DNA of 64,000 nucleotides from the NCBI GenBank assembly GCA_021413845.1, contig JAIOPP010000075.1, positions 1 through 64,000 on the forward strand, read 5' to 3'. The translations under genes were made by a program, and so were the position numbers. Positions 1 to 64,000 of the stretch are shown here, piece after piece. The number at the start of each line of letters is the position of its first letter. Positions within the stretch are counted from its first letter, which is position 1. Below the pieces are notes generated by a model. It searched no databases. It was not told the origin of the DNA and saw only the letters and a list, made by a program, of their open reading frames with translations. Source of the stretch: Planctomycetia bacterium. Its GTDB lineage: Bacteria; Planctomycetota; Planctomycetia; Pirellulales; PNKZ01.

Positions 1-297
1 GACCGAAGCGGCGACGAACACCGTGCCAAGGCCGCGAGCGAGCCGTTTACGCTCGAAGTGACCGACGAGCAGGGCCTTTACGAAGCAATGGCGGAGACGG
101 ACCAGCGCTCGGCACGTAAGATGGACGAGATCATTCAGAAGCAATTGTTGATGACCGGTCGCCCCGCCGGCACCGCGACCCCCGCTCCGCAACCTACTTC
201 GACGAAGCCGGGGACATCCCCCACGGCCTCGCCGTCTGCGACTACTGCTCCCCCTGCAGCGACCCCCACATCCCAAGGAACGGGAGGAACGCCATGA
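1..297 (+). CDS. C-terminal end of an unknown protein (partial)
   Basis: The reading frame is open from the first base, so the start lies outside the window. About 98 residues are visible. The first half (ending near the motif KMDEIIQKQL) is charged and probably helical. The second half is a low-complexity Pro/Thr/Ser/Ala tail ending in GTGGTP. The stop overlaps the next gene's start as ATGA at 294-297, so the two are translationally coupled and probably share an operon with the MoxR gene further on. I do not recognise the family; the tail resembles the disordered ends common in planctomycete envelope proteins. A GTG at 58 is in frame but has no reason to be the start. Confidence 0.6.
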   Translation, partial: DRSGDEHRAKAASEPFTLEVTDEQGLYEAMAETDQRSARKMDEIIQKQLLMTGRPAGTATPAPQPTSTKPGTSPTASPSATTAPPAATPTSQGTGGTP

Positions 298-3200
298 ACC
301 ATCCTCGAACGACTCCGGACTTCGCCCGCCGCACGCTGACTGCGCTCACCGGCTGCGCGATGCTGTACGGCAATCTCGCTCCGAGCCTCGTTTCGCTTTC
401 ACCGGCCAGGGGGCAAGAGCCGGCTCGCGGGCAAGCCGTCGCGGTCGACGATCTCCGTCGCAAGCAAGAGACGCAGCAACGGGCCGCCGAACTAGCACGC
501 GAGCTGGTGCTCAACCTGCTCGACGTCCAGCTGCAGCAGTTGGAAGAGAACGGGCTGGCCGATCGCCCCCTCTATCAAGATGTGCGGACGATGCGGCAAA
601 ACATCGACGGCTTGATCTACGCCGAGATGTCGGAAGTGGTCACGTTGTTGCTCCGCGCGCAGAACGACCAAACCGACAAACGCGACGCGGCCTTTCTCGA
701 CGCGCGTCGGAAGATCGGCGAAGTCTTGGCTCGGCTCTTGGCCGAACGGCAGAATCTTTCGCGCCGGTTGCGCACCGCCGAAATCGGCGCTCAGGTTCGG
801 CGACTGATCGAAATGGAAACCGTGATTCGCGACGTCACGATGGCCCTGCCGTCGCAAACGCGCGAGCAGCAAGAACTGCAGCAGCTTTCGACCTTGGCCG
901 ATCAACGGGACGCGCGCAAGCTGTTCGACAAATTGTTGGAAACGCTGAGCGATGCGCGTGGCTGGGGCGGGGAGATCGGCCGCACTGCGGAAGACGGCCT
1001 CTCGTTGCTCAAGGCCGCCGATACGGCCGGCCACCTCGACCAAGCCTCGGCAGGCATCGAGATGGGCCGCTTCTCCGTGGCCGTCGAACACGAAACGGCC
1101 GCTATTCGCGGGTTGCAAGTGCTCTTGAAGAAGGTCAAGGAAACGCAAGGGCTCATCGAAGCCGACCATAAGGCGGCGCTCGAGATCGTGCGCGATCTGA
1201 TTCGCAAGCAAGACGAACTGCAGGAATCGACCAAGACCGCTAAGCTTGATGATCCGACGACCGAGAACTTGCTCAAGCGGCAAACCGCGCTCGGCAAAGA
1301 GCTCGAGCGCTTGTCCGATATGCTGCTCGACAAACCGACGGCCGCGCCGCTCGTCGAAAAGGCGAAGCTCGCCTCCGAGACCGCGACGGTCGAGCTGTTT
1401 AATCAACAAGCTCCCGAAGTCGCTAAGGCGCAAGACACCGTTCGGGCGAACCTCGCCGCGATCGAAAGACAGCTGGAAGCGTCGACCGCTGATTTGCCGG
1501 AAGATCGCGATGCCGCGGCGCTCGCCGAGCGCATTCAAGATCTCGAGCGGACGAAGGCCGCCTTAGCGGAGGCCCGCGCCGAGATGGCTCCGCACGTCGC
1601 TCCGACGGCGAAGACCTCGTCGCCGGAAACCAAAGCCGCGCTCGAAAAGACGGCCGTGAACCTCGCAAAAGCGAGCGAGGATCGCGACTTGCCGAAAATG
1701 GTCGAAGCCCGGCTCCGCGAAGCGGTCCGAACGGCGCGCGACGCGAAGAAGTCGCTCGACGACCCGATGCCGAGCGAATCGCAAAAGAAGGCCGATGTCG
1801 CGAAAGCGGACGCTGCGATCGAAACGGCGCAAGCGGAAGTCGAAGCCGCGCTGGCCGACGTCAAACGGGCTCAGCCCGCGCTCGCCGCCGGTGAGCTTTC
1901 GCGCGCAGCAGAAGTGCTCGACCGCGCCGCCGCCGCCGAACGGGAAACGGCCCGCGCGGCCGTCGCCGAATCGAAGAAGGCGAAGCCCGACGAAGAAACG
2001 GTGCTTAAGCTCGCCACCGAGCAATCGCTGATCAAGGCCGTGACCGCGGACGTCGCCAAGGCGACCGAAGGGATGAACCCCGAAGCCGCCAAGGCCTTGG
2101 CGGAGGCGCAGGACTCGGCCGATAAGGCGGAGAAAAATCTTCAAGCCGCCCTCTCGCCGGAAGCGCGGGCACAAGCCGAAGCGAGAGCGAGCAAGCTAGC
2201 CGAGTCGAAGCCGGAAGAGACCAACCCCGACGAGGCTAGACCAGGCGAGAACAAACCAGGCGAGAACAAACCAGGCGAGAACAAACCAGGCGAGAACAAA
2301 CCAGGCGAGAACAAACCAGGCGAGAACAAACCGGGTGAGAACAAACCGGGTGAGAACAAACCGGGTGAGAACAAACCGGGTGAGACCGCAATGGCGGCAG
2401 CCAACAAGCCCGGCGAAGCTAAACCAGGTGAGAACAAACCAGGTGAGAACAAACCAGGTGAGGCTGCGATGGCAGCTGACAAACCGGCTGAGTCTGCGTC
2501 TGGCGAGCCGAAAGCACCGAACGAAGCACTGAAGGCCGCTGCCGAGCAAGCCGAGGATGCGGCGAAAAAGCTGACGGCCGCCGCGGCGACGCTTCGTCGT
2601 CAGGCTGCTGAGGAAGCGATGAAGCTGGTGCGCGAATCCGATAAGCAATTGGCCGACATCCGTCCGACCGCGCAAGCCGTCGAGCAGGCTGCCGCCGCGC
2701 CGAAACCCGAGAATGCCGAAGCTCAAGCGGCGTTGGCGGAGACGAAGAAAGTGCTCGCCAAAGCCGCGGCCGAACAGATGCGCGCCGCGGGCAAGCCCGA
2801 GGCGGCGGCGAGTCGCGAGTTGTCGGATAAGATCGAGCAAGCCGCGGCGATGCAGCGCAATGCGGACGCCGCAGCGGAAGAAGGTGCCGAAGGGGAAGGG
2901 GATGCGCCGCTCGCCGCCGTGACGGCCCAACAGCAAGCAGCCGACGAAGTCGAGAAGCTCACGGCTGCCGCAGCCGGACGTCCGGAAGCGAAAGCGGCCG
3001 AAGCTCAGCGTCGGCCCGATCCGCTCGGCGAGCAGCTTCGCGCGGCGCAACAAAGCGCGCAGCAAGCCGCGAAGCAAACGCTCGAAGGGAAAGAAACGGC
3101 CGCGGCTCAGTCGCGCGCCGAAGCGGCTCAAGCCTTAACGAAAGCCGCCGAGATCGCCAAGGCGGAAGAAAAGAAAGCCGCAGAACAGCCGGCCGGCAAG

Positions 3201-4826
3201 CCCGACGCCCAGGCCCAAGAACGAGTCACCGCGGCGCTGGCCGAAGCGAAGAAGACCGGCCTGCCGCAAGCACCGTCGGTCGGCGAGTCGCTGGAGAAGG
3301 CCGAGAACCAATCGATGGCCGCCGCGCAATCGGCCCCGCAAGCCGGTAAGCAAGCGGAAACGGCCAAGGCCCAAGAAGCCGCGGCGAAGAACATCGAGAC
3401 GGCGCAGCAAGCCGTCGCCGAAGCGCAAACGAAGCTCGCTGCGGCCGTAGCGCAGAAGATGCAGCAACAAGCGGCAGCCGCCGAGAAGCTGGCGAACCAA
3501 GCCGCGAAGCTCGACCCGAGCGCAACGGAAGCCTTGCGAGAAGCGCAAGCCGCGGCCGCCGGTGCCGCAGCGGAAGCGAACCCCACTCCGGAAATGGCCG
3601 CGGCCGACGAACGCCGAACCGGCCAAGCTCTGCAACGCGCGGCCGCCGATCTCGCCGCGCGCGAACAGGTCGTCAAGCGCGATCAAGCTCTCGCGCAGGC
3701 GCTCCTCTCGTCGCTCGCCGAACAGCAGCAAGCCGCGCAGGACATCGCTGCCAATCGGACGGCGCTCGCGCAAGCCACGCCGCCGCCGGCTCCTCCGGCC
3801 GCCGCTCCTGAAGGACCGCCGAACGGCGAGCCGCAAGAAGCTCCGCCTGCAAGCGGAGCGCCGCAAACTCCTCAAGCACAGCCCCCTCAAGCGCAGGCGG
3901 CGCAACCGGCGGCTCCTCGGCCGCAAGCCCCGCCGTCGCCTGCCGCGGCCGATGCCGCACGTAAGTTGAACACCGCGATGCAGTCGTTCGCGCAGGCCGC
4001 GCAAGTGACGGGCCAAGCGGCGCAAGAAGTCGCCGGTCAAACGCAAACCGCCAATGCCGCACTCGCGCAGGCCCTGGAGAAGGCCTCGGAACTGACGCCG
4101 CCGGCGCTCCCGGAAGCGATCGGCGAACCGGCGATGCCGGCTAGCGGTGAACCTGCCGTGGCGGCCGCTCCCGCACCGGCATCGCCTGCCGCCCCCGAAG
4201 CGGCCCCGCCGGCGGACTCGCAACCTACTGCTCCGCCGACGGCCGCGGCGCAACCAGCGGGTGCGCAGCCGGACGCTTCGCAAACTGCCGCAGAGGCTAC
4301 TCCTTCCGCGCCGAAATCAGCGGCTTCGTCGACTCCCGCCGCGCAGATTCCGCAAGCCGGCGCGCCGCAATCGGCTCCGCCCACGGCGATGGGCCGCAGT
4401 CTCGCGCCGCAATCGCCCGAAGAGACGGCCCGCATGATGGCCGGTCCGCAAGCGCTCGAGCAGATGGCGCAAGTCGAACAAGCGGCCGGCGCGCCGAAGT
4501 CGGCAACTTCGCCGAGCAGCACTCCACCGAGCGCTTCGCAACAAGCGCAGGAAGGGCAACAGAGCACTGCGAGCAAGCAGTCGCAACAGAAAAGCGAGCC
4601 GGCTTCGCGCACGACGAAAGCCCAAGAATCATCCCTGGCCTCGGTGCAAAACTCCGGCCGTTCGGAGAACGACGCCGCGCTGAAGGGAGACCTTAAGAAG
4701 AACGACGAACCTTGGACGACGAAGCTCCCCGCCGAACTACGCCAAGCCATCCGAGCCGAAGCCCAGCGCCCGGCCCCGCGCGGCTACGAAGAACGTCTGA
4801 GAAACTATTTTAAGAACATCGACTAA
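294..4826 (+). CDS. Large secreted Ala/Gln/Lys-rich coiled-coil protein with PGENK repeats
   Basis: This encodes 1510 residues. Residues 1 to about 41 look like a Sec signal peptide (basic start, hydrophobic stretch, Ala-rich end before GQEPARG). Residues 50-500 are heptad-like and charged. Around residues 650-725 lies a Pro-Gly-Glu-Asn-Lys repeat. Residues 740-1180 are extremely Ala/Glu/Lys/Gln-rich helix, then a Pro/Ala/Gln-rich disordered part follows. The last 40 residues are less biased and contain the motif LPAELRQAIRAEAQ and an end of the type YEERLRNYFKNID. From memory, similar endings occur in large uncharacterised planctomycete proteins found near MoxR ATPases. It overlaps the upstream gene by 4 nt and precedes the MoxR gene by 76 nt. 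A structural envelope role is only a guess; no enzyme motif is visible. Confidence 0.85.
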   Translation: MNHPRTTPDFARRTLTALTGCAMLYGNLAPSLVSLSPARGQEPARGQAVAVDDLRRKQETQQRAAELARELVLNLLDVQLQQLEENGLADRPLYQDVRTMRQNIDGLIYAEMSEVVTLLLRAQNDQTDKRDAAFLDARRKIGEVLARLLAERQNLSRRLRTAEIGAQVRRLIEMETVIRDVTMALPSQTREQQELQQLSTLADQRDARKLFDKLLETLSDARGWGGEIGRTAEDGLSLLKAADTAGHLDQASAGIEMGRFSVAVEHETAAIRGLQVLLKKVKETQGLIEADHKAALEIVRDLIRKQDELQESTKTAKLDDPTTENLLKRQTALGKELERLSDMLLDKPTAAPLVEKAKLASETATVELFNQQAPEVAKAQDTVRANLAAIERQLEASTADLPEDRDAAALAERIQDLERTKAALAEARAEMAPHVAPTAKTSSPETKAALEKTAVNLAKASEDRDLPKMVEARLREAVRTARDAKKSLDDPMPSESQKKADVAKADAAIETAQAEVEAALADVKRAQPALAAGELSRAAEVLDRAAAAERETARAAVAESKKAKPDEETVLKLATEQSLIKAVTADVAKATEGMNPEAAKALAEAQDSADKAEKNLQAALSPEARAQAEARASKLAESKPEETNPDEARPGENKPGENKPGENKPGENKPGENKPGENKPGENKPGENKPGENKPGETAMAAANKPGEAKPGENKPGENKPGEAAMAADKPAESASGEPKAPNEALKAAAEQAEDAAKKLTAAAATLRRQAAEEAMKLVRESDKQLADIRPTAQAVEQAAAAPKPENAEAQAALAETKKVLAKAAAEQMRAAGKPEAAASRELSDKIEQAAAMQRNADAAAEEGAEGEGDAPLAAVTAQQQAADEVEKLTAAAAGRPEAKAAEAQRRPDPLGEQLRAAQQSAQQAAKQTLEGKETAAAQSRAEAAQALTKAAEIAKAEEKKAAEQPAGKPDAQAQERVTAALAEAKKTGLPQAPSVGESLEKAENQSMAAAQSAPQAGKQAETAKAQEAAAKNIETAQQAVAEAQTKLAAAVAQKMQQQAAAAEKLANQAAKLDPSATEALREAQAAAAGAAAEANPTPEMAAADERRTGQALQRAAADLAAREQVVKRDQALAQALLSSLAEQQQAAQDIAANRTALAQATPPPAPPAAAPEGPPNGEPQEAPPASGAPQTPQAQPPQAQAAQPAAPRPQAPPSPAAADAARKLNTAMQSFAQAAQVTGQAAQEVAGQTQTANAALAQALEKASELTPPALPEAIGEPAMPASGEPAVAAAPAPASPAAPEAAPPADSQPTAPPTAAAQPAGAQPDASQTAAEATPSAPKSAASSTPAAQIPQAGAPQSAPPTAMGRSLAPQSPEETARMMAGPQALEQMAQVEQAAGAPKSATSPSSTPPSASQQAQEGQQSTASKQSQQKSEPASRTTKAQESSLASVQNSGRSENDAALKGDLKKNDEPWTTKLPAELRQAIRAEAQRPAPRGYEERLRNYFKNID
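2241..2468 (+). repeat. 15-bp tandem repeat encoding PGENK
   Basis: Nine contiguous full 15-bp units (2241-2375) plus a degenerate tenth (2376-2390) encode PGENK. After an interruption encoding an Ala-rich linker, two full units and one degenerate unit follow (2424-2468). Units 1-6 are CCAGGCGAGAACAAA, units 7-9 are CCGGGTGAGAACAAA and the second block uses CCAGGTGAGAACAAA. The synonymous variants are sorted into blocks, which fits stepwise slippage or unequal exchange of already diverged units. All length changes in whole units stay in frame. Confidence 0.95.
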
Positions 4827-4902
4827 CGAACGAGCGTGCCGCTCGTTTCTTGTTTCGTATTTTGATTTTTCACTTTCGACTTTCATCCTGAGGATCGCTT
4901 CC

Positions 4903-5943
4903 GTGACCGCTGAGACTTCGCCTGCTATTTCCGCCGATGATGTCGCCGCCGTGGCCCGTTGCGAGCAGGTCTACAACCGCCTGCGCGATGAACTTGCGAA
5001 GACGATCATCGGGCAAGACGAAGTGATCGAGCAGGTGCTCGTCGCCATGTTCGCCGGCGGTCATGCTTTGCTCGAAGGCGTGCCGGGGCTCGCGAAGACG
5101 TTGCTCATCAACTCGCTCTCGAAGGCGCTCCATCTTTCGTTCAAGCGCATCCAGTTCACGCCCGACCTCATGCCGAGCGACGTGACCGGCACCGAAGTGA
5201 TTCAAGAGAATCTCGAAACGCGGGCTCGGGAGTATAAATTTCTCCACGGGCCGCTCTTCGCCAACATGATCTTGGCGGACGAAATCAATCGTACGCCCCC
5301 GAAGACGCAAGCCGCGATGCTCGAAGCGATGCAAGAGCGGCAAGTGAGCGCGGGAGGCAAAGTTTACATGCTGCCGGCTCCCTTCTTCGTCCTTGCGACG
5401 CAGAATCCGCTGGAGCAAGAAGGAACCTATCCGCTTCCCGAAGCGCAGCTCGATCGGTTCTTGCTTTATGTTCGGATGGGCTACCCGACGCCTGCGGCCG
5501 AATGGGAGATCGCGCGCCGCGTGACGAGCGGCAAGCTCGGCGGCATCCAATCGGTCATCTCGGCCGAAGAGATCGTCGAGTATCAACAGCTCGTGATGCG
5601 CGTTCCGGTGAGCGATCAGGTGCTCGGCTACGCTTGGGCCCTGGTGCGAGCCTCGCGGCCGAACACGCCGGAAGCTCCCGACTTCGTGAATCGGTGGATG
5701 AGTTGGGGGGCCGGCCCGCGCGGCGTGCTTACGCTCATCTCCTGCGCCAAAGCTCGGGCCGTGCTCTACGGCCGGATGCACGCCTCGATCGGCGACGTGC
5801 AAGCCGTGGTGAAACCTGCGCTCCGGCATCGCCTCGCCGCCAACTTCGCGGCCCAAGCCGCAGGGAAGGGGAGCGAAGAATTGCTCGACATGCTTCTCAA
5901 GGTGGTGCCGGCCGATAAGAAGTACGAGAAGCCGGCAGCGTAG
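4903..5943 (+). CDS. MoxR-family AAA+ ATPase
   Basis: This is a 346-residue AAA+ ATPase of the MoxR/RavA type, which acts as a chaperone-like factor in maturing or activating partner complexes, often with von Willebrand A-domain proteins. Walker A is GVPGLAKT at residues 59-66, Walker B is ILADEI near 123-128, and the sensor 1 stretch LATQNPLEQEGTYPLPEAQ follows. The length is typical. The start is GTG at 4903: a GAGGA sequence at 4890-4894 lies 8 nt upstream and no better ATG precedes the conserved part. In many genomes MoxR is followed by DUF58 and VWA genes; here it is the last plus-strand gene and the next genes are convergent, so its partners must lie upstream. The coiled-coil protein directly before it is the obvious candidate. 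Confidence 0.95.
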   Translation: MTAETSPAISADDVAAVARCEQVYNRLRDELAKTIIGQDEVIEQVLVAMFAGGHALLEGVPGLAKTLLINSLSKALHLSFKRIQFTPDLMPSDVTGTEVIQENLETRAREYKFLHGPLFANMILADEINRTPPKTQAAMLEAMQERQVSAGGKVYMLPAPFFVLATQNPLEQEGTYPLPEAQLDRFLLYVRMGYPTPAAEWEIARRVTSGKLGGIQSVISAEEIVEYQQLVMRVPVSDQVLGYAWALVRASRPNTPEAPDFVNRWMSWGAGPRGVLTLISCAKARAVLYGRMHASIGDVQAVVKPALRHRLAANFAAQAAGKGSEELLDMLLKVVPADKKYEKPAA

Positions 5944-5944
5944 G

Positions 5945-6031
5945 AAAACTAGAAATCAGAATGAGAAACCAGAAGAGGGATGCCGAGTTCGGTGTCTTAT
6001 TTCTGGTTTCTCCCTTCTAGTTTCTGATTTT
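5945..6031. terminator. Inverted repeat between convergent genes, probable bidirectional terminator
   Basis: GAGAAACCAGAA (5963-5974) pairs perfectly with TTCTGGTTTCTC (6001-6012) across a 26-nt loop. The flanks also resemble each other in inverted form but with the words CTAGTTT and CTGATTT swapped. The element fills the gap between the MoxR gene and the P-II gene. T-rich sequence follows the hairpin on the plus strand. It resembles the spacer at 43852-43930 in position and design. Confidence 0.55.
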
Positions 6032-6349
6032 CTAAAAGCTGATCTCGCGCAGCTGGCTCTTTACCGGGAGCACGAAGATCTTGCCGTCTCCCATGCGTCC
6101 CGTGCGGGCCGCATCGACGACTTTGCGCAAGATCTCTTCGCAGCGAGCGTCGTCGACCCAGAGATCGATCTCGACCTTCGGTAGAAACGCGAGCGAGTAT
6201 TCGCTGCCGGCGTATTGATCGAGATAGTTCTTCTGCCGGCCGAATCCCTTCACCTCGCGCACGCTGATGGCTTCGAGCGGGGCCCGCTTGAGGCTTTCGA
6301 GCACCTTCTCGGCGAGATACGGTTTCACGACGGCGACGATCTGTTTCAT
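6032..6349 (-). CDS. P-II family nitrogen regulatory protein, short C-terminus
   Basis: This 105-residue protein follows E. coli GlnB numbering exactly through the T-loop. Gln39, Lys40, Tyr46, Tyr51 and Lys58 are all present, as are the GFGRQK segment and the B-loop MGDGKIFVLPV. P-II trimers bind ATP/ADP and 2-oxoglutarate and control ammonium uptake and nitrogen assimilation. The odd point is the C-terminus: where GlnB has the RIRTGEE segment (Arg101, Arg103), this protein ends in KSQLREISF, so the usual C-loop phosphate contacts are missing. It lies 56 nt downstream of a ferredoxin gene on the same strand. No amtB or glnA is nearby. Tyr51 is available for uridylylation, but whether that occurs is unknown. 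Confidence 0.9.
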   Translation of the reverse strand: MKQIVAVVKPYLAEKVLESLKRAPLEAISVREVKGFGRQKNYLDQYAGSEYSLAFLPKVEIDLWVDDARCEEILRKVVDAARTGRMGDGKIFVLPVKSQLREISF

Positions 6350-6405
6350 AGCTGCGTTCTATTCGCGGCACGCGAGATCGATCGAGTCGGACAAGTCGTG
6401 TGGGG

Positions 6406-6792
6406 TTAGCTGAAGAAGTTCTCGCCGGTCAGGTTCATCGGCGGCTTCGTCTCGACCGACATATCTCCTTGCACCGTCGTGCGGCAGGCGAGCCGCATCG
6501 TGTCTTCGTTGCCGATATAGGCGAACAGCGCCGGGCCGAGCGGGTTGTATTTGAACGTCACCTTTTCGACCATACCCATCGCGCCGGCGTTTTCCATTCC
6601 CTTCACGATCTTCACGCGGCAGGTGCCGCAGTGGCCGAAGCCGTGGCAGTTGAAGACTTCGTTCAGGCCTGCGCCGAAGCCGTTGAGGCCGCCGTAGAGC
6701 TTCACGCCGGCCTTCATCGCTTCGTTGCGAAGGTTGGCGCCGACCGGAACTTCGATCTGTTTCTTCTCGTTGACGAAATTGACGATCAGCAT
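6406..6792 (-). CDS. [2Fe-2S] ferredoxin
   Basis: This encodes 128 residues with a ferredoxin beta-grasp fold. Cluster ligands are Cys49, Cys55, Cys58 and Cys103, giving a C-x5-C-x2-C spacing followed by a distant Cys in the context RLACRT. The protein starts directly with the first beta strand (MLIVNFVNEKK) and has no signal peptide, so it is cytoplasmic. Compared with a classic 100-residue ferredoxin it has an extra hydrophobic segment (YNPLGPALFAYIGN) between the third and fourth ligands and a 20-residue tail. It is the first gene of a probable two-gene operon with the P-II gene. Its electron partner cannot be named from the sequence. Confidence 0.9.
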   Translation of the reverse strand: MLIVNFVNEKKQIEVPVGANLRNEAMKAGVKLYGGLNGFGAGLNEVFNCHGFGHCGTCRVKIVKGMENAGAMGMVEKVTFKYNPLGPALFAYIGNEDTMRLACRTTVQGDMSVETKPPMNLTGENFFS

Positions 6793-7105
6793 AAGCGCTC
6801 CGCGACGACTCCGGAAAAAGGGTTTCTTCGCGAGACTGCCGCGAGCGACATCCGCGAGGAAAAACTAAAGTTTCCGCGGCCTCATGGGCACCGTCGCGGA
6901 AACCGAATATCTTAATGAATCTAATCTACCGCACGGGTTTTGAAAACCTCTAACGGGGATGCCTTCAAGTCTTGAAACCGCTATTTTCGTAGAGACTTAC
7001 GCCGCAGACTCCCGTTTGCCGATCGACCGCCGCCGGGCTGCTCGCCGGCGCGCGGCGGAAATCGCCCGACCTCGAACACGGATGTTTCAGAAAGGAAACC
7101 GCCTC
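6793..7105. other. Divergent intergenic region with two palindromes
   Basis: No gene is seen in these 313 bases. They separate the ferredoxin/P-II operon (minus) from a small plus-strand gene and must hold both promoters. Two symmetrical sequences stand out: GTTTCCGCG at 6870-6878 with its exact inverse CGCGGAAAC at 6895-6903, and the 13-bp palindrome GGTTTTGAAAACC at 6936-6948. Either could be an operator. The first could also be a hairpin in the ferredoxin leader RNA. Confidence 0.5.
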
Positions 7106-7375
7106 ATGGCCGAACGTAGTAAGTATCAAGAAAATATCATCAAGAATTATTACAAAAATGCAGGGGCGATTTCTCTGCAGCGGTTGAGCGAACTGGTCAC
7201 GGACCTGTATCTGGCGGAGGGAAAGGCCCGCGCCGGCGTTTGGAAGAAAATTCAAGCGACGCTCGAAAAGCTGAAAGTCCCGGCGTCGCGCATCGAGCAT
7301 GTGATGAAGGCCGACAACCCGACCTTGCTGGCGAAGTTGCTGGAAGAATTGCTGGCGAAAGACGACGCGAAATAA
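7106..7375 (+). CDS. Small helical protein of unknown function
   Basis: This encodes 89 residues. The start at ATG 7106 has AAAGGAAA at 7091-7098 as a ribosome site; an in-frame extension back to 6959 lacks one and reads as low-quality Arg-rich sequence. The protein is mostly amphipathic helix, with the segments ISLQRLSELVTDLYLAEGK and NPTLLAKLLEELLAK. It has no Cys, no signal peptide and no membrane segment. I recall similar proteins only as conserved hypotheticals of planctomycetes and cannot name a function. It stands alone between the ferredoxin operon and the ABC operon. Confidence 0.75.
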   Translation: MAERSKYQENIIKNYYKNAGAISLQRLSELVTDLYLAEGKARAGVWKKIQATLEKLKVPASRIEHVMKADNPTLLAKLLEELLAKDDAK

Positions 7376-7537
7376 GTCGGTCCGTAGTTTGAGTTCTTCG
7401 TTCGTGGTCGAGGCCGAGGGTTGCCTCGGGTCGTTCGTCGGCGACAATGCTTAGGCCCCGGTGCTGAGGTGCCGCTACCTAGGTGCCGGAGCCGTAGCGA
7501 TCGCAATACGCCGAACCACGAACGACGAGCCGAATTC

Positions 7538-8515
7538 ATGTCCGAGCCGTTGATCGATATTCGGGACGTCAGCTTTTCGTACGGCACGGTTTGCGCGCTG
7601 CGCGATGTGACGCTGCGGATCGAGCCCGGCCCGATCGGCATCGTCGGCAACAACGGAGCCGGTAAGTCGACGCTTTTGAAGATCCTGCTCGGCTTGCTTC
7701 GTCCGACGAGCGGCACCGGCCTCATTCTCGGTTGCGAGCTCAGTCGGGGCGGGGCGGCCTTGCGAGGGCTCGTCGGTTATATGCCCGAAGCGCATGCCGT
7801 CGTGGCGATGCTCAAAGGAGTCGAGTTCGTCGCGCTCTCGGGCGATCTCTATGGCATGCCCCCGCGCGATGCTCGCCGCCGCGCGCATGAGGTGCTCAAC
7901 TACGTCGGCCTCGGTGAATTGCGCTATCGCCGGCTCGATGAGTACTCGACCGGCAACTTGCAGCGGCTCAAGCTCGCCGCTGCGCTCGTACACGACCCGC
8001 AGCTCCTCTTGCTCGACGAGCCGACGAACGGCCTCGATCCGGCCGGCCGCGTCGCTATGCTGCGCACTATCGAAGACCTCATCGCCGAGACCGGCAAGAG
8101 CGTGATCCTTTGCACGCATCTGCTCGGCGACATCGAGCGAGTCTGCAAGCAAATCGTGGTCATGCATCAAGGGACCGTCGCCCAGGCCGGCACCCTCGAA
8201 GAGCTGCGCCGGACGTCCGGCGGCCGTTATACGCTCGCGTGGCAAGCGGACGACGATCGGTTCGTGCTCGCGCTGCGAGGCGTGGGAGTCGAAGTATCGC
8301 CGGCGGCGGAAGAACCCGAGGCGCACGATCGCCGTTCGGCGAAGCTCACGGTGCCGACCGGATGGCGCACTGGGCGGTTCTTCGAGTTGGCGCAAAGCTC
8401 GGGTGCCGTGTTGCAGCAAGTTCGGCCGGAGCAGGAAGACCTCGAACAGCTATTCTTTCGCGTGACGCAGCCCGAGCGCGCTGCCGCAAGCGGGAGCGCC
8501 GCCGATGGGCATTGA
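7538..8515 (+). CDS. ABC-2 type exporter ATP-binding protein (pair 1)
   Basis: This is a 325-residue ABC ATPase. Walker A is GNNGAGKST at 37-45, Walker B ends LLLLDEP around 156-162, and the switch His is His194 in CTHLLG. The signature is YSTGN near 136-140 instead of LSGGQ, a substitution often seen in ABC-2 drug/lipid exporters. The C-terminal 100 residues form an accessory domain. ATG 7538 matches the family's N-terminus; the longer frame upstream has no support. Its end overlaps the permease gene by 11 nt, so translation is coupled. The cargo is unknown. Confidence 0.93.
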   Translation: MSEPLIDIRDVSFSYGTVCALRDVTLRIEPGPIGIVGNNGAGKSTLLKILLGLLRPTSGTGLILGCELSRGGAALRGLVGYMPEAHAVVAMLKGVEFVALSGDLYGMPPRDARRRAHEVLNYVGLGELRYRRLDEYSTGNLQRLKLAAALVHDPQLLLLDEPTNGLDPAGRVAMLRTIEDLIAETGKSVILCTHLLGDIERVCKQIVVMHQGTVAQAGTLEELRRTSGGRYTLAWQADDDRFVLALRGVGVEVSPAAEEPEAHDRRSAKLTVPTGWRTGRFFELAQSSGAVLQQVRPEQEDLEQLFFRVTQPERAAASGSAADGH

Positions 8516-9395
8516 CGCGGCCCACTACCACGCGTGGAACGGCAAGCTCCGCAGCCCTTGGCGCGCGACCGCTGCGGTCGTGCGCACGACTTTGTTACAG
8601 GCGATTCGTCGGAAGGCGTATTGGTTTATCTACGCGGTCGGCGTGTCGCAGTTTCTCGTCTATTGGGCCGTCATCTACGCGCTCACGCAGATGCAGATTC
8701 CGCCGCAGGCACAGCAAGGAATGCTCGACACCTTCGGCTTCAGCACCGAAGCGGAAGATCCGCAGAACACCGGCTATCTCGATTTCATGGAACAGCAGAG
8801 CATGGTCGTCATGATCTTGCTCGCGTTTTGCGGCAGCACGATCATCGGCGGCGACTTTCGCGACGGCGCGTTGCCGTTCTATCTTTCGCGCCGCATCGAT
8901 CGCCGTCACTACATCGCCGGCAAAATCCTTGCGACCGCGGCGCTCGTCTGGTTGCTCACCGTGGTTCCGGCGCTGTTGCTCTTTCTGGAGTACGGCCTGT
9001 TCACTACCTCGCTCGACTATTGGAGCGAACATTGGCGCGTCGTGCCGGCCGTGCTCGGATACGGCGCGGTGCTTGGGCTCGTGCTCGCCATCTGGCTCGT
9101 TGCGCTGTCGGCCTATCTGCAACGTCTCGCACCGATCGCCGTCACGTGGTCGAGCTTGTTCGTCTTGCTCGGTCGGCTGGCGCTCATGCTGCGCGATGCG
9201 TCCGGCGATCGGCATTGGCTACTGCTCGATCCTTGGCGCGATATCCGTCTTGCCGGCCGACTCTTTTTCGGCATCTTTCGTTATCGGTCGGATGCCGATC
9301 TCAGCTTGTGGGCCGCCGCGCTTCTCGTGGCGACGTCCCTCGTAGCGCTCGCGGCTCTCGTGCGGCGCGTGCGTGCCGTCGAGGTGGCGACATGA
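8505..9395 (+). CDS. ABC-2 type exporter permease (pair 1)
   Basis: This 296-residue membrane protein has about six hydrophobic segments: near residues 40-62, 100-118, 140-162, 180-205, 212-230 and 270-290. The N-terminal cytoplasmic stretch ends in a coupling helix rich in Arg. The phrase GGDFRDGALPFYLSRRIDRR is typical of ABC-2 permeases, where a loop after the second segment carries Gly-Ala-x-x-x-x-L-x-x-x-I. It overlaps the ATPase gene before it and shares an ATGA overlap with the ATPase gene after it. It should form the channel for the preceding ATPase. Confidence 0.88.
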   Translation: MGIDAAHYHAWNGKLRSPWRATAAVVRTTLLQAIRRKAYWFIYAVGVSQFLVYWAVIYALTQMQIPPQAQQGMLDTFGFSTEAEDPQNTGYLDFMEQQSMVVMILLAFCGSTIIGGDFRDGALPFYLSRRIDRRHYIAGKILATAALVWLLTVVPALLLFLEYGLFTTSLDYWSEHWRVVPAVLGYGAVLGLVLAIWLVALSAYLQRLAPIAVTWSSLFVLLGRLALMLRDASGDRHWLLLDPWRDIRLAGRLFFGIFRYRSDADLSLWAAALLVATSLVALAALVRRVRAVEVAT

Positions 9396-10348
9396 CCGCT
9401 TCGCCGCAGCCTGCCGTTCCGCACGCAAGCGTGGAGCTCGTCTACGAGAACGTCACGAAGTTGTACGGCGCCGTGATCGGTGTGAACGATATCTCGCTTC
9501 GCATTCGGCCCGGCATTACCGGCCTTCTAGGTTCCAACGGTGCCGGAAAGTCGACGCTGATCAAGCTTGCCTCAGGCAGGCTTCGGCCGACGCAAGGTCG
9601 CGTGTCGCTCGGCGGTTTCGATGCTCGCTCGACGCGCGCAAAGCGGTTGCTCGGGTACTGCCCGGACGTGAACGACTTCTACGAAGAGATGACCGGCCGC
9701 GAGTTCGTGCGCACGATGACCCGACTCTACGGCTATTCGCTGAGCGAAACGAAGCATCGCACCGAGCAGGCCCTCGAACGCGTCGGGATGTGCGATCGGG
9801 CCGAGCGTCGCATCGGCGGCTGTAGCCACGGCATGCGCCAGCGGATCAAGCTCGCCCAGTCGATCGCGCATGATCCTCGCGTATTGCTGCTCGACGAACC
9901 GCTCACGGGCATCGATCCCGGCGGCCGGCGCGAGATCAACGAACTCCTGCGGCAACTCGCCGTCGAGGGGCTGACGATCTTGGTCTCCAGCCATTTGCTC
10001 GGCGAAGTCGAGCAGCTTTGCGATCGCTTGGTCGTCGTCGCGCAGGGCCGGCTCATTGCGGAAGGCTCGCTCGCGGAATTGCGCAGGCTATTGGAAGACG
10101 AACCGTTGACGATTCGCTTGGAGTCGCCGCAGGCGCGCCGACTGGCGGCGTTGGTCGTTGCCTTGCCCGACACTTCGCATGTCGAGGTCCGTGAAGAAGC
10201 GATCACGTTACGCACGGCCAATCCATCGCGTTTCTTCGCTCAGTTGACCGAACTCGTCGCCTTGCATGAGCTCGATGTCGATCGCTTAGAGACGCTCGAT
10301 GCCGGAGCGGAAGCGGTGTTTGGTTATTTGCAGCGGAGCACCTCATGA
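9392..10348 (+). CDS. ABC-2 type exporter ATP-binding protein (pair 2)
   Basis: This 318-residue ABC ATPase starts at the ATGA overlap at 9392; the reading frame stays open far upstream but that part is antisense-like and lies over the permease gene. Walker A is GSNGAGKST at 47-55, Walker B reaches Glu169 in LLLLDEP, and the signature is degenerate, CSHGM at 144-148 instead of LSGGQ. The switch His lies in VSSHLLGE. The last 80 residues are an accessory domain. Pair 1 and pair 2 ATPases are clearly diverged, so this is not a recent duplication. Confidence 0.93.
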   Translation: MTASPQPAVPHASVELVYENVTKLYGAVIGVNDISLRIRPGITGLLGSNGAGKSTLIKLASGRLRPTQGRVSLGGFDARSTRAKRLLGYCPDVNDFYEEMTGREFVRTMTRLYGYSLSETKHRTEQALERVGMCDRAERRIGGCSHGMRQRIKLAQSIAHDPRVLLLDEPLTGIDPGGRREINELLRQLAVEGLTILVSSHLLGEVEQLCDRLVVVAQGRLIAEGSLAELRRLLEDEPLTIRLESPQARRLAALVVALPDTSHVEVREEAITLRTANPSRFFAQLTELVALHELDVDRLETLDAGAEAVFGYLQRSTS

Positions 10349-11127
10349 GAACGCTCCGCGCCTTCACGACCTTAACGCTTCTCTCGTTTCGCCGACTCTT
10401 CTGGTCGATCGGCACGCTCATGCTACTGTTTCCGCTCGCCGCCAGCGGACTGTTTATCACACGCCGCCATTACTTTTCGCGCTTCGATGCGGCGGGCACG
10501 TTTGATGTTCGATCGTTCAACGATTTCAGCGGCTTCCTGCTGACCGTATTCGCGGCGTTCCTCGTGCCGCTCTGTGCGCTTGCGTTCGGCACGGCGAGTC
10601 TCGGCGGCGATCGCGAAGATCGGACGCTGTTGTTTCTGTTGGTCCGTCCCTTGCCGCGCGGTTTGATTCTTGCGGCGAAGTTTCTTGCGACGTTGCCGCT
10701 CGTGCTCGGCTTTACTTGCGGGAGCTTTTGGATCTATTGCCGGCTTGCAGGACCCGTCGGCCAAGCGGCATACGGCGCATATCTGCCGGCCATCGTCTTT
10801 ATGTCCGTGGCGTATGCGGCGTTGTTTTTATTGTTCTCGGTTTTATTCCGTCATCCCGCCATCGCCGCGCTCGTCTATGCGGCCTTCATGGAAGTCTTGT
10901 TGGGAAACATTCCCGGCATCATCAAGCGAGTCGCGATCAACTACTACGGTCGTTCGCTGATGTACGACGCCGGCGTCGAGCACGGCCTGACCGCACCCGA
11001 CACGCAATGGTTCGACCCTCTCTCGGCGACCGATGCCCGCACGGCATTGCTCATGATCACGATCATCGCCTTGGCGCTCGCTTGGTTCGTATTCCGAACG
11101 CGCGAGTATGAAGAACAGCCGAATTAG
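10345..11127 (+). CDS. ABC-2 type exporter permease (pair 2)
   Basis: This encodes 260 residues with six likely membrane segments, the first at about 20-40 and the last at about 232-250. The loop GGDREDRTLLFLLVRPLPRG corresponds to the ABC-2 coupling region of the first permease. The start overlaps the ATPase stop as ATGA. The stop overlaps the stop of the convergent gene by 4 nt (TTAG at 11124-11127), so there is no room for a terminator between them. It closes a four-gene operon of two complete exporters or one hetero-oligomeric exporter. Confidence 0.87.
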   Translation: MRTLRAFTTLTLLSFRRLFWSIGTLMLLFPLAASGLFITRRHYFSRFDAAGTFDVRSFNDFSGFLLTVFAAFLVPLCALAFGTASLGGDREDRTLLFLLVRPLPRGLILAAKFLATLPLVLGFTCGSFWIYCRLAGPVGQAAYGAYLPAIVFMSVAYAALFLLFSVLFRHPAIAALVYAAFMEVLLGNIPGIIKRVAINYYGRSLMYDAGVEHGLTAPDTQWFDPLSATDARTALLMITIIALALAWFVFRTREYEEQPN

Positions 11128-12122
11128 CGCTCGGCCGTAGGTTCGATGGCGAAGTCCATCTCGATAGGAAGATGGTCGCTGCCGATGTCGGGTCCGACCC
11201 TCCGCCCGAGTACCCGTACTTCCGACGAGACGAGGAAGTGGTCGATCGTGATCCGGAGCGGCTGCGGCACGTTCGTCGGCCAGGTCGCTTGCAGGCCTTG
11301 GCCGAGGCGTGAATCGCGTAGCGTGGTTCTCGCCAGCAAGTCGGTGAAGTGCGGCGACCAACCGGTCGTGTTCAAATCGCCGGCGACGATGATCGGCCCG
11401 GTCGATTCCCACACCATCCGATTCAGAGCCGCGAGCGCTTGGTTGCGAGCCGCTGAATTGTGTGCGCCGGCCGGCGGCAACGGATGCACTCCGAAGATCT
11501 TCAACGACCGGTCGCCGATCGGAAGACGCGCTCGGACGATCGGCAACCCCGCCGCCTGATCGAACCGTGCTTCGTCCAACGGCCGTTTCGAGAGGAGCCC
11601 TACTCCGAAAGCATCGCTGCGCGAAAGAAAGTGCGACTCGGGATACTCCGGCTTCAACACTGCGAGCGCGGCTTTCCACTGGTCGGTCAATTCCAACAGC
11701 ACGACGATGTCGGGCTTTACCGTCCGCACGTAGTCGACGACTTCGGCATGCGCTTGCGAGTGCGCGAAGAGGTTGATCGAGACGATGAGCAACCGCGGCG
11801 TGTCCGGCGGCATGGCGCCTTCGTCGGCGACAGGAAGATAATACGGCGCGATGAACCAGACGTTCACGAGCGCGAGCAGAATCGCAAATGCCGCCGGCCT
11901 GTATCGCAGACCGGCCAAATAACAAGCACCTAAGACCAACAGCGCCGCGGCATAGTGGGCCCGAAAATGGGTCGTCAGGTCTAGCAACCAATGCCATCGC
12001 GCCGCAAACGTGGCCGTGGTTGCGAACAAGCACAGTAACGTCGCGACACCGATCGCGAACCAAGCGAGCAGTCGAATGCTCGCGGCGATCGTTCTCGGTT
12101 GTGTCGCTTCGTGATCCGACAT
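11124..12122 (-). CDS. Membrane-anchored endonuclease/exonuclease/phosphatase-family protein
   Basis: This 331-residue protein starts with three hydrophobic segments (about residues 15-40, 54-70 and 75-95), then an endonuclease/exonuclease/phosphatase fold. Visible family motifs are the SIN segment at the first strand, the metal-binding Glu in VVLLELTDQW, the GDLNTT loop, and the terminal SDHLPIEMDF with the catalytic His. The architecture resembles E. coli YafD and related proteins, which may act on nucleic acids or phospholipid-like substrates. ATG 12122 is preceded by AGGAGA at good spacing, so the longer frame up to 12269 is not used. The head group hydrolysed cannot be deduced. Confidence 0.88.
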   Translation of the reverse strand: MSDHEATQPRTIAASIRLLAWFAIGVATLLCLFATTATFAARWHWLLDLTTHFRAHYAAALLVLGACYLAGLRYRPAAFAILLALVNVWFIAPYYLPVADEGAMPPDTPRLLIVSINLFAHSQAHAEVVDYVRTVKPDIVVLLELTDQWKAALAVLKPEYPESHFLSRSDAFGVGLLSKRPLDEARFDQAAGLPIVRARLPIGDRSLKIFGVHPLPPAGAHNSAARNQALAALNRMVWESTGPIIVAGDLNTTGWSPHFTDLLARTTLRDSRLGQGLQATWPTNVPQPLRITIDHFLVSSEVRVLGRRVGPDIGSDHLPIEMDFAIEPTAER

Positions 12123-12258
12123 CCGACATTTCTCCTGCGCACCATTCGCTTTGAATCGCACTATTCTACGAACTATCGTTGCTCTCGAAATTGCAAAAGG
12201 GGATACTTTTCGTTCGGCTCTTCGGCCCATCTCGCAACGCCTTGAGGAACCTCGCACG

Positions 12259-13476
12259 ATGCGCACCACTTGGACTTTTCATTCCGCCGGCCAATTTCTC
12301 TTCGGGCCCGGAGCCGTGAGGCAACTCGGCGACGAAGCACGCCGCTTGGGCCTGTCGCGGGTGTTCATCGTCACCGATCGGATATTAGTCGCCGCAGGCA
12401 TCGCGGCTGCGGTGCTTAAGCCGCTCGAAGCGGCCGGCATCGCGTTCGAAGTGTTCGACGGCGGCGAGCCGGAGCCGTCGCTCGAACTGGCCGAAGTCGT
12501 GTTGGATCAGGCTCGCGCGTTTCGCCCCGACGGCATCATCGGTCTCGGCGGCGGCAGCAACATGGACTTGGCGAAGCTCGCCGCAGCGGTTCTCGCACAT
12601 GGCGGCACCTCGCGCGATTACATCGGCGAAGATAAAATTCCCGGGCCGGTCTTGCCGCTGATCTGTATCCCGACGACGGCCGGCACCGGAAGCGAGGTGA
12701 GTGCTTCCTCGGTGATGACCGATAAGGCCGCGCAATTAAAGGTCGGCATTCTCAGCAACTACCTTCGGCCAAAGCTGGCTCTGGTCGATCCGGAACTCAC
12801 GCTGTCGTGCCCGAAGAAAGTGACGGCCGATAGCGGTATCGATGCGCTGACGCATGCGATCGAAGCGTTCACGGCGGTCGACAACGCCGACTTTCCGCTT
12901 CCCGCCGGCGAGCGGTCGACCTACCAAGGCCGTCATCCGTTCGGAGACATGTTCGCCGAAAAAGCGATCGCGCTCGTCGGTCGGCATCTCGTCCGTGCTT
13001 GCGAAGCGCCGCACGATCTGGAAGCCCGCGAAGGGATGGCGCTCGCCGCGACCCTCGGCGGCATGGCGTTCTCCAACGTCGGCGTGGCAGTGGTGCATGC
13101 CTTAGAGTATCCCGTCGGCGGTGCGGTTCACTGCTCGCATGGAGCCGGCAACGGCTTATTGCTCCCTTACGTGATGCGCTACAACCTGCCGTATCGCCGG
13201 CGCGAGTTTGCCCGCATCGCGGAACTCTTGACCGGTGACGCGCACCAGCGCGGCGCCAGCGTCGACGAAGCGGCGGCGGCTGAAGCGGCGATCGCCGAGG
13301 TCGAGCGATTGCGCGCGGCGATCGGCATTCCGAACCGCTTACGCGAGATCGGCGCTCGACCTGACCAGCTTCGCGGCTTCGCGGAGAAAGCGTTCGGCGT
13401 CAAAAGAATTTTACGGGTCAATCCTCGCGTGCCGACGGTCGACGATCTCGAAGCGATCCTGCAAGCGGCGTATTAA
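12259..13476 (+). CDS. Iron-containing (group III) alcohol dehydrogenase
   Basis: This encodes 405 residues of the iron-type alcohol dehydrogenase family, NAD(P)-dependent enzymes that interconvert alcohols and aldehydes or ketones. The nucleotide loop GLGGGSNMDLAK is at 95-106 and the PTTAGTGSEV segment at 139-148. By comparison with FucO, the metal ligands are Asp195, His199, His280 and His294, all present; the extra His of FucO (His267) is Tyr here. The start ATG 12259 has TTGAGGAA about 10 nt upstream, while the longer frame back to 12151 has no site. It is divergent from the preceding gene. The substrate is unknown; the region around residues 212-228 (PLPAGERSTYQGRHPFG) is an insertion that may shape specificity. 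Confidence 0.92.
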   Translation: MRTTWTFHSAGQFLFGPGAVRQLGDEARRLGLSRVFIVTDRILVAAGIAAAVLKPLEAAGIAFEVFDGGEPEPSLELAEVVLDQARAFRPDGIIGLGGGSNMDLAKLAAAVLAHGGTSRDYIGEDKIPGPVLPLICIPTTAGTGSEVSASSVMTDKAAQLKVGILSNYLRPKLALVDPELTLSCPKKVTADSGIDALTHAIEAFTAVDNADFPLPAGERSTYQGRHPFGDMFAEKAIALVGRHLVRACEAPHDLEAREGMALAATLGGMAFSNVGVAVVHALEYPVGGAVHCSHGAGNGLLLPYVMRYNLPYRRREFARIAELLTGDAHQRGASVDEAAAAEAAIAEVERLRAAIGIPNRLREIGARPDQLRGFAEKAFGVKRILRVNPRVPTVDDLEAILQAAY

Positions 13477-13632
13477 CCGGCTTATTCAACGACTTCGACG
13501 ATGTTGAACCGGCCGCCTGTCGTAACGGTCGAAACGATCGTGCCGCCAGTGCTTTACGACCGTCGCGCGGGGAGTGCGAACTACAATTGTGCTGAGTTGC
13601 GACGGTCCGTATCTCGTTAAGGAATCCGTACG

Positions 13633-16600
13633 TTGGATTGGTTGCTGCCGTTTTTCATCGGTCTCGCGGTCATTGCTGCGATCGGTCACGGAATCTGGGT
13701 TCTGTGCGCCGCGATCCTGCGCGCGCTATTCACAGGTTCGTCCAACGAGCCGACGGCGGCTCCGTTTCCTGCGACGCCGAAGTACCCGGACCAATGCCCT
13801 GAATGCACGAAGCCGTTTCCGGGTCCGCGCGCGCGTTGCGATGTGTGCGGCTGGCCGAAGCAAACGCCACAGCCGGAAGAGAAGAAGCGGCTGGCATTGG
13901 AATCGCTTCGCCGTCGCGCGCTCGATTTTCGTCGCAAAGAATGGCTCGATCCGGAATCGTTTCACCTCATCATACGCTCGCTCGACGAATCGCTCCATCC
14001 GATCGTCGTAGCGCAAGAGGTCGTGGCGCAAGAGATAACGAAGCCCGTCGCCGATGTCGGCGCGAGCCCGATGGCGCCGCCTCCGGCGGAAACGATTCCG
14101 CTTGCGTCGGTCGACGAGGTCGCGCCGGCCGCCCCTCCGGTGGTGCCGGAGTTAACCCCTGCGCCGCCGATCGCTACGCCGCCGGTTCCTGACAAACCGA
14201 GCGAGCCGACTCACTCGACGTACGATGTCGCCGAGGTAACGGCACGTCGCGCCGCAGCCTTCGCCGCTTCGATGTTTCCTCCGCCGCGCAAAGCCGAAGC
14301 ACCATCTTCTCCGGCGGCTTCGGCTCTTGCTTCTGCGCCGGCTGCTCCTCCGCCACCGGCCGTTCCGCATAAGCCGTTCTCCAAAATCTTCGCGTCGTTT
14401 CTCGAAGAGAAGAACATTCGCTGGGGGGAATTGATCGGCGGATTGCTCATCATCTGTTCGTCGATCGCGCTGGTGCTCAGCTTTTGGCAGCCGATCTCCG
14501 AGCGGCCGCTGCTGAAGTTCGGACTTTTCAACGGCGTCACGGCCGCGCTGTTCGGCATCGGGCTCTATGTCGAACGTCGCTGGCGGCTCCCGACGACGAC
14601 GCACGGCATTCTGCTGATCGCCGTGTTGTTGGTACCTCTCAACTTCTTGGCGATCGCCGCCTTCACGCTCGAAACTCCGCCGACCGACGCACTAGCCATC
14701 GGCGGCGAGTTGCTTTCGATCGCCCTGTTTGCTTGGCTCACGGTCGCGGCCGGCAAGATCTTGGTCGGTCCGGCGGGTTGGCATCTCGCGGCGGGTGTCG
14801 TCGGTAGCTCAGCGCTCGAGCTGATCGTCCGCCGCTTCGCCGTGGCGGAGAGCTCGACGGAACTCCTGCTTGCGCTCGGCCTTCCTCCGGTGCTCTGCTT
14901 CGCGCTGCCGACCGCGATTTGGGCCCGACGTCTCGACCGCACGGCCGAAGCGACGAGCACCTTCGGCGAGGCCGAAGCGAATCAGTTATTTAAGATCGCC
15001 GGCACGACCCTCTTCGCCGCTCTCTTACCGATTTGTATTCTGCTCGCAAAGACCGGTCACGTCGCGACGACTCTCACGCGCATCGCGCCGCTCGTGAGCT
15101 TGTTCGGTGCTCCGCTCTTGGCCGTCGGGCTCGTCCTGTGGCGACGTTTGACCGTGCCCGACTTGATGAAGGAGCGGGTCGCAGGGACGGCGGTCGCGAC
15201 GGCCGGAGCGATGGCGATGATCGCAGCCGTGGCGCTCGGTTGGCCGATGCCGGCCGGCATGTTTCCGACGGCGGTCATCAACGCCATCGTGTTCACTTGG
15301 GTTGCCGTGCGCTGCGGGATTCCCGCGGCGCATCTGCCGGCTGCACTTTGCCTCGCGGCGGCGTACCTGCTCGGGTTTCATGTCGTGCGCGGGGGAGTCG
15401 CTTGGTACGGCGACGATCCGCATGCAACGCTCGGCGTGCTGCTGTCCGCCATTAGCGGCACGGCGCTGGTCGTGCCCGCCGTGCTCTTCGCGCTTCCTGC
15501 GTTGCTGTTCGTCGCACGGCGAAGCGATGCCGAGAGCATGCCGCGGGCGTTCGCCAAGTGGTATGCCGCGGCCGGCGGTCTTACGGCCGTCGTCAGTACG
15601 GCGCTCGTGGGATACTTCGCGTTCGGCGTCTTGAACGACGACGCCTACGCAACTTGGGTCTTTGCAGTATACTCCGTCGGTATGATCGCGGCCGCGACGA
15701 TTACCGGTCGCCAGTCGCTCGGATATCTCGGCTCGGCACTTGGTTGGGCCGCTTTGGTGCAGGGGATCTGCTTCCGCTACATCGGCTCATGGTCGCACGC
15801 CGAAGCCTGGAGCTACGCGCTGCTCGCGCACGCGACCATTTCGCTTATCGCGATGCGCTGGATCGCCGGTCGCGGCGGTATCGTACGAAGCGGTGCAGCA
15901 CTTAGTCCTCAAGCTTACCAGGGCGCGGCGACTCCTCTCTTCGTCGGTGCCGTGTGGACGAGCGCGTTCGCCGTGCCGAGCCTTATGCTGATGGCATATA
16001 CGGGGCAAACCTTGCCCGCTGCGATCGGCTTCGCTTGGCTTACGGCCGTGTGGGGCTTCATCGCATGGTGGGTTGCGTCTCCCGTTTCCTTTGCGTTCTT
16101 CCAAGCGGCGGGCTTCGTTGCCGCGATCGAAGGGAGCCACTTCGCGCTCCAGCGGCAAACGTGGTTCGATGAGCTTACTGGTTATCCGCGCATCCTCGAC
16201 CCGCGCACTCTTGCCGTATATGGAATGACCGCTGCCGGGCTGTGCGGCATTTGGCTCGGCCTGCGGCTGCTGCGGCGAACTGCGGCGCGGCTGGTGAACG
16301 CTTCGGAAGTCACAGTCGATCGGGTCGTGCTCTGCGGATCGATCGGCCTCGTCGTAGCGCTCGCGTTCGCGGCGCTCTTGCCGGGAGTGTGCCAAGAACT
16401 CTCGCCGCAAAACAGCGCATCGTCGGCACACGGCAACGTGCCGCCGCTTGCGCAATTCGAGCTCTTCGGCATCCCGCATGCGTCGGCATACGGGCAGCAC
16501 GTTTGGTTGTTCACGGCTCTCGTCGGCGCGGTTGTCGGGCTCGGCATGTGGGAACGCTTCGCGCGGCGCAAGCTACTCGCGCTCGTGATCGTGTCCGTCG

Positions 16601-19600
16601 CGGCTTCGATGTTGATCGCCGCTCGCTGGGAAACGGAAACGGCCGCTGCATCGGCATTGCGCTGGAGCGGCGTGCTGCTGTTTGGGCTCCTTTCATCGCC
16701 GCTGTGGTTCCGCGGGCCGACGCTCGCCGTCGTCGGACGCTGCCGTTGGCCGAAGTGGAACACGCGCGGGCCGAGCCTCGTTCGATTTCTGTTCGGCTGG
16801 TCGCTGGGGCTCTCGCTCTTGCCGTCCGTATTAGCGACCTCTTTCATGGTCTGGTCGGCGCTCGAACGCCGGCACGCGACGTTCGATCTGTCGGCCGCAC
16901 TCGTTGCCGCGATCATCTTCGTCTTTATCGGGCTCGCGCTCTCCGTGCAACTGACCGCGATTCGGCGTCCGTTCGATGGTGCCGCCGAGCGAGTCGCCGG
17001 CAGGTCGTGGTCGCTGCTCGGTGCGCGGCTTTTGGTGCTGTCGGGCATGGCACCGTTGGCGGCGATCGTCGTTTCCGTTCTGTTCGAGGCGCTGCAAGCC
17101 TCGCCGATCGTAGGGCCTGATCCGGCATCGTGGTTCGTACGCATCGGCGTCGTGAATTCCTACGTGTTGCCGCTGCTGTTGTTGGCCTTGGCCTTCCTAT
17201 TGCATGCGTTGACACGACGTTCGGCAGGCATCGCCTTCGCGGCGGCGTTGGTTTTGAATTTGGGTGCGACGGTCGGCTACTTGCTCATGCACGCCCCGAC
17301 CGGCTTGCCGCTCGACGACGCGCTCTGGTTTCGCTTGGCTCATCTCAACGCTTCGGTATCGGCGCTATTCGCCCTGGCTTGGACGTTCTTCATTCTCGCG
17401 CGTCGCAAAGGATCGACCGACGAGGCCGGCGCCGCTTCCTGGCTCACGACGCAAACCGCACTCGCCGCGGCGATCTTCGCGCCGGCGATCGTCGGTCCGG
17501 TCGCGCAACTCTTCGCGGACCTTTATGGTCCGGCGAGCATGCCGAACATCGTCGCCGACCGCTGGGCTTGGGGCGCGTTTGCCCTCGTCCTTGCGGCTGC
17601 CGGGCTTTGGTTCCGCGCGGCGCGCGAACCGATTTCCGTGGCGGCCTGGAGCTTGTCGGCGCTCGGTGTCGTTTCGCTCGGTGCGCTGGCGACGATCCCG
17701 CATCTGACCGGCGATCTCGAAGCGTTCGATTTTCTCGTCGGTGGTTGGATTTTCGTCGCGTTCGCGCTCGTGGCAGGGGGCATCTGGGCCGAGCGACGGA
17801 GCTTGCCGTTCGGGCCGCCGCGCGCCGTCATCCATTGGGCGACGTTCGTCGGCACGGCAGCGTTTCTCGCCGCGCAGTTCGGGTTGATCTCGATCGCATT
17901 GCATCAGATTGCCCGCAGCACTTCGCCGGCGCCGCATGCTTTTCTGCTGAGCATGGCGTTCTTGTTCTCGGTCTTATGCATTTTGCTGGCGGCTTGGGGA
18001 GCGTCTCGCGCTCGACTCTATGTCGCGGCGTTCGCCCTCACATTCGGTGTGATGACCGTGTGGGTCGAAGGCCTCGGCCAACGTCTGTTCCCCGGCGGCT
18101 CCGATTGGATTGCCGCTTGCGTACAACTCATTAGCTGGTCGTTGCCGACGCCGCTGTGGCTCTTCATCGAACGACGATTCATCATCCCGCGCATCGGCGT
18201 CGATCGTCGATCGTGGTTAGGGGTTCTTTCACGCACGACCGGCGTGTTGACGTTGCTTGCGTTGATCTTCCTCGCTTGGATCGGACTTGCGGACGATCTC
18301 GACGGTGCGCCGCTAGAAATCGATTCGTTACTCTACGGCGCGGCGACGGTGAGCGTGCTCATTGCCGTTGCGACGTCGCTCTGGGATGCCGGAGCGAAGT
18401 ACTCGGTTTTCGCTCTTTATGCGGCGGGGTTGACGACCGTCGGCGTTGCGCTTGATGCGTTCGATCTCGACGCGCGGACGCTGTTTTGGACCGGCACGAT
18501 GTTCACTTCGGCGTATGCGCTAGGGACGAGCTATTTGTGGAGCCGACGAGCAGGGCTGCGCGTTTTGGCCGCGAAACTGCGCATGCCGCTCGAGAAGTGG
18601 AACGCAACCGGCGGCGCAACGACCGACGACGAATCGCTCGCCGGCCAGGGTTGGATGGTCGCGGCGAACTATGGTTTGTCGCTCCTCGTCGTGTTCGCAG
18701 CCTATCGCGTGATTCTCACGTTCGATTCGTTTGCGTCGCGATTCGGTGCGGCTCAAGCGGTGTTCGGTGTTGCCGTTGCCGTGGCGTTGCTGGCACGTGG
18801 GAGTCGACGAAGCTCGCTTCAAATACGAGCCCTGGAGCTCGGCTTGCTCGGTGCGATCGCCGTCGGTTGGGCGATCTTAGAGCCCGGCATGTCGGGCGAG
18901 TTCTTGAATCGAGCCGTCTTGGCGGTCACGTCGACGTCGTTGGTCATCGCGTTGTACGGGCTCGGATTCTCCAAGCTGTTGCGGCGAGAAAACGAATGGA
19001 CCGCCGCCGCGCAGCGCTTGGTTCCGCGACTGATCGTGCTCGCGGCGTCGGGACTCGCCCTCGTGCTTGCGGCCGAGGTTTACGAAACGACGGAATACGG
19101 CCACGTGGAAATCGGCCCGACGGCGATCGGTGCGGTAGTCGTGGCGCTGGTCGGCTTAGTCGTCGCGGCGATCACGGCGGCGCTGATTCCGGGGCGTGAT
19201 CCGCTCGGGCTCAGCGAGCGCGGTCGGATGGGATACGTGTACGGCGCGGAAGTGATCCTCGCGCTGTTGTTCTTGCACGTACGGTTGTCGATGCCGTGGT
19301 TGTTTACGGGATTCATGCTCCGCTATTGGCCGGTCGCGGTAATGGTCCTCGCGTTCGCCGGCGTCGGACTCGCAGAAGTGTTTCGCCGTCGCAAGCAAAC
19401 CGTGTTGGCCGAACCGTTGGAGCGGACCGGCGCGTTCTTACCGTTGTTGCCCGTCTTCGGCTTCTGGGCCACGCAGACCGAGGTTCACTATTCGCTGTTG
19501 CTGCTCGCCGTCGGGCTGTTGTATTCGACGCTCGCCGTGATGCGTAAATCGTTCGGCTTCGGCATCCTCGCGGCGCTCGCGGCCAACGGCGGCCTGTGGT

Positions 19601-20085
19601 ACTTCCTCGGCAATCAAGAAGGACTCGGTTGGTTGGAGCATCCGCAGATTTGGATTATCCCGCCGGCGCTCTGCGTGCTCATCGCTTCGCATTTGAATCG
19701 GAGCCGGCTGAAGGAAGAACAGATCAGCGCCTATCGCTACGGTTCGGCGGCGACGATCTACGTCGCTTCGACGGCCGATGTGTTTCTCAACGGCGTGGCG
19801 GAAGCTCCGCTGCTGCCGTTGTGGCTCGCCGGGTTGGCGATCGTCGGCATCTTCGCAGGGATCGCGCTGCGCGTGCGCGCGTTTCTTTTTCTCGGCACGG
19901 CGTTCCTCTTGCTGGCCCTGATGACGATCATCTGGCATGCCGCTTACGACTTGGAGCAGACGTGGATTTTCTACGTCGTCGGCATCGTCGCCGGCGTGTC
20001 GATCATCGCGCTGTTCGCCGTCTTCGAGAAGAAGCGGCACGAGATCTTAGGGATCGTCGAAAAGCTGCGCGAGTGGGATGCGTAG
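13633..20085 (+). CDS. Giant zinc-ribbon multi-pass membrane protein
   Basis: This encodes 2150 residues. A hydrophobic segment at residues 4-28 is followed by a zinc ribbon, Cys55-x2-Cys58-x10-Cys69-x2-Cys72, a basic helix (80-105), and a Pro/Ala-rich linker to about residue 250. From about 265 to the end the sequence is almost wholly hydrophobic, with dozens of predicted membrane helices. The start is TTG 13633, backed by TAAGGAA at 13617-13623 and by the immediate start of the first hydrophobic helix. The first membrane block (RWGELIGGLLIICSSIALVL) recalls the DUF2157/DUF2339 style of bacterial polytopic proteins of unknown role, but I cannot assign a family. No catalytic motif is obvious. 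It sits alone, convergent with gatB. Confidence 0.85.
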   Translation: MDWLLPFFIGLAVIAAIGHGIWVLCAAILRALFTGSSNEPTAAPFPATPKYPDQCPECTKPFPGPRARCDVCGWPKQTPQPEEKKRLALESLRRRALDFRRKEWLDPESFHLIIRSLDESLHPIVVAQEVVAQEITKPVADVGASPMAPPPAETIPLASVDEVAPAAPPVVPELTPAPPIATPPVPDKPSEPTHSTYDVAEVTARRAAAFAASMFPPPRKAEAPSSPAASALASAPAAPPPPAVPHKPFSKIFASFLEEKNIRWGELIGGLLIICSSIALVLSFWQPISERPLLKFGLFNGVTAALFGIGLYVERRWRLPTTTHGILLIAVLLVPLNFLAIAAFTLETPPTDALAIGGELLSIALFAWLTVAAGKILVGPAGWHLAAGVVGSSALELIVRRFAVAESSTELLLALGLPPVLCFALPTAIWARRLDRTAEATSTFGEAEANQLFKIAGTTLFAALLPICILLAKTGHVATTLTRIAPLVSLFGAPLLAVGLVLWRRLTVPDLMKERVAGTAVATAGAMAMIAAVALGWPMPAGMFPTAVINAIVFTWVAVRCGIPAAHLPAALCLAAAYLLGFHVVRGGVAWYGDDPHATLGVLLSAISGTALVVPAVLFALPALLFVARRSDAESMPRAFAKWYAAAGGLTAVVSTALVGYFAFGVLNDDAYATWVFAVYSVGMIAAATITGRQSLGYLGSALGWAALVQGICFRYIGSWSHAEAWSYALLAHATISLIAMRWIAGRGGIVRSGAALSPQAYQGAATPLFVGAVWTSAFAVPSLMLMAYTGQTLPAAIGFAWLTAVWGFIAWWVASPVSFAFFQAAGFVAAIEGSHFALQRQTWFDELTGYPRILDPRTLAVYGMTAAGLCGIWLGLRLLRRTAARLVNASEVTVDRVVLCGSIGLVVALAFAALLPGVCQELSPQNSASSAHGNVPPLAQFELFGIPHASAYGQHVWLFTALVGAVVGLGMWERFARRKLLALVIVSVAASMLIAARWETETAAASALRWSGVLLFGLLSSPLWFRGPTLAVVGRCRWPKWNTRGPSLVRFLFGWSLGLSLLPSVLATSFMVWSALERRHATFDLSAALVAAIIFVFIGLALSVQLTAIRRPFDGAAERVAGRSWSLLGARLLVLSGMAPLAAIVVSVLFEALQASPIVGPDPASWFVRIGVVNSYVLPLLLLALAFLLHALTRRSAGIAFAAALVLNLGATVGYLLMHAPTGLPLDDALWFRLAHLNASVSALFALAWTFFILARRKGSTDEAGAASWLTTQTALAAAIFAPAIVGPVAQLFADLYGPASMPNIVADRWAWGAFALVLAAAGLWFRAAREPISVAAWSLSALGVVSLGALATIPHLTGDLEAFDFLVGGWIFVAFALVAGGIWAERRSLPFGPPRAVIHWATFVGTAAFLAAQFGLISIALHQIARSTSPAPHAFLLSMAFLFSVLCILLAAWGASRARLYVAAFALTFGVMTVWVEGLGQRLFPGGSDWIAACVQLISWSLPTPLWLFIERRFIIPRIGVDRRSWLGVLSRTTGVLTLLALIFLAWIGLADDLDGAPLEIDSLLYGAATVSVLIAVATSLWDAGAKYSVFALYAAGLTTVGVALDAFDLDARTLFWTGTMFTSAYALGTSYLWSRRAGLRVLAAKLRMPLEKWNATGGATTDDESLAGQGWMVAANYGLSLLVVFAAYRVILTFDSFASRFGAAQAVFGVAVAVALLARGSRRSSLQIRALELGLLGAIAVGWAILEPGMSGEFLNRAVLAVTSTSLVIALYGLGFSKLLRRENEWTAAAQRLVPRLIVLAASGLALVLAAEVYETTEYGHVEIGPTAIGAVVVALVGLVVAAITAALIPGRDPLGLSERGRMGYVYGAEVILALLFLHVRLSMPWLFTGFMLRYWPVAVMVLAFAGVGLAEVFRRRKQTVLAEPLERTGAFLPLLPVFGFWATQTEVHYSLLLLAVGLLYSTLAVMRKSFGFGILAALAANGGLWYFLGNQEGLGWLEHPQIWIIPPALCVLIASHLNRSRLKEEQISAYRYGSAATIYVASTADVFLNGVAEAPLLPLWLAGLAIVGIFAGIALRVRAFLFLGTAFLLLALMTIIWHAAYDLEQTWIFYVVGIVAGVSIIALFAVFEKKRHEILGIVEKLREWDA

Positions 20086-20114
20086 TAATTACATGTCCGT
20101 GGGGCGACGATAGG

Positions 20115-20165
20115 GGCGCCCCTCATCCGGCCTTCGGCCACCTTCTCCCGCGGGGAGAAGGGTTT
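20115..20165. repeat. Intergenic palindromic repeat, possible terminator
   Basis: The spacer between the giant membrane gene and gatB holds CCCCTCATCCGGCCTTCGG followed by a hairpin with CTTCTCCC (20142-20149) and GGGAGAAG (20153-20160) around a 3-nt loop. A smaller GGCC/GGCC hairpin precedes it. I know near-identical words from scattered intergenic repeats in many GC-rich bacteria. Its position between two convergent stops also suits a bidirectional terminator, though it has no T-run. Confidence 0.65.
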
Positions 20166-20189
20166 GTGGGGGCTCTTGAAGGGCTGATA

Positions 20190-21671
20190 TTACGGCAGTT
20201 TGGCGATGATCTCTAGGCAAAGGTCGCGAATGCGGGCTGGGTTGGCGTTGGGATTTTTCTTCTTCGCCTGACCGACGAAGGCGCCGGCCGCTTGCATCTT
20301 GCCGGCCTTTACGTCGGCGACGAGCCGTGGGTTCGCCGCCACGAGTTCTTCGCACAGGCTCACCAAGGCCGACTCGTCGACCTTCTCGATTCCCAGCGCG
20401 GACATCGCCGCCGCGGCGTTCTCGCCGTGGTCGAACATCCGCTGCAAGACTTCACGTCCGCGGCTGGTGTCGACGTCGCCGGCCTTCACTTTCAGCAGTA
20501 GCTCGGCCAGCGCCGCAGCGCGAACCGGGTAGCTCTCGATCGTCAGGTCGCGCTCGCTCATTACGCGCAGCACATCTTGCTGGAGCCAGTTCGAGGCCAT
20601 CTTGCCGTCGCCGCACGCCGCGGCAACTTCCGTGAAGTAGTCGACGAACTTGCGCTCTTGGTTCACGATCACTTCGCTGTCGTACGGCGTGATGGCGTAG
20701 GTCGTTTCGAGGCGCGTGCGTAATTGAGCCGGGAGTTCGCCGAGCGTGCGGCGAACCTCTTCGATGCGCTCCGGCGAAACGGTGACGGGCACGAGATCAG
20801 GATCGGGAAAGTAGCGGTAGTCGCTCGATTCTTCTTTGGCGCGCTGGCTGCGAGTCACGCCGGCCGTGTCGTCCCAACCCCGGGTTTGCTTGAACACGCC
20901 CGGATCGCCGAGTTTTTTTCCCGTCTCTTGCCAGTCCGCGTATTGTCGTTCGGCTTCGTAGCCGATCGCCTTTTCGACGGCGCGGAAGCTATTCATATTC
21001 TTGATCTCGACGATCGGCGTCGCGATCTTTCCTGCCGGCGTATCGATGTGCAGGTTGACGTTCGCATCGACTCGCAGGCTGCCCTCTTGCATGTTGCAAT
21101 CGGAGACACCGAGATAAGTGAGCAGCAGTTTCAATTCAGTAAGGTAAGCCTTCGCTTCGGCAGGCGAACGCATGTCGGGCTTCGTGACGATCTCGAGCAG
21201 CGGCGTGCCGGTTCGATTCAGATCGATCTTGCTATCGGCCTTACCGGCTTGCTCGTCGTGCATGCTTTTGCCGGCGTCTTCTTCCAGGTGTGCGCGGAAG
21301 ATGCCGACGCGCTTCGTTTCGAATCGTCCTTTGGAGTCGCTGATTTCGAGATGGCCTTCGCTGCTGAACGGCAGATCGTATTGGCTGATCTGATACCCCT
21401 TCGGCAAGTCGGGGTAGTAATACTGCTTCCGGTCCCATTTGGTGAACGGCGCGATCGTGCAATTCAAGGCAAGCGCCGTTTGCAGGCCGAGGTCGAAAGC
21501 ACGGCGGTTCATCACCGGCAGCGTCCCCGGGTTGCCGCTGCAGATCGGGCAGGTCTGCGTGTTCGGAGCCGCACCGAACTTCGTACTGCAGGAGCAGAAG
21601 AGTTTCGTACGGGTTTGCAGTTGAACGTGCGTTTCCAGGCCGATGACGATCGTGTATTTTTCGGACGACAT
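20190..21671 (-). CDS. gatB: Asp-tRNA(Asn)/Glu-tRNA(Gln) amidotransferase subunit B
   Basis: This 493-residue subunit binds mischarged tRNA and phosphorylates its Asp/Glu side chain so that ammonia from GatA can amidate it. The N-terminal motif IVIGLETHVQLQTRTKLFC is diagnostic. The zinc site has Cys26, Cys28, Cys41 and Cys44. The cradle domain (DRKQYYYPDLPKGYQISQYD) and the C-terminal helical YqeY-like tail (from about residue 345) are complete. ATG 21671 fits homologues; the upstream extension to 21806 overlaps gatA and lacks support. It follows gatA by 44 nt on the same strand. Confidence 0.97.
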   Translation of the reverse strand: MSSEKYTIVIGLETHVQLQTRTKLFCSCSTKFGAAPNTQTCPICSGNPGTLPVMNRRAFDLGLQTALALNCTIAPFTKWDRKQYYYPDLPKGYQISQYDLPFSSEGHLEISDSKGRFETKRVGIFRAHLEEDAGKSMHDEQAGKADSKIDLNRTGTPLLEIVTKPDMRSPAEAKAYLTELKLLLTYLGVSDCNMQEGSLRVDANVNLHIDTPAGKIATPIVEIKNMNSFRAVEKAIGYEAERQYADWQETGKKLGDPGVFKQTRGWDDTAGVTRSQRAKEESSDYRYFPDPDLVPVTVSPERIEEVRRTLGELPAQLRTRLETTYAITPYDSEVIVNQERKFVDYFTEVAAACGDGKMASNWLQQDVLRVMSERDLTIESYPVRAAALAELLLKVKAGDVDTSRGREVLQRMFDHGENAAAAMSALGIEKVDESALVSLCEELVAANPRLVADVKAGKMQAAGAFVGQAKKKNPNANPARIRDLCLEIIAKLP

Positions 21672-21715
21672 AAGTTTTGAGCTTCGCGAAAGATCGCCGG
21701 AAGAGGAAAGCGAGG

Positions 21716-23254
21716 CTAGAGCTTCGGCCGGCGCTGGTGCCAGTCCGTGGCCGTTTGAAACATGTGCGCAGCCCTTAAGAGCTTGTCTTCGGCGAGCGGT
21801 GGGCATTGCAACTGAAGGCCGATCGGAAGCCCCGCAGGGCTCGCGCCGCAGGGGATCGAGATGCCGCCGACGCCGGCGAGATTCGCGCTCACGGTATAAA
21901 GGTCGACTAAGTACATCGCCATCGGATCGGCGACCTTCTCGCCGATCTTAAACGCCGGCGACGTCGTCACCGGGCCGGCGATCAGGTCGACTTGCCGGAA
22001 GGCCTCGTCGTAGTCTTGGCGGATCAGCCTGCGCACCTTAAGCGCCTTCAGATAATAGGCATCGTAGTAGCCGGCCGAGAGAGCGTAGGTGCCGAGCATG
22101 ACGCGGCGCTTCACTTCCGGACCGAACCCTTCTGCGCGACTCTTCCGATAGAGCCGGACGAGCGAGGTATCCAGCTGCTCGGCTTCTCGCTTGCGTCCCG
22201 CCGCCAGAAGTTCTTTCCGTTCGGCATCGAGCTCGGCGACGAGCTTCGCTTCGTCGGTGCGCCGGCCGTAGTGCACGCCGTCGTAGCGGGCCAAATTGCT
22301 CGACGCTTCGCACGGCGCGATGATGTAGTACACGGCGACGCCGTACTTCGCGTGCGGAAACGAAATCTCTTTGACCTTCGCGCCGAGCGATTCATACACC
22401 TTGATCGCCTCGCGCACGGCCCGTTCGACGTCGCCGTCGAGCCCGGCGGCAAAGTGCTCGCGCACTAGGCCGAGCGTGAGTCCTTGAAGGGGCTCGCGAA
22501 CCGTTTCGGTGTAACGTGGAGCAGGCTCGGCGATGCAGGTCGAGTCGAGCGGGTCGGGACCCGCGATCGTTTCCAACAGCAGCGCGGCATCTTCGGCCGT
22601 GCGCGTCATGGGCCCGGCCTGATCCAAGCTGCTGGCGAAGGCGATGAGCCCATGCCGACTGACTCGCCCGTAGGTCGGCTTCAGGCCTGTGATGCCGCAG
22701 TGAGCGGCCGGTTGGCGGATCGAGCCGCCGGTATCGGTGCCGATCGAAAGGCACGCCATGTCGGCAGCGACGCACGCCGCCGCACCGCCGCTCGAGCCGC
22801 CGGGGGTGCGTGTGAGATCCCAAGGGTTTTGCGTCTTGCCGAGGGCTGAGTTTTCCGTCGAGCCTCCCATGGCGAACTCGTCCATGTTCGTCCGACCGAG
22901 CAGCACCGCATCGGCCGATTTCAACCGCGCGACGATCGTGGAGTCGTACGGCGCGCGATAGTCGGCGAGCATCTTCGAGCCGCAAGTCGCGAGATCGCCC
23001 TGCGAGCAAAGCAAATCTTTTACGGCCACCGGCAGGCCCGCGAGCTTGCCGAGCTTTTCGCCTGACTTGCGTCGAGCGTCGATCGCGCGGGCTTGTGCGA
23101 GGGCTCCGTCGACATCGACCCGGAGAAACGCGCCGACCTTAGGGTCGATCGCTGCGATGCGCTCGGCGTAGGCTTTCGTCAGTTCTTCGGACGAAACTTT
23201 TCCGGAGTGGAGAAGCCCGAGAAGTTCGGTCGCCGTTTGTTCGTGCAGAGCCAC
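21716..23254 (-). CDS. gatA: Asp-tRNA(Asn)/Glu-tRNA(Gln) amidotransferase subunit A
   Basis: This 512-residue amidase-signature protein releases ammonia from glutamine for the GatB reaction. The Ser-cisSer-Lys triad is intact: Lys79 (LPVAVKD), Ser154 (PGGSSGGA) and Ser178 (TDTGGSIRQPA), the same numbers as in the structurally known Staphylococcus aureus enzyme. Length is normal, with a slightly extended C-terminus. It lies between gatC (36 nt upstream) and gatB. The presence of GatCAB suggests the organism lacks GlnRS, AsnRS or both, which cannot be checked here. Confidence 0.97.
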   Translation of the reverse strand: MALHEQTATELLGLLHSGKVSSEELTKAYAERIAAIDPKVGAFLRVDVDGALAQARAIDARRKSGEKLGKLAGLPVAVKDLLCSQGDLATCGSKMLADYRAPYDSTIVARLKSADAVLLGRTNMDEFAMGGSTENSALGKTQNPWDLTRTPGGSSGGAAACVAADMACLSIGTDTGGSIRQPAAHCGITGLKPTYGRVSRHGLIAFASSLDQAGPMTRTAEDAALLLETIAGPDPLDSTCIAEPAPRYTETVREPLQGLTLGLVREHFAAGLDGDVERAVREAIKVYESLGAKVKEISFPHAKYGVAVYYIIAPCEASSNLARYDGVHYGRRTDEAKLVAELDAERKELLAAGRKREAEQLDTSLVRLYRKSRAEGFGPEVKRRVMLGTYALSAGYYDAYYLKALKVRRLIRQDYDEAFRQVDLIAGPVTTSPAFKIGEKVADPMAMYLVDLYTVSANLAGVGGISIPCGASPAGLPIGLQLQCPPLAEDKLLRAAHMFQTATDWHQRRPKL

Positions 23255-23290
23255 GGGATTGCGCTTTCTGTGCAGAAACGCCGCGGCAGG

Positions 23291-23611
23291 CTATTCACCA
23301 AGCACGGCGGGGACCAAATAGAATTCGCCGTCGGAATGGGGCGCGTTGGCGAGCAAGGCGGCTCGCTCGGCCAGGGCGCGTTCCCCGGAGTCGGCGTCGT
23401 CGCTCGACCTCGGCACGTCGTCGCGGAAGACGTTAGCCGTCGGCAAGGCATGCGCCATCGGTTCGACGTCGTCGGTGTCGAGCTCTTTGAGTTGTTCGAC
23501 GTAGCCGACGACGGCCGTGAGCTGCGTCGTCAGAAGATCGAGCTCCGCCGGCGTCAGCGATAGGCGGGCCAGAAGCGAAACCTTTTCGACGTCGTTTCTA
23601 GTGAGGCTCAT
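23291..23611 (-). CDS. gatC: Asp-tRNA(Asn)/Glu-tRNA(Gln) amidotransferase subunit C
   Basis: This 106-residue subunit wraps around GatA and GatB and stabilises the complex. The N-terminal helices (DVEKVSLLARLSLTPAELD) and the downstream segment MAHALPTANVFRDDVP are typical. The C-terminal FYLVPAVLGE corresponds to the family's FxVPxVL end. It is transcribed after rpmB (43 nt gap) and before gatA. Confidence 0.95.
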   Translation of the reverse strand: MSLTRNDVEKVSLLARLSLTPAELDLLTTQLTAVVGYVEQLKELDTDDVEPMAHALPTANVFRDDVPRSSDDADSGERALAERAALLANAPHSDGEFYLVPAVLGE

Positions 23612-23654
23612 ACGCAGCTACGCTCAAACGGCGTCGTTCAAACCCAAGCTTGCC

Positions 23655-24065
23655 TTACTTGGTCGGCTTGCCGCCCTTGGCTTTGTCGGCGGGCTTCTTA
23701 TCGACGCCCTTCTTTTCGGTCGCCTTGGCGGCTGCCGGGGCCTTCCCCTTGGCGTCGACTTTCTTGACGTCGGCCTTTTTCGAGTCGGTCTTCTTGATGC
23801 TCTCTTGCTGAGCAGGCAAGCGGAACGGCTTCGCCTTGACGAGCTTCGTTACCATGCCGCTGCGGATGCATTGCGTGCAGACGAGGACGGTCTTATTCGT
23901 GCCGTTCTCGGTAACGTGGAGCCGTTGCAGGTTCGGCTTGAACGTGCGGCGCGTGATGCCGGTGACTTTCGTACCGACGCCCCCCAAATACTTCGCCTTA
24001 CCGCGGATCGTCACTTGGTTACCGACGCGGGGGCCTTTCCCGCAAACATTGCACACGCGAGCCAT
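23655..24065 (-). CDS. rpmB: Ribosomal protein bL28 with Lys/Ala-rich C-terminal extension
   Basis: Residues 1-82 are a normal bL28, a large-subunit protein. It is the zinc-binding type: Cys5/Cys8 in CNVCGKGP and Cys63/Cys66 in VCTQCIRSG. Residues 83-136 are an added tail of Lys, Ala and Asp (for example KKTDSKKADVKKVDAKGKA), probably disordered and basic. bL28 is usually 60-80 residues long. The start at 24065 begins MARVCNVCG as in homologues, and a 10-residue upstream extension is unneeded. It is first in a probable rpmB-gatC-gatA-gatB operon, tying amidotransferase expression to ribosome production. Confidence 0.95.
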   Translation of the reverse strand: MARVCNVCGKGPRVGNQVTIRGKAKYLGGVGTKVTGITRRTFKPNLQRLHVTENGTNKTVLVCTQCIRSGMVTKLVKAKPFRLPAQQESIKKTDSKKADVKKVDAKGKAPAAAKATEKKGVDKKPADKAKGGKPTK

Positions 24066-24338
24066 CGCCGTACTCTCCGAGTCGTTCAACTTCAAAATTC
24101 TGGAAACCGCCAGTATAGCCGAATGCGTTTCGGCTGCAAGGCGGGTCGAAATCGAACCCGACGTCCCGATCTATACCTGCCGGGACCTGCCGGGCGATGG
24201 GGAGAAATCCGCGATTCCGTGCCTGAAATGAAGGCTTTTCGCGGCGTCGCAGAGCATTATCCGATCGTCAACGATTCTCCCGATTGTTAAGCTGGCAAAA
24301 GCGTTTCCCTTCTTCGCTGAATCATCACTAGGTGCGGC

Positions 24339-25703
24339 ATGTCGTCCTTACTTTGCGGCGTTCTTTGTTTGCTGGCGGCCGGGCCTGAGCTTCAGCCTAA
24401 GCTCGCACCGGCCGTGCAGTTGCACTACCAAGGGACCGTCGCCCAGGTCGAGCGCGATAGCTCGGCCCGAACCGCGAGCAAGCAATTCGACCTCACGCTC
24501 CTGATCACTTCCTACAGCCCGGACGCGACCGACTATTACTGGCTGCTCGACGAACGGGGCCAAGGGAATTTCAGTTGGACCGAGCATTTCGGCCGCTGGT
24601 CGCAGAACACCGAGGGAGCCGTCGGCGATCGGCAAGGGCCCGCGCTGCTCTACGACTACGGCGACGGCAAGCATGTGATCTCGCTCTCCGCGCCGCGCTT
24701 CCTCTTGGCCGACGGAGCCGAGGTCGGCACGAAATGGACGAAGGCCGACATCGACTACGAGGTCGCGAAAGCGCAGGCGATCGAAGGGCGTGCAACCTGG
24801 GTCGTCGAATCGCGGAACCAGTTCGGCCCGATCAGTCGTATGTGGGTCGACCAAGCCACGCAACTCATCTTGCAACAAGAAGAGCGCGTCTTCATGAACC
24901 AGGGAACCGAATACCGCTTGGCGCTGAAGCTCGCCGACGTCGAAGTCGCGGACGAGGCGGAGTTTCGAAAAAGAAGCGATGCCTACGCGGCGCTCGTCGC
25001 GCTGCGCGGCAAGCTCAAGCGGCCTGCACGCACGACCGACGAGCAACTCACGGCCGAGCAATTGAAGCTATTGGAAGCGAATCTTCCGGCGGCGAAGTCG
25101 GCCGTCGACGATGGGGCCCTGGCGCGCATCGTCGGCTCGGCCGAGCGCGATCTTAAGCAACAGACGGGCCGGAACCAAGCGCTCGACGAGATCATCGCCA
25201 AGCAGCTCGGCCGCAAAGTGGAATCGTTTCGACTCTCGGGCCTCGACGGTGCTGCGCTAGCCGATACCGACCTCGACGACAAAGTCACGGTGCTGCACTT
25301 TTGGGACTATCGCGACGAACCGCTCAAGGAGCCGTACGGGCAGGTCGGCTACTTGGAGTTTCTCTACGCGAAGCATCGCGAAGCGGGTTTGAGAGTCGCC
25401 GGCATCGCGGTCGACGGCCGCTTCCAGCAACCGGCCACGACGAAGCTCGCGGCGGCCAGTGTGCGCAAGTTGAAGAACTTTATGAACCTCAGCTACCCGA
25501 TCGTCTTCGACGGGGGCGACCTGATCCGGCAGTTCGGCGACCCGCGCCTCGTCGGCGGCCACTTGCCGCTGTTCGTCGTGATCGGTCCGGATGGCAAGAT
25601 CGTGCACTATAAGGTCGGCCACTACGCGCTCGACCGCGATGCCGGCTTAAAGGAATTGGATGCCGCGGTGAGGAAGTTGCTTAAGCCGGAAGACTCGAAG
25701 TAG
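24339..25703 (+). CDS. Secreted thioredoxin-fold protein without the CxxC pair
   Basis: This encodes 454 residues with a short hydrophobic N-terminus (residues 3-15) that may be a signal peptide. Residues 25-230 form an unknown beta-rich domain. Residues about 285-450 read as a TlpA/AhpC-like redoxin: VTVLHFWDY at the first core strand, AGLRVAGIAVDG, LPLFVVIGPDGKIV with the cis-Pro region, and the final helix. Where TlpA proteins have WCxxC, this one has WDYRDEP, so it cannot do dithiol chemistry. A binding or scaffold role is likely, but this is inference. It is divergent from rpmB. Confidence 0.8.
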   Translation: MSSLLCGVLCLLAAGPELQPKLAPAVQLHYQGTVAQVERDSSARTASKQFDLTLLITSYSPDATDYYWLLDERGQGNFSWTEHFGRWSQNTEGAVGDRQGPALLYDYGDGKHVISLSAPRFLLADGAEVGTKWTKADIDYEVAKAQAIEGRATWVVESRNQFGPISRMWVDQATQLILQQEERVFMNQGTEYRLALKLADVEVADEAEFRKRSDAYAALVALRGKLKRPARTTDEQLTAEQLKLLEANLPAAKSAVDDGALARIVGSAERDLKQQTGRNQALDEIIAKQLGRKVESFRLSGLDGAALADTDLDDKVTVLHFWDYRDEPLKEPYGQVGYLEFLYAKHREAGLRVAGIAVDGRFQQPATTKLAAASVRKLKNFMNLSYPIVFDGGDLIRQFGDPRLVGGHLPLFVVIGPDGKIVHYKVGHYALDRDAGLKELDAAVRKLLKPEDSK

Positions 25704-25924
25704 TCGAACCGGTTCTTTTCCTGGCGCGACTTCGCTGCTGCATGCAACGCGCTAGCCGCTTTGAGAATCTCTTAGCGCGGCGCCGGTCGATGCGCGCGAA
25801 GAAGCCGACCCGATTGGCAAGTTTCGCCGTAATACGCTATCTTGTCGGGCTTGGGATGGAGTCTTGCGATGGAGCGAGATCAGCTACGAACATACGTGTT
25901 CCGTTTTCGGTAAAGGATTGTGCC

Positions 25925-27037
25925 ATGAAGACGTTCGGGACTGGGATGGCGATCGCGTGCTTGGCACTTGCGGTCGGGTGCGGTAAGAGCGATCCGGCGG
26001 CGTCGAAGGAAGGGTCGGCCGGAGCGTTGGCCGCGGCTGCCGATAAGCCGGACGTCTACGTGCAGGCGCTGCTCGACTCGATCGAAGCAGGCGACTCGAA
26101 GGCTGTGTGGAACGGCCTGCCCGCGAAATACCAAGCCGACGTGAAGGCGATCAAAAATGAATTCGCCGGCAAGGTGGATCCTGAAGTTTGGAGCAAAGGC
26201 TTCGTCGTCGCCGACAAGCTCGCGCAAACGCTGAAGACGAAGAAAGAATATCTGCTCGGGAGCCCGCTGCTGGCGGGTGCGCCTCCGCCCGTCGTCGAGT
26301 CGCTCAAGAACAATTGGGACACGATCACGGCGATGGTCGACTCCGTCGCACAGTCGGAAATCAAAACCGTCGATGGCCTGAAAGCGATCGATCCGGGGAA
26401 GTTTCTTGAAGTGACGGGCAATAAGCTGTTGGTCGGCGGCATGAAGATCGCCGAGACGACGAGCCCGGAAGCGGCCGGCGAAATCAATAAGGTTCGCAAG
26501 GCGAAGGTGTCGCTCGTGAAGGTCGAAGGGGACAAGGCGACCCTTAAAGTCGAGACCGAAGGAGAGCCACCGAAAGACGACGTCGTCTTCAAGAAGATCG
26601 ACGGCAAGTGGCTTCCGGGCGAGATGGTCGACGGCTGGGACAAGCAAGTCGCCGCGATGAAGGGGGAGCTCGCCGAGATGAAAATCACGCCGGAGCAAAA
26701 GGCCCAATATCTGCAAGGGATCGGTATGGCCGAGGCCACGATCGACGGCTTGCTCGGGGCGAAAGATCAGGCCTCGTTCAACGGTCAGCTAAGCGCCGTG
26801 ATGATGATGGCCTCGATGTTCGGCGGCTTGGGTGGCCCACCGCCGGATGCCTTGGGTTCGCCCGGCACTCCCGGCGGCGTTCCGGTCGGCGGGCCGGAAA
26901 TGAAACTCGGCGGCCCAGGAAGCTTTCCACCGCCGGGAAGTCTGCCGAAGCCGAGCGGCACGATCGTTTCGCCGACGTTGCCGAGCACCGGCCCGACGCT
27001 GACGATTCCCGAGCCGAAGTTGCCGGCGCCGAAGTAG
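25925..27037 (+). CDS. Putative lipoprotein of unknown function, tandem paralogue A
   Basis: This encodes 370 residues. The start ATG 25925 has AAAGGA 7 nt upstream. The N-terminus MKTFGTGMAIACLALAVGC is a lipoprotein signal with Cys19 as the lipidated residue. The body (about residues 35-290) aligns along its whole length with the next gene's product. Shared elements are the PDVY start, the motif KVSLVKVEGDKATLKVETEG, and KKIDGKWLPGEMVDGWD. The tail after residue 295 is rich in Pro and Gly. I recognise no domain. It may be a periplasmic or outer-membrane-attached protein. Confidence 0.8.
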   Translation: MKTFGTGMAIACLALAVGCGKSDPAASKEGSAGALAAAADKPDVYVQALLDSIEAGDSKAVWNGLPAKYQADVKAIKNEFAGKVDPEVWSKGFVVADKLAQTLKTKKEYLLGSPLLAGAPPPVVESLKNNWDTITAMVDSVAQSEIKTVDGLKAIDPGKFLEVTGNKLLVGGMKIAETTSPEAAGEINKVRKAKVSLVKVEGDKATLKVETEGEPPKDDVVFKKIDGKWLPGEMVDGWDKQVAAMKGELAEMKITPEQKAQYLQGIGMAEATIDGLLGAKDQASFNGQLSAVMMMASMFGGLGGPPPDALGSPGTPGGVPVGGPEMKLGGPGSFPPPGSLPKPSGTIVSPTLPSTGPTLTIPEPKLPAPK

Positions 27038-27240
27038 TTTGCGGATGAGTTTTTCGTGAGCTGCCCTCCTCTATGAGGGGACGGCAAGATTTTTATCGTC
27101 GATCGAGCGATCTTTTTCGGCTCGTCGGCGTACGCTAATAGTCGCCGCCGCCCGGCTACGGTAACGTGAGGGCGCGCTTGCATCGCCCCCAGCTGGATTT
27201 GCTTCTCCACTTCTCTCTATAGTTGTTAAGGAATGCGTAT

Positions 27241-28164
27241 ATGAAGATGTTGTTGGTTCGGTTGACCGCCATCGCGGTCTTGTTCGCCGGCATGCTCGGC
27301 AGCGTCGCTCCGGCGACTGCCGCCGAAGCACCGGACGTCTATTTTCAGAAATTGCTGCACGATGTCGGAGCCGGCAACGGCGCGGCGCTCTGGAAGGCTC
27401 TTCCGGAAGATTACCAAGGCGACGTCGAAGACCTCGTCGAAGAATTCGCGAAGAAGATGGACGCCGAGATTTGGGACGGCGGATTCAAGACGATCGCCAA
27501 GCTCGCCAAGGTCTTGAAGGAAAAGAAAGAATTCGTATTCGGCTCGGAATTGCTGAAGGGAGCCCCGGCGAAACAAAAAGAAGAAGTCCAGAAGAACTGG
27601 GATGCGATTGTCGAAGCGTTGCAAACGACCGCCACGTCGGACATCAGCACGCTCGCCGGCGTGAAGGAGCTCGACCTCGAAGAGTTCTTCGAAGAAGCGG
27701 GCAATAAGGTCGTCGGCGGCGTGTTGAAGGCTTCGGAGAATTCCAATCCGGATGCCGCCGCAGGGATCGAAAAGTTCCGTAAGGCCAAGGTCACGCTCGT
27801 CAGCACCGAAGGAGACGATGCGGTCTTGAAGCTTGAAACCGAAGGAGAAAAGCCGAAGGATCAGAAGTTTACCCGCGTCGACGGCAAATGGCTGCCGGCG
27901 GAACTGGTCGAAGGTTGGGACGACGGCATCGAAAAGGCCAAGGCCCAACTCGCCGCGTTGAAGATCGCGCCGGAACAAAAGGCGCAAGTCATGCAGATCA
28001 TGACCGTCGTCGATGGCTTGCTCGATCGTCTGTTGGCCGCGAAGGACCAAGCAGCGTTCGACAAGGAAATCCAAGGGATGATGGCGTTCCTGCCGATGTT
28101 CGGCGCAGGCCCTCCGGGCGGTGCTGCTCCGGCCGCTCCAGCTGCTCCGAAGTCCAGCCCGTAA
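27241..28164 (+). CDS. Putative secreted protein of unknown function, tandem paralogue B
   Basis: This encodes 307 residues with a cleavable Sec signal (cut after an AxA site near residue 28, before EAPDVYFQK) and no lipobox, so the mature protein is soluble. ATG 27241 has AAGGA 7 nt upstream. The body matches paralogue A in order and length, including the ELDLEEFFEEAGNKVVGG segment, KVTLVSTEGDDAVLKLETEG and KWLPAELVEGWDDGI. A short Ala/Pro tail replaces the longer one of A. A strong terminator follows. The pair differs mainly in how the protein is anchored. Confidence 0.82.
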   Translation: MKMLLVRLTAIAVLFAGMLGSVAPATAAEAPDVYFQKLLHDVGAGNGAALWKALPEDYQGDVEDLVEEFAKKMDAEIWDGGFKTIAKLAKVLKEKKEFVFGSELLKGAPAKQKEEVQKNWDAIVEALQTTATSDISTLAGVKELDLEEFFEEAGNKVVGGVLKASENSNPDAAAGIEKFRKAKVTLVSTEGDDAVLKLETEGEKPKDQKFTRVDGKWLPAELVEGWDDGIEKAKAQLAALKIAPEQKAQVMQIMTVVDGLLDRLLAAKDQAAFDKEIQGMMAFLPMFGAGPPGGAAPAAPAAPKSSP

Positions 28165-28193
28165 GCGGTTCCCTTCGTCGGAAGAAACAACCA

Positions 28194-28236
28194 GGGCCGC
28201 GACCTCGCTTAGGCGAAGTCGCGGCCCTTATTTTTT
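28194..28236 (+). terminator. Rho-independent terminator after paralogue B
   Basis: GGGCCGCGAC at 28194-28203 pairs with GTCGCGGCCC at 28218-28227, and further inner pairs form across the CTCGC/GCGAA part. The run TTATTTTTT follows at once. It ends transcription of the tandem paralogues before the convergent TatD gene. Confidence 0.92.
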
Positions 28237-28278
28237 GGAGCAAACTTAAGCTGCCGACGTTTGCACGGCGGACGCACG

Positions 28279-29115
28279 CTACTTCATCGCCGCGACGGGC
28301 ATCCCTTCCGGCGGTGTGAAATTGAAGTTGCGGCTTTGGCTGAAGAACTCGACCGGGTTGTCGTACACGATCTTGCGAATCAGCGATTCCGGGTGCCCGC
28401 GACGACGCATCGCCATGATGAAGTCGGGCACGGCGGTCGGCTTCGAGGGACCCCAATCGCCGGCCGAGTTGACCATCAGGCGTTCGGGTCCGTAAAGCTC
28501 GACCATATCGACGGCTCGCTCCGGCGTGCATTTACTGACGGGATAGAGGGTCATGCCGGCCCAGAAGCCTTCTTCGAGCACCATGCGAACCGTGTGTTCT
28601 TCGACATGGTCGACCAAGACGCGGTCGTGCTGCAAACGACGATCGTCGCAGAGCATGTCGACGATCATGCTCGTCCCTTTGAACTTGTCTTCCAAGTGGG
28701 GCGTGTGAATCAGAATTTGCTCGCCTCGCTTGGCCGCGAGGTCGAGGTGTTCGAGAAACACGATCGATTCGTTCTTCGTGTTCTTATTCAGGCCGATCTC
28801 GCCGACCCCCAAGACGCCGGGCATGTCGAGAAACTCCGGCATCATCGCGATCACTTCGCGCGATAGCTTGACGTTCTCCGCTTCCTTGGCGTTGATGCAC
28901 ATCCAGGTGAAGTGCTGCAGGTGGTACCAGCCGGCGCGCTTCGGCTCGAACGATGTGAGCTGGCGAAAGTAGTCGCGGAAACCGTCGACGCTGCCGCGAT
29001 CGTAACCGGCCCAGAACGCCGGCTCGCTCATGGCGACGCAGCCCATCTTTGCGAGCGTTTCGTAGTCGTCGGTCGTACGGGAGACCATGTGAATGTGCGG
29101 ATCGATGTAATACAT
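28279..29115 (-). CDS. TatD-family metal-dependent hydrolase, EboB-like
   Basis: This encodes 278 residues of an amidohydrolase-type TIM barrel. Metal-binding elements are the HxH in DPHIHM, Glu in GVGEIGLN, His in ILIHTPH and His in VDHVEEHT. The strong conservation of phrases such as SEPAFWAGYDRGS and MVNSAGDWGPS recalls the TatD-like EboB proteins of the ebo gene cluster, which is linked to export of a prenylated compound in other bacteria. No UbiA, DHQ-synthase-like or other ebo gene is next to it here. ATG 29115 was chosen because homology begins at MYYIDPHIH; the frame extends upstream without a ribosome site. It lies 88 nt after a small gene on the same strand. Confidence 0.87.
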   Translation of the reverse strand: MYYIDPHIHMVSRTTDDYETLAKMGCVAMSEPAFWAGYDRGSVDGFRDYFRQLTSFEPKRAGWYHLQHFTWMCINAKEAENVKLSREVIAMMPEFLDMPGVLGVGEIGLNKNTKNESIVFLEHLDLAAKRGEQILIHTPHLEDKFKGTSMIVDMLCDDRRLQHDRVLVDHVEEHTVRMVLEEGFWAGMTLYPVSKCTPERAVDMVELYGPERLMVNSAGDWGPSKPTAVPDFIMAMRRRGHPESLIRKIVYDNPVEFFSQSRNFNFTPPEGMPVAAMK

Positions 29116-29203
29116 AATTGCCGGCGTACGGGAGTAAGCGGGATCGGGTTTTGAGGGATGGAAATCGAGCGAGAGCGCCACGAAGAGGCACCGCAGCGGG
29201 GGG

Positions 29204-29461
29204 CTACAGCTCCCACTTCTTGCGCCAAGCTTCATCGTACGGCAAGGAAAAGAGCAATTGCACTTGCTCGGCCCGCTTGGCGCCGACGGCGTCGAGGGCC
29301 GTAAGTCCTTGATGGATCTGCTTCATGCGCGGGTCGTCGGTAACGCTGCCGTCGGCTCGTTCGAGGCGGTCGAGACAGGCGGCGAGCTCCAAGATTTTGG
29401 CCCGAACTTCGAGGAAGTCGCGGTTGAGGATTTGGGGCGCGGTGAGCGGAATCGGCAGCAT
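29204..29461 (-). CDS. Small protein of unknown function upstream of the TatD gene
   Basis: This encodes 85 residues starting MLPIPLTAPQILNRDFLE. It is helical and charged, with the segments EVRAKILELAACLDRLERAD and RAEQVQLLFSLPYDEAWRKK. There is no signal or membrane segment. The start at 29461 leaves out a 7-residue upstream frame. I associate such proteins with planctomycete genomes next to EboB-like hydrolases but cannot give a function. Same-strand order suggests an operon with the hydrolase. Confidence 0.72.
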   Translation of the reverse strand: MLPIPLTAPQILNRDFLEVRAKILELAACLDRLERADGSVTDDPRMKQIHQGLTALDAVGAKRAEQVQLLFSLPYDEAWRKKWEL

Positions 29462-29685
29462 ATCGGTTCCTCGACGGCACAAGGCGGGGAGCGGCGGCGG
29501 GAGTTCGGTCGGTTTCTTTAGTCAGTTTCCGCCGGAGAGCCCCCGAAATCAAGCGATGCCGGCGTTTTCGATCCCCCTTCGACTCGGATTAACCACATCA
29601 TGAGAAAATTTCCGAACCTTTAACGGGTCTTTAAGTCGATGACGAGGGAAGATACGCCCTGTTAGCGGGATGCTGGGAGCTCCGT

Positions 29686-31410
29686 GTGACCGTCGGTTTA
29701 CAGGCCACTTTCCAACTGCTGTCGAAGACGGAAAACGAAGCGGCGGTCCCGCTTCTTTTGGCCGCGTTGGATTCCCCTGCGCCGCGCATCCAGTTGGCGG
29801 CCGTGCGTGCGATTCTCGAACGTCGTTCGCCGGCCGGCTTACGCGAGTTGGTTCGACGTCGTAGCTCGATCGACGAGGCTTGGAAAAAAATCATCCAAGA
29901 CTATCCCGGCAGGTTACTGCCGGCCATGCGCGACGCCGTACTCAGCTCCGACCCGGTACTTGCGCAAGACGGCTGTCTCGTCGCTCGCATGTTTCGCGAA
30001 TACGACCTGATTCCGACGTTGATCTTGGCTTTGGAAGACGATGCGAATCCGAACCGCGATGCGGCAGCCGCGGCTTTGACCGACTTGGCGGACGAGTTGT
30101 ATCAAGATCTCGCTTCGATCCGGGAAGATCGTCGTCGTCGCGATCCGCAAATCTCGCGACGCAACGCTACCACGGCGCTCGAAGCGTCGCTCCAGCGCTA
30201 CGGCCGGCATCATCGAATCGAACCGGTCGAGGCATTTCTGCAATTGGCGACGCGCGACAACGCCGAGCTCGGACGCATTCTGGCCGACCCTCGCGCTTCG
30301 ATTTTCACCGCCATGCTGCAAGTGATGCACGGCAGCGAACGGCCCGGCGTAATTCGCCTTTTGCTCGGCTTTCTCGATGACGTCCGTCCTCCGTCGGCCG
30401 GGCTTACCTCGCTCTTTCGCCGTACCGATCGTCGCACGATCGATAACTTGCTGAAGAAAATCGGCAGCGAGCCGAGCTTGATTGCGCGGGCGAATCTGAA
30501 GCAAGTCGAAACGATCGCATGGCTTTCCGATCACGCATTGCTCGAGAAGCTGGACGCGGCTCAGCAACATAGCGTCGTGAAGATGACGGTTCTTTCCGGC
30601 CTGCGGCGCGGCGATATTCTCACCGTCTTGGAATACTTCGTCTCGCACGGCAAGCCGACCGGCCGCCGAGCCGCGGTACAGGCACTGACCGAATACACCG
30701 GCGCCGACGTCAACACGATGGTGTTGCGAGCGCTGCGCGATGAAGATCCGCAGACCAAAGCACACGCGCTCGGACAACTCCGCCGACGAGGCATTCCCGG
30801 GGCTCTGACGACGCTGATCGACTCGCTCGACAGCGAACATCGCCCGATCTGCGAAGCGGCTCGCGCCAATTTGGAAGAGTTCAGCTTCCGTCGCTTTCTT
30901 CCCGCTTTCGAGCTGTTGGAGGAAGACGTTCGGCGGACGACCGGCGGCTTGGTGAAGCGGGTCGATCTCACGACAGCGGCCCAGTTGCGCGAAGAAATGG
31001 AATCGCCGCAAGGAAAGCGACGGATGCGGGCCCTGAAGATCGTTATGGCGCTCGACATGGTTGCCGAGATGCAAGCCGACGTCATCGCGCGCGCCTCGGA
31101 CGACGATCACCTCGTCCGGGTCGAAGCGGTGCGAGTATTGTCGATGGCCCATTCGCTCGACGCGCTCGCCGTGCTGCAAGAGTTGCAAAGCGACTCCAGC
31201 TTCGCCGTGCGCGAAGCGGTCGCCGGGGCGCTGGAGCAATACGTCGTTGCACCAGCGAAAACACAGCCGGTCAATTCCGTCGGTCCCGTTGGTGGACTGC
31301 CGATCGCACCGGCTGCGCCGATCGAGGGTTCCACGTTTTCGCCGCTTGGTGCGCCCGTGAACCCGAACGCGTTCGGTGGCTTGCCGCCCGGAGGTTCCTA
31401 TGTCGGGTAA
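29686..31410 (+). CDS. HEAT-repeat protein
   Basis: This encodes 574 residues made of paired helices typical of HEAT/PBS-lyase-like repeats, for example EAAVPLLLAALDSPAPRIQL near residue 16 and ALAVLQELQSDSSFAVREAV near residue 505. The last 50 residues are Pro/Gly/Ala-rich. Such solenoids bind partner proteins. The start is GTG 29686, with GGGAG at 29675-29679 at 6 nt. No signal peptide is seen, so it is probably cytoplasmic. The end overlaps the start of the following membrane protein gene, suggesting the two work together. Confidence 0.85.
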   Translation: MTVGLQATFQLLSKTENEAAVPLLLAALDSPAPRIQLAAVRAILERRSPAGLRELVRRRSSIDEAWKKIIQDYPGRLLPAMRDAVLSSDPVLAQDGCLVARMFREYDLIPTLILALEDDANPNRDAAAAALTDLADELYQDLASIREDRRRRDPQISRRNATTALEASLQRYGRHHRIEPVEAFLQLATRDNAELGRILADPRASIFTAMLQVMHGSERPGVIRLLLGFLDDVRPPSAGLTSLFRRTDRRTIDNLLKKIGSEPSLIARANLKQVETIAWLSDHALLEKLDAAQQHSVVKMTVLSGLRRGDILTVLEYFVSHGKPTGRRAAVQALTEYTGADVNTMVLRALRDEDPQTKAHALGQLRRRGIPGALTTLIDSLDSEHRPICEAARANLEEFSFRRFLPAFELLEEDVRRTTGGLVKRVDLTTAAQLREEMESPQGKRRMRALKIVMALDMVAEMQADVIARASDDDHLVRVEAVRVLSMAHSLDALAVLQELQSDSSFAVREAVAGALEQYVVAPAKTQPVNSVGPVGGLPIAPAAPIEGSTFSPLGAPVNPNAFGGLPPGGSYVG

Positions 31411-31885
31411 CATGTCGATCGCGTTCTGCGGCCTCGATTTTTTCTCGCCGCTCTTCGCGGAAAAGAACCTGTTTCAACGCTTAGGAGATCGCTTCCGATT
31501 CGAAGACGCGCAGCTCGACACCGGTGACCTAGTCGCAGCCGTTTCGATCGTCGCGGTCGGGGCGGCGACGGTTTGGTTGATGGCTTCCTATTTGCGCCGC
31601 TCGGAACGCCCGAAGGCGATCGACAATCCCCGGAAGCTATTCAACGAGCTTTGCCAAACGCATCACTTGGAGCGACACGAATGGGCGTTCTTGCGCTCGA
31701 TCGCCGACGAGATGCAGTTGGAGACCCCGTCGCTGCTGTTCATCGATCCGGGATTGCTCGACGCGGCGATCCTCGACGCCCGCTGGGTCGAAGAGTCGGC
31801 GGACTTATGCCGATTCCGCGAAACGATCTTCGGCGAAGAAAGCCCACCGGCGCAAACGACCGAGGGCGTACCGGCAGCCGTTTAA
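31400..31885 (+). CDS. Single-span membrane protein of unknown function
   Basis: This encodes 161 residues. Residues 45-65 (VAAVSIVAVGAATVWLMASY) form one membrane helix. The following 95 residues are charged and helical and carry a ELCQTHHLERHEWAFLR motif. GGAGG at 31390-31394 lies 5 nt before ATG 31400, a near-ideal site located inside the HEAT gene, whose stop is at 31410. The 11-nt overlap indicates coupled translation. No known domain is recognised. Confidence 0.78.
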   Translation: MSGNMSIAFCGLDFFSPLFAEKNLFQRLGDRFRFEDAQLDTGDLVAAVSIVAVGAATVWLMASYLRRSERPKAIDNPRKLFNELCQTHHLERHEWAFLRSIADEMQLETPSLLFIDPGLLDAAILDARWVEESADLCRFRETIFGEESPPAQTTEGVPAAV

Positions 31886-31927
31886 GGAGACCGGTTCAAG
31901 CCGGTGAGCGGCAGCTTGGCGATTCGC

Positions 31928-33367
31928 TTAGTACGCGCTGCCGGCAGCGGCGGGCGGACGACGAAGCTTGAAGACGTCCGACACGCTGCCCGGCGATACC
32001 GGTGCGCCGCCATCGGGCCGTTCCGTAGAGCGGAGGTTGTTGGAACCGCCGCCGAACTGCACGGTGCGAGCTTCGCGCTTGAAGCCGATCTGATCGAAGA
32101 AGACCGCCATCGGAACGCGTTGCACGCCGAGCCGCTCCGCTTCATCGACGACCCGCTTATAGGCCTCGGCCCCGGCTTTGTCGGCCGGTACGGTGCCGAG
32201 CACCAGGTAACGCGTCTCGATCGTCAGCGCACCCTTCAACTCACCGTTCACGATTTCGGAATCGATTTGTCCGCCGGCGCGAGCGACGAGTGCGCGAACT
32301 TGATCCATGTCGTCGGAGCCGTTGCCGTCGAGATCGATTTTTCCGGCGAATGCGAAGCGGGTCAGCTGGCCCGGCTCCCAAAGGCTCGTGAAGATGTTGT
32401 CGCCGATAAGGATCGGCGTGCGAAGATCGTCTTCGACGATCCGGGCTTCGGCTAAATGGTCGCCGAGGAGCTCGATGACTTCGATCTTCGCCTTCGGAGG
32501 AACCTTGCTTCCGGCCGGAATTCCTTGCGCCTGCACGCTGAACGAGAGGTTCTTCGGCAAGTTGTCGTAGTTTCCGAGGTTGATCCAAACCGTGCGAGCC
32601 GTCGGGTTGATGCGCGTGATTTGGCCGTCGTAGGTCGCGGCATACTGCCGGTCGTTGATCTTGCTGATGAATTCGTTCTTGATCTTGAGAGCGTCGCCGA
32701 CCTGCACGATGGCGACTTCCTTATCGTCGATCGTCTTTTGCATCGTGGCGCGAAGTTCGTTGATCTCTTTGTTCTTCGCCTCGGCGACCGTCGTGGCTTC
32801 CAATTGATAACGCTTGACGTCTTCTTCCGCTTTCGTGAGCTTCGTTTGGATGTCGACCTTCTCTTTGTCCACCTTCTCGGCTTGCATCTTGAATTGATCG
32901 ACCTGGGCTTGGTAGGTCGCTTCGAGAGCCGACTTTTGCTTCTCGACGGCCGCTACGCGGATCTTTTCTTCATCGAGCGAAGCATTGCGCTGCTCGAGTA
33001 CGGTGATCGCCGCGGCCAAGCTTTCGGAGTAGGTCGCCGTGTTTGCTTCGGCGGAAATGGTTTTCAGGCGATCGCCGTAGCGCTTCAGATCGGCTTGGTA
33101 CTTCGCTTTGATTTCAGCCACGTCGAAGCGGGTATCCGACGCTTTTTCCTTCATCGGGAAGAGAATGTCCTTAACCTCGTTCAACTCCCCCTGAACGGCA
33201 AAGAAGGATTCTTCGTTACTCTTGGCGACTTTGTCGGCCTTCTCGTAACGCTGCGTCATTTCGCCGGCTTCTTTTACGAAAATCACGGCCGTCGCCATCG
33301 AGATCACCGTGAGGATCACGAAGATGATCACCGCGACCGTCATGCCTTGATTCTGGTTGCTGGCCAT
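31928..33367 (-). CDS. Membrane-anchored coiled-coil protein with possible BRCT-like domain
   Basis: This encodes 479 residues. A short cytoplasmic start is followed by a membrane helix at about 10-31, then a coiled coil at about 33-235 (long Lys/Glu/Gln heptads). Residues 240-290 hold a beta-rich segment with the motif ARTVWINLGNYDNL. Residues 335-400 look like a degenerate BRCT-type fold, with RFAFAGKIDLDGNGSDD, VRALVARAGGQIDSEI and TRYLVLG. The tail is Pro/Ser/Gly-rich. ATG 33367 is preceded by AGGA. A role in linking the cell envelope to something else is plausible, but nothing in the sequence proves it. Confidence 0.78.
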   Translation of the reverse strand: MASNQNQGMTVAVIIFVILTVISMATAVIFVKEAGEMTQRYEKADKVAKSNEESFFAVQGELNEVKDILFPMKEKASDTRFDVAEIKAKYQADLKRYGDRLKTISAEANTATYSESLAAAITVLEQRNASLDEEKIRVAAVEKQKSALEATYQAQVDQFKMQAEKVDKEKVDIQTKLTKAEEDVKRYQLEATTVAEAKNKEINELRATMQKTIDDKEVAIVQVGDALKIKNEFISKINDRQYAATYDGQITRINPTARTVWINLGNYDNLPKNLSFSVQAQGIPAGSKVPPKAKIEVIELLGDHLAEARIVEDDLRTPILIGDNIFTSLWEPGQLTRFAFAGKIDLDGNGSDDMDQVRALVARAGGQIDSEIVNGELKGALTIETRYLVLGTVPADKAGAEAYKRVVDEAERLGVQRVPMAVFFDQIGFKREARTVQFGGGSNNLRSTERPDGGAPVSPGSVSDVFKLRRPPAAAGSAY

Positions 33368-33804
33368 AGCGTTGAATCCTGAACCGCGAAGGAGATGGTA
33401 GAGCTACGATCCGACGACGGGTGAGAACCCCTAGCCGAATCGGATTAATGACTTATTTTGCGCAATCGGAAGAAATGGTAACGACGACTGTCCGTTCGGG
33501 AACGAGCAACGCAAGACGAGGGGCGTCGGAACACATTCCGCCGCAATCATCCTCGGCAAAGCAAAACCCGTTCCTGATCCTTTGCCGCGACGTTACGAAA
33601 ATTCGTAAACTTAAGTTTAAGCAGGGTGTTAGGACCGGTCAAAACAAATGTGGGTTGAAAACAACCGCCGGGCAAACGATGCCGAAAAGCGACAGGGTAG
33701 GGGGCTTCGAAGCGACGCCTGACCGCTAGGTTGACAGTCGCTTTCCCGTCCCCATACGATGCGCCGAACCGCCCCTTCCCGAGCCAAAAGGATTTCTCCC
33801 CCGC
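33368..33804. other. Divergent intergenic region before polA
   Basis: These 437 bases separate the coiled-coil gene (minus) from polA (plus). I see no convincing gene: a 102-codon frame at 33421-33729 has biased composition and no ribosome site. Two items stand out, a 14-bp perfect palindrome TAAACTTAAGTTTA at 33606-33619 and a sigma-70-like promoter at 33731-33760. The local sequence is less GC-rich than the genes around it. Confidence 0.5.
33731..33760 (+). promoter_or_regulatory. Sigma-70-type promoter for polA
   Basis: TTGACA at 33731-33736 matches the -35 consensus exactly. TACGAT at 33755-33760 (four of six matches to TATAAT) lies 18 nt further on. Transcription would start near 33768, about 40 nt before the polA ATG. 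Confidence 0.6.
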
Positions 33805-36747
33805 ATGCCCCCCAGGAAACCGACGAATCGCAAGGATCAATCGCTACTACCGGGCATGGACGAGCCGGTCGCAGCGGCCTCGTCGGTAGCTTCGGCGGCC
33901 GATTCCGGCGCTTTCCCCTTTTCCTTACCATCAGACCATAGCTCACCGGCCACGGCAGGGAACACGGAAAACGACGCAACCGTCGAGGAAGAACGACTCC
34001 CGCTCGGCACTCCCCCCGACCTGACAGGGAAAACGGTCTGGGTCGTTGACGCGAATTCGCTAATCTTCCAGGTATTCCATGCGATTCCCGAGATGACGAG
34101 CCCCCGCGGGGAGCCCGTTAATGCGCTGTTCGGGTTCACGCGCGATTTGCTGTACCTGCTGGAAGTGAAGAAGCCCGACTATCTGTTTTGCGCATTCGAT
34201 CGCCCGGAGCCGACGTTCCGACACCTGTTGTACGACGCCTATAAATCGACTCGCTCGGAAACGCCGCTCGAGCTGAGCCCGCAATTTCCGCACATCCGAC
34301 GGATGGCCGAAGCGCTGCGAATTCCGATCGTCGAGGAGCCCTCGTTCGAGGCCGACGACGTGTTGGCGACCTTGGCGCGCATCACGGAAGAGCAGGGGGG
34401 GGAGTGCTTCCTGGTGACCGGCGACAAAGATGCTCGCCAGTTGCTCAGCGAGCGCGTGAAGATTTTCAACGTCCGTAAGAACTCGACGTACGACGCCGCG
34501 GCACTGCTCGTCGATTGGGGTGTCCGGCCGGATCAAGTGGTCGACTTCCAAGCGCTGGTGGGAGATTCGGTCGATGCGGTGCCGGGCGTACCGCAGATCG
34601 GTCCGAAAGCGGCGAAAGAACTGTTGGATAAGTTCGACACTCTCGACGGCGTCTACGCACGGGTCGAAGAGATCACGGCCGCTGCGCGGAAGCGAACCTT
34701 GATCGAGCATCGCGACAAAGCGTTCTTAAGCCGCGATCTCGTGCGCCTCGAAAAGCACATGACGTTGCCGATCGATTGGAACAGGGCGAGGTGGCGCGGG
34801 ATCGATCGAGAGGCGAGCGTTGCGCTTTGCACGGAGTTCGGCTTCCATCGCATCACGGACCAGATGCGAAAAATGCCGGCCGCTTCGATCGGGCATTCGC
34901 CGGTGCCGACCGCTCCCGCATGGAAGGCCGACTATCGAACCGTGGCGACGCTCGAAGATCTGCAGGCTCTCGTCGCCGAGATGCGGAAGCAGCATCGCTT
35001 GTCGGTCGATACGGAAACGACAAGCGTCGTGCCGACTCGGGCGGAGATCGTCGGCTATAGCTTCGCTTGGGAGCCGGGCATCGCGTACTACGTTCCCGTG
35101 CGTGCGCCGGAAGGAGAGCCCCGGATCGATCCGATCGCGGCGGCCGATCTTTTGCGACCGGTCTTGGAAGACCCGAACATCCGCAAGGTCGGGCAGAATC
35201 TCAAGTACGATCAGATCGTGTTGCACGGCGCAGGCATCGCGATGCAAGGAGTCGAGTTCGATACGCTCATCGCCGCTTATTTGCTAGACGCCGGCGAGCG
35301 CAATCATAATCTCGACGAGCTTGCCCAGCGCCATTTGAATCATACGAATATCACGATCGAGAGCTTGATCGGCACCGGCAAGAATCAGAAACGGATGGAC
35401 GAAGTGCCGGTTCCGCTGATCGAGAAGTACGCGGCCGAAGATGCCGACGTCGCCCTGCGATTGGTCGAGAAGCTCGAACCGAAACTCGCCGAAGATGGGT
35501 TGGAGCCGCTGTTCCACACGGTCGAAATGCCGCTCGTGGAAGTGTTGGTCGATCTCGAACGAACAGGAGTGAAGGTCGATGTGGCGCGCCTGGCAACCTT
35601 GAGCGAACATTTCACCGCCGAGATTGCGCGCTTGGAGCAAGAAGTGTTTGCGATCGCCGGCAAGCAGTTCAATATCGCTTCTCCGAAGCAACTGGCCGAA
35701 GTGTTGTTCGTCGAACAAAAGCTGCCGATCCTCGCGAAGACTAAGACCGGTCCGAGCACCGATGCCGACGTGCTGGAAGAGTTGGCGCTGCAACATCCGT
35801 TGCCGGCGAAGATCATCGAGTTTCGGCAGTTCTCGAAGCTCAAAGGAACCTATGTCGACGCGCTGCCGCTGTTGGTGAATCCCGCGACCGGCCGCGTTCA
35901 TTGCTCGCTGCATCAAGCCGTAGCCGCGACGGGCCGGCTATCGTCGAGCGATCCCAACTTGCAGAACATTCCGATCCGGACCGACGAAGGCCGGCGAATC
36001 CGTTCCGCGTTTCTGCCGGGGCACGACGGCTGGTCGCTCGTCTCGGCCGACTACTCGCAGATCGAGTTGCGATTGCTTGCGCATTGCTCGGAAGATCCCG
36101 GCATGTTGGCTTCGTTCGCAGCCGGCGAAGATATTCATACGCGAGTTGCAAGTCAGGTGTACGGCGTGCCGCTCGAAGAAGTCACGCGCGCGCAGCGCGG
36201 CATGGCGAAGACCGTCAACTTCGGCATTCTCTACGGTCAGAGCGCGTTCGGCTTATCGAAGGTGCTAGGCATTCCGCAAGAAGAAGCGGCCCGATTCATC
36301 GAAGGCTATTTCGCGCAGTATCCCGGTGTCGAGCGGTTCATGATGGCGCTCTTGGTGGAGTGCGCCGAGCGCGGTTACGTCACGACGCTGCTCGGTCGGC
36401 GTCGCGCGATCCGCGGGATTCGCGCCGAGAAGTTGGCGCTCGGTGGTTCGCGACAACGGAACCTCGCCGAACGAACCGCGATCAACACCGTGATCCAAGG
36501 TTCGGCCGCCGACTTGATCAAGCAGGCGATGATCCATGTCTATCGACGGATCAAGCAGGAACTTCCTAAGTCGCGGATGTTGCTTCAGATTCATGATGAA
36601 CTACTCTTTGAGACGCCGCCGGAAGAACGAGACCGTTTGGTCGAAATCGCGCGACGCGAAATGACCGACGTGATGCAACTCAGAGTTCCGCTCCAGGTCG
36701 ACGTCAAGATCGGCAAGAACTGGGCCGAGACCGAAGTCTGGGAATAG
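33805..36747 (+). CDS. polA: DNA polymerase I
   Basis: This encodes 980 residues. The enzyme fills gaps and removes RNA primers. The 5'-nuclease domain starts with KTVWVVDANSLIFQVFHAIP near residue 75 and includes the H3TH segment VPGVPQIGPKAAKELL. The 3'-5' exonuclease is intact: DTETT near 400, VGQNLKYD, and the third motif YAAEDADVALRL. Polymerase motif A is SADYSQIELRLLAH near 747, motif B RGMAKTVNFGILYG near 797, and motif C QIHDEL near 927. An N-terminal extension of about 70 Ala/Ser/Pro-rich residues precedes the catalytic part, the reason for being longer than the E. coli enzyme (928). coaE follows after a short gap. Confidence 0.97.
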   Translation: MPPRKPTNRKDQSLLPGMDEPVAAASSVASAADSGAFPFSLPSDHSSPATAGNTENDATVEEERLPLGTPPDLTGKTVWVVDANSLIFQVFHAIPEMTSPRGEPVNALFGFTRDLLYLLEVKKPDYLFCAFDRPEPTFRHLLYDAYKSTRSETPLELSPQFPHIRRMAEALRIPIVEEPSFEADDVLATLARITEEQGGECFLVTGDKDARQLLSERVKIFNVRKNSTYDAAALLVDWGVRPDQVVDFQALVGDSVDAVPGVPQIGPKAAKELLDKFDTLDGVYARVEEITAAARKRTLIEHRDKAFLSRDLVRLEKHMTLPIDWNRARWRGIDREASVALCTEFGFHRITDQMRKMPAASIGHSPVPTAPAWKADYRTVATLEDLQALVAEMRKQHRLSVDTETTSVVPTRAEIVGYSFAWEPGIAYYVPVRAPEGEPRIDPIAAADLLRPVLEDPNIRKVGQNLKYDQIVLHGAGIAMQGVEFDTLIAAYLLDAGERNHNLDELAQRHLNHTNITIESLIGTGKNQKRMDEVPVPLIEKYAAEDADVALRLVEKLEPKLAEDGLEPLFHTVEMPLVEVLVDLERTGVKVDVARLATLSEHFTAEIARLEQEVFAIAGKQFNIASPKQLAEVLFVEQKLPILAKTKTGPSTDADVLEELALQHPLPAKIIEFRQFSKLKGTYVDALPLLVNPATGRVHCSLHQAVAATGRLSSSDPNLQNIPIRTDEGRRIRSAFLPGHDGWSLVSADYSQIELRLLAHCSEDPGMLASFAAGEDIHTRVASQVYGVPLEEVTRAQRGMAKTVNFGILYGQSAFGLSKVLGIPQEEAARFIEGYFAQYPGVERFMMALLVECAERGYVTTLLGRRRAIRGIRAEKLALGGSRQRNLAERTAINTVIQGSAADLIKQAMIHVYRRIKQELPKSRMLLQIHDELLFETPPEERDRLVEIARREMTDVMQLRVPLQVDVKIGKNWAETEVWE

Positions 36748-36759
36748 CCGCGGCGCGTG

Positions 36760-37401
36760 ATGCCCAAGCACATGACTACCGATCTCGCTTTTCCGTCCGA
36801 CATGAAAATTATCGGCGTCGTCGGCGGGGTTGCGTCCGGCAAGAGTTTCGTGGCGCGATGCCTTGAAGAACTTGGCGCGGGACGGCTCGATGCCGATAGC
36901 GCGGGGCACGAAGTCTTGCGTGAGCCGGACGTCGAAGATGCCGCTCGGGCTCGATGGGGCGATGAGGTCTTTGCCCCAGAGGGGCGAATCGACCGTGCGG
37001 CATTGGCGAAACGTGTCTTCCTGTCGACTCCGGAATCTGCCGAAGATTTGGCGTATCTGGAGCAAGTTACCCATCCTCGCATAGCCAAACGTTTACGCGA
37101 CCAGGCCTTCATCCTCGCTCAAGCCGGGCGAAAAGTGCTGGTTTTAGATGCCCCCGTACTGTTGAAAGCAGGTTGGGACCGGTTCTGTACTCACCTTCTA
37201 TTCGTCGATTCCACGCTCGAACGGCGGCAGCAGCGGGCCGCCGAGCGCGGCTGGAAGGCCGGCGAATTAGCGGCTCGCGAAGCGGTTCAAGACCCATTGG
37301 AGCGGAAACGTAGCAAGTCGACCATCGTCGTCGACAACTCCGGAACGGCCGAAGAAACGAAATCTCAGCTAGCCCGCATCTGGCCGATTCTGCTCGATTA
37401 G
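36760..37401 (+). CDS. coaE: Dephospho-CoA kinase
   Basis: This encodes about 213 residues and catalyses the last step of CoA synthesis, phosphorylating dephospho-CoA at the 3' hydroxyl. The P-loop is GVVGGVASGKS and the DADSAGHEVL segment holds the catalytic Asp. VLDAPVLLKAGWDRFCTHLLFVD and QRAAERGW fit the CoA-binding and lid parts. The start is uncertain: in-frame candidates are GTG 36757, ATG 36760, ATG 36772 and ATG 36802, and none has a good ribosome site; homologues begin close to the last. Translation may rely on coupling to polA, whose stop lies 12 nt before 36760. Confidence 0.93.
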   Translation: MPKHMTTDLAFPSDMKIIGVVGGVASGKSFVARCLEELGAGRLDADSAGHEVLREPDVEDAARARWGDEVFAPEGRIDRAALAKRVFLSTPESAEDLAYLEQVTHPRIAKRLRDQAFILAQAGRKVLVLDAPVLLKAGWDRFCTHLLFVDSTLERRQQRAAERGWKAGELAAREAVQDPLERKRSKSTIVVDNSGTAEETKSQLARIWPILLD

Positions 37402-37711
37402 AATAAAATAGCGAGCTGTCCTATCACGTTGAGCACTTCCGTTCGTAGCCGAACGCGCGACCGCATCATCGCCCCCCTCGCGACCGTCGGCTGACCTTTC
37501 CGCCTGCTTCTCCCAATCACTTAGTTTCTCGATCGACTGGGTTTCCACAGTCCAAGTCTCGATCTTTGCGGTTCATTTCCGCAGCCGATCGTAGGCCCCC
37601 CATGTTTGCATCGCCGCATTCCCGACCGTTCACTTCCAGCGCAGCATCGATCCCCTCCGCCTTCGCCTTCAGCGCGCGGGCACGGATTGTTCATTTCCGG
37701 AGTTCTTCGTC
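37402..37711 (+). promoter_or_regulatory. C-rich untranslated leader of rho
   Basis: These 310 bases hold no gene. On the coding strand the sequence is visibly rich in C and poor in G, with many CC/TC words and stretches such as CCCCTCCGCCTTCGCC and few strong hairpins. Such unstructured C-rich RNA is what Rho binds (rut site). In other bacteria rho is controlled by premature termination in its own leader, and this region fits that model by position and composition. This is inference from base composition only. Confidence 0.45.
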
Positions 37712-39181
37712 ATGACCGAACCTCGCGGCCCGCGACCGTCAGGCCCGTTAAGTAGACGTTCGGGTTCTAAGGTCGATCCCCCGAAATCGCCTCGGCCGGA
37801 ATCTACTGCGGGGAAAGTCCCTGAAGAGAAAGAGCCGATCAGCCTAGCCGAGGAATTGGCCGAGGAAGCCGAAAGCGATTTCGACGAAACGGATCACCGC
37901 TACGAACAGATCAAGCAAGGCGACATCCACATCGCCGAGTTGCAACGAATGAGCATGGGGCAGCTGATCGAGCAGGCCCGCATGGAAAACCTCACCGACT
38001 ACATGGGGATGAAGAAGCAAGATCTGATCTTCAAGATCTTGAAAGAGCGCGTGAAGCTCAACGGCCTGATGTTCGGCGAAGGGACTCTCGAAGTTCTTCC
38101 CGACGGCTTCGGCTTTTTGCGTAGTCCCGACTATCACTACCTTTCCTGCCCGGACGACATCTACGTGTCGCCGAGTCAGATTCGCCGCTTCGGCTTGCGA
38201 ACCGGCACGGTCGTTTCCGGGCAGATCCGTCCGCCGAAGGAAAACGAGCGCTACTTCGCTTTGTTGCGTGTCGAAGCGATCAACTTCCAAGACCCGAGCC
38301 TGCACTCCGAGAAAGTCTTCTTCGACGATCTCACGCCGTTGCATCCGGATAAGCGCGTGCGATTGGAAACCACGGCCGATGAGCCGAGCATGCGCGTGGT
38401 CGACTTGATCGTGCCGATCGGGTTCGGCCAGCGCGGGCTCGTCGTGAGTCCGCCCCGCGCCGGGAAGACGATCTTGTTGCAGAAGATGGCGAAGGCGCTG
38501 CTGACGAATCATCCCGAGGTGTACGTCATCATGCTGCTCATCGACGAGCGGCCTGAAGAAGTCACCGATATGGAGCGACAGATCAAAGGCCCGAACTGCG
38601 AAGTCATCAGTTCGACGTTCGATGAAGTACAGGCCCGGCATATTCAAGTTTCGGAAATGGTGATCGAGAAAGCGAAGCGCATGGTCGAATACGGCCACGA
38701 CGTCGTCATCTTTCTCGATTCGATCACACGGCTCGCACGGGCCTGGAATGCCGAAGTTCCGCATTCGGGCAAGATTCTTTCCGGCGGCGTCGATGCGAAC
38801 GCATTGCAGAAGCCGAAGCGGTTTTTCGGTGCGGCCCGCAAGGTGGAAGAAGGGGGCTCGCTGACGATCATCGCCACGGCGCTCGTCGACACCGGCAGCA
38901 AGATGGACGACGTAATCTTCGAAGAGTTCAAGGGAACCGGAAACCTCGAAATCGTGCTCGATCGCAAACTGGTCGACAAGCGCGTCTGGCCGGCGATCGA
39001 CATCAATCGGAGCGGCACGCGCCGCGAAGAAATGTTGCTCGACCCGGAAGAGTACCGCCGTACGTGCGTCTTGCGGCGCGTGTTGAACGAGATGAACCCG
39101 GCCGATGCGATGGAACTACTAACGACGCGGCTGGCGAAGACCCGTACGAATGCCGAATTTTTAATGAGTACGAAGTCGTAA
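37712..39181 (+). CDS. rho: Transcription termination factor Rho
   Basis: This 489-residue hexameric RNA helicase ends transcription. Residues 1-75 are an acidic, Pro/Ser-containing extension absent from E. coli Rho (419). The canonical part starts at [17 protein letters not shown] (about 79), with the primary RNA-binding domain at about 110-190 ([16 protein letters not shown]). Walker A is PPRAGKT near 245-251, and [14 protein letters not shown], the Q-loop region and the [20 protein letters not shown]-loop/active site follow. ATG 37712 has GGAG upstream. It heads a plus-strand run with ribH, nusB and ftsY. Confidence 0.97.
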
Positions 39182-39208
39182 GCGGATTCCGAACGGGACG
39201 TCACGAAT

Positions 39209-39676
39209 ATGCCGAATGTTTTCGAAGGTTCGCTCGACGCAGGTTCGGCCCGGTGGGCGATCGCAGTCGCACGCTACAACGAGCACATCACCACGCGTTT
39301 GCTCAACGGAGCCTTGGAGACGTTGCGTAAGCATGGCGCAGCCGACGACGCCGTCGATGTGTTTTGGGTTCCCGGCGCGTTCGAGCTGCCGACCGTTGCG
39401 GCACGCGCGGCGGAGTCGAAACGCTACGCGTCCGTGATCTGTCTCGGTGCCGTGATTCGCGGCGAGACGACCCACGACCAACACATCAACACCGCGATCA
39501 GTCACCATTTCGCCGAGATCGGCGTGCGAACCGGCGTGCCGGTGATGTTCGGCGTGTTGACTTGCGACACGCTCGAGCAAGCGCTGCACCGCGCCGGCGG
39601 CAACGTCGGTAATAAAGGATCCGAGTGCGCCGAAGCGGCCTTGCGTATGGCGACCCTGCTGCGACAAATGGCATAA
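39209..39676 (+). CDS. ribH: 6,7-dimethyl-8-ribityllumazine synthase
   Basis: This 155-residue enzyme joins a ribityl-aminopyrimidinedione to dihydroxybutanone phosphate, the step before riboflavin. Landmarks are [10 protein letters not shown] for substrate binding, the loop [19 protein letters not shown] with the catalytic His, and the end [11 protein letters not shown]. Length is typical. It sits between rho (27 nt) and nusB; the ribH-nusB pair is common in bacteria. The kinase/adenylyl step (ribF) is encoded separately at 55.4 kb. Confidence 0.96.
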
Positions 39677-39711
39677 TGACGGATGGGCGACGCTTCGGCG
39701 TTTCCGCAATT

Positions 39712-39738
39712 GACCACTGACCCCCGACCACTGACCCC
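39712..39738 (+). repeat. Direct repeat GACCACTGACCCC x2
   Basis: Two copies of the 13-mer GACCACTGACCCC lie at 39712-39724 and 39726-39738 in the ribH-nusB gap. The same word family appears as an imperfect inverted repeat at 43852-43930. It contributes no coding sequence. Confidence 0.8.
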
Positions 39739-39749
39739 TCTCGCTCCCT

Positions 39750-40163
39750 ATGTCCCGTCGAAGTCGCGCTCGTGAAGTCGCTCTCCAAGTCTTATTTCAA
39801 GACGACCTGAATCCCGGCCACAATCCGGGCGAGGCCGATGCGTTTCTCAAGCGGCGTTTGTCCGCTCCGGAACTCATCGAGTTCGCCCGTTCGCTCGTAG
39901 CCGGAGTGCGGCGCAACCGAGCCGAGCTCGACGACTACGTGACCCGCACGGCCGAAAACTGGGGGCTGCAACGAATGGCGGCGACCGACCGCAACGTCCT
40001 CCGGCTCGGGACGTTCGAGTTGGTCTACACCGCGACTCCCGGCGCCGTTGCGATCAACGAAGCGGTGGAGCTCGCGAAGCGCTACGGTACCGCGAACTCG
40101 GCGCAATTCGTGAACGGCATCCTCGACAAGGTAATGTCGCTACATCGCAAATCGGTCGGCTGA
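39750..40163 (+). CDS. nusB: Transcription antitermination factor NusB
   Basis: This 137-residue all-helical protein binds boxA RNA with NusE (ribosomal protein uS10) and promotes rRNA antitermination. The start SRRSRAREVALQVLFQDDL, the middle RNVLRLGTFEL and the end INEAVELAKRYGTANSAQFVNGILDKV are diagnostic. Length is normal. It belongs to the plus-strand run rho-ribH-nusB-ftsY. Confidence 0.96.
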   Translation: MSRRSRAREVALQVLFQDDLNPGHNPGEADAFLKRRLSAPELIEFARSLVAGVRRNRAELDDYVTRTAENWGLQRMAATDRNVLRLGTFELVYTATPGAVAINEAVELAKRYGTANSAQFVNGILDKVMSLHRKSVG

Positions 40164-40253
40164 CGCGACCGCCGCCGATCCATCTTCGGGTAGCAGGTGC
40201 GCCGAGGATCACTCCGGTTCCAGGGAACCGCCTTCTAAGAGAATGAGACACCG

Positions 40254-41177
40254 ATGGGATTTTTCGACAAGCTCAAAGACGGTCTGAAGAAGACGACGAA
40301 GCTACTCAACACCGATATCCGCGACTTGTTCAAGTCGCAGGGGCGATTGGTAGACGAGAAATTTCTCGACGAACTTTTCACGGCACTCGTGAAGACCGAC
40401 ATGGGGGTGCCCGCGGCGAAAGAAATCATCGAAGAGATCGGCACGAAGTTTCGGGCCCGCGTCGTCGAGATGAGCGAAATCGTGGCCGATGTGAAGATCA
40501 AGCTGAAGGCGCTGATGGCGCAACCGAGCGAACCGATCAAGTTTGCGCCATCGGGCCCGACCGTCGTTATGGTGTGCGGCGTGAATGGGGCGGGGAAGAC
40601 GACTTCGATCGCGAAGCTGACGCAGATGTTCGTCGGCCAAGGGAAGAAGGTCTTGCTCGGCGCAGGGGATACGTTTCGTGCCGCGGCCGTCGAGCAACTC
40701 ACGATTTGGGCCGGTCGGCTCGGAGCCGAGATCGTCACCGGCCCGGCCGGCAGCGATCCGGCGAGCGTCGCTCATAAGGCGGTGCAAGCGGCGCTCGAAA
40801 AGCAGGTCGATATTTGCATCATCGACACCGCCGGCCGCCTGCAGACTCAGACGAACCTGATGAACGAGCTTACGAAGATTCGCCGGGTTATCAGTAAGCA
40901 GATACCGGAAGCTCCGCACGAAGTCTTACTCGTGCTCGATGCCACGACCGGTCAGAACGGGATCAGCCAAGCGAAGCATTTCACTGAAGCCGTGCAATGC
41001 ACCGGCATCGTACTCTCGAAGATCGACGGCACCGCTAAGGGGGGCGTCGTCACGGCGATTCGCAAGCAGGTCGGTCTGCCGGTGAAATACATCGGCATCG
41101 GCGAGCAGGCCGAAGATCTGGCGCTGTTCGATCCCGTGCCGTTCGTCGACGCGATGTTCGCCGACACGCTTCCTTAA
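40254..41177 (+). CDS. ftsY: Signal recognition particle receptor FtsY
   Basis: This 307-residue SRP-type GTPase docks SRP-ribosome complexes at the membrane. The N domain covers about 1-95. G1 is GVNGAGKTT at about 109-117, followed by AGDTFRAAAVEQL, the G3 DTAGR near 192 and the G4 region SKIDGTAKGG near 255. There is no acidic A domain; the protein begins directly with MGFFDKLKDGLKKTTK, whose amphipathic helix may bind the membrane. ATG 40254 follows TAAGAG at about 10 nt. Confidence 0.96.
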   Translation: MGFFDKLKDGLKKTTKLLNTDIRDLFKSQGRLVDEKFLDELFTALVKTDMGVPAAKEIIEEIGTKFRARVVEMSEIVADVKIKLKALMAQPSEPIKFAPSGPTVVMVCGVNGAGKTTSIAKLTQMFVGQGKKVLLGAGDTFRAAAVEQLTIWAGRLGAEIVTGPAGSDPASVAHKAVQAALEKQVDICIIDTAGRLQTQTNLMNELTKIRRVISKQIPEAPHEVLLVLDATTGQNGISQAKHFTEAVQCTGIVLSKIDGTAKGGVVTAIRKQVGLPVKYIGIGEQAEDLALFDPVPFVDAMFADTLP

Positions 41178-41770
41178 AAAGAACTCGTGTCGTTAATAGA
41201 ACCGGGCCGCGACGCCTGCGCACCGCTCACGCGGCTGCCTTACACGGCGACCTCTTTCGAGCCGTCGCGATGGCTGCGTCCGCGGCGTTAATGATTCAGC
41301 AATAGCGACTACGCAATTCGTGCGTTCGGGAAGAGAGTTCGCGCCTGCCGGTTCCCGGCGGTTCGTCGCTTCATCCTCTTTCAATCAAGCGGTGGCAGTG
41401 CCACGAATGCAACCAATGCTTTCGTGCAGAACGCCTTATTACGGCTGCCGCATCTCGAAACGAGCAGAGGTTTAGGGAGGCGGAATTCCCAACGGATTTT
41501 GCGGCGAAAATGCTTGCAGCCCTGAAAGGAACCCCAATGTTTTCGTGATCGTTACAGCTTAACGGAGCCGGGATTTCCGCATTGGGAAAGACGCTAAGTT
41601 CGAGACATTCGGATGCATGAGAGTCTCCGGACGTACCGATCCAAACAATATCCGAACGGAATCGACGAGCAAGGCGGCCCAGCGCCGGCCGAGCCGGATC
41701 GGACAGTGTTTTATCTCGGGCGTTGGCGGACGACCGGGCGGCCCTTATCCACGGACGGGAGATCTCGATC
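41178..41770. other. Long gene-free region before the porin gene
   Basis: These 593 bases have no convincing gene. They include a 13-bp palindrome GTGGCAGTGCCAC at 41391-41403 and several AT-richer stretches (for example around 41540-41570). A long leader or a distant, regulated promoter for the porin gene is likely. No clear -35/-10 pair was identified by eye. Confidence 0.5.
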
Positions 41771-42991
41771 ATGAAGATTTCAGTGAAGGCGCTATTATGG
41801 GCGGCATTCTGCATGCTCATTAGCGCAGGAAGTGCGAACGCGCAGGGGACATGGACGGCGAAGGGCTGGCTCGCTCAGAGCTATACGGCCAATCCGGCGT
41901 CGCCCCACGACAAGTACAACGGTCCGGTGACATGGACGGATCGTTCGAACGAATACCAGATGAACGAACTGTACATGTATCTCGAACGGAGCACCGACAC
42001 CGGTGGCGACGGTTGGGATCTTGGTATGCGCGTCGATACCATGTACGGTACGTCGTCGCGGTTCGTCAACCAAACCGGCTGGGAACTGCAAGGCGACGGC
42101 ACCCAGAACTGGAACGGCAACAACCGTTTCTACGGTCTCTGTATGCCGAACTTGTACGCGGAACTCGCGTACAACGATCTTAAAGTCAAGATCGGTCGGT
42201 TCGTGTCGCCCGTCGGTTACATGACCGTCGGTTCGCCGAACAACTTCTTCAATGCCCTCCCGTATACTTACCAATACGGCGAACCCTTCACGCACACCGG
42301 CATCATCGGTACCTACACGATGACCGACAAATTGACGGTCGGTGCGGGTGTTACGAAGGGCTGGGATAACGTCAGCGATTCGTACAACCCGACGTTCGGT
42401 GCGCTCACGACCTCGACCTACTTATTGGACAGCGGTGCTTCCATCGCGACGGTCCAAGTCTTCTCGAACGAACCATCGGGATCGTCGACCTCGGGGGGCC
42501 AAAGCCCGCGCTTCTTGAACACGTTCGTGTACACGAAGCCGTTGACCGAAAACCTCCAATACGTTTTCCAATCGGACTTCGGTTCCCAACAAAATGCGAC
42601 TGCCGCATCCGGGAACAATTCGGACGGACATTCGGCTAAGTGGTACGGTGCGAACCAATACTTGCTCTATACGATCAACGAGAAGTGGGCCTTCGGTGCC
42701 AACTTCGAGTGGTTCCGCGATCAAGAAGGGTTCCGTACGCAACAGTTGAACCTCAATACCGGTACCGGCAGCACCCGTTCGGCTCCTCTTGCCGGATATG
42801 CCGGCAACTTCTACCAGATCACGATGGGTCCGAAGTGGAAGCCGACCGAAAACCTGATGATCCGTCCGAACGCTCGTTGGGACTGGTACAACGGCGACCT
42901 CGGCAACAACGGTACCCGTCCGCTGCCGTTCGACGACGGCAACAGCGGTACGCAGTTCATCTTCGGTACCGACGTGGTCTTGTTCTTCTAA
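41771..42991 (+). CDS. Outer-membrane beta-barrel porin-like protein
   Basis: This encodes 406 residues. A Sec signal peptide ends with SANA, cut before Gln25. The mature part is rich in Gly, Asn, Tyr and Trp with alternating strands, for example LYAELAYNDLKVKIGRFVSPVGYMTVG, here split by turns, and ends with VVLFF, an aromatic C-terminus as needed for barrel insertion. It best resembles the OmpL-like putative porin-2 family. ATG 41771 has GGAG about 8 nt upstream. Codon choice differs from the neighbours (many GGT, ACC, AAC and TAC codons), which suggests high expression. A strong terminator follows. The presence of a porin supports a Gram-negative-type envelope. Confidence 0.88.
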   Translation: MKISVKALLWAAFCMLISAGSANAQGTWTAKGWLAQSYTANPASPHDKYNGPVTWTDRSNEYQMNELYMYLERSTDTGGDGWDLGMRVDTMYGTSSRFVNQTGWELQGDGTQNWNGNNRFYGLCMPNLYAELAYNDLKVKIGRFVSPVGYMTVGSPNNFFNALPYTYQYGEPFTHTGIIGTYTMTDKLTVGAGVTKGWDNVSDSYNPTFGALTTSTYLLDSGASIATVQVFSNEPSGSSTSGGQSPRFLNTFVYTKPLTENLQYVFQSDFGSQQNATAASGNNSDGHSAKWYGANQYLLYTINEKWAFGANFEWFRDQEGFRTQQLNLNTGTGSTRSAPLAGYAGNFYQITMGPKWKPTENLMIRPNARWDWYNGDLGNNGTRPLPFDDGNSGTQFIFGTDVVLFF

Positions 42992-43024
42992 ACAAACCCG
43001 TTCGCTGTCCGATCAGATTCCGAG

Positions 43025-43055
43025 GCCCCGGGTCGCAAGACCCGGGGCTTTTTTC
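43025..43055 (+). terminator. Rho-independent terminator of the porin gene
   Basis: GCCCCGGGTC (43025-43034) and GACCCGGGGC (43039-43048) form a perfect 10-bp stem with a GCAA tetraloop, followed by a run of T. It lies 33 nt after the porin stop. Confidence 0.95.
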
Positions 43056-43341
43056 GTTGGCTTCCATCGATGCCCGGCAAGATCGCGGCATCCGGCTGCA
43101 CGCTTCTTGTTCGGCGTCTGCGATCAAATCGGGCACGGTTTCGAGGCAGGCTATGTCAGTTGAAAAAACGGTTTCCCTTTTCCGCCGATGCTAAGTGCTT
43201 GCGTGCCAATGCTTCCCACGGTCGACGCAGAATCGTCGTAAGAGTTTGCCGGCAGATCGGCACGGTGCTTGCTTAATGTCGGCTCGGGCGTGCGATGCGT
43301 TGCCCGCGGCAGAGGGCCCTCTGCCGCGGGCAGCTTTTTTT
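43056..43341 (+). ncRNA. Candidate small RNA ending in an orphan terminator
   Basis: No credible protein gene lies between the porin terminator and the second P-II gene, yet a second very strong terminator ends at 43341. A leaderless region with its own terminator is a classic sign of a small RNA. The 5' end and promoter cannot be placed by eye, so the left boundary is only the limit set by the porin terminator. The alternative is a back-up terminator for porin read-through. Confidence 0.3.
43302..43341 (+). terminator. Orphan Rho-independent terminator with 15-bp perfect stem
   Basis: GCCCGCGGCAGAGGG (43302-43316) is followed directly by its exact inverse complement (43317-43331), then AGC and seven T (43335-43341). 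The T-run is only on the plus strand, so it ends rightward transcription. It lies about 160 nt before the P-II start, so it is not at the end of any annotated gene. Confidence 0.85.
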
Positions 43342-43498
43342 GATACGCAGTCTTTTCCCGCATACACCGCCGACTTCGCTGTTCGACGCGTGACTGGCCT
43401 GTGCGAGCGGCTTCGCTGCGGCACTTGTGAGCAATCCCGCGGCTGCCTACGATGGACGTCTTTCGCCCAGCGTCGCAGTCCGAGGATGTGTTTCCACG

Positions 43499-43846
43499 AT
43501 GAAATTGATCATCGCGATTATCCAGCCGAGCAAGCTCGAGGCCGTTAAAGCCGCTCTAACCGAAGTCGAAGTCTTCCGGCTCACGGTCATGGACGTCCAG
43601 GGCTTCGGCCGCCAGAAGGGCTATACCGAGCTCTATCGGGGGCACGAGTTCTCCGTCAACCTGCTGCGCAAGGTTCAGCTCCAGATCGCCGTGAACGAAG
43701 AATTCGTCGAGCCGACGATTCAGGCCGTGATCAAAGGGGGCCGTAGCGGCAACCAGGGAGAAATCGGCGACGGCAAGATCTTCGTCCTCCCGATGGACGA
43801 CTGCATCCGCATCCGCACCGGCGAACGAGGCCAAGAAGCGATCTAA
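43499..43846 (+). CDS. P-II family nitrogen regulatory protein with Phe51
   Basis: This 115-residue protein follows GlnB numbering up to the T-loop. Gln39, Lys40, Tyr46 and Lys58 are present, and the C-terminal RIRTGERGQEAI has the usual Arg101/Arg103 pair. Two changes stand out: residue 51, the Tyr that is uridylylated in GlnB/GlnK, is Phe (YRGHEF), and the B-loop region has about three extra residues (GGRSGNQGEIGDGK against TGKIGDGK). The start at ATG 43499 fits homology; GAGGA at 43482-43486 is 12 nt upstream. It stands alone, convergent with the phosphofructokinase gene. Control by uridylylation at residue 51 is impossible; ligand sensing should still work. Confidence 0.92.
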   Translation: MKLIIAIIQPSKLEAVKAALTEVEVFRLTVMDVQGFGRQKGYTELYRGHEFSVNLLRKVQLQIAVNEEFVEPTIQAVIKGGRSGNQGEIGDGKIFVLPMDDCIRIRTGERGQEAI

Positions 43847-43851
43847 GCGCA

Positions 43852-43930
43852 GTGGTCAGTGTTCGGTGGCCGGTGGTCAGTAGGAAAAGCCTTCTTCCAA
43901 ACTGATCCCTGACCTCCGACCCCTGACCCC
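43852..43930. terminator. Imperfect 30-bp inverted repeat between convergent genes
   Basis: The left arm at 43852-43881 (GTGGTCAGTGTTCGGTGG and on) and the right arm at 43901-43930 (ACTGATCCCTGACCTCCG and on) pair at roughly three quarters of positions. The arms are built from GGTCAGT/ACTGACC words related to the repeat at 39712-39738. It fills the gap between the P-II and phosphofructokinase stops, as expected for a two-way terminator. Confidence 0.5.
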
Positions 43931-43938
43931 TTCCTCCG

Positions 43939-45258
43939 CTACCTCGAAGGCTCTTCGTTGATATAGGTTTCTAAGAACCGGGCGAGTTGGTGGAAGTCGG
44001 AATCTCGTTCGACGAAGCGGACGGTCGTTACCAGCGTCTCTTGATCGACCAACTGCTCGAACGGTACGAAGTGCAGCGCGAATTGGCCGGTGATCGAAAC
44101 CATGACGCCGCTCAGCCCCTTCTCGACGAGCGCCCGATAGGCTCCGACGCCTAGCTGGCTCCCGAGCATGACATCGAAAGCGTGCGGCCGGGCGCAACGC
44201 GCCTCGTAGCCTAACTGCAAACCGACGATCTTTCGCGACTTGCCGCCGGTCGCTTTCTTGTACTCGTCGGCAATGAGCTTCGAGAGGGTGCGGCCGAGGT
44301 TTAATTGCGAGATGGCGATGTGCCCGTGATCGTCGCGCGAGACCCCCGCCAGAAAGCGTTGCGGCAAGAGCTCCGCCAAGCCCTCGGCGACGACGATGAC
44401 TCCGAACTCTTTCCCTTCGCGATCGCGCGCGAGCATCGTGCGCACGATGCGGCGAATGACCTCGTCGACGTTCATGACGTCGCGCGTTTTCGATTCGCCC
44501 GTTTCCTCGTCTTTATAGGTTTCTTGCGACCGGTACTTGTCATGAATGTCTTCGACGCTAATGACCAGGCTCGCTTCCCCGGCGATCGCGACTCCGTAGG
44601 CCAGCCAACCGGCGCTACGCCCCATCGACTCGACGAGGAAGTAGTTGCGGCCCGCTTCGGCATCGGCCAAAAGGTTGCGGACCTCGCTCGCCAGCGTCTC
44701 GACGGCGGTGAAGTAACCGAACGTGAAGTCGATGCCGAGATAGTCGTTGTCGATCGTCTTCGGCAGATGCACGACCGGAATCTGCTTGCTTCCGGCGGGC
44801 AAGGTGCGTTGATACATCTGGAGCTTATTGGCGGTCTTCAAGGTGTCGTCGCCGCCGATCGAAACGAGCGCGTCGACACCTAGCGAAACCAACGCCTCGT
44901 AGACGGTCTTGAGCGGAGCCGAGCGCTCGGCGTCCTGCAAATGGCTCGGATGCGAAATGCGCTTGCCGGGGTTCGTGCGCGCCGTGCCGATGATGATCCC
45001 CTGGCTGCTCCGCGTCCGACGCAAAACTTTGTGCGTCAGCGCAATGAAGTCTTTGCCTTCGGTCATCGGGTTGTTCGGGCCGTATTCCACGAGGCCGGAG
45101 TAGCCGTGACGAATACCGATCACTTCCATTCCGTTACGCAAAAACGAAGCGGCGGCCGTCGAGATCACGGCGTTGGCACCCGGAGCAGGCCCCCCCGCGA
45201 AGAGAATGGCGACCTTCTTGATCGATGTCGTCAGCGTGCGTGGCGATTGGAGGCTCAT
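43939..45258 (-). CDS. Diphosphate-dependent 6-phosphofructokinase
   Basis: This encodes 439 residues of the phosphofructokinase superfamily, interconverting fructose 6-phosphate and fructose 1,6-bisphosphate. The motif GGDDT at 135-139 (instead of GGDGS) and PKTIDND at 166-172 mark the PPi-using subgroup, which makes the step reversible and saves ATP. The substrate loop SMGRSAGW near 210-217 is present. The protein is longer than the bacterial ATP enzyme (about 320) because of inserts, as in other PPi enzymes. It is convergent with the P-II gene. I did not assign a symbol because pfp and pfkA are both in use. Confidence 0.93.
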   Translation of the reverse strand: MSLQSPRTLTTSIKKVAILFAGGPAPGANAVISTAAASFLRNGMEVIGIRHGYSGLVEYGPNNPMTEGKDFIALTHKVLRRTRSSQGIIIGTARTNPGKRISHPSHLQDAERSAPLKTVYEALVSLGVDALVSIGGDDTLKTANKLQMYQRTLPAGSKQIPVVHLPKTIDNDYLGIDFTFGYFTAVETLASEVRNLLADAEAGRNYFLVESMGRSAGWLAYGVAIAGEASLVISVEDIHDKYRSQETYKDEETGESKTRDVMNVDEVIRRIVRTMLARDREGKEFGVIVVAEGLAELLPQRFLAGVSRDDHGHIAISQLNLGRTLSKLIADEYKKATGGKSRKIVGLQLGYEARCARPHAFDVMLGSQLGVGAYRALVEKGLSGVMVSITGQFALHFVPFEQLVDQETLVTTVRFVERDSDFHQLARFLETYINEEPSR

Positions 45259-45335
45259 GCGATTGACTCTTACGGAACGTTGAAAAATGGAAACTCATCG
45301 AATGCCGACAGTCGATTGAGCCGACGATGGTCTAA

Positions 45336-45738
45336 TCAGCGTTGGGCGGGATGCCGAATACACCACGTCAATAGAAAGGTAACGAGATTCAATAGGAACA
45401 AATAGAAAGGTATTACCGGATAGATCATCGCGGAAAATTCTTTAATGTCCGATGTCCACTCGACAAGGAGCCACGGTAGTGCCACTGTCGGAATACAAAA
45501 CCATAACGGACGCCGCAAAATTCCTTCAGGAGCCGATCTCACCGCGGTCCACAGATAAGCGATACCGACGATCGTCGAAAGACTGCAAGAAAAAGAACAG
45601 CTTGCCATCCCGGTTTCGAGTGGAAAGGAACGCACAAACCGAAAATAGCATTGAAAATGTAATGACCTGCCACACGACCGGAAACCACCCCCTACGGTGC
45701 TGATCCGCCGTCAAGGTACTTTCTGTCGGGGCCGTCAT
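45336..45738 (-). pseudogene. Small four-helix membrane protein gene with a frameshift
   Basis: Two minus-strand frames join naturally. The first runs from ATG 45738 and encodes the start MTAPTESTLTADQHRRGWF and one membrane helix. The second ends at 45336 and encodes three further hydrophobic segments (around SLSTIVGIAYLWTAV, LWFCIPTVALPWLLVEW, and MIYPVIPFYLFLLNLVTFLL). They meet at an A5 run on the plus strand (45590-45594, T5 in the gene). The span is 403 nt, one more than a multiple of three. Removing one base gives a 133-residue protein with four helices. The family is not recognised. The local GC is lower than in neighbours. It could be a true pseudogene or a sequencing error. Confidence 0.5.
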
Positions 45739-45777
45739 TATCGGCGACTCACCAGGAATTGCTCAAACTGTCGTGCT

Positions 45778-47118
45778 CTACGTCCAAGTCCGTTCGATGA
45801 ATCGGGTGTCGACTTCCGCATTCACGAACGCTTGATGTTCGAGGATGTCGAGCAACCGCGGCACGGTCGTCTTGATCCCTTCGATGCGCAATTCTCGCAA
45901 GGCGCGCTTCATGCTGGCGATCGCATCGGCCCGCGTCGGCTGATGGACGATGAGCTTCGCGATCATCGAGTCGTAGTGTGCCGGCACGACGTATCCCGCA
46001 TGCGCGTGCGAATCGAATCGCACGCCGTAACCGCCGGGCACATACATCTGCGTGATCTTGCCCGGCGACGGCTGAAAGTTTCGCGCCGGATCTTCGGCGT
46101 TGATCCGGCACTCGAGCGAGTGCCCCTTCGCAACGACTTCGGCTTGCGACCACGGCAGCTTCTCGCCCGCCGCAACACGGATCTGCTGCTTGATCAGGTC
46201 GATGCCCGTCACCATTTCCGTCACGGGATGCTCGACCTGAATCCGGGCGTTCACTTCGATGAAGTAGAAGTTCTGATGCTTGTCGACGATGAACTCGACG
46301 GTGCCCGCGTTGGTGTAGCTCGCACCTTTGACCATGCGCACGGCCGCTTCGCAGAGTGCGGCGCGCGTCTCCGGCTTCAGAAACGGCGAGGGACTTTCTT
46401 CGATGATCTTTTGGTGGCGGCGTTGCGTCGAGCAGTCGCGCTCCCAGAGATGCACGACGTTGCCGTGATGATCGGCGATCACCTGCACTTCGACATGCCG
46501 CGGGTTCTCGACATACTTCTCCATGTACACTTCGGGATTTCCGAACGCCGCTTCGGCTTCCGTGCGTGCTTGGTTGAAGGCCGATTTGATCGCCGCTTCG
46601 TTGGCCGCTACGCGCATCCCGCGCCCGCCGCCGCCGGCCGTGGCTTTGATCAGCACCGGGTAGCCGATCTCCGCGGCGATCTTCGCCGCTTCGTTTTCAT
46701 CGGGAATCAAGCCTTGGCTTCCCGGCACGCACGGCACGTTCGCCTTCTTCGCCAATTGCTTGGCCGTGTTCTTATCGCCGAGCTGCCGCATCGCTTCCGG
46801 AGAAGGGCCGATGAATTCGAAACCGCATTTCCGGACGACTTCGTTGAAATGCGCGTTTTCCGAAAGAAAACCGAAGCCGGGATGGATCGCTTGCACGCCT
46901 CCCACTTCCGCGGCGCTGATCACTCGATCGATCTTCAAATAGCTTTGGTTCGACTTCGCCGGCCCGACGCAATAGGCTTCGTCGGCCATTTCAAGATACT
47001 GCGCGCCCCGATCGGCTTCGCTGAAGATCGCGACGGTTTCGATCCCCATCTCGCGACAGGCGCGCATGATTCGCAAGGCGATTTCGCCGCGATTGGCGAT
47101 CAGGATTCGTTTGAACAT
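45778..47118 (-). CDS. accC: Acetyl-CoA carboxylase, biotin carboxylase subunit
   Basis: This 446-residue ATP-grasp enzyme carboxylates the biotin on AccB, the first half-reaction of malonyl-CoA formation. The N-terminal [20 protein letters not shown], the glycine loop [12 protein letters not shown], and [15 protein letters not shown] with catalytic residues are intact. Length is standard. It lies 147 nt downstream of accB on the same strand, the usual accB-accC order. accA and accD are not in the window. Confidence 0.96.
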
Positions 47119-47265
47119 CGGATACCGACTCTGGGACGTGGGCAGGCGTGAATGCGAGAGCGACGGAGCTTCGACGAGCGAAGAGAAAACGAGAGCCGGC
47201 GGCGGAATCCCCTCGCGGCTTCGTTTCCCATTTACGAACCTAAGCGGTTAAGTTCTTCGAGGGAA

Positions 47266-47630
47266 TCAGCCTTTGGGGTCGATCTTGAAGAGCGGCTGTC
47301 CGAACTCGACGGGGGAACCGTTCGATACGAGACACGCCACGACCTTGCCGGTCACTTCGGCCGGAATCTCGTTGAACACCTTCATCGCTTCGATGACGAG
47401 TTGTCGGCGACGGGAGCCGCCGCCGCGGCGACGGGAGCCGCGGCCGGAGCAGGGCTCGCCGCCATCGGTTGCGGGCCGCTTACGAACGTCTCGCCGCGCT
47501 TGCGGAGGCGAACCCGAACGTCTCCTTCACGAAGATCGATTTCGTTGAGGTCGTGTTCGTTCATCAACTCGATCAAGCGTCGAATTTTCTTTTCGTCGAA
47601 TACTTCGCCGCCGGTCGGGGAATCTGTCAT
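47266..47630 (-). pseudogene. accB: accB (biotin carboxyl carrier protein) with an internal deletion and frame change
   Basis: From ATG 47630 (GGAG upstream at about 7 nt) the frame gives a normal AccB N-terminus: KKIRRLIELMNEHDLNEIDL, then an Ala/Pro linker. It stops after 82 residues. Directly beyond, in another frame, the sequence reads [19 protein letters not shown] and goes on to a normal end, [12 protein letters not shown], with stop at 47266-47268. The biotin-attachment Lys codon is at 47380-47382. The front half of the biotinyl domain (the part usually holding SPMVGTFY and about 40 residues in all) is missing, and the frame is shifted. The junction lies next to a 15-bp unit, GGCGACGGGAGCCGC, present twice (47406-47420 and 47427-47441). 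As written, no functional AccB can be made. Confidence 0.8.
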
Positions 47631-47987
47631 TTCGTTCTCCGCGTCAGACTTCTAAGGGAATTGCCGGCTGAAAAGGAACTCAGCGAGGAATGGCGGACCA
47701 TTTTTAGGTAATCCAAGATCGTAATCGCCGCCGCACGGAAACGCCAGTTGGCTCCCGAGAAGAGTCTCTAGGACGATCTTGCACAACCCTTTATGCCCGT
47801 TCGAGTTTGGGCGACAATTTAACTCGCTGAATGCTGCGAAGTCAAGATGCGGTAGAGATACCGATCGTGTCGGTTCCCCGTCATCGACCAGATGCTTACG
47901 ATTCCGTAATGTCGTGGGCCGATCATGGTGCTGATCGACCGTTGCCTGAGATCGGCCCCCCTCGCGTCGTCGCGACAACTTCCTACG
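47631..47987. other. Divergent intergenic region between accB and larB
   Basis: I see no gene in these 357 bases. A 114-codon minus-strand frame (47652-47996) has no ribosome site, no recognisable segment and overlaps the larB start. The region must hold the promoters of accB-accC and of larB. Confidence 0.5.
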
Positions 47988-48770
47988 ATGGATCACATGA
48001 CCTCGAACTCATTGCGAAACCTCGCCGAACGACTTGCCGCCGGCTCGCTCGGCATCGAAGACTTTCTCGCCGCAGCCTCGGCTTCGACCGTCGCCGATCT
48101 CGGCGATGCGCAGGTCGATCTCGACCGGACGCGTCGTTGCGGCTTCCCGGAAGTGGTTTACGGGGAAGGAAAAACGACCGAGCAGTTGCAGAAGATCTTC
48201 GCGACGCTCATCGCCTCCGGCGTCGATGTTTTGGCGACCCGTGTTGATTCGGCGAAAGCCGACGTCCTCCGCGAGCGCTTTCCCGCCGGGCGCTACAATG
48301 CCACGGCTCGCATCTTCCGCATTCCGCAAGCAGCCCCCACGACGATTCCGTCGAAGTCGGTCGGCGGTCGCGTCGTGATCGTCACCGCCGGGACGAGCGA
48401 TCTACCGGTCGCCGAAGAAGCCTACGAAACGGCTCTTTGGATGGGGGCCGATGTCCGCCTCATACAAGACGTCGGCGTGGCCGGGCCGCAGCGATTGATC
48501 GCGCGACTCCCCGAGATTCGCGGTGCCGACGCCGTGGTCGTGGTCGCGGGCATGGAAGCGGCTCTGCCGAGCGTCGTCGGCGGGCATGTCGATTGTCCGG
48601 TGATCGGGGTGCCGACGAGCATCGGCTACGGAGCGAGCCTCGGCGGCATGACGGCGTTATTCGGCATGCTTACCAGTTGCGCGGCGAACGTAACGGTCGT
48701 CAACATCGACGCCGGGTTCAAAGGGGGCTATCTCGCCGGTCTCATCGCTTCGCGCAGCCGCCGCGATTAA
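47988..48770 (+). CDS. larB: Nickel pincer cofactor biosynthesis protein LarB
   Basis: This encodes about 260 residues. LarB carboxylates and hydrolyses nicotinic acid adenine dinucleotide in making the nickel-pincer cofactor of lactate racemase and relatives. The C-terminal half is an AIR-carboxylase-like (PurE) domain: VVIVTAGTSDLPVAEEAYET, VVVVAGMEAALPSVVGG, PTSIGYGASLGGMTAL, and NIDAGFKGGYLAG at the end. The start is either ATG 47988 or ATG 47997; neither has a clear site. larC and larE are not in the window. nnrD follows 14 nt later. Confidence 0.9.
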   Translation: MDHMTSNSLRNLAERLAAGSLGIEDFLAAASASTVADLGDAQVDLDRTRRCGFPEVVYGEGKTTEQLQKIFATLIASGVDVLATRVDSAKADVLRERFPAGRYNATARIFRIPQAAPTTIPSKSVGGRVVIVTAGTSDLPVAEEAYETALWMGADVRLIQDVGVAGPQRLIARLPEIRGADAVVVVAGMEAALPSVVGGHVDCPVIGVPTSIGYGASLGGMTALFGMLTSCAANVTVVNIDAGFKGGYLAGLIASRSRRD

Positions 48771-48784
48771 GCAGGGCGTTCTCC

Positions 48785-49657
48785 ATGCCGCACGAACTAC
48801 CGCCGGATTTCCCCCGCTTCTCGAAGCGCAAGCCGGACAGCCACAAAGGGACTTTCGGTACGGGCCTGTGCGTCGGCGGATCGGTCGGCATGGCCGGCTC
48901 GATTGGTCTTGCGGGAACGGCGATGTTGCGCGTCGGCGCGGGGCTCGCGCAGTTGGCCGTGCCGCGATCGATTCTGAGTACCGTCGCCGGTTACGAGCCG
49001 TCGTACATGACGGTGCCGCTCGTCGAAGATGCCGAAGGGCGCATCGCCGGCGAGGCGATCGAGCGCGTCCTCGAACTCGGTGCGAAAGCCACGGCGCTCG
49101 CCGTCGGGCCGGGGCTCGGGCGTTCGGCAGAGTTGAATCGCTTCGTTGCGCGATTGTTTTCCGAGTTCTTGAAATCGGCCGTGTTCGACGCTGACGCCCT
49201 CAACGCCCTCGCCGATCAGCCCGACGTGTTCGCCGGCGCGCCAGGGGCGCGTATCCTAACGCCGCATCCCGGTGAATTTCGCCGCTTGATCGGCGGTCGC
49301 GATCCGGGCCCACGCGCGGCCTTCGTCGACGAAGCCGTAAAGTTAGCGGCGCGAACTCGCGCGGTGATCGTGCTGAAAGGCTCACAGACGGTCGTGACCG
49401 ACGGCGAGCGCAGCTACGTCAACCGGACGGGCAATCCCGGCATGGCGACCGGCGGCACCGGCGACACGCTGACCGGCATCATCACCGGTCTGCTGTGCCA
49501 AGGGTTCGAGCCGTTCGACGCCGCGCGGCTCGGAGTCTTCATCCACGGTCGGGCAGGGGACTTGGCAGCGGCCGAGGTCGGCGAGCCATCGCTGCTGCCG
49601 ACGGATATTCTGCGGCATTTGCCGAGCGCGATTCGCGAGCTGACCCGGCCGGCGTGA
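48785..49657 (+). CDS. nnrD: ADP/ATP-dependent NAD(P)H-hydrate dehydratase
   Basis: This 290-residue ribokinase-like enzyme repairs hydrated NAD(P)H. Motifs are SHKGTFGTGLCVGGS for the N-terminal substrate loop, the ILTPHPGEFRRLIGG segment, VLKGSQTVV, and NPGMATGGTGDTLTG with the catalytic Asp. It lacks the N-terminal epimerase (NnrE/YjeF) domain often fused in bacteria, so that activity must come from elsewhere. ATG 48785 is 14 nt after the larB stop; the open frame further upstream overlaps larB and is not real. Confidence 0.93.
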   Translation: MPHELPPDFPRFSKRKPDSHKGTFGTGLCVGGSVGMAGSIGLAGTAMLRVGAGLAQLAVPRSILSTVAGYEPSYMTVPLVEDAEGRIAGEAIERVLELGAKATALAVGPGLGRSAELNRFVARLFSEFLKSAVFDADALNALADQPDVFAGAPGARILTPHPGEFRRLIGGRDPGPRAAFVDEAVKLAARTRAVIVLKGSQTVVTDGERSYVNRTGNPGMATGGTGDTLTGIITGLLCQGFEPFDAARLGVFIHGRAGDLAAAEVGEPSLLPTDILRHLPSAIRELTRPA

Positions 49658-49667
49658 AGCCGCGCGG

Positions 49668-51047
49668 CTATTCGTAGCGCAGGGCTTGAATCGGATCGAG
49701 CCGCGAAGCCTTCCAAGCGGGATAATACCCGAAGACGATCCCGACGATCACGGAGACGCTGACCGACGCGATGACGGCCAGCAACGACGGCTCCGTCGGC
49801 CAACGGAAGAAGGTCCGAAAGATCGCCGACGTGCTCCGGCCGCAGAGGATGCCGAACGCCCCTCCGAGCAAGCATAGGATCACGGCCTCGATCAGGAACT
49901 GGCGCAAGATGTCGCGCGGCCGCGCTCCGACCGCCATGCGCAGCCCAATCTCGCGCGTTCTCTCGGTCACGGTGACGAGCATGATATTCATGATGCCGAC
50001 GCCGCCGACGAGCAGCGAGACGAGCGCGACGAAGAGCAGCAAGCTTCCCATCATCTGCGCCGAACTGCCGAGCGCGGCGTTTTGTTCCGTCATGTCGCGG
50101 ATATTAAAATCGTCGGCCTGGCCGGGACGAATGCGATGTTGCCGGTGCAGCACATCGACGATCTGCCGTTTCGCTCCCGGCATCGCGACGTGCTTCGAAA
50201 CGCGTACCCAGATCAAATCGACGTTCGTCATCCGGTCGATCTGCGGGTTGTTAGCAATCTGCGAAGTCGACGGCACCGGATAGAGCGGAATCAGCGCACT
50301 CGGATAACGCTCGTTCAGCGTATTGACCGCATTGGCCGTGTCCGTCGGGTCGGGCACGCTTTGATTCGTATTCGCGACCGAGGTTCCGGCGACCTTGTAT
50401 TTGATCGCCGTCCAAGGAGCTATGAGCATGTCGTCTTGGTCGAGGCCCATCATGTTGGCCCCTTTCGGCGTCAGTGTGCCGATCACTCGGAACGGCTGAT
50501 TGTTGATCCGCACGTCGTGCCCAATCGGGGATTCCCCGCCGAAGACTTCGCGCACGATCGTTTGACCGATCAAGCAGACGGAGACGCCGTTGCGCACGTC
50601 TTGTTCGCTGAAGCAGGCCCCTTCGTCGATGTCCCATTCGCGCACATCGAGATACGACGGCGTCGAGCCGTAGAGATAGAACGGCACCCAATTCTTGTTG
50701 CCGTAGACGAGCTGCGTGCGTGCGCGTACGACCGGCGCGAAGCTATCGAGAATTTCACCGCATTCGTTCTGCAACGCTCCGACATCTTCGAGCGTGAGGG
50801 TCGTCGAGGAGCCGCCGCCGAGGCTGATGCCTCCGCTGGCCGCCGCTCCCGGCTGAATCATGAGGTTGTTGGCCCCCATCCTCGCGATGGTTTCTTGAAT
50901 CTGCTTCGACGAGCCTTGCCCGATCTCCATCATCGCGATGACCGCCGCCACGCCGATGACGATGCCGATCATCGTGAGCAACGAACGCATCAGATTACGC
51001 GTGAGCGATTTGATCGAGAGCCGGAGGGTGTCCCAAAAGAGCATCAT
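49668..51047 (-). CDS. MacB-type ABC transporter permease
   Basis: This encodes 459 residues with an N-terminal membrane helix at about 20-42, a large periplasmic MacB-type domain (about 45-325) and three C-terminal helices, the first starting near LLLFVALVSLLVGGVGIMNI. The mechanotransmission family moves substrates in the periplasm instead of across the inner membrane. The ERTREIGLRMAVGA segment is the coupling motif. Its start overlaps the ATPase stop (ATGA, 51044-51047). With the two preceding genes it makes an adaptor-ATPase-permease operon; a TolC partner is not present. Confidence 0.94.
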   Translation of the reverse strand: MMLFWDTLRLSIKSLTRNLMRSLLTMIGIVIGVAAVIAMMEIGQGSSKQIQETIARMGANNLMIQPGAAASGGISLGGGSSTTLTLEDVGALQNECGEILDSFAPVVRARTQLVYGNKNWVPFYLYGSTPSYLDVREWDIDEGACFSEQDVRNGVSVCLIGQTIVREVFGGESPIGHDVRINNQPFRVIGTLTPKGANMMGLDQDDMLIAPWTAIKYKVAGTSVANTNQSVPDPTDTANAVNTLNERYPSALIPLYPVPSTSQIANNPQIDRMTNVDLIWVRVSKHVAMPGAKRQIVDVLHRQHRIRPGQADDFNIRDMTEQNAALGSSAQMMGSLLLFVALVSLLVGGVGIMNIMLVTVTERTREIGLRMAVGARPRDILRQFLIEAVILCLLGGAFGILCGRSTSAIFRTFFRWPTEPSLLAVIASVSVSVIVGIVFGYYPAWKASRLDPIQALRYE

Positions 51048-51799
51048 GCGTGGTGCTCCTCCGCGACGAAATCGGCATCCACGGGCGTATCCCCTTCGAT
51101 CAAGCCGTCGCGCATCAGGATGATCCGATGCGCATGATTGCCGACGTTTTGGTCGTGCGTCACGAGAACGATCGTGATCCCTTCTTCGGAGTTCAGCTCT
51201 TGAAACAGCCGGAGAATGTCTTTGCTCGTCTTCGAGTCGAGGTTGCCCGTCGGTTCGTCGGCTAAAAGAATTTTGGGTTGATTGATGAGCGACCGCGCGA
51301 TGGCGACTCGTTGCTGCTGGCCACCCGACATTTGCGATGGCTCGTGATCCAATCGGTCGCCGAGGCCGACGCGGTGGAGCAGCATCTTCGCCCGCTCTTG
51401 AGCCGCCGCGGTCGAGATGCGCGAGCCGCCGTATTCGAGCGGCATCATCACGTTGTCGACGGCCGAAGTGCGGGCCAAGAGATTGAAGTTTTGAAACACG
51501 AAGCCGATCTTGCGACCGCGAATTCGCGCGAGTTGATCACGATCTAAGTCCGAAATCCGTTCGCCGTCGAGCTCGTAGAGTCCCGAGGTCGGTCGATCGA
51601 GGCAGCCGAGCAAGTTCATCAGCGTAGTCTTGCCGGAGCCGGAAGCCCCCATCAAGGCGATCATCTCTCCTTGACGGATATTGAGCGAGACCCCTTTGAG
51701 CACGGGCAACTCGACTTCGCCGAGCACATAGGTCTTGCGAACGTCTTCGAGATGGATCAGCGCTTCATTCACGGCCGCCGCCGGCTTGCTCGGAGGCAT
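51044..51799 (-). CDS. MacB/LolD-type ABC transporter ATP-binding protein
   Basis: This 251-residue ATPase is complete: Walker A GASGSGKTT, the Q-loop FVFQNFNLLAR, signature MSGGQQQR (canonical LSGGQ type), Walker B ILLADEPTGNLDS, and the switch His in VLVTHD. In this family ATPase and permease can be separate or fused; here they are separate. It starts 3 nt after the adaptor gene stop. The signature contrasts with the degenerate ones in the exporters at 7.5-10.3 kb. Confidence 0.95.
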   Translation of the reverse strand: MPPSKPAAAVNEALIHLEDVRKTYVLGEVELPVLKGVSLNIRQGEMIALMGASGSGKTTLMNLLGCLDRPTSGLYELDGERISDLDRDQLARIRGRKIGFVFQNFNLLARTSAVDNVMMPLEYGGSRISTAAAQERAKMLLHRVGLGDRLDHEPSQMSGGQQQRVAIARSLINQPKILLADEPTGNLDSKTSKDILRLFQELNSEEGITIVLVTHDQNVGNHAHRIILMRDGLIEGDTPVDADFVAEEHHA

Positions 51800-51802
51800 C
51801 GC

Positions 51803-53158
51803 TTATTCTTTCTTCCCGTTGTACATCCGCGGCGTGAGCGGATTGACTTCGGCGGCCGTAGCGACTTTTCCGCTCGACTCGCCGACGATCACTTCGGCCC
51901 CTTCGTTCAAGTCGCCGGCCGTGATTTCGGAGAGGGTGCCGTTCGTAGCGCCGACCGTCACTTCGACCGGTCGTGCGACTCCACCTTCGGAGATCCACAC
52001 GTTCGATTTTCCTTTTCGCGATTCGCCCGTAGAAGTGCGGCGCTCCGTCGACGCTTGTTCGGTCTTCGGCTTCCAGCGCAAGGCGGTGTTCGGCACGAGC
52101 AACGCGCCGCTTTTGCGCATCACTTCGAATTGCAGGTTCGCCGTGAGGTAGGGCTTTAGTTTTCCTTGCGAGTTTTCGACGCTCACGATGACGGTGTATG
52201 TCACCACGTTTTGGGTCATCGAAGCGTTCAAGCGGATTTGTCGGACGGAGCCCATGAATGTTTCGCCGGGATAGGCATCGACGCCGAACGTCACCTTTTG
52301 GCCGGTCTGAACACGCCCGATATCGGCTTCGTTGACCGATGCCCAGACTTCGACCCGCTTCAAATCCTTCGCGATGAGAAACAAACTCGGAGCGTTGAGG
52401 CTCGCGACGACCGTTTGTCCGATATTCACGCGCCGATCGACGATCACGCCGTTGATGGGAGATTGAATCGTCGTATAGCTCAAGTTTTGCTCGGCCCGAT
52501 TCAGCGAGGCTTGCGCGCTATCGATATCGGCCTTGGCTTCCAATACCGCGGCCTTGCGAGTTTCGGCCGTGCTGATGGCTTGCCCGAGCGCCGCCTTGCC
52601 GACGGCCAGCGTGGCAACGGCGACATCGTTCAGCGCTTCATAGGTGTCGTATTCTTGCTGCGAAACGACGTTCGTCTTGATCAGTTTTTTGGCCCGTTCC
52701 CAATCGCGTCCGGCTTGCGTGACCTTGGCTTCAAGCTGCTTTAAGTCGGCTTCGGCGCGAGCGACGTTGGCGGTCCCTTCCGTGACTTGCGACACCATCT
52801 GTTCGTAGCGCGCTTTGGCTTTAGCGACCAGCGCCTTAGCCAAATTGACCTCTTCGCGATATATCGCATCGTCGATCAACGCGAGCACGGTTCCCGGCTC
52901 GACTTCGGAGTTGTAGTCGATCGTCTTCGTGCCGTGAGCTTCTTTGCCGAACGCCACGATTCGTCCCGCGACCTGGGCTCCGACGTCGACGACTTCTTCC
53001 GGCTCGATCGTGCCGGTGGAGTTGATCGCGACGACGAAATCGTCGCGCGTCGCCGGGACCGTGCGATAGGCCGTCCCTTGCTGTTCGGACGGCTTAAAAA
53101 ACCAGTAACCGCCGCCGGCGAGGCCGACGATGGCGAGCGAGATGAGAACCAACTTCAT
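51803..53158 (-). CDS. MacA/HlyD-type periplasmic adaptor protein
   Basis: This encodes about 451 residues. A membrane anchor at about 3-20 (VLISLAIVGLAGGGYWFF) is followed by a split biotinyl-lipoyl domain (GTIEPEEVVDVGAQVAGRI and TTIQSPINGVIVDRRVNIG), a long alpha-hairpin (about 110-230) and beta-barrel domains. The adaptor links the inner-membrane ABC parts to an outer-membrane channel. The start at 53158 is chosen from the anchor position; an in-frame ATG at 53239 is possible and neither has a good ribosome site. The segment ASTERRTSTGESRKGKSN is a flexible insertion. Confidence 0.9.
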   Translation of the reverse strand: MKLVLISLAIVGLAGGGYWFFKPSEQQGTAYRTVPATRDDFVVAINSTGTIEPEEVVDVGAQVAGRIVAFGKEAHGTKTIDYNSEVEPGTVLALIDDAIYREEVNLAKALVAKAKARYEQMVSQVTEGTANVARAEADLKQLEAKVTQAGRDWERAKKLIKTNVVSQQEYDTYEALNDVAVATLAVGKAALGQAISTAETRKAAVLEAKADIDSAQASLNRAEQNLSYTTIQSPINGVIVDRRVNIGQTVVASLNAPSLFLIAKDLKRVEVWASVNEADIGRVQTGQKVTFGVDAYPGETFMGSVRQIRLNASMTQNVVTYTVIVSVENSQGKLKPYLTANLQFEVMRKSGALLVPNTALRWKPKTEQASTERRTSTGESRKGKSNVWISEGGVARPVEVTVGATNGTLSEITAGDLNEGAEVIVGESSGKVATAAEVNPLTPRMYNGKKE

Positions 53159-53341
53159 GATGATTCGGAGCAGGGAGGCGTAGGGGCGGGGAGGCGATAT
53201 CGGAGAGCGCGGCGCTTGCGATGGACGCGCCGAACCCATGACTCCATAACGTATTATTATGACCGGCTCGACAAAGGCCAGGAAGAACAACCGATATTAA
53301 TCGAACGAAAGATTCGGTTCGGCGAGAGGTGCCCAGCCTTT

Positions 53342-55162
53342 TTAAGTTCCTTTCGCCTTTCGCTTGGAAGACTTTAATCCTCGCGGCTTTGCGCTTTTCG
53401 CCGGCGACGCGGAAGCCGCAGGTTCTGCAGTCGAATCAGTTACGGGAATGACGGGTGCGTCACTTTGTCGGACCTCGTGCTGAGGGTCGAGTTCCGTATC
53501 CGGCGTCGGCGTCGTGCTTGGTGTCGGGGCGTTCGGCCCGTCCGTCGTCGTCGATGGGCTTGCAGCTACCTTTCCGGATGCCGGACGATTCGGATCGTGC
53601 CAATCGATCGTGAGCGTCGTGGCGAATGCTTTCTCGAATAGTTCGGTGCGGCGCTGCGCGGCCCAAATATCGACGTCCGGGTTTTCATTCGCGAACACAT
53701 GCAGCGCGAGCGCCGAGTCTTGGCCTGCGAGTTGAATCGCTTGCACATTGCGGCTGTTGCTCCGATCTAAGCCGCCGGCGATGCGCAAGATGCCCGCGAG
53801 TTTGCGAACGCGCTTGCGATCTTCTTTCGCCAGTCGGCGGAAGTGCCCATGCTTCTTTTTCGGCAGGCCACCGCGATGGTAGCGGGCCACGTTGGCGATG
53901 AGTTCGAGATCGTGCGGCGAAAAGCCGGCGAGTCGGCTATTGAGAATCAGATGGTAGCTGTGTTTATGATGCTGATCGTAATTGATCAGATAGCCGACGT
54001 CTTGCAGCCGCGCGGCGGCTTCCAGTATCGGGCGGTCTTTCGTCGTGAGATCGAAGCGGCCGATCAATTGCGAGAGCATCATGCCCGCGAGCTTCGATAC
54101 TTGGCGTCCGTGCTCGATATCGGTCCGACAGCTTACGGCGAATCGCTCGATCGCCGCTTCTTGATCGTGCGGGTTCTCGCTCGGTCGACCGAGCGAACGG
54201 TCGATCATCGTCAGTAACAAACCATCGCGAACGCCACGGTCGTGGATCTGTACGCGGTTGACTTGGAAGTGCTGCATCAAACGATCGATGATGATGACGC
54301 CGGCCGGAATGATATCGGCCCGATCCGGGCTCAGGCCCGGCATGTTCTTTCGCGCGCGGAGCGGCATCTTGCGGAGTCGATCGGCCAAATGGCTTACTTC
54401 GGCGCGGGTCACTTCGTAGCCGCGCACGTTGGAAAGGGTCTGCCCCTTCGCCGCCGCGACCATTTCGGCCAACGAGGTGAAGGTGCCGCCCGAGCCGATG
54501 AGCAGATGGGGCCGTAAGATTGCGTGCTTCGTACGGCGGCGGAGTTCTCGATCGATCCAAGCCGACATGCGGGAGTATTCGTCATCGATCAGGCCGTCGG
54601 CGTTCGCGAACATTTCCGTAAGCCGAACCGCTCCCAGCGGCGTCGTGCAAACCGCTTCGACGATGTTGCCCGATGAGAGAATGATCTCGGTGCTGCCGCC
54701 GCCGATATCGGCGATCGCAGCGTCGATTCCTTCGAGCTTGAAACCGCGTGCGACGCTGAAGAACGCGAGATGCGCTTCTTGCTCCGCGGAGATTACTTCG
54801 ATATCGAGACCGACCTCATTCTTGATCCGCTTGCGAAACTCTTCACCGTCTTCCGCCTCGCGCACGGCGCAGGTGGCGATGACGCGCAGTTCTTGTACTT
54901 GCGAACCTTCGGCGATGCGCTTCATGCGCGCCAACGCCGAGACGGCGCGTTCGACCGCTTCGGGATCGAGCTTGCCCGTCGAGCTGAGCTTCCCTGCGAG
55001 TCGCGTCGTTTCCTTTTCTTCGTCGATCACGCGGTAGTTGCCGTCGCGCAGCGCCTCGGCCACGATGAGGCGCAAACTGTTCGAGCCGATATCGATCGCC
55101 GCTAAGCGATGCGACAAATCGGGCGAAAGAAGGATTTGTTGTTGGTCGGGGGAGCGAGTCAT
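53342..55162 (-). CDS. Ppx/GppA family phosphatase with C-terminal extension
   Basis: This encodes about 606 residues. The actin-like phosphatase core has AAIDIGSNSLRLIVAE near residue 20 and the second phosphate motif ADIGGGSTEII near 150. These enzymes cut inorganic polyphosphate and/or pppGpp. The C-terminal half (about 320-510) is an HD-like helical domain. The last 95 residues are a Pro/Thr/Ala/Lys tail not found in E. coli Ppx (513). The start at ATG 55162 has no clear ribosome site; the frame continues upstream to 55627 but overlaps ribF on the other strand. Which substrate dominates cannot be told. Confidence 0.9.
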   Translation of the reverse strand: MTRSPDQQQILLSPDLSHRLAAIDIGSNSLRLIVAEALRDGNYRVIDEEKETTRLAGKLSSTGKLDPEAVERAVSALARMKRIAEGSQVQELRVIATCAVREAEDGEEFRKRIKNEVGLDIEVISAEQEAHLAFFSVARGFKLEGIDAAIADIGGGSTEIILSSGNIVEAVCTTPLGAVRLTEMFANADGLIDDEYSRMSAWIDRELRRRTKHAILRPHLLIGSGGTFTSLAEMVAAAKGQTLSNVRGYEVTRAEVSHLADRLRKMPLRARKNMPGLSPDRADIIPAGVIIIDRLMQHFQVNRVQIHDRGVRDGLLLTMIDRSLGRPSENPHDQEAAIERFAVSCRTDIEHGRQVSKLAGMMLSQLIGRFDLTTKDRPILEAAARLQDVGYLINYDQHHKHSYHLILNSRLAGFSPHDLELIANVARYHRGGLPKKKHGHFRRLAKEDRKRVRKLAGILRIAGGLDRSNSRNVQAIQLAGQDSALALHVFANENPDVDIWAAQRRTELFEKAFATTLTIDWHDPNRPASGKVAASPSTTTDGPNAPTPSTTPTPDTELDPQHEVRQSDAPVIPVTDSTAEPAASASPAKSAKPRGLKSSKRKAKGT

Positions 55163-55397
55163 GTGGGGGCGATGAATTTTGCGGGAACGTGCGAAGATCG
55201 AGTCGGGAACCTGCATTCCGAAGGGCGTATGCATAGCATAACAGACGATTCGCTTGCAGGTGGGGCCGTTCGGTCGAGCGGTCGCTGCGAGACTCGTGCA
55301 GCGGTTGACCGCCTCTCGGAGATGGTGATAATTTCGGGTTGCTACGTCGCCGATCGTGAGAATTGCATGAGCTTTTCTCAGGGGAGAAACGAACGAA

Positions 55398-56363
55398 GTG
55401 AAATTGCTCCGCAACCTCGACGAACTTTCGACCGATCTGCGGGGCGGAGCGGTGTCGGTCGGCAACTTCGACGGCGTGCATCGGGGGCATGCTCGTCTTG
55501 CGCAGAACTTACGCGAGCAAGCGCAACGGCTCGGCGGCCCGGCGGTCGTATTCACGTTCGATCCGCATCCGGCGTGGATCCTCCGCCCGCGATCGGCGCC
55601 GATGCCGCTCACTTGGCTCGATCGCAAAGTTCAGCTTTTGGCCGAGCTCGGCATCGATGCCGTGGTCGCGTACCCGACCGACGAGGCGTTGCTCGGGCTC
55701 ACGGCGCGCGAGTTCTTCGATCGAATCTTATGCGATGCGCTGGGGGCTCGGGCCCTGATCGAAGGGGCCAACTTCTGCTTCGGTCACGACCGCACCGGGA
55801 CGATCGACGTCCTCGCGCAGTTCGCCGCCGAAGCGGGGATCGCGCTCGACGTCGTCGATCCGGTGTTGCTCGATGGGGAGGTGGTGTCGAGTTCGCGCGT
55901 TCGGCGCTTGGTGTCGACGGGTAAAGTCGACGAAGCCGGCCGGTTGCTGACTCGCCCTTATCGGATTCGCGGCCTCGTCCGGCATGGCGCAGCGCGCGGC
56001 GCGAAGCTCGGTTTCCCGACCGCCAACGTCGACGGCGTCGATACGCTCGTCCCTGGGCCGGGTGTGTACGCGGGACGAGCGATCGTCGGGACCGAGGCGT
56101 GGCCGGCGGCGATCAACATCGGGCCCAATCCCACCTTCGGCGAGCAAGCGGTGAAGATCGAAGTTCATCTCATCGGCTTTCACGGCAATCTTTACGGTAC
56201 GCTTTTGGAAGTCGATTTTCTTGCGCCGCTGCGCGAAGTAAAAAAGTTCGACGGCGTCGAGGTATTGAAGGCTCAATTGCAAAGAGACATCGCCCGGACG
56301 AAAGAGTTGGTCGCCGCGGCCGCCGATCGGTTTGCGACACCGCTCGACGACACGGCTCGGTAG
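55398..56363 (+). CDS. ribF: Bifunctional riboflavin kinase / FAD synthetase
   Basis: This encodes 321 residues. The N-terminal nucleotidyl-transferase domain has VGNFDGVHRGHARL (HxGH-type motif) and FTFDPHPAWILRP. The C-terminal kinase domain has GRLLTRPYRIRGLVRHGAARG, GFPTANV and GPGVYAG. It converts riboflavin to FMN and FAD. The start is GTG 55398, with GGGGAG at 55381-55386. It is divergent from the Ppx/GppA gene and followed 43 nt later by the DHH gene. Confidence 0.96.
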   Translation: MKLLRNLDELSTDLRGGAVSVGNFDGVHRGHARLAQNLREQAQRLGGPAVVFTFDPHPAWILRPRSAPMPLTWLDRKVQLLAELGIDAVVAYPTDEALLGLTAREFFDRILCDALGARALIEGANFCFGHDRTGTIDVLAQFAAEAGIALDVVDPVLLDGEVVSSSRVRRLVSTGKVDEAGRLLTRPYRIRGLVRHGAARGAKLGFPTANVDGVDTLVPGPGVYAGRAIVGTEAWPAAINIGPNPTFGEQAVKIEVHLIGFHGNLYGTLLEVDFLAPLREVKKFDGVEVLKAQLQRDIARTKELVAAAADRFATPLDDTAR

Positions 56364-56406
56364 AAATCTTGCTTCGTTTCAAACCCTTCACGGTTTCGGC
56401 AACACA

Positions 56407-57387
56407 ATGATTAATTGGTCACGCTTCGTAGAAGTCGTTCGTACGTCGAAAAGCTTCTTGCTCGTCAGCCACATTCGGCCCGATTGCGATGCGCTGGGGA
56501 GCGAGTTGGGGATGTGCGGCGTACTGGAAGCGCTCGGCAAGGAAGTCGTGATCTGTAACGGGCAAGCCACGCCGCCGAATCTGGCGTTCATCGATCCCGC
56601 CAAGAAGATTCGCGCTCTCGGAGTCGATCGCACGATCGAGCAGTTGCAATCGATCGACACGATCATGATTCTCGATACGAGCGCCTGGGCGCAGCTCGGG
56701 CCGATGTCCGACGTCATTCGGGCAAGCACGGCGAAGAAGATCGTGCTCGACCATCACATGAGCGAAGACGATCTGGGAGCGGAGCCGTTCAAAGACGTCA
56801 CGGCCGAAGCAACCGGTCGGCTGGTGTACGACGCGGCGCGCGAGCTCGGCGTGAAACTAACACCGGAGATCGCGATGCCGTTGTTCGCAGCCGTGGCGAC
56901 CGACACCGGTTGGTTCCGCTTCGGTTCGACTTCTTCGCTCACGCTGGATTGCGCGTCGGCATTGATCACGGCCGGCGCACGGCCGGCGCAAATCTACGGT
57001 TGGCTATATGAGCAAATGACCTTGGCGAAGCTCCAACTGCAAGGGCGAACGCTCGCCGCAACGACGGCCGAACTGGGAGGCCGACTCGTGCATACACGCA
57101 TCCTCCGCGAAGACTTCGACGCGACCGGGGCTCTTCCTTCGGACACGGAAGACCTGATTAACCTGACGCTCCAAGTCGCCGGCACCGAGGCGGCTGTGAT
57201 TCTCGTCGAACAAGCGAGCGGCGATTTTAAGGTGAGTTTCCGAAGTCGCGGGAAGGTCGATTGCAGCAAGGTTTCGGAGCAGTTCGGCGGCGGCGGTCAT
57301 AAGGCCGCGGCCGGAGCAACCGTGCGTGGTCCGTTCGAAACTGCGCAAGCCAAAGTGCTTGACGCCGTGAAAGCGGCGATGCGATAA
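56407..57387 (+). CDS. DHH/DHHA1 phosphoesterase (NrnA-like nano-RNase / pAp phosphatase)
   Basis: This encodes 326 residues. The DHH domain has SHIRPDCDALGSELG at 21-35 (the usual G of RPDGDA is Cys), ILDTSAW, and VLDHHMSED. The DHHA1 domain ends with EQFGGGGHKAAAGATV. NrnA proteins degrade short RNA oligos and dephosphorylate pAp. ATG 56407 follows homology; no strong ribosome site is visible. Its location after ribF is common, as in the rbfA/truB/ribF regions of other bacteria. Confidence 0.9.
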   Translation: MINWSRFVEVVRTSKSFLLVSHIRPDCDALGSELGMCGVLEALGKEVVICNGQATPPNLAFIDPAKKIRALGVDRTIEQLQSIDTIMILDTSAWAQLGPMSDVIRASTAKKIVLDHHMSEDDLGAEPFKDVTAEATGRLVYDAARELGVKLTPEIAMPLFAAVATDTGWFRFGSTSSLTLDCASALITAGARPAQIYGWLYEQMTLAKLQLQGRTLAATTAELGGRLVHTRILREDFDATGALPSDTEDLINLTLQVAGTEAAVILVEQASGDFKVSFRSRGKVDCSKVSEQFGGGGHKAAAGATVRGPFETAQAKVLDAVKAAMR

Positions 57388-57395
57388 TTTCACCC

Positions 57396-57466
57396 AGGCG
57401 ATCGAAGGTTGCCGTCTCTACGGACTCGCGCTGCGAGAACCCTCGACGGACATGCCGCGATCGCCT
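57396..57466 (+). terminator. Inverted repeat after the DHH gene, weak terminator candidate
   Basis: AGGCGATCG at 57396-57404 recurs inverted as CGATCGCCT at 57458-57466, 53 nt apart, followed by AAAATTCC. Without a T-run it is not a standard terminator. The other part of the 57388-57626 gap holds the Rieske operon promoter region, where I find no clear consensus. Confidence 0.3.
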
Positions 57467-57626
57467 AAAATTCCCGCCGCGTACGATTCCCGCCACCGCT
57501 TCATGTCCGCCGTATCGCTTCTCTTTTTCCGCCGTGCATTGCCGTAGGGTTGCTCTGATTCGGCTTACTCGAAGTTGAGTAACCGCGTATCGCGTTTCAT
57601 CGCTAATATCGATCGAGGAATGAGCC

Positions 57627-58244
57627 GTGGACGATAAAAAATCGCCGTCCGGATCCACCAAACCGTCGCACATGTCGACCGCCGGCGAGCCGCCGCGGCG
57701 CAGCTTTCTGATGGAGTTCTTCGCGGCGGCGATCGGCGGCGTCGTAGGTCTCGTGCCGTTGGCTGCCGGTGCGCTCGTCTATTTCGATCCCTTGCGGCGG
57801 AAGAAGCCCGCCGCTTCCGCCGTGCCGATCACATCGCTGGATGCCATCCCTGATGCGACGAACGGCGACGCGCTGATCGGCATCTATAAGATTTCGGCCA
57901 ATCGCCAAGACGCTTGGAACCTGTATCCCAACGAGCCGATCGGCTCCGTCTACCTGGTCGTTCCCAAAGGAACGAAAGAAGTGAAAGCGCTGAATGCGAC
58001 TTGTCCGCATCTCGGCTGCTTCGTCGACGTCAACCAAAGCGAAGGGGGCTACAGTTTCCTGTGCCCTTGCCATACGAGTGCGTTTCACGGCGACGGCAGC
58101 CGCATCATGCCGTGCGTATCGCCTCGCGATATGGACGAGCTCGTTTGCAAGACCGAGCCTAATTCCGACAAAAGCGGCTACGACGTCAGTGTCGTCTTTC
58201 AGAACTTTCAGCCCGGTTTGGCCAAGAAGACCCCTAAGACATGA
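57627..58244 (+). CDS. Rieske iron-sulfur protein of a bc-type complex
   Basis: This encodes 205 residues. The twin-arginine motif RRSFL (24-28) precedes a membrane anchor at about 32-52, as in Tat-exported Rieske proteins. The [2Fe-2S] cluster is held by Cys126, His128, Cys146 and His149, and Cys131 and Cys148 can form the usual disulfide (CPHLGC and CPCH). It passes electrons from quinol to cytochrome c. The start is GTG 57627 with GAGGAA at 57615-57620, 6 nt away. The stop overlaps the next start as ATGA, so the two subunits are co-translated. Confidence 0.94.
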   Translation: MDDKKSPSGSTKPSHMSTAGEPPRRSFLMEFFAAAIGGVVGLVPLAAGALVYFDPLRRKKPAASAVPITSLDAIPDATNGDALIGIYKISANRQDAWNLYPNEPIGSVYLVVPKGTKEVKALNATCPHLGCFVDVNQSEGGYSFLCPCHTSAFHGDGSRIMPCVSPRDMDELVCKTEPNSDKSGYDVSVVFQNFQPGLAKKTPKT

Positions 58245-60274
58245 ACTCGCTATACCGTTGGGTGGAAGATCGGACCGGCATCACGGCCTTGTTGCACGAG
58301 GCGCTGTTCGAGCGCGTGCCGGGCGGAGCGCGTTGGCGCTACGTCTGGGGCAGCACGCTCGTTTTCGCGTTCGCCGTGCAGATGATCACCGGGCTGTTTC
58401 TCTGGATGGCGTATAGCCCCAGCAGTCAAACGGCCTGGGAAAGCGTCTACTACATCCAGCACGATATGCAGTTCGGCTGGCTCTTGCGCGGCCTGCACCA
58501 CTACATGGCCCAGACGATGGTCGTGTTGCTGGTGTTGCACTTGTTTCAAGTCGTCATCGACGGGGCTTACCGCGCGCCGCGCGAGTTTAATTTCTGGCTC
58601 GGCTTGATCCTGATGCAGATCGTGCTCGGGCTGGCGCTGACGGGCTACTTGCTCCCTTGGGATCAGCGCGGCTATTGGTCGACCGGCGTGGCGACGAGCT
58701 TGATGAGCTTGGTGCCGTTCGTCGGCGAGCAGACGCAAAAGCTCGTGGTCGGCGGCAGCGATTACGGCCATCACACGCTCACGCGCTTCTTCGCGTTGCA
58801 TGCCGGCGTGCTGCCGGCGCTTTTGGTCGGTTTCCTGGTGTTGCACGTTGCGATTTTCCGCAAACACGGCATTCACCCTAAGACGCTGAACCCGAAGAAA
58901 GATTGTTACTTTTGGCCCGACCAAGTGCTGAAAGATGCCGTCGCTTGCTTGGCCGTGTTGCTGGTGGTGTTGTTCTGCATTTTCATGCCGGTGATCTTCG
59001 GGCATGTCGACATCGAGACCGCCAAGGCAAACCCAGGCGCGAATCTCGGGGCCCATCTGACGGCGCCGGCCGATCCCTCGAACAAGTTTTCCGCCGCCCG
59101 ACCGGAATGGTATTTCCTGTTCTTGTTTCAGTTTTTGAAGTTCTTCCACGGCGAAGATATGGAGCGCATCGGCGCTTTGTATATTCCCGGCGCAGTGATG
59201 GGCTTTTTGTTTTTGATGCCGATCCTCGGTCATTGGAAGCTCGGACACCGATTCAACATCCTATTCCTCTTCGTGTTGATGGGGGGCGCCGGCTTCCTTA
59301 CCGCGCAGGCCTGGTTCGACGACAACATGGCCGGCGTGAATCGACACGCGAACTTCCTGCCCGGCTTCGAGAAGACACAGGAGAAGCTCGAAGCCTCCAA
59401 AGGTTATCTCAGTGCCGTGCGCGATGCCGACGAAGAAGCACATCGGGCCGTGGAGCTAGTGAGCGGACCGCGTGGAATTCCCGCGGCCGGAGCGGTCTCC
59501 TTGCTGCGCACCGATGCCAAGACGCAAGGCTATCGACTGTTTCGCGAGAAGTGTTCTTCCTGCCACAATTGGTCGTATAAGAACGACAAGGGAGTTCTGT
59601 CCGGAATCATCTCCAAATCGATTTCGGCCCCCAATCTCTACGATTTCGGCTCCTCGGCGTGGATCGCAGGCGTCTTGAATCCGGAGCGGATCGACATGGC
59701 TGACTACTTCGGCCTGACCGCGCACGGCACGAAGGGAACCGCCGAGCGGAAGGCCAAGGCACTCGCCGCCAAGAAAGAGCCGCCGAGCGACGAAAGTATG
59801 GTCGCCTGGGTAAACGAAAACTATTCGACCCAAGGCAAGGATAAAGCCGAGCAAGAACGGATTGCAAACGAAGTGCGCGCCGTTTCCGCAGCCTTGGCCG
59901 CCGAGGCCGGCATCGAGGGTCGGATGCTCGTCGAGACGAAAGACTTGTCGAGTGCGCAGCTCAAGGCGCTGTTGGAACAAGGGCGTAAGGTGCTCGCGTC
60001 CGACGATGCGTGTGCCGCGTGCCACAAGTTCGGCAGCGCCGGCGGACTCGGAACCGCTCCCGACCTGACCGGCTACGGCTCGAAGGAATGGTTGCGCGAG
60101 TTGATCGCCAACCCTGCGCACGAGCGCTTCTATGCCGATCAAAACGACCGGATGCCGGCGTTCGCGAAAGATCGGGCGAACCCGAAGAACAACCAACTCA
60201 CGCCGCAAGAGCTCGACATGCTCGTCGATTGGCTGCGCGGCGATTGGTACAAGAAGAGCCGCGCCGGCGAATGA
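58241..60274 (+). CDS. Cytochrome b fused to a di-heme cytochrome c
   Basis: This encodes 677 residues. Residues 1 to about 370 are cytochrome b: RWRYVWGSTLVFAFAVQ, the heme-ligand helices (LHHYMAQTMVVLLVLH and GHHTLTRFFALHAGVLPALL), and the quinol-site PEWY at 287-290. The C-terminal part adds two c-type heme sites, CSSCH at 438-442 and CAACH at 591-595, with a likely Met ligand in DRMPAFA for the second. The result is a cytochrome b / c1 replacement in one chain, as seen in some Planctomycetes and Gram-positives. With the Rieske protein it makes a quinol:cytochrome c oxidoreductase; no other subunit follows. Confidence 0.93.
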   Translation: MNSLYRWVEDRTGITALLHEALFERVPGGARWRYVWGSTLVFAFAVQMITGLFLWMAYSPSSQTAWESVYYIQHDMQFGWLLRGLHHYMAQTMVVLLVLHLFQVVIDGAYRAPREFNFWLGLILMQIVLGLALTGYLLPWDQRGYWSTGVATSLMSLVPFVGEQTQKLVVGGSDYGHHTLTRFFALHAGVLPALLVGFLVLHVAIFRKHGIHPKTLNPKKDCYFWPDQVLKDAVACLAVLLVVLFCIFMPVIFGHVDIETAKANPGANLGAHLTAPADPSNKFSAARPEWYFLFLFQFLKFFHGEDMERIGALYIPGAVMGFLFLMPILGHWKLGHRFNILFLFVLMGGAGFLTAQAWFDDNMAGVNRHANFLPGFEKTQEKLEASKGYLSAVRDADEEAHRAVELVSGPRGIPAAGAVSLLRTDAKTQGYRLFREKCSSCHNWSYKNDKGVLSGIISKSISAPNLYDFGSSAWIAGVLNPERIDMADYFGLTAHGTKGTAERKAKALAAKKEPPSDESMVAWVNENYSTQGKDKAEQERIANEVRAVSAALAAEAGIEGRMLVETKDLSSAQLKALLEQGRKVLASDDACAACHKFGSAGGLGTAPDLTGYGSKEWLRELIANPAHERFYADQNDRMPAFAKDRANPKNNQLTPQELDMLVDWLRGDWYKKSRAGE

Positions 60275-60317
60275 GCGCGGCACGGCATGCGGAGATGAAT
60301 GAGCGCGCGGTGAGCGC

Positions 60318-60797
60318 CTAGCGGCGGAGAAACTTCTGATACGCCGCTACGGCCAATTCGTCGCAGCGGTCGTTCTCCGGATGTCCACTATGGCCGGCAA
60401 CGCGCGTGTATTTGACGAAGTGTTCGTTGTAGAGCGCGTCGAGGAGTTTCCAGAGGTCGACGTTCTTCACCTCTTTCCAACTCGTACCCTCTTTGCGTCG
60501 CCAGCCGTTCGACTTCCATTTCGGCATCCATTCGCTCAACCCTTTGCCGACGTAAACGCTATCGGTCATCAGTTCGACATGCGTCGGCCGTTTGAGCGTC
60601 TTCAAGCCTTCGACGACCGCTTGGAGCTCCATGCGGTTGTTGGTCGTTTCGGCTTCTCCGCCTGATTGTTCGATCTTCTTGCCCGAGGCAGGGTGGATCA
60701 GGATGAAGGCCCAACCGCCGGGGCCGGGATTGCCGCTGCAACCGCCGTCGGTATAGAGAATCACTTCCGGTTTGGGATCGGCGTCGGCAGCAGGCAT
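60318..60797 (-). CDS. rnhA: Ribonuclease HI
   Basis: This encodes 159 residues when started at ATG 60797, close to the E. coli length of 155; a GTG at 60839 would add 14 residues. It cuts RNA in RNA:DNA hybrids. The catalytic acids are Asp17 (LYTDGGCSGNPG), Glu57 (NRMELQA), Asp79 (MTDSVYV) and Asp143 (ENDRCDEL). The basic handle region KSNGWRRKEG is present. It is convergent with the cytochrome gene. Confidence 0.96.
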   Translation of the reverse strand: MPAADADPKPEVILYTDGGCSGNPGPGGWAFILIHPASGKKIEQSGGEAETTNNRMELQAVVEGLKTLKRPTHVELMTDSVYVGKGLSEWMPKWKSNGWRRKEGTSWKEVKNVDLWKLLDALYNEHFVKYTRVAGHSGHPENDRCDELAVAAYQKFLRR

Positions 60798-60881
60798 AAG
60801 CGAAAGATCCGCGAGAGGAGAACGGCGAGGCGTCGCCACGATCTTGCTTATGCAAGCGATGAAGCGGACGCTCGGCGATTC

Positions 60882-62657
60882 TTACGGATCGCCGATGCCG
60901 AGGGAAGGGGAGGGGGCGATCGAATGCGCGGGGCCGGAAGCTCCGTTGGAAACGGCATCCTCACGCGCCATTGCTTCCAGCGTTAGGCCGTCGATCGAGT
61001 CGCCGAGCGTCGGGCCGTGGCGAGGGTCGCGATAGCGCCACGGCAGGCGCGCCGTGAACTCACTGCCTTTGCCGAGTTCGCTATGCAGCGTGATTTCACC
61101 GCCGAGCAACTTGCAAAGTTCCTTCACGATCGAAAGTCCTAAACCGGTGCCGGAATACTCGCGGGTCATCGCATCGCCCGCGGACGAGATCGTGGTGCCT
61201 TGGCGAAACTTCTCGAAAATCGCCGCTTGGTCCGACTCCGCGATGCCGACCCCCGTATCGGTGACGACCATCTCGAGCATGCCGTCGCCGCTGCGCCGCG
61301 CCACGACGTGAATCCGCCCTCCTTCGGGCGTGAACTTAATCGCGTTCGACAGCAAGTTGTTCAACACCTGCTGGAGCTTGTTCTGATCTTGATAGAGGGG
61401 CTCGTCGGTTGCGGCGATGTCGACGTTGAGATCGATGTTCTTCTTTTCGCTCAACGGGCGAACCGAATCGCACTGGGCGCTCACGACGTGCGCGATCGGA
61501 AACTCCGTGAGTCGAAGCTCCATCTTGCCGCTCTCGATCTTCGCAAGGTCGAGAATGTCGTTAATCATGTCGAGCAGCACCTTGCCCGACTTTTGAATGT
61601 TGACGACATAACGCTTCTGCTTATCGTCGAGCGAGGCGATCGAGCCGAGCACTTCGCTGAAGCCGATGATGCTATTGAGCGGCGTGCGCAATTCGTGGCT
61701 CATCGTGGCAAGGAAGTCGCTCTTGAGGCGATTGAGCTCGAACAACCGCATGTTGAGCTGCGCGAGTTCGTCGACCTTGGCGTCGAGCGTTTCGTTGGTT
61801 TTGCGGATTTCATGCTGCGTATCGACCAAATGCCGCAACATGCGGTTGAATGCCGTCGCGAGGGCTTCGAATTCGTCACCGGTGTGAATGTCGGCTCGTT
61901 GCGTGATGTTGCCCAAGCTGATTTCGTCGCTGACGTCGCGCAAGTGCTTGAGCGGCTTCACGATCACATACCGCACGATCACCCACGATGCGACCATCGC
62001 CAGAAACACGGTGACGATGGCGCAAGCCAACAACACGGCGCGGTTCTCGTTCACCTTCCGCTGGGTCGAGCTGTTCTCGATGCTGATCTTCGCGACGGCC
62101 AGCAGGTCGCCGTCGAAGAGTTCGCGTGTCGGGTCGAGTGCGCGATGACAGCCGACGCAACTCTGCGCGGCATACACCGCTTGAAAGTATTCGTATCGCC
62201 GGCCCCCGTCGACGAAGCGCTGTTCCTTAATGACCTTCTTTTCATCGTCGGGCAGAGCTGTATTCGCCTTGGTCGCGTCGATCGTGAGTCCTTGAACCGC
62301 TTGGCGAAGGAACGCTCGCTCGAATTCGTCGACCTGTTGATCCCCCTTCGCCACCTTGTCGGGCCGAATGAAACTCTGGTCGAACTTGTTCACTTGCCAA
62401 GTCTTGCTCAGGTCGCGGATGACCGGCTTGAAGTCTTCATTCGCTTCCATCTTCTCCCAGTGAACGAGAGCCAAGATCGTGTCGACGAGCAGCCGGCCCC
62501 GGGTCGGATTCTCTTGATAAACGAGATCTTCCGTGCGTCGGCCGTAGACGAAGAAGCTCGCCGCGATGAGCACGAGCAAGCTGGCGCCGAACAAGAAGCG
62601 GCACTTCCGCTCCAAGCTCGTTTCGCCGAGAACCCGTTTGAAGGAGCGATAACTCAT
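60882..62657 (-). CDS. Histidine kinase with periplasmic heme-c (DUF3365/Tll0287-like) sensor
   Basis: This encodes 591 residues. Two membrane helices (about 20-38 and 207-232) flank a periplasmic domain with CVGCH at 167-171, a covalent heme-c site of the Tll0287-like/DUF3365 type. A HAMP domain (about 233-285), a coiled coil, HisKA with phospho-His321 in SHELRTPLNSIIGFSEVL, and an HATPase_c domain with NLLSNAIKFTPEGG and GTGLGLSI follow. There is no receiver domain and no response regulator gene nearby. Its neighbourhood with the bc-type operon suggests redox or gas sensing of the respiratory chain; this is inference. Confidence 0.92.
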   Translation of the reverse strand: MSYRSFKRVLGETSLERKCRFLFGASLLVLIAASFFVYGRRTEDLVYQENPTRGRLLVDTILALVHWEKMEANEDFKPVIRDLSKTWQVNKFDQSFIRPDKVAKGDQQVDEFERAFLRQAVQGLTIDATKANTALPDDEKKVIKEQRFVDGGRRYEYFQAVYAAQSCVGCHRALDPTRELFDGDLLAVAKISIENSSTQRKVNENRAVLLACAIVTVFLAMVASWVIVRYVIVKPLKHLRDVSDEISLGNITQRADIHTGDEFEALATAFNRMLRHLVDTQHEIRKTNETLDAKVDELAQLNMRLFELNRLKSDFLATMSHELRTPLNSIIGFSEVLGSIASLDDKQKRYVVNIQKSGKVLLDMINDILDLAKIESGKMELRLTEFPIAHVVSAQCDSVRPLSEKKNIDLNVDIAATDEPLYQDQNKLQQVLNNLLSNAIKFTPEGGRIHVVARRSGDGMLEMVVTDTGVGIAESDQAAIFEKFRQGTTISSAGDAMTREYSGTGLGLSIVKELCKLLGGEITLHSELGKGSEFTARLPWRYRDPRHGPTLGDSIDGLTLEAMAREDAVSNGASGPAHSIAPSPSLGIGDP

Positions 62658-62784
62658 GGCGGCATTCTAAATACTGCGCGGGGAATACGGAATGCTGAAT
62701 GCCCGTCGGGAACCACGGTCTGCGAAGCTCAGGCGACCGCGAAATCCGCCGTTTCCGAGCCGCCGGCGGTAGCGGAATCGCCGG

Positions 62785-64000
62785 TTAGAGCATGTCCAAC
62801 GGGTCGACGTCGACGATCCATTGCACATCGTCGGGCGGGGCGAGTTTCGGCAACACCCGCTTGATCGCGGCGTGCAGGGCTGGGCCGTCTTCGGATTGAA
62901 CCTGGAGATGAAATCGATGCAGCCCGCGCAACCGGGCGATCGGAGCGGGGGCCGGACCGAGCAGACGAGCCCCGATTCGGTCGGTCTCGAACGCCTCTTG
63001 CAGCAGCTTGGCGAAATGCAGAGCGAACTCCTTCGCCACAGGTTCTCGCGGCCCGCGCACCACCATGCGCACCATGCTCGTAAACGGCGGGTAGGACCAC
63101 GCTTTTCGGTTCGCTAATTCCTCTTCGGCGAACAGCCGGTAGTCGTGTCGTGCCGCGGCGCGAATCGCCGGATGATCGGGACTCAGAGTTTGCACCAGCA
63201 CCCGACCGCCGCGCTCGCCGCGCCCCGTCCGCCCGGCAACTTGCACCAACAGATGGAACGTCCGTTCCGCGGCGCGAAAGTCGGGCAGGTGCAACGCCGT
63301 GTCAGAATTGACGACGCCGACCAACGTGACGTTCGGGAAGTCGAGACCTTTGGCGATCATCTGCGTGCCGACCAAGATCTGCGCCTCGCCGTCGCGAAAC
63401 CGGCCGAGCGCCTTCTCATGGCTCCCGGGCTTCTGCATGCTGTCGGTATCCATCCGTAGACATTGGTAGTCGGCGAATCGCGAGCGGACTTCCGCTTCCA
63501 ACTTCTCCGTGCCGTAACCGCCGAAGCGAATCTCGGGGCTATGGCAACTCGGGCAGTTGCGCGGCGTCGGGATTTCGTAATCGCAATAATGACACAAGGC
63601 CTGATCGAGTCGGCGATGATGCGTCAGCGAGATGTCGCAATTCGGGCACTTGAGCGGCTCGCCGCACGTCGGGCATTGGATGTGCGTGGAGTAGCCGCGG
63701 CGATTAAGCAGCAGGATCACTTGGCCGTCGTCGCGCAATGCCTGATCCATTGCGCTGCGCAACGGTCGGCTGATCGCCCCGCGGTAGCCGTGCTCTTGCG
63801 ATTCGTGGCGCAGGTCGACCGTCAACACGTCGGGCAACGGCCGGTTGTAGACACGGCGCGGCATCTCGACGAGTTGGAACTCCCCAAGCTTGGCCCGATA
63901 GTAAGTCTCGAGCGACGGCGTCGCCGAGCCGAGCACGAGCGGTACGTTCTCCGACTTCGCCCGAAACAGCGCCACATCGCGGGCATGATAACGCGGAGCG
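62785..64000 (-). CDS. priA: Primosomal protein N' (PriA helicase), C-terminal part
   Basis: The gene runs off the right edge, so its start is missing; about 405 residues are seen. PriA restarts stalled replication forks. Visible parts are the helicase motif VPLVLGSATPSLETYY, the zinc-binding insertion with four CxxC pairs (CPTC, CPNC, CHYC, CPSC), GTQMIAKGLDFPNV, the VQVAGRTGRGERGG motif VI, and the C-terminal domain ending DVDPLDML. All features look intact. Confidence 0.95.
   Translation of the reverse strand, partial: APRYHARDVALFRAKSENVPLVLGSATPSLETYYRAKLGEFQLVEMPRRVYNRPLPDVLTVDLRHESQEHGYRGAISRPLRSAMDQALRDDGQVILLLNRRGYSTHIQCPTCGEPLKCPNCDISLTHHRRLDQALCHYCDYEIPTPRNCPSCHSPEIRFGGYGTEKLEAEVRSRFADYQCLRMDTDSMQKPGSHEKALGRFRDGEAQILVGTQMIAKGLDFPNVTLVGVVNSDTALHLPDFRAAERTFHLLVQVAGRTGRGERGGRVLVQTLSPDHPAIRAAARHDYRLFAEEELANRKAWSYPPFTSMVRMVVRGPREPVAKEFALHFAKLLQEAFETDRIGARLLGPAPAPIARLRGLHRFHLQVQSEDGPALHAAIKRVLPKLAPPDDVQWIVDVDPLDML

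Follow-up and report, generated by a model that had tools for sequence, protein, structure and literature searches.

A gene for a predicted small [2Fe-2S] ferredoxin, followed by one for an apparently dedicated P-II paralogue, makes up a two-gene unit kept through the Pirellulales, a large environmental order in which the pair is near-universal and apparently unstudied; our search of the open-access literature (subscription papers being outside its scope) found no paper describing it. Our explanation, which is tentative but which we regard as a serious candidate, is that the P-II protein is a lineage-specific variant acting with, or on, this ferredoxin or its client enzyme.

In the window, i.e. 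the whole 64,000-nucleotide stretch of DNA that was analysed (source assembly, 7.08 Mb and 99.6% complete), the two ORFs are arranged as in the preliminary description, on one strand and with the same short gap (Table 1). No promoter was recognized at the pair locus. The recognized neighbours encode a MoxR AAA ATPase, an ABC transporter ATPase, an endonuclease/exonuclease/phosphatase, and an iron alcohol dehydrogenase; neither amtB nor glnA is among them, in agreement with what had been noted earlier. The amtB genes of the window genome are located on contigs C74, C51, and C24, and none on the contig of the pair (C75). A canonical P-II gene adjoins amtB on C74, and the P-II gene of the pair does not occupy the position next to amtB that is characteristic of the GlnK subgroup. 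Compared with a congener, the P-II gene shows 11, 7, and 34 differences at codon positions 1, 2, and 3, respectively, and the ferredoxin gene 13, 8, and 37; this excess at third positions indicates that both genes are under purifying selection. Elsewhere in the window, a 1510-aa protein (294-4826, plus strand) with no Pfam family has a high content of Ala, Gln, and Glu, and its middle part carries a run of KPGEN repeats. A second P-II gene (43427-43846, plus strand), whose product has a complete RIRTG C-loop and, ahead of GDGK, an insertion of 3 aa, lies downstream of a porin-like ORF (41723-42991; named by eye).

Table 1. Features of the ferredoxin–P-II locus (positions in the window)
Feature	Position	Strand	Basis or remark
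Predicted [2Fe-2S] ferredoxin, 128 aa, first gene of the pair	6406..6792	-	Fer2, four cluster Cys
Ferredoxin–P-II gap, 56 nt, without terminator-like site	6350..6405	-	
P-II protein, 105 aa, order-specific subfamily without C-loop	6032..6349	-	PF00543, orthology, tree
P-II T-loop region codons, residues 37-55 = GRQKNYLDQYAGSEYSLAF	6185..6241	-	K40, Y42, L43, and Y46 invariant; R47 replaced
P-II truncated C-terminus codons, residues 97-105 = KSQLREISF	6035..6061	-	Arg at 101; R103 and RIRTG C-loop absent
SM, 88-aa all-helical protein, divergent third conserved neighbour, function unassigned	7109..7375	+	Elsewhere followed by ThyA or ThyX

By the standard of the preliminary description itself, adjacency in this genome alone would have told against it; the two genes are instead kept together across an order. 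Among 40 genomes of the same order, representing many families, 31 hold both genes (including G029, in which the ferredoxin match is weak and distant), and in 26 of these the genes are adjacent, i.e. on the same contig and within about 600 nt; they are held apart in four (G014, G015, G025, and G027). This P-II is present without a ferredoxin match in five of the 40 genomes (G011, G012, G022, G036, and G038), and the ferredoxin without this P-II in one (G004). In a partly overlapping sample of 80 named contigs found with a ferredoxin alignment (the 80 best among 418 ferredoxin loci from GTDB genomes, each with a planctomycete title), the P-II gene lies directly downstream of the ferredoxin gene and on the same strand in 76, with a median gap of 77.5 nt; one of the four exceptions (L213) has <2 kb of downstream sequence. 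The pair was identified in Blastopirellula marina DSM 3645, Bythopirellula polymerisocia, Lacipirellula limnantheis, and Adhaeretor mobilis, it stays intact where the divergent neighbour SM is missing, and the genes flanking it vary between families of the order. Because it is conserved through an order, the pair is more than a chance arrangement. Its two genes are presumed to be co-transcribed.

The P-II product scores 65.2 bits against PF00543 (Pfam cut-off, 25), and its predicted fold is that of a P-II protein (model pLDDT 81.6; best Foldseek match GlnZ, E = 2.1e-11). Orthologues with 56-89% identity were found in 36 of the 40 genomes, where other P-IIs reach at most 43%. Among 294 genomes sampled from the phylum, strong matches (at least 161 bits) are limited to the order, the next-best match (118 bits) being in one genome of another class, and all matches in a plasmid collection are <60% identical (best, 47.5%). 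In the tree, a long branch (length 1.87, support 100/100) splits the subfamily from canonical P-IIs; the rows L088-L091, labelled 'other' within the subfamily, are order members fetched by phylum search. On these sequence comparisons, the protein belongs to a distinct orthologous subfamily of the order. Since the R101/R103 C-loop is incomplete, it was classified by its residues as a variant within the P-II fold family, and not as a canonical GlnB or GlnK.

Residues were counted in 32 orthologues of the subfamily. Residues Q39, Y46, Y51, and K58 are present in the window copy, as had been claimed. G35, Q39, K40, Y42, L43, Y46, K58, W64, G87, D88, G89, and K90 are invariant (32/32), and K40, Y42, and L43 among them form a T-loop signature that is new to the subfamily. 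Residue 9 is Lys in 30 members and Arg in the other two, R38 is kept in 30/32, and position 51 is occupied by Tyr in 30 and by Phe in two. The side chains expected for binding of 2-oxoglutarate (2OG), Mg, and nucleotide, i.e. a basic residue 9, Q39, K58, K90, and G87, are thus all retained. R47 of the T-loop plugs AmtB in the AmtB-GlnK complex; this position is Ala in the window copy and Arg in only 2 of the 32, so that the T-loop departs from that of the GlnK subgroup. Residue 48, a Gly that is strictly conserved in P-II proteins (PMC7919409), is Gly in just 13/32.

The C-terminus departs further. The gap-free alignment to solved P-IIs spans through residue 101, where the window copy has Arg, residue 103 is Ile, and the protein ends at 105. 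Of the Arg pair described at first as lost, R103 is indeed gone (0/32), but R101 survives in the window copy and in 9 of the 32 members as a whole. The RxR(T/S)G motif is found in 0/32, and the RIRTG C-loop is absent from all 32 members; the label 'atypical P-II' proved right for the family. The ATP contacts in GlnK structures include T29', Q39, G87, K90, R101', and R103'; 2OG is contacted by residues 9 and 58 as well as by Mg with Q39, and placement of K90 is aided by the carboxy terminus (PMC8395244). The residues kept in the subfamily are those that bind ATP, Mg, and 2OG in such structures (PMC8395244, PMC7919409). Set against the GlnK ligand contacts, the residue pattern indicates that the 2OG/Mg half of the predicted ligand site is kept and that the C-loop half is lost.

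The first gene of the pair encodes a protein that just passes the Fer2 threshold (22.1 bits versus a Pfam cut-off of 21). Its cluster cysteines, C49, C55, C58, and C103 (C-x5-C-x2-C-x44-C), are invariant in 31 orthologues, and the family shares a conserved C-terminal GENFFS motif. The ferredoxin is therefore predicted to be of the [2Fe-2S] type, with a bound cluster and redox activity. Within the phylum, the ferredoxin family extends to other orders and classes, there without the P-II subfamily alongside, which suggests that the ferredoxin can work alone. At four loci outside the order (L242, L243, L246, and L249), a gene named by eye as carbon-nitrogen-hydrolase-like lies no more than about 2 kb from the ferredoxin gene; this gene was set aside as a functional neighbour, the number of loci being too small to use.

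The third conserved neighbour, SM, is present in 38 of the 40 order genomes. Its model consists of five helices (pLDDT 89), the fold search gave no convincing structural match (best E = 0.79), and no family was assigned in Pfam, NCBIfam, or PHROGs. Among the best 80 of the 418 ferredoxin loci, SM was found in 57, in 56 of which it is divergent to the pair, and a thymidylate synthase gene adjoins SM in 48 of the 57 (30 ThyA and 18 ThyX; NCBIfam confirmed one case of each), on the strand of SM in 47 of the 48. ThyA is usually accompanied by a dihydrofolate-reductase-like gene, for which the name FolA is our reading of the sequence. The pair might accordingly belong to a thymidylate/folate neighbourhood (SM-ThyA-FolA or SM-ThyX on one side and ferredoxin-P-II on the other), in which P-II would match nucleotide synthesis to the nitrogen and energy state. 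The association with SM holds although ThyA and ThyX are unrelated enzymes, and in two genomes (L085 and L086) SM-Thy faces P-II directly, with no ferredoxin between. However, SM and Thy are found away from the pair in many genomes, a relocated SM often still adjoining ThyA or ThyX; SM is not beside the pair in 23 of the 80 loci, some of which have short flanking sequence; and the window carries the pair and SM with no Thy neighbour, in a genome without ThyA. We consider this explanation distinctly unlikely. Another proposed connection, made in the preliminary description, is that the pair ties P-II sensing to a ferredoxin-dependent glutamate synthase, an enzyme found in cyanobacteria and plants. 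This now appears highly improbable. The window genome, 99.6% complete as it is, contains no true PF01645 match, its sole match (21.8 bits) being an IMP dehydrogenase; this absence is unusual, since 38 of the 40 genomes searched have a strong glutamate synthase match. Nor do the relatives point to a ferredoxin-dependent enzyme: at L265, where the large subunit is a glutamate synthase, the gene that follows passes TIGR01317 (small subunit of the NAD(P)H type, GltD), as does the gene beside GltB at L271, and the glutamate synthase is thus of the NAD(P)H kind in the two relatives tested. In five further relatives, the protein that follows GltB resembles these small subunits in start and length, as judged by eye.

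Could the adjacency of the two genes be inherited synteny without functional meaning? All of the loci fall within one order, and common descent alone can hold neighbours together, but the pair keeps one orientation in 76/80 loci and its adjacency in 26/31 genomes while the flanking genes differ between families, and we regard this possibility as quite improbable. The main rival to a partnership of P-II and ferredoxin is shared expression with separate targets, i.e. that the two genes are co-expressed for one condition and that P-II acts on a transporter, an enzyme, or a regulator without ever touching the ferredoxin. P-II proteins have many unrelated targets, and the T-loop signature is much alike in members with and without ferredoxin. 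The retention of P-II without ferredoxin in five of the 40 genomes points the same way, and weighs more than any other fact against a strict partnership. Such an arrangement is possible, if on the unlikely side, given that ferredoxin and P-II remain adjacent, in the same order and on the same strand, in 76 of the 80 contigs while other neighbours change. Adjacency of genes differs from interaction of their products; that P-II senses through the ferredoxin or acts on it is our inference.

The explanation that we tentatively prefer is that this P-II variant works together with the ferredoxin or its client, or acts on one of them. Side chains at the T-loop base and in the B-loop, which contact 2OG, Mg2+, and adenine nucleotide in P-IIs, are retained in it, whereas the C-loop has been lost together with its RxR motif, by which an adjacent subunit grips the phosphates. 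The protein would then most likely still read adenylate and/or 2OG, with altered affinity or altered discrimination between ATP and ADP. Alternatively, ATP/2OG binding could have disappeared along with R101/R103 and the usual C-terminus. The conserved T-loop of the subfamily, unlike those of GlnB and GlnK, may bind the ferredoxin or an enzyme served by it, and control would presumably run from P-II to the ferredoxin, so that electron delivery would be tuned to the energy and carbon/nitrogen state. A bolder and more doubtful version is that of a dedicated P-II–ferredoxin signalling unit that gave up the C-loop, reads adenylates or 2OG anew, and gates one specific ferredoxin, joining carbon/nitrogen/energy sensing to electron supply and possibly also to the neighbouring dTMP genes. 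Few signal proteins are as widespread as the P-IIs, for which transporters, kinases, modifying enzymes, and regulators are the known partners. A P-II that is fixed beside a ferredoxin and has naturally lost its C-loop would offer a direct test of P-II control of electron delivery, and the subfamily would also serve to test what the P-II C-loop is needed for.

Compared with GlnB, GlnK, and GlnZ (PF00543), the subfamily shares the fold, the core length, Q39, K58, K90, the GDGK B-loop, and Y51 (30/32). It differs in the absence of the RxRTG C-loop, the replacement of R47 in 30/32, the invariant W64 and R69, the T-loop sequence (KSYLDQY versus KGHTELY), and the gene alongside, where a ferredoxin gene takes the place of amtB or glnA. 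Short C-loop-less P-IIs from other planctomycete classes (L092-L097, L099, and L110) likewise end soon after GDGK without RxRTG, but their T-loop is mostly KGHLELY and they form a separate branch; no ferredoxin was found near them in the 1.9-12 kb examined. The two P-II chains of PDB 9p1x (105 and 125 aa), which we take to be NifI proteins, are members of the P-II family and one is likewise 105 aa long, but their sequences are only remotely similar (51.5 and 54.2 bits, versus 105.9 for the best match), and no nif genes were recognized in this analysis. For the ferredoxin family, the closest solved relative by sequence is the photosynthetic NDH-complex protein PnsB3 (E = 1.6e-9), followed by weaker matches to putidaredoxin and other [2Fe-2S] ferredoxins. 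Unlike PnsB3 and putidaredoxin, the ferredoxin described here is a small, free-standing protein with GENFFS at its C-terminus and a P-II gene behind its own.
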